Part shown: positions 1-10,955 of the stretch, one piece after another
Numbering within the stretch: position 1 is the stretch's first letter
Layout of the letters: every line of letters starts with the position of its first letter
DNA from: Alphaproteobacteria bacterium
Lineage (GTDB): Bacteria > Pseudomonadota > Alphaproteobacteria > Sphingomonadales > Rhodothalassiaceae
Length of the DNA: 10,955 bases
Assembly (NCBI GenBank): GCA_003694205.1
Contig: RFKS01000210.1
Span: forward strand, 1-10,955
Direction of reading: 5' to 3'
Made by a program: the position numbers and the translations under genes
Notes under the pieces: model-generated
Database searches by the model: none
What the model saw: the letters and a program-made list of their open reading frames with translations, nothing else
Told to the model about the DNA's origin: nothing

Positions 1-271
1 CACGAAGGCCGCGGAAATAGACAAGCTGCACGGAAAGCCCGCCAATGGCCGCGGCGGCCTCGAACATCTCGCCCTGGATGGCGCAGGCCCGGTCCCAGGC
101 CGGCTGCCGGCTCATGGTCGCATCGAGGGCGAAGACGAGTCGTCCGCGCCGACCGTCGCCGCGTCGCACCGGCCGTGATTCGAGGTCGGCGAGAAAGGCG
201 TCGATGGCCTCTCGCGGGTCGGCAGGCGTAGTATCACCGCCCTGCGGTGCGCGTCGCAGATTCTTGTTCAT
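1..271 (-). CDS. VWA-domain protein, N-terminal part only (runs off the left edge)
   Basis: Reading the minus strand from the ATG at 271 gives 90 codons with no stop up to the window edge, so the gene is partial at its 3' end. After a polar N-terminus of about 40 residues comes a beta strand ending in D50-A-T52-M-S54, which fits the metal-site (MIDAS) motif D-x-S/T-x-S of von Willebrand factor A domains. It is followed by a helix (around W59-DRAC) and a second strand (QLVYFRG), the expected alternation of that fold. The family is known in alphaproteobacteria as a conserved, uncharacterised cytosolic VWA protein; no signal peptide is visible. It starts 43 bp after the mipZ stop on the same strand, so the two are probably co-transcribed. 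No strong ribosome binding site is seen. The biochemical function is unknown to me. Confidence 0.75.
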   Translation of the reverse strand, partial: MNKNLRRAPQGGDTTPADPREAIDAFLADLESRPVRRGDGRRGRLVFALDATMSRQPAWDRACAIQGEMFEAAAAIGGLSVQLVYFRGLR

Positions 272-314
272 CAGGGAAAAGATGGGCCCGCGCGCGGCCA
301 AGAGCAAGCGCCGG

Positions 315-1172
315 CTATTCGGCGGCATCCAGCATGCGCGGCGGCGGCAGGTTGAGGGCGTCGATGAGCCGGCGTAACTCGAGACGGGCCGCGACATGGC
401 TCATGGTCATCGCTCGTTCGGGGACGGGGGTCTCCGACATGCCGAAGTCGATCAGGGTGAGGCCCTTGAGGAACAGTTCGCGATAGATCACGCGTTCGCT
501 CAGGCCGGGAACGAAGCGGAACCCGATTCGTTTCGCGAGCGCCCGCAGCACGCGCTCGACCCGCGCCTTGTTGCGGGCATTGAGGCTCGCCGTGCGGCTG
601 CGCATCACCACCCAGTCGATCGGTCCGCGCCCGTGCGCCGCCTTTCGCTTCTTCGCCTCCCAAACGAGCTCGGCATAAAGGCTCGGGCTCTCGACCGCGA
701 GCGTGTCGCGGTTGACACGTGCGAGGAGGTCAAGGTCGACGAAACTGTCATTGAGCGGCGTCACCAGCGTGTCCGCCTCGGCATGGGCAAGCCGCGCGAG
801 ATGGGTGTCGTTGCCCGGACAGTCGATGACCACCACATCATGCCCCGCTCTCAGGTAAGATAGCGCCTTTTCGAATGCCGCCTGCTCCTCGCTTTCGGCA
901 GCGCGCCGCGTATCGGCCGCCGAATGTGCCAGCACGCGATGAACGGGCTCGGACAGTGCCAGCCCCGAATCCGCTGCAAAGCGGACGCGGTTCTCGAGAT
1001 AGCGCGTGAGGCTGCGCTGGCGGACGTCGAGATCGAGCGCGGCGACCCGGTAGCCGTCACTCATGAGCCCGATGACGAGATGCATCGCGGTCGTCGATTT
1101 CCCCGATCCGCCCTTTTCGTTGCCAAGCACAATAATATGCGCACCGCCGGACTGTTGCGGAATTGCGGACAC
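315..1172 (-). CDS. mipZ: MipZ, division-plane positioning ParA/MinD-type ATPase
   Basis: From the start chosen here the product has 285 residues, close to the family's usual 270-280. It shows the deviant Walker A motif KGGSGKST (residues 20-27), an LDLD strand with the catalytic-site Asp, and a Walker B-like strand VVVIDCPG. The stretch HIIVLGNEKGGSGKS is highly characteristic of MipZ. The known family role is to bind ParB near the chromosome origin and form a polar ATP-dependent gradient that inhibits FtsZ, placing the septum at midcell. Start choice: the frame is open to an ATG at 1289, but AGGGGGAG at 1187-1180 lies about 9 nt before the GTG at 1172. The sequence upstream of this GTG also holds a TTGACA promoter-like box (1256-1251), and homology begins only at residue 11 or so. 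The GTG at 1178 is possible but too close to the Shine-Dalgarno sequence. It is divergent from the glucosaminidase gene. Confidence 0.9.
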   Translation of the reverse strand: MSAIPQQSGGAHIIVLGNEKGGSGKSTTAMHLVIGLMSDGYRVAALDLDVRQRSLTRYLENRVRFAADSGLALSEPVHRVLAHSAADTRRAAESEEQAAFEKALSYLRAGHDVVVIDCPGNDTHLARLAHAEADTLVTPLNDSFVDLDLLARVNRDTLAVESPSLYAELVWEAKKRKAAHGRGPIDWVVMRSRTASLNARNKARVERVLRALAKRIGFRFVPGLSERVIYRELFLKGLTLIDFGMSETPVPERAMTMSHVAARLELRRLIDALNLPPPRMLDAAE

Positions 1173-1250
1173 AGACACACTCCCCCTGAGATTTCGGGCA
1201 CAAAAGGCGCCCGCCATGAGGGCAACATCTTGCGAATGGCCGTATTTCCC

Positions 1251-1288
1251 TGTCAATATGTTGAAGGATCCGGTGTTCGAGATTGACA
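1251..1288. promoter_or_regulatory. Divergent TTGACA boxes between mipZ and the glucosaminidase gene
   Basis: TGTCAAT (1251-1257) and ATTGACA (1282-1288) form a 7-bp inverted repeat. Read outwards, each half is a consensus -35 hexamer: TTGACA at 1256-1251 points at mipZ and TTGACA at 1283-1288 points at the glucosaminidase gene. On the mipZ side a CAAGAT hexamer, 3 of 6 matches to TATAAT, follows after 18 bp. On the other side no good -10 is seen. The boxes may be two promoters, or the two halves of one operator. Confidence 0.4.
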
Positions 1289-1348
1289 TTCGGGGGAAGG
1301 CAAGCCACCTCAGCGCGCGGCGGCCGGCGAAGGCCGGAAACAGACCTT

Positions 1349-2335
1349 ATGAGCGCGGGGACGCAAAAGATGGGCCGTGCGATGATTCATGCAGCGATGA
1401 TGATTCTGCTTGCGCTCGGAATCACCTTCCCGGCATCGCTCGGGATCTGGCAGGCGAACAGGGCGCATGAGCGCGCCTATTTCGCGGAGCGGATCGCCTA
1501 TGAGCGGCATCTGCCGCCGCCCGCGGACGCCGTGGCGCTCATCGACACACTCGGCTACCGCCCGGTGCAGGCACGACGCGGCGAGCCGGTGCCACGCCGC
1601 TTTCTCGCTGCCCTGCCCGACGACCTCGATCGCATCCATGACGTGGCGGCACGCAAGCGCCTGTTCTTTGCCAGCATTCTGCCGCTCGTTCTCAGGGTCA
1701 ACGAGCTGATTGCCGAGGATCGCGAACGCCTTCTTGCGCTCGAGGCCAAGGTCCGCGGCGGGCAAAGGCTCGATGACTGGGAACAGCGATGGCTCGTTTC
1801 CCTCGCCAAACGCTTTGGCCTCCGCCGCGTGCAGGCGCCCGAGGATATCGATTTCGAGCGCCTCAAGCGTCGTGTCGATATCGTGCCGCCTTCGATTGCC
1901 CTAGCCCAGGCGGCGATCGAATCGGGATGGGGCCAGTCGCGCTTTGCCCGCGAGGGCAATGCCCTTTACGGGCAGTGGACCTGGAATGCGGCACACGACG
2001 GCATCGTGCCCGAGCGGCGGGAGGCGGGGAAACGCCACCGTATTCGCGCCTTCGATTTTCTCATCGATTCCGTCGGCGCCTATATGAACAATCTCAACCG
2101 GGCGCCCGCCTATCGCGCCTTCCGTCAGCTTCGCGCCGCGCTGCGTGCCGAAGGCAAACCTCTACGCGGTTCGCCGCTGGTGCCGGCCCTGCGCGCCTAT
2201 TCCGAGCGTGGCGAGGCCTATGTCGCGGAGCTTCAGGCCATCATCGCGGCCAATGATCTCGAGGATTTCGACGACGCCCGGCTTGCCCCGCCGACGGCAC
2301 CGCTGCCGGTCGAGGTGCTGGCCGGAGCGTCCTGA
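1349..2335 (+). CDS. Bax-like glucosaminidase, membrane-anchored peptidoglycan hydrolase
   Basis: The product is 328 residues from this ATG. Residues about 12-33 form one hydrophobic segment, so the protein is probably anchored in the inner membrane with its body in the periplasm. A helical region of about 150 residues follows. Then comes a glucosaminidase-type domain (GH73-like, related to E. coli Bax) with ALAQAAIESGWGQSRF, in which E191 is the expected catalytic acid, and NALYGQWTW. Such enzymes cleave the glycan strands of peptidoglycan. The frame is open from a TTG at 1283, but that TTG is itself part of a TTGACA box and is an unlikely start. ATG 1349 (GGAAA 8 nt upstream) and ATG 1370 (GGGGA 8 nt upstream) are both possible. 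The stop codon overlaps the next gene's ATG by one base, implying translational coupling. The hydrolase assignment rests on motifs only; substrate specificity is inferred. Confidence 0.8.
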   Translation: MSAGTQKMGRAMIHAAMMILLALGITFPASLGIWQANRAHERAYFAERIAYERHLPPPADAVALIDTLGYRPVQARRGEPVPRRFLAALPDDLDRIHDVAARKRLFFASILPLVLRVNELIAEDRERLLALEAKVRGGQRLDDWEQRWLVSLAKRFGLRRVQAPEDIDFERLKRRVDIVPPSIALAQAAIESGWGQSRFAREGNALYGQWTWNAAHDGIVPERREAGKRHRIRAFDFLIDSVGAYMNNLNRAPAYRAFRQLRAALRAEGKPLRGSPLVPALRAYSERGEAYVAELQAIIAANDLEDFDDARLAPPTAPLPVEVLAGAS

Positions 2336-3495
2336 TGTCGATCCTTCCGCCGCAGCGAGACCGTTTCGACCTGCCACGCGACCTTTGCTATCTCAACGCC
2401 GCCTACATGACCCCCTTTCCGGCCGCCTTCTCGCGCATCGCGGAAGAGGCGCTCGCCGGCCATCTGCGCCCCTGGGAGGTGACCCCGGCGGACTTTTTCC
2501 GCGCTTCGGAACGGGTCCGCAGTCTCGCCGCCCGCATCCTCGACAGCGAGGCGGACGCGGTGGCGCTGGTCCCTGCCGTGAGCTATGCGGTGGCCACCGC
2601 GGCGCGCAATCTGCCGCTCGCCAAGGGTGAAATCATCCTCACGCTGGCCGAGGAGTTTCCGTCCAACTACTATGGCTGGCAGCGCCTCGCGGCCGAGCGC
2701 GAAGCGGAGCTGCTCCTGCTCGACGGCCCCCCCGAGCGCGACTGGACGGCAGCGGTTCTCGAGGCCATCGAACACCACGGCGCGCGGATAAGGCTGGTGG
2801 CGATCCCGCATGTGCACTGGTCGAGCGGCGTCATGCTCGATCTCGGTGCCATTCGCGCGGCGACACATGAGGTGGGCGCGGCGCTCTTTCTCGATCTCAC
2901 GCAGTCGCTCGGTGCCCTGCCGGTGTCGATGCGCGAGATCGATCCCGACTTCGCGGTCGCCGCCGGCTACAAATGGCTGTTCGGTCCCTATGCGCTCGGC
3001 TATCTCCATGTCGCCGCGCGCTGGCGCGATGGTCGGCCGCTCGAGGAGAACTGGATCGCACGTGCCGGCAGCGAGGATTTCAGCCGTCTCGTCCATTATG
3101 CCGACGACTATCAGCCGGGCGCACGCCGATTCGACATGGGCGAGCGCTCGAATTTCCTCCTCATGCCCTTCGCCGAGGCGGGCCTCGGCCTTGTGCTCGA
3201 ATGGGGTGTCGAGGCCATTGCGCGCAGCCTCGCCGTGCTCAACACCCGCCTCGTTGCCATGCTCGAGGAAGCGGGATTTGTCGCCACGCCGGCCGATCGC
3301 CGCAGCCCGCACCTGATGGCGGTGCGCCATCCCGCGATCCCGGCCCAGACCATCGCGAGGCACTGGCACGACGCCGGCATCCGGGTCAGCGTCCGCGGAT
3401 CCTGGATCCGCATCGCACCGCATCTGTGGGTCGACGCGGCCGACGAGGACCGTCTGGCGGCCGCGATCGCCGCCCTCGAGCAAGTGGCATCGTGA
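2335..3495 (+). CDS. Class V aminotransferase-fold PLP-dependent enzyme
   Basis: The product has 386 residues, a full-length fold type I enzyme. Visible features in order are an N-terminal YLNAAYMTP substrate-loop motif, an FPSNYYGW segment (109-115), HVHWSSG (159-165) corresponding to the cofactor-stacking region of class V enzymes, LDLTQSLGA with D187 expected to bind the pyridine nitrogen of PLP, and GYKWLFGP with K213 as the Schiff-base lysine. Near the C-terminus SWIRIAPHLW carries the Arg expected to bind the substrate carboxylate. The group includes cysteine desulfurases, kynureninases and isopenicillin-N-epimerase-like proteins. No catalytic Cys loop of a desulfurase is evident, and the reaction cannot be named. 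The protein is soluble and cytosolic. Its ATG overlaps the stop of the glucosaminidase gene in TGATG, so it is translated with it, an odd pairing of a wall enzyme and a PLP enzyme. Confidence 0.85.
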   Translation: MSILPPQRDRFDLPRDLCYLNAAYMTPFPAAFSRIAEEALAGHLRPWEVTPADFFRASERVRSLAARILDSEADAVALVPAVSYAVATAARNLPLAKGEIILTLAEEFPSNYYGWQRLAAEREAELLLLDGPPERDWTAAVLEAIEHHGARIRLVAIPHVHWSSGVMLDLGAIRAATHEVGAALFLDLTQSLGALPVSMREIDPDFAVAAGYKWLFGPYALGYLHVAARWRDGRPLEENWIARAGSEDFSRLVHYADDYQPGARRFDMGERSNFLLMPFAEAGLGLVLEWGVEAIARSLAVLNTRLVAMLEEAGFVATPADRRSPHLMAVRHPAIPAQTIARHWHDAGIRVSVRGSWIRIAPHLWVDAADEDRLAAAIAALEQVAS

Positions 3496-3521
3496 TTTTT
3501 CCACACTGCAATTTCCTTGTG

Positions 3522-3538
3522 TAAACCGTTTCTTAACC
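3522..3538 (+). promoter_or_regulatory. Possible CtrA binding site
   Basis: TAAA at 3522-3525, seven bases, then TTAACC at 3533-3538 resembles the alphaproteobacterial CtrA box TTAA-N7-TTAAC with one mismatch in the left half. It lies in the A/T-richer gap 3496-3692 before the DUF6134-type gene, about 155 bp upstream of that gene's start. Two GANTC sites (3567-3571 and 3619-3623), the CcrM methylation target, lie in the same gap. This is pattern matching only. Confidence 0.25.
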
Positions 3539-3692
3539 AAGCTTTCGACGCGTTTGAGGCGAAGCCGAATCAATTGCGACTGGAACCAAACCGCAGGATC
3601 GACTAGGGTGCGGGGTCGCGAATCGGGGGATCGCTCGTCTGCTTCCCTTCATCGCTGCAATGGAATGGCGCTGCGATAAGGCGAAAGGTGTC

Positions 3693-4403
3693 GTGACGAC
3701 GAAGCTTCGGAAACTGGTTCTGACGACCGCGGTGGCAACCGCCGGGATGGTGACATTGCATCCCGCGGTGGCGGTTGATCATGTGCCGGCGGCCTCGTCG
3801 CTGAGCTATACGATCGAGCGCAAGCATCGCGAAATCGGACGCCATATCGTGTCCTACACGATCACCCCCAACGGCCAGCGCGATGTCGAGATCGCGACCC
3901 GCATCCGCGTCAAGTTCGCCTTCATGACCGTCTTCCGCATGGATCATGCCGGTCATGAGCTCTGGGATCGGGATCGGCTGGTACGCATGCTTACCGAGAC
4001 GAAGAAGAACAGCCAGAAGGAAGAGGTGGATTTGCGTGCGGTTGGCGATCATGTCATCGTCGCCACCGACAAGGGCACGGAAACGGCGCCGCTCGACGTC
4101 GTTCCGAGCAGCTTCACCAAGCCCGACTTCTGGATCGATTCCGGCGAGAAGCACTTTCTGTTGCTCGACACGCTGTCCGGCCGGCTGCGTCCCTCGAAGC
4201 TGGTTTATGAGGGCCGCAAGACCCTCGAGCTCGATGGCCAGGCGTATGACACGCGCTGCTACCGCATTTTTGCCACTACCGATGGCCGCCTGAGCCACGA
4301 ATTCTGGATCGATGACGCGGGGTACCTGATCAAGGCGCATCTGATCACCCGCGACGGAGAATCCCTTTACTACACCTTTGCAGGGAGCGAGCGCGCGGCC
4401 TGA
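3693..4403 (+). CDS. Exported DUF6134-type protein of unknown function
   Basis: From the GTG at 3693 the product has 236 residues. The first 25 or so form a clear Sec signal peptide: Lys/Arg-containing n-region (TTKLRK), hydrophobic core (LVLTTAVATAGMV) and an A-V-A cleavage region, so the mature protein is periplasmic or beyond. The rest is beta-rich with an opening LSYTIERKHREIGRH and a closing segment HEFWIDDAGYLIKAHL. I match this to the family labelled DUF6134, found in alphaproteobacteria; no catalytic motif is visible and the role is unknown. An in-frame ATG at 3660 would add 11 residues, but it has no ribosome binding site and would lengthen the n-region, while AAAGG lies just before the GTG. 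It stands alone: 197 bp after the PLP enzyme and 135 bp before fnr. Confidence 0.75.
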   Translation: MTTKLRKLVLTTAVATAGMVTLHPAVAVDHVPAASSLSYTIERKHREIGRHIVSYTITPNGQRDVEIATRIRVKFAFMTVFRMDHAGHELWDRDRLVRMLTETKKNSQKEEVDLRAVGDHVIVATDKGTETAPLDVVPSSFTKPDFWIDSGEKHFLLLDTLSGRLRPSKLVYEGRKTLELDGQAYDTRCYRIFATTDGRLSHEFWIDDAGYLIKAHLITRDGESLYYTFAGSERAA

Positions 4404-4453
4404 CGCGATGGCCCGGACTCGTGCCACCGCATGTCTCGCGGGCAATACCCGGA

Positions 4454-4471
4454 GCCGGGACTTGTTCCGGC
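4454..4471 (+). terminator. Short hairpin after the DUF6134-type gene, weak terminator candidate
   Basis: GCCGGGA (4454-4460) pairs with TTCCGGC (4465-4471), 7 bp with one G-U pair, around a CTTG loop. It lies 50 nt after the stop codon. The following CCCTTGTGATT is a poor U-tract, so this may be only an attenuating or Rho-assisted end, or chance. Confidence 0.25.
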
Positions 4472-4491
4472 CCTTGTGATTCGGCTAGGTT
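4462..4491 (+). promoter_or_regulatory. Candidate fnr promoter
   Basis: TTGTTC (4462-4467), an 18-bp spacer and TAGGTT (4486-4491) in the context GCTAGGTT resemble the alphaproteobacterial TTG.. / GCTANAW promoter pattern. It is about 48 bp before the fnr start codon. It overlaps the hairpin at 4454-4471, so at most one reading may be right. No FNR box was found here, giving no support for autoregulation. Confidence 0.25.
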
Positions 4492-4538
4492 CGTGTCGAG
4501 AACGCGCATGCGCGTCCGCTGTGCAGGGGATTGAGAGG

Positions 4539-5270
4539 ATGGCCGAAGGGGAGCCCGGTTGGTCGGCAGCCGCGCCGAAGGTGATGTGCCTGTCCTGTCC
4601 GGCGCGCGACAGTTTTCTGTGCTCCGGCCTCGAGGACCACGAAATCCGGCACCTCGCGGCGCGGGCGACGCGTTTCCAGTTGCCGAAGGGAAAATCGCTG
4701 ATCCTCGAGGGCGACCCGTCGGAGAATGTCTACAACATCATTTCCGGCGACGTTGTGCTCTCGCGCGTCGCCAGCGACGGTCGCCGGCAGATCCTCGGCT
4801 TCCTCGGCGAGGGCGATTTCATCGGCCTCACCCTCTCGGAACATTACAAATTCTCGGCCGAAGCCCTGAGCGATGTCCGCCTGTGCCGCTTCGACCGTCG
4901 CTCGCTCGACGAACTCGTCGAACGCTTTCCCGGCATGGACCGTCAGATCCGCCGCATGGGTGCGGCGGCGGTCGATCACATGCTCGGCCTCGTCTTCGCG
5001 CTCGGGCGCAAGTCGGCGGAGGAACGCGTGGCGACCTTCCTTCTCGACGTCGCCGAGAAACAGGGATGCTGCAAGGACCCGAGCCGCACCATACATCTCG
5101 CGATGACGCGCGGAGATATCGCCGATTTCCTCGGCCTGACCCTCGAGACCGTGAGCCGCACCATCTCCCGCCTCAAGCGCCAGGGGATCATTCGCCTGCT
5201 TTCGAGCAACCGGGTCGAAATCCTCAAACCAGACGAGCTCGCCGCACTCGCCGATGCCGAGGTCGCCTGA
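4539..5270 (+). CDS. fnr: FNR-type oxygen-sensing transcription regulator (Crp/Fnr family)
   Basis: The product has 243 residues. N-terminal cysteines C17, C20 and C28 have the spacing C-x2-C-x7-C seen in alphaproteobacterial FnrL/FnrN, and C116 (LCRF) sits where FNR keeps its fourth ligand. All four ligands for an oxygen-labile [4Fe-4S] cluster are therefore present. A cyclic-nucleotide-type beta roll (about 40-120), dimer helix (about 130-165) and winged helix domain follow. The recognition helix LTLETVSRTIS carries E203, S206 and R207, equivalent to E209, S212 and R213 of E. coli FNR, which read TTGAT-N4-ATCAA. By family, it activates or represses genes when oxygen is scarce. The start at 4539 is supported by AGGGGA 8 nt upstream; an in-frame ATG at 4431 would add 36 unconserved residues. 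A matching FNR box is present at 6295-6308. Whether the local name is fnrL, fnrN or aadR cannot be told. Confidence 0.9.
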   Translation: MAEGEPGWSAAAPKVMCLSCPARDSFLCSGLEDHEIRHLAARATRFQLPKGKSLILEGDPSENVYNIISGDVVLSRVASDGRRQILGFLGEGDFIGLTLSEHYKFSAEALSDVRLCRFDRRSLDELVERFPGMDRQIRRMGAAAVDHMLGLVFALGRKSAEERVATFLLDVAEKQGCCKDPSRTIHLAMTRGDIADFLGLTLETVSRTISRLKRQGIIRLLSSNRVEILKPDELAALADAEVA

Positions 5271-5341
5271 GGTGATCGCTCGGCGCGGCGCGCCGTGGCC
5301 TGTACCAGTGGCAGACAGTCGTCCCGATCCGGGTTGTTGCA

Positions 5342-5362
5342 CCTGTCCCATTTCGGGACAGG
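5342..5362 (+). repeat. Perfect 8-bp inverted repeat, possible activator binding site
   Basis: CCTGTCCC (5342-5349), five bases, GGGACAGG (5355-5362). It lies 72 nt after fnr, is not followed by a T-run, and its centre is about 97 bp upstream of the predicted start of the candidate small RNA, a normal distance for a sigma-54 enhancer. A related GTCCC-N5-GGG lies exactly 24 bp upstream (5321-5333). It is not a NifA site (TGT-N10-ACA), since the spacer is 11. Confidence 0.5.
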
Positions 5363-5378
5363 ATCAAATCCATGATCC
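5361..5378 (+). repeat. Second inverted repeat GGATCA-N6-TGATCC
   Basis: GGATCA (5361-5366) and TGATCC (5373-5378) form a perfect 6-bp inverted repeat that shares two bases with the preceding palindrome. GATCCGGG occurs at 5326-5333 and again at 5374-5381, and CCCATT at 5347-5352 and 5395-5400, both 48 bp apart, hinting at an old tandem duplication of a binding region. Confidence 0.4.
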
Positions 5379-5417
5379 GGGCGCACGCCTCCAACCCATT
5401 GATTTATTTAGATGCTG

Positions 5418-5438
5418 AATGCTGGCACGGCGCGTGCA
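5418..5438 (+). promoter_or_regulatory. Sigma-54 (RpoN) promoter candidate
   Basis: AATGC-TGGCACG-N4-GTGCA matches the published consensus mrNrY-TGGCACG-N4-TTGCW at every position except the first T of the -12 element. The invariant GG (5424-5425) and GC (5436-5437) are exactly 10 bp apart. The predicted start of transcription is about 5449. No annotated-size gene lies downstream on this strand before the terminator at 5532-5567, so the transcript would be a short RNA. Confidence 0.5.
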
Positions 5439-5448
5439 GCCTTCGGGG

Positions 5449-5567
5449 TACCGCTGCCGGGTTTGCCTGAGGCCCAGTGGCGGCCTGTGACAGCGACAGA
5501 CCGGTGCCTGAGCGGTTTGTCGTCCAACTCGAAAAGGCGGCGCGGAGTATGGCGCCGCCTTTTTTTT
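5449..5567 (+). ncRNA. Candidate sigma-54-dependent small RNA with two identical loops
   Basis: From the predicted start at about 5449 to the end of the terminator T-run the RNA would be about 119 nt. Hairpin 1 pairs 5451-5461 with 5473-5483, with G-U pairs and one mismatch, and shows TGCCTGA in its loop. Hairpin 2 pairs 5494-5503 with 5513-5522, 10 bp with a single G-U pair, and shows TGCCTGAG (5505-5512) in its loop. The terminator hairpin follows. The same octamer is at 5464-5471. Two hairpins with one repeated loop, ending in an intrinsic terminator, is a common small-RNA layout (loops that pair with mRNAs or bind a protein). I do not recognise the family: it does not look like 6S, SRP, tmRNA or RNase P RNA. 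The alternative is that it is just the 3' untranslated end of the fnr message. Confidence 0.45.
5532..5567 (+). terminator. Strong intrinsic terminator
   Basis: AAAAGGCGGCGC (5532-5543) pairs perfectly with GCGCCGCCTTTT (5552-5563) around an 8-base loop, and the run of eight T covers 5560-5567. It ends plus-strand transcription, either of the candidate small RNA or of fnr. On the minus strand it sits just after the membrane-protein stop codon and is followed by only four T, so it may work weakly in both directions. Confidence 0.9.
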
Positions 5568-5570
5568 GCC

Positions 5571-6233
5571 TCAGGCGCCCTGCGTGAGGCCGAACCATGC
5601 CGCCGCGAGCAGGCACAGATACAGCAGCACGGCGAGGGCGCTCGCGCGCGGCAGCGAGTGCTCGAGCGATACTGCAAATGGCGGCGGCGGCCGCAGGCTG
5701 TCACCTTCGGTCGAATAGAGCACCGGCTGGGTCACCATCTCGATCCCGAATGTGAGCAGGAGCGCCGCCCCGTAGAGCATGAATTTGGCGGCGAGCCAGG
5801 ACGTGCCAAGTGGCGGCCCGCCGGCGAGCGACAGCGCGCCGGTGCCGAGCATGAGCAGGCCGACGATAACCATCAGCACCCGCTGCGCGGTTCGGATGCC
5901 GACAGCGAGGTCGGTGCGCCGGCTGCGCGGCTGGCGCCAGACGCCAATCAGCCAGATCAACGCCAGAAGCCAGACGCCGGCGGTTCCTGCGCCGGTCATC
6001 TCGAACAGTCCCCGCGCCTCGGCGAGCTCGATCCCGAGCGGCAGCATGAGGATAAAGGCCGAGCGCGACAGGCGCTCGATACGCATCAGGGCGACCACCA
6101 TGTGTCGCTGTTCCGTGGCGCCGGACCGCTCCGCGGCGCGCATCTGCCAGAGCAGGACGAGACCCGCGAGATGGGCGCCCAGCCAGATGGCGAAGAAGGC
6201 AAGATGAGTGAGCAGCAGGACGGATGTCGACAT
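5571..6233 (-). CDS. Uncharacterised six-helix inner membrane protein, probably FNR-controlled
   Basis: The product has 220 residues with six likely membrane segments at about 5-29, 57-75, 84-99, 116-137, 146-167 and 197-215. Helix 1 reads LTHLAFFAIWLGAHLAG and holds H10 and H21, recalling the His-bearing first helices of CopD-, DUF2269- or HemJ-like proteins; this is a loose resemblance, not an assignment. Heme or metal binding is therefore possible but unproven. The ATG at 6233 has AAAGGGG 8 nt upstream; an in-frame ATG at 6320 would add 29 residues that cover the promoter region and is rejected. A near-perfect FNR box lies 62-75 bp upstream. It is convergent with fnr, and the two share the terminator region at 5532-5567. 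Induction in low oxygen by its neighbour FNR is the most direct inference about its job. Confidence 0.75.
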   Translation of the reverse strand: MSTSVLLLTHLAFFAIWLGAHLAGLVLLWQMRAAERSGATEQRHMVVALMRIERLSRSAFILMLPLGIELAEARGLFEMTGAGTAGVWLLALIWLIGVWRQPRSRRTDLAVGIRTAQRVLMVIVGLLMLGTGALSLAGGPPLGTSWLAAKFMLYGAALLLTFGIEMVTQPVLYSTEGDSLRPPPPFAVSLEHSLPRASALAVLLYLCLLAAAWFGLTQGA

Positions 6234-6294
6234 TCCAGTGACCCCTTTCACCTGATTTCGCGGCAAATCTTGGCCGCCGATGCCCGAACGCACT

Positions 6295-6308
6295 ATGATA
6301 CAGATCAA
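6295..6308 (-). promoter_or_regulatory. FNR box upstream of the membrane protein gene
   Basis: ATGAT-ACAG-ATCAA matches the FNR/FixK-type consensus TTGAT-N4-ATCAA at 9 of 10 fixed positions. If it acts as a class II activation site (centre at -41.5), transcription towards the membrane protein would begin near 6260, with CAAGAT (6272-6267) as a moderate -10 and a 27-nt leader ending in a good ribosome binding site. It is only 23 bp from the first ATG of the acylphosphatase gene on the other strand, so a role there would more likely be repression. Confidence 0.6.
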
Positions 6309-6346
6309 GCGGGGAACCAAATCCTGACCTCATGCCGGGTCCTGCG

Positions 6347-6640
6347 ATGACGCAGTCAGAAGCGACGAAAGCCGTCCATCTCACCATTCGCGGCCGCGTT
6401 CAGGGCGTTTTCTACCGCTCCTGGACGCGGGAGCAGGCCGCGCGCCTCGGGCTCCGCGGCTGGGTGCGCAATCGTCGGGACGGCACGGTAGAGGCGGTGA
6501 TCGCCGGCCCCGCGGATGCCGTCGAACGCATGATCACCCTGTGCCATGAGGGCCCGCCACACGCGCATGTCGAGGCGGTCGAGGTCGCCCCCGCCTTTGT
6601 GCCCGATTCGCCGACCTTCGATGTCAGGCCGACGGCCTGA
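6347..6640 (+). CDS. acyP: Acylphosphatase
   Basis: The product has 97 residues from ATG 6347, or 102 from ATG 6332; neither start has a clear ribosome binding site. The family length is about 90-100. It hydrolyses the carboxyl-phosphate bond of acyl phosphates in the cytosol. The signature [17 protein letters not shown] holds the phosphate-binding loop with the catalytic Arg (R24 from this start), and [12 protein letters not shown] holds the catalytic Asn (N42). The C-terminal strand TFDVRPTA is usual. The gene is divergent from the membrane protein gene and its stop lies 8 bp from the lipB stop on the other strand, with no terminator between them, so the two transcripts probably overlap. 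Confidence 0.93.
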
Positions 6641-6648
6641 GCGCGCGT

Positions 6649-7338
6649 CTAGAGCATGCTTGCATCCTTCTCCGCCACATCGACGAGGTCACAGGCGAAT
6701 TGCTCCGCAAAGGAGGCACGCAGCGCCGCATCGACCTCCGCCATCCCGACCGCGATGCCGAGCGCCGCGAGCGAGGTCACGCCGTGCTCGCGGATGCCAC
6801 AGGGCACGATGCCCGTGAAGTGGTCGAGATTGGGCGCGACATTGAGCGCAATGCCGTGATAGCTGACCCAGCGCCGTACGCGCACGCCGATGGCGGCGAT
6901 CTTTTCCTCGCGACCGTCCTCATGGACCACCCAGACGCCGACACGGTCCGGGCGTATCTCGGCCGTGACCCCGAAGCGGGCGAGCGTCGCAATCAGCCAG
7001 CCTTCGAGATCGGCAATGTAACGCCTGAGATCGCCGCCCCGGCGTTTGAGATCGAGCATCACATAGGCGACCCGCTGGCCCGGTCCGTGATAGGTGAACT
7101 GGCCGCCGCGGCCGGTCCTGTAAACCGGAAAGCGGTCGGGGACGAGAAGATCGTCGGGACGGGCGCTCGTGCCCGCGGTGTAGAGCGGCGGATGCTCGAG
7201 CAACCAGACGCATTCGGGTGCCAGTCCAGCCCGGATCGCGGCCACCCGCCGCTCCATGGCCGCCACCGCCCGCTCGTAATCGATGGGGGCGTCGAAGATC
7301 TGCCATTCGACCGGGGAATTGGCTTCCGGGACCATCAT
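6649..7338 (-). CDS. lipB: Octanoyl-[acyl-carrier-protein]:protein octanoyltransferase LipB
   Basis: The product has 229 residues, normal for LipB. The enzyme moves octanoyl groups from acyl carrier protein to lipoyl domains of 2-oxoacid dehydrogenases and the glycine cleavage H protein, the first step of lipoate synthesis. Visible motifs are [15 protein letters not shown] (45-59), [12 protein letters not shown] (77-88), [19 protein letters not shown] with the conserved K146, and FTGIVPCGI with the catalytic C180. Two adjacent ATG codons (7338 and 7335) can serve as starts. No strong ribosome binding site is seen. The frame is open far upstream to 8340, but that extension runs antisense through fliN, the tRNA and mgtE and is not coding. 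It is divergent from the FliN-domain gene across 112 bp, in which I see no convincing promoter. Confidence 0.95.
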
Positions 7339-7450
7339 GGCGTGGCACTTAACGGAGCGATGCAGCGATTGGCAAGCGTCGACCCGTTTACCGGATGGAA
7401 ACCATAAGCGGCGAGACTGGCACCCTCTGCAACAGGAGTGACTGCCTGCG

Positions 7451-7687
7451 ATGTCCGCCGTCGAACGTGTCACCGTCGAGCTTTCCGTCGTCCTCGGCCG
7501 TACCGAGATGCCGATCCGGCAGCTTCTCAAGATGGGCCGCGGCGCGGTCATTGATCTCGATGCCAACCATGAGGACGAATGCTGGGTTTTCGCCAATGGC
7601 GAGCTCATCGCACGCGGCGAGATCATGATGGTCGGCGACCGGATCGGCATCTCGATCACGCGCATGACCTCGGCCGCCGAACTCTGA
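7451..7687 (+). CDS. Short stand-alone FliN-type (SpoA domain) protein
   Basis: The product has 78 residues and consists almost entirely of one SpoA/FliN C-terminal domain: [31 protein letters not shown], then [30 protein letters not shown]. This is the part of FliN and FliM that builds the cytosolic C-ring of the flagellar motor switch, or of a type III secretion system. Normal FliN proteins carry an extra N-terminal region and run to about 100-140 residues, so this is a minimal version. The ATG follows AGGAG by 12 nt, a rather wide spacing. No other flagellar gene is near; it sits between lipB and a tRNA. It may be the main FliN of this organism placed outside the flagellar cluster, or a second copy; the window cannot decide. 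Confidence 0.85.
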
Positions 7688-7731
7688 GGCTCTGCGGGCT
7701 TGAACCTGCGGCGCACATTTCCTATTTGGCC

Positions 7732-7760
7732 TTGCGAGAGAGGGCAGGCTTTGCTACATG
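7732..7760 (+). promoter_or_regulatory. tRNA-Leu promoter
   Basis: TTGCGAG (7732-7738), 14 bases, GCTACATG (7753-7760) fits the Caulobacter housekeeping consensus TTGACGS-N10-14-GCTANAWC: 7 of 8 in the right box and the exact permitted spacing. The start of transcription would be near 7767, about 20 nt before the mature tRNA. Confidence 0.6.
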
Positions 7761-7786
7761 GCAGCCCCGAATTCGCGCTGGAATTT

Positions 7787-7874
7787 GCGGACGTGGCGGA
7801 ACTGGTAGACGCGCAGCGTTGAGGTCGCTGTGGGCGATGAGCCCGTGGAAGTTCGAGTCTTCTCGTCCGCACCA
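7787..7874 (+). tRNA. tRNA-Leu, anticodon GAG
   Basis: The acceptor arms GCGGACG (7787-7793) and CGTCCGC (7864-7870) pair fully, followed by A and an encoded CCA (7872-7874). The D arm is GCG...CGC. The anticodon stem CAGCG/CGCTG encloses TTGAGGT, giving anticodon GAG at 7821-7823, which reads CUC and CUU leucine codons. A long variable arm with stem GGGC/GCCC, typical of class II tRNAs such as Leu, and a T arm with TTCGAGT complete the cloverleaf. It has its own promoter and terminator. Confidence 0.97.
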
Positions 7875-7881
7875 AAATCTT

Positions 7882-7920
7882 GAAAGCCCGCAGGTGACCG
7901 CCTGCGGGCTTTCGTTTATT
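7882..7920 (+). terminator. Intrinsic terminator of tRNA-Leu
   Basis: GAAAGCCCGCAGG (7882-7894) pairs perfectly over 13 bp with CCTGCGGGCTTTC (7901-7913) around a 6-base loop, followed by GTTTATT. It lies 7 nt after the tRNA CCA end and separates the tRNA from mgtE. Confidence 0.85.
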
Positions 7921-7957
7921 GCTATGTGCGACGCGACCTCTCGCGCGGGAGCCAAGA

Positions 7958-9397
7958 ATGACGACGCCCGATGATCGTGAGCCAGCAGGCGTGACCGACG
8001 TCGCCGATCCGCCCGCCGGCGAGCCGGCGCCCGAGGCGCAGGACCTCAGGGATGTCCACCTGCGGGCAGACTTCATCGAGCGGATTCGCGATGCCATAGA
8101 TGCCGCCGACAGGGAACGGCTCAAGGATCTGGTGCAGCCGCTGCACTCCGCCGATATCGCCGACCTGTTCGAGGTTCTCTCGGCAGGCGAACGGCGCGAA
8201 CTCGCCCGCCTTGTCGGAGACGCACTCGAACCTGAGGTGCTCTCGGACCTGAGCACCGCGGCGCTCGAGGACGTGCTCGAGGCCATGCCGCCGAAGGCGG
8301 TCGCCGAGGCGGTGCAGCAGCTCGAGACCGATGACGCCATCTATGTCCTCGAGGACATGGACGAGGCGACGCAGCGCGAGATCCTGCGGCGGCTTGCAAA
8401 GGAGGAACGGGCCGCGGTCGAGGAAGGCCTCGCCTATCCCGAGGACAGCGCCGGGCGCCTGATGCAGCGCGATCTCATCGCGGTGCCCGAATTCTGGACC
8501 ATCGGACAGACCATCGACTATCTGCGCGCCCAGGAGGAAGACGAGGTCCCCGCCGATTTCTACGAGCTGATCGTCGTCGATCCCGCCTATCGTCCGATCG
8601 GCTCCGTTCCGCTATCGCGCGTCCTGCGCTGCCGGCGGCACATCCGGATTCGCGACATCATGGATCCCAACCCGCACATCATCCATGTCGCCACCGACCA
8701 GGAGGAGGTGGCGCGCGAATTCGCCAAGTACCACCTGATCTCGGCAGCGGTGGTCGACGATTCCGGGCGCCTCGTCGGCGTGATCACTGTGGATGACGTC
8801 GTCGACGTCATCGAGGAAGAGGCGGAGGAAGACATCCTCGCCCTTGCCGGCGTCAGCGAGGGCGACGTCAATATCGGAATCTTCGAGGTCAGCCGGGCGC
8901 GCTTCATCTGGCTCATCGTCAATCTCGGCACCGCCATTCTGGCGTCGCTGGTGATCGGGCTCTTCGATGCCACGATCGAGCAGATGGTCGCCCTCGCCGT
9001 CCTCATGCCGATCGTCGCCTCCATGGGCGGCAACGCCGGAACACAGACGATGACCGTCGCCGTCCGTGCCCTCGCCACGAAAGAACTCTCGGCCGCGAAT
9101 GCTGCGCGCATCATTGCCAAGGAGCTCACCGTCAGCATCATCAACGGCGCACTTCTTGCCATCGTGGTGGGGCTGGCAGCGCTCGCCTGGTTTCACGATA
9201 TTGGGCTCGCTGCGGTCATCGCCGTGGCGATGGTCATCAATATCATCGCCGCGGGACTGTCGGGAATTCTCATCCCGATGGCGCTCGACCGCCTCGGCAT
9301 CGATCCCGCGATCGCCTCCAGCGTCTTCGTGACCACGGTCACCGATGTCGTCGGCTTCTTTGCTTTCCTCGGCCTGGCGGCGGCCTTTCTCCTTTAA
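7958..9397 (+). CDS. mgtE: Magnesium transporter MgtE
   Basis: The product has 479 residues. The layout is that of MgtE channels: an acidic, probably disordered leader (1-30), the helical MgtE N domain (about 40-160), two CBS domains (about 170-290), a connecting helix rich in Glu (284-296) and five membrane helices (about 312-479). The pore signature [14 protein letters not shown] (350-363) and [10 protein letters not shown] with D463, equivalent to the pore magnesium-binding Asp of Thermus MgtE, are present. It imports Mg2+ across the inner membrane; in the family, Mg2+ bound between the cytosolic domains closes the channel. The start at 7958 is supported by GGGAG 6 nt upstream; an in-frame TTG at 7919 overlaps the tRNA terminator and is rejected. 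It is a single-gene unit as far as can be seen. Confidence 0.95.
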
Positions 9398-9465
9398 CTG
9401 CTTTCTAAGGCAGGGACGCATAGACTGCGCACGGCGCGGCACAACAAGGAAAGGCCACCGCCGGC

Positions 9466-10230
9466 ATGATCCTGCTGATCGACGATGAGCCCGCCATCGC
9501 GCGCCTTTATGGCGCGTTCCTGCAGCGGCGCGGCTTCGATATCCGCATCTGCCCGGATGCCGCCGAGGCGCTCGAGCTCCTGCGCGAGCGGCGCTTTCAT
9601 CTCGTGCTGTCGGATGTCGAGATGCCGGGAATCGATGGCCACGAATTCTGCCGTCGCCTCAACCGGCGTGGGCCGCGGACCTATCCCCTGCTGCTGCTCT
9701 CGGCCCATGATTCGGTGGACGCCGTGGGCAAGGGCCTGTCCGCGGGAGCCGACGACTTTCTCATGAAGGGCGCGGACATCGCGCTCATTCTCGAGCGCAT
9801 CGCCTTCTGGCTGACGAGCGGCTTTCGCGCCCTACCCTGGTGTGCGCGCATCGGTGCGATCGACGCGCTCGAAAACCTCGCCCCGGTGATGCCACTGCTG
9901 CCTGATGTAACGCCGGCTCCCGACAGGCTCGACCGCGCCCTTGCCCGGCTTCGCGAGGAGCTCATCGCCGCACCGCCCGACTTCGGGCAACGTCTCATCG
10001 AGCGCATCCGGATCCTTGGCCGGGCCAGCGCCCTGCTGCTGGAGGGAGCCTGCCAGCCCGCCGATTTTCTCCGCTTTCCGGATTCGCTGGTCCGCGTGCT
10101 GAAAGGTCTCGATCTTGCCTGGCATGAGGAGGCGGGCATCCTGTTCGCCCATTTCGACCTCTTCTCGCGGGACCGGCGCTTCATCGAGGCCGGCACGCGG
10201 CCGCTTGCCGCCTATCGCATTCCGGCCTGA
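9466..10230 (+). CDS. Response regulator with an unrecognised C-terminal domain
   Basis: The product has 254 residues. The first 115 or so form a receiver domain: acidic pocket D6-D7, phosphoacceptor D50 in LVLSDVEMPG, the switch residue S79 in LLLLSAHDS, and K101 in GADDFLMKG. In most receivers the Lys is followed by Pro; here it is followed by Gly. The C-terminal 135 residues are mainly helical and I recognise no DNA-binding, GGDEF, EAL, HD or phosphatase motif, so the output is unknown and may be protein-protein contact. No histidine kinase is next to it in the window. AAGGAAAGG at 9446-9454 lies 11 nt before the ATG. Its last 19 bp overlap the 3' end of panC on the other strand. Confidence 0.85.
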   Translation: MILLIDDEPAIARLYGAFLQRRGFDIRICPDAAEALELLRERRFHLVLSDVEMPGIDGHEFCRRLNRRGPRTYPLLLLSAHDSVDAVGKGLSAGADDFLMKGADIALILERIAFWLTSGFRALPWCARIGAIDALENLAPVMPLLPDVTPAPDRLDRALARLREELIAAPPDFGQRLIERIRILGRASALLLEGACQPADFLRFPDSLVRVLKGLDLAWHEEAGILFAHFDLFSRDRRFIEAGTRPLAAYRIPA

Positions 10231-10955
10231 TTCGGGATCACCGCGACATTGTCGATGAGCCGCGCCCTGCCGAGCCGCGCAGCGGCAAGAAGGCGCGCCG
10301 GAGCCATGAGCGAGGTCAGCGGCGCCAGCGTCGCCGCATCGCAGAAGCTGACATAATCGACAGGTGCGAAACCGGCCTCGAGAAGACGCGCGCGACCCTC
10401 CGCCTCGAGCGCTGGCAGCGCCTCCCCCGCCACCGCGCGCCGCGCGAGCTCGCACAGGAGTCGATAGAGCGTCGGTGCGACGCGGCGCTCGTCCGGGGTC
10501 AGATAGGCATTGCGCGAGGAGGCGGCGAGCCCGTCCGGCTCGCGTGCGATGGGCAGTGCGAGAATGCGTAGCGGCAGATCGAGATCGGCCGCCATGCGGC
10601 GGATGAGGGCAAGCTGCTGATAGTCTTTCTCGCCGAAGATCGCGAGGTCGGCCCGGCTTTGCAGGAAGAGCTTCGCGACCACCGTCGCCACGCCCTCGAA
10701 GTGGCCGGGCCGGTGCACCCCCTCGAGCCGCTCGCCGATGTCACCGACACGAACGCGCGTCGCGAAGCCTGCGGGATACATGGTCTCCACCGCCGGCGCA
10801 TAGACGAGGTCGACGCCGGCCTCGCGCAGGAGCGCGACATCCTGTGCCTCGCATCGCGGATAGGCCTCATAGTCCTCATCCGGGCCGAATTGCAGCGGAT
10901 TGACAAAGATCGAGACCACGGTTCGGTCGGCCTCGACGCGCATACGCTCGACGAG
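10212..10955 (-). CDS. panC: Pantoate-beta-alanine ligase, N-terminus outside the window
   Basis: The 247 codons present cover the C-terminal part of PanC; the frame stays open to the right edge, so the ATG at 10943 is internal, and the first 30-40 residues, with the N-terminal ATP-binding HxGH motif, lie outside. The enzyme joins pantoate and beta-alanine using ATP to make pantothenate, the vitamin B5 precursor of coenzyme A. Seen here are VSIFVNPLQFGPDEDYEAYPR, the HRPGHFEGVATVVAKLF substrate segment, FGEKDYQQL, and LPIAREPDGLAASSRNAYL with the SSRN loop that takes the place of KMSKS. The stop TAG is at 10214-10212, inside the end of the response-regulator gene, so the two are tail to tail with a 19-bp overlap and no terminator between them. 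Confidence 0.95.
   Translation of the reverse strand, partial: LVERMRVEADRTVVSIFVNPLQFGPDEDYEAYPRCEAQDVALLREAGVDLVYAPAVETMYPAGFATRVRVGDIGERLEGVHRPGHFEGVATVVAKLFLQSRADLAIFGEKDYQQLALIRRMAADLDLPLRILALPIAREPDGLAASSRNAYLTPDERRVAPTLYRLLCELARRAVAGEALPALEAEGRARLLEAGFAPVDYVSFCDAATLAPLTSLMAPARLLAAARLGRARLIDNVAVIPNQAGMR

Follow-up and report, generated by a model that had tools for sequence, protein, structure and literature searches.

The window analysed here, the whole stretch of 10,955 bases, lies on contig C307 of a genome that is 65% complete (genomes, contigs, loci and families are denoted below by G, C, L and f where they must be told apart). It contains a Crp/Fnr-family regulator gene, followed on the same strand by a sigma-54-type promoter and a predicted small RNA (sRNA) gene, and then by a convergent membrane-protein gene with no match in Pfam or NCBIfam (Table 1). 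A preliminary description of the region had proposed an undescribed sigma-54-dependent sRNA between fnr and the membrane-protein gene, possibly linked to oxygen or nitrogen. The elements on which it relied are present. The promoter TGGCACGGCGCGTGCA has GG at 5424-5425 and GC at 5436-5437, with 10 bp between them and a single mismatch to TGGCACGNNNNTTGCW, and is the only site in the window with at most one such mismatch. When two mismatches are allowed, three sites are found versus 1.55 expected, so that the promoter taken alone is within chance for the window; what raises the RNA gene above chance is its conservation in relatives.

Table 1. Features of the sRNA locus and of the candidate activator gene (window positions unless a contig or locus is named)
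Feature	Position	Strand	Basis or remark
DUF6134 protein gene	3660-4403	+	also found before the RNA at 6/27 other loci
Crp/Fnr-family regulator gene	4539-5270	+	upstream of the RNA, same strand; inconstant partner
Weak possible second palindrome TGTACCAGTGGCAGACA	5301-5317		three mismatches; weak alone
Candidate activator palindrome TGTCCCATTTCGGGACA	5344-5360		one mismatch to TGTYYCANNNTGRRACA
IHF-like site, reverse complement ATCAATGGGTTG	5392-5403	-	31 bp before the -24 element
Sigma-54 -24/-12 promoter	5423-5438	+	sequence, mismatch scan
Predicted small RNA, ~119 nt	5449-5567	+	5' end placed from the -12 GC
Hairpin 1, tip UUUGCCUGAG at 5462-5471	5451-5483	+	fold, covariation
Hairpin 2, GCCUGA at 5506-5511	5493-5523	+	fold, covariation
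Terminator hairpin (5531-5564) and U tract	5531-5567	+	fold, covariation
Membrane-protein gene, convergent	5571-6233	-	homologues in G001 and G003
Likely activator, response regulator	G000:C72:2073-3521 (L152:1489-2937)		palindrome in its own promoter

The stretch downstream of the promoter is compact and strongly structured. The fold of 5449-5568 reaches -63.6 kcal/mol versus -45.96 in shuffles (z -4.67; 0/200 shuffles as good), and the RNA is predicted to form three separate hairpins. The last of these is an intrinsic terminator with a 12-bp stem (AAAAGGCGGCGC/GCGCCGCCTTTT) followed by a run of eight T at 5560-5567, although a simple terminator scan of the window reported none. Being flanked on opposite sides by an A tract and a T tract, the terminator may be bidirectional and serve the convergent gene too. 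No open reading frame of at least 10 codons (ATG, GTG or TTG to stop) is found inside 5443-5567, in line with the earlier view that the stretch holds no credible protein. Moreover, a common reading frame is absent among 21 members of the family, and nine of these, the window included, lack any 10-codon frame. A correctly spaced -24/-12 element before a conserved, structured, non-coding and terminator-ended stretch points to the class of sigma-54-dependent sRNAs.

A DNA search with 308 bases against 60 relatives returned only the own genome, and homologues were therefore reached through gene order. In L003 and L006, of the same family (Fnr orthologues with 72% and 68% identity), and in L007, of another family, the fnr orthologue is followed by the promoter, two hairpins with GCCTGA tips and a terminator. 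Another locus of the same family (L004) stops soon after fnr at a contig end, and G003 (L005, same family) has the fnr orthologue and no match to the RNA model described below. A pattern drawn from four gene-order loci (TGGC-N8-TGC, then GCCTGA twice) and run on 296 genomes of the order found a match in 78 of them, and eight matches in the reversed control; many of the pattern matches, chiefly in the large family f6, look by eye like chance. A covariance model was then built from 22 aligned loci, the four founders included, with its structure taken from base-pair probabilities of single sequences. RNAalifold on a MAFFT alignment recovered the terminator helix only, apparently because MAFFT had misaligned the variable stems. 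The model matches in 14 of 39 relatives, distributed over f1 (4/7), f2 (2/7), f5 (6/7) and f7 (2/2), with no match in f3 (0/1), f4 (0/4), f6 (0/6) and f8 (0/5); the pattern added G001 (f1) to these. Three genomes (G002, G031 and G034) have a model match and no pattern match, and in each TGG[CT]-N8-TGC is correctly placed. The conservation of the promoter, which had been named beforehand as a check, is thus not solely a product of the search.

Outside this set, a class-wide scan of 190 genomes with the model (E <= 0.001) gave five matches, namely the own genome and four others (E 4e-5 to 3e-4) that were rejected as members, since by eye they are terminator-like and have no twin tips. A stricter pattern run on a collection of 84,980 species returned 52 stretches, 21 of which score at least 53 bits with the model (one of them cut by the end of its stretch) and the next best 23.4; since a match had to contain the promoter and the two tips, this search is hardly informative on divergent members elsewhere. 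The 21 members belong to Kordiimonas species, Pseudokordiimonas caeni, Eilatimonas milleporae and bins titled Kordiimonadales, Kordiimonadaceae, Sphingomonadales, Alphaproteobacteria or Proteobacteria. The RNA is carried by the named isolates Kordiimonas gwangyangensis DSM 19435 and Eilatimonas milleporae DSM 25217. A protein of the own genome has its best named matches in Iodidimonas (64-67% identity), which makes Iodidimonadaceae or a close relative the probable source of the window.

Within the family, the two hairpins share their tips. GCCUGAG stands at both tips in the window, and GCCTGA is identical at both in all 22 seed sequences, 18 of which were chosen by a pattern requiring it. Indeed, tip and promoter conservation result partly from selection, because most loci were found by patterns containing both. 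A fairer sample is given by the seven loci found without a tip search, by gene order (the window, L003, L006, L007) or by the model (L069, L073, L074). Here tip 2 is intact in 7/7 and tip 1 in 5/7, the changed ones reading GCCTAG in L074 and retaining no GCCTGA in L073.

Compensatory changes in the stems, proposed in the preliminary description as support for the RNA, are abundant. Across 32 members, aligned by the model and hence in an alignment that favours the structure to which it was fitted, pairing cells amount to 83.5% (shuffles 67.3%). Both partners have changed in 31 of 36 pairs, where shuffles give 21.3, and such cells number 207 versus 67. None of 500 shuffles reaches any of the five covariation measures, and the signal is lost when partners are slid by 1-3 columns. 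Covarying pairs are present in every helix, and in the terminator helix (helix 5) all 13 pairs show change on both sides. Single-sequence folds, which do not depend on the alignment, give z < -3 in 31 of the 32 members (40 shuffles each) and -2.2 in L073.

In Rfam, the window has one match at the gathering level, a tRNA gene at 7787-7871 (+ strand; RF00005, 50.5 bits), and none over the sRNA. None of 4227 Rfam families, Qrr included, reaches gathering over the sRNA of the window or of 11 other loci. As a kind, sigma-54-dependent sRNAs are already known: CrcZ, NrsZ and GlmY have the same promoter layout, and Qrr is a stand-alone sRNA whose sigma-54 promoter is preceded by sites for a response regulator of the NtrC family. 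The RNA described here is like Qrr in being predicted to stand alone, with a sigma-54 promoter and upstream sites of the NtrC-family type. It differs from the Vibrio Qrr system (LuxO, sigma-54) in having no Rfam match, another regulator and two hairpins with the same tip. CrcZ, NrsZ and GlmY likewise give no gathering match (GlmY_tke1 scores 9.5 bits versus 33 needed).

Among alphaproteobacterial RNAs, the closest comparison is with alphaR8/MmgR (Rfam suhB, RF00519), which is listed with RpoD and RpoN and described as induced by NtrC (PMC7143759). In the sRNA of G016 (L007), suhB scores 35.7 bits (E 3.5e-6 in a short stretch), mainly over the last linker and the terminator. The gathering score is 41, so this match falls short of it; the window reaches only 15.2 bits, and a search with eight further members yields no Rfam hit at E 0.5. 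MmgR also has 77 nt, versus ~119 nt here, and its single-stranded core UUUCCUCCCU (PMC12559287) is absent from 5449-5567. On the gathering score and the core sequence we reject membership of RF00519, which we regard as very improbable. The suhB-like stretch itself (L007:2404-2476, the end of the G016 sRNA) perhaps reflects a common style of linker and terminator. As judged from these comparisons, the sRNA is a new family that no Rfam family fits, and to this extent the earlier claim of an undescribed RNA holds. It was not found among the listed titles and abstract beginnings of open-access literature on mmgR, alphaproteobacterial sigma-54 sRNAs, PEP-CTERM/RpoN or Kordiimonas sRNA. It would add a conserved family of sRNAs, complete with the sigma-54 control elements, to an alphaproteobacterial branch for which the entries listed on Kordiimonas sRNA include no sRNA study.

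We surveyed the neighbours of the RNA in 27 other loci, usually over 1.5 kb per side. Upstream of it are found a class-V aminotransferase (12 loci), a DUF6134 protein (6), Fnr (7) and a common un-named protein of 313-320 aa (11), with at least one of the four in 26 of the 27 loci and none in L074. A Fnr homologue is therefore beside the RNA in 7/27 loci, and none was found there in 20/27. In G001, the RNA adjoins DUF6134 and a homologue of the membrane-protein gene (57% identity), fnr is not beside it, and the best genome-wide Fnr match has E 7e-4. Conversely, in G003 the fnr orthologue adjoins, without the sRNA, a convergent gene homologous to that of the membrane protein (33% identity). The RNA is thus retained at its position whether or not fnr is next to it, which speaks against a functional link with fnr. 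Thus, of the preliminary interpretation, the sigma-54-type sRNA gene outside Rfam stands, and the link to oxygen through fnr is not supported; a call made on a single window can be right while the guess of function from its neighbour is wrong.

Upstream of the promoter, we examined 230 bp in 27 loci (L074 left out). A 17-bp palindrome, TGTYYCANNNTGRRACA with at most two mismatches, is found in 26/27 loci (shuffle mean 0.24, largest 2), with 45 sites in total. In 18/27 loci (shuffle mean 0.57) there is also an IHF-like site, placed at -30 to -32. Both motifs were drawn from the scored loci, near relatives included, so that these counts are overstated; the fixed spacing was not selected for. Often there are two or three palindromes per locus, at about -120, -102 and -79 or -109, -92 and -67 from the -24 element. 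At the distance of the weak second site of the window, some relatives also carry a copy (-119 to -123). The IHF-like calls go by the IHF consensus. Palindrome, IHF-like site and -24/-12 element follow each other in the classical order of enhancer, IHF and sigma-54 promoter, and the palindromes are candidate sites for an enhancer-binding protein. We suggest that a two-component, NtrC-type protein of this kind would bind them ~55-125 bp before the -24 element, with IHF bending the DNA that separates them from the promoter. The same region bears on whether the RNA is only a piece of the fnr 3'UTR, or its terminator, without a promoter of its own. Its position just after fnr and in the same orientation agrees with such an origin; yet RNA and promoter persist in the 20 loci in which no fnr was found beside them, and the spacing of promoter, palindromes and IHF-like site is fixed, which makes such an origin scarcely credible.

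The other places of the palindrome offer a specific candidate activator together with its putative DNA site. Of 13 genomes, six carry the palindrome in its strict form, at 11 places altogether, and the own genome has none. Three of the places are at the sRNA, four precede PEP-CTERM genes (L093, L095, L096, L101; PEP-CTERM ends read by eye), one precedes the gene of an NtrC-type response regulator (L103) and three lie elsewhere (L094, L097, L100). Orthologues of the L103-type regulator are present in 21/39 genomes (E <= 1e-140), and the sigma-54 gene in 38/39. G002 has, besides its ordinary sigma-54 gene, a second sigma-54 DNA-binding domain (C5:185707-186183) in an open frame of 795 aa. Five of the first 10 regulator promoters have the strict motif with two mismatches. 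Once the motif had been loosened to TGTNYCNNNNTGNNACA, after inspection of those promoters, it was found with at most one mismatch and at most 300 bp from the start in 16 of 19 regulator orthologues, the own genome included (shuffles 0.29), and with at most two mismatches in 18; among the orthologues, L156 and L157 were left out of these counts and the start of L150 was misread. L157 has a palindrome site at -68, and the regulator promoter of the own genome has TGTCCCACTATGATACA at -76.

The simplest reading is that this regulator owns the palindrome, and it is the likely activator of the sRNA. It is probably autoregulated as well, because its promoter carries the same kind of palindrome. The regulator and its site are also retained in genomes lacking the sRNA, which would then be one of a number of targets. 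Among the matches listed (25 of 115), the regulator is below the cut-off of every NCBIfam model, NtrC and PrsR included. The name TacA was considered for the regulator and dropped, as no TacA site was found among the literature matches listed.

These results leave little room for an RNA tied to oxygen or nitrogen through Fnr or NtrC. The sigma-54 promoter and the fnr neighbour in the window speak for such control, and MmgR is a precedent for an NtrC-induced sRNA in Alphaproteobacteria (PMC7143759). Against it, fnr is dispensable for the locus, and the palindrome is found again upstream of another NtrC-family regulator gene. The nitrogen link proposed earlier therefore received no specific support, and we consider Fnr or NtrC control unlikely.

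The palindrome also recurs before PEP-CTERM genes, for which a search gave 30 matches in 3/9 genomes and no match in the own genome. Promoters were counted at 18 of the 30 loci, with at least two genes counted twice and one misread; on this count the palindrome is present in 7/18, versus 0.25 in shuffles, and sigma-54 sites show no enrichment (3 versus 1.6). The PEP-CTERM promoters with a palindrome are mostly without a sigma-54 site. In five of them (L114, L117, L119, L121 and L131, from G016 and G027) the palindrome is accompanied by TTAA-N7-TTAA, which resembles the CtrA box, and no clear sigma-54 site is seen. Taken together, the other places of the palindrome give a hint of a surface (PEP-CTERM) programme rather than of oxygen.

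PrsR, the PEP-CTERM response regulator, was accordingly considered as the activator. Its published motif (PMC1569441) is 17 nt long, sometimes repeated, lies on average 62.8 nt before the sigma-54 site and ends in TTTACA. The likeness is that of a 17-nt activator motif before a sigma-54 site; the difference is that the site here is TGTYYCANNNTGRRACA and the product an RNA. PrsR is above the cut-off in the own genome, and of the four PEP-CTERM genes preceded by a strict palindrome one (L093) also has a sigma-54 site, TGGCACGATGTTTGC, in its promoter. However, no PrsR is above the cut-off in the RNA-positive genomes G010, G016, G020, G022, G027, G031 and G034 (the last 78% complete), whereas it is present in 6/6 f6 genomes, all without the RNA, and TGTNYCNNNNTGNNACA is found in 0/5 PrsR gene promoters, five of six such genes having been parsed. 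Distribution, motif and promoters all led us to reject membership of the sRNA in the PrsR regulon, and PrsR is an improbable activator.

As a whole, the evidence is best explained, with a probability of roughly 0.7, by a new family of sigma-54-dependent sRNAs that stand alone, act in trans, depend on a two-component activator and pair through their tips. The RNA would be made by sigma-54 RNA polymerase under the response regulator of Table 1, and the transcript would stop at the terminator. Both tips would present the seed GCCUGA, mostly within UUGCCUGAG, and the seed would most likely pair with mRNA sites of the type CUCAGGCAA, altering translation.

The repeated tips on variable stems suggest either two copies of a pairing seed or a motif bound by a protein. 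In the second case, the RNA would sequester or scaffold an RNA-binding protein, in the logic of CsrB or CrcZ, and not be a base-pairing sRNA. One short motif is kept at two tips while the stems vary freely, and weak closing pairs are nearly constant in hairpin 1 (U-A 24/32, U-G 28/32) and hairpin 2 (U-A 30/32, U-G 30/32). Moreover, no recurrent mRNA target was found. By eye, none was seen between genomes in 30 loci among the matches listed and 20 hand-picked regions. The sequence TCAGGCAAA, at 2-32 nt before ATG in 11 genomes, was common among the matches listed and far less so in a reversed control, which differs in composition; TCA-GGC-AAA is an ordinary coding string. On the other side, there are two copies only, we know of no protein that reads a GCCUGA tip, and a tip exposed on a stable stem is equally suited to a pairing seed. 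We therefore hold protein binding to be possible but clearly the less probable role, and base pairing of the tips to be the preferred one.

Base pairing has one lead in the mRNA of the regulator itself. More speculatively, the sRNA may belong, as its RNA arm, to a so far undescribed two-component circuit of Kordiimonadales and Iodidimonadaceae-like bacteria, in which an autoregulated NtrC-type regulator would drive the sRNA and some PEP-CTERM genes from one palindrome, and the sRNA would feed back by tip pairing before the start codon of the regulator mRNA. Qrr feeds back in this way on the luxO mRNA. A tip match near the regulator start was found in three of eight genomes, whereas G006 has a match only at -99 and four have none (8 of 12 genomes were parsed, with one start misread). 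The matches have P 0.02-0.035 versus mononucleotide shuffles, uncorrected for 16 tests, and we treat them as a lead and not as a result. In the own genome, the regulator mRNA has CUCAGGCAA ~25 nt before the start, with a 9-bp Watson-Crick match to tip 1, and similar tip matches are present in the regulator mRNAs of G016 and G012.
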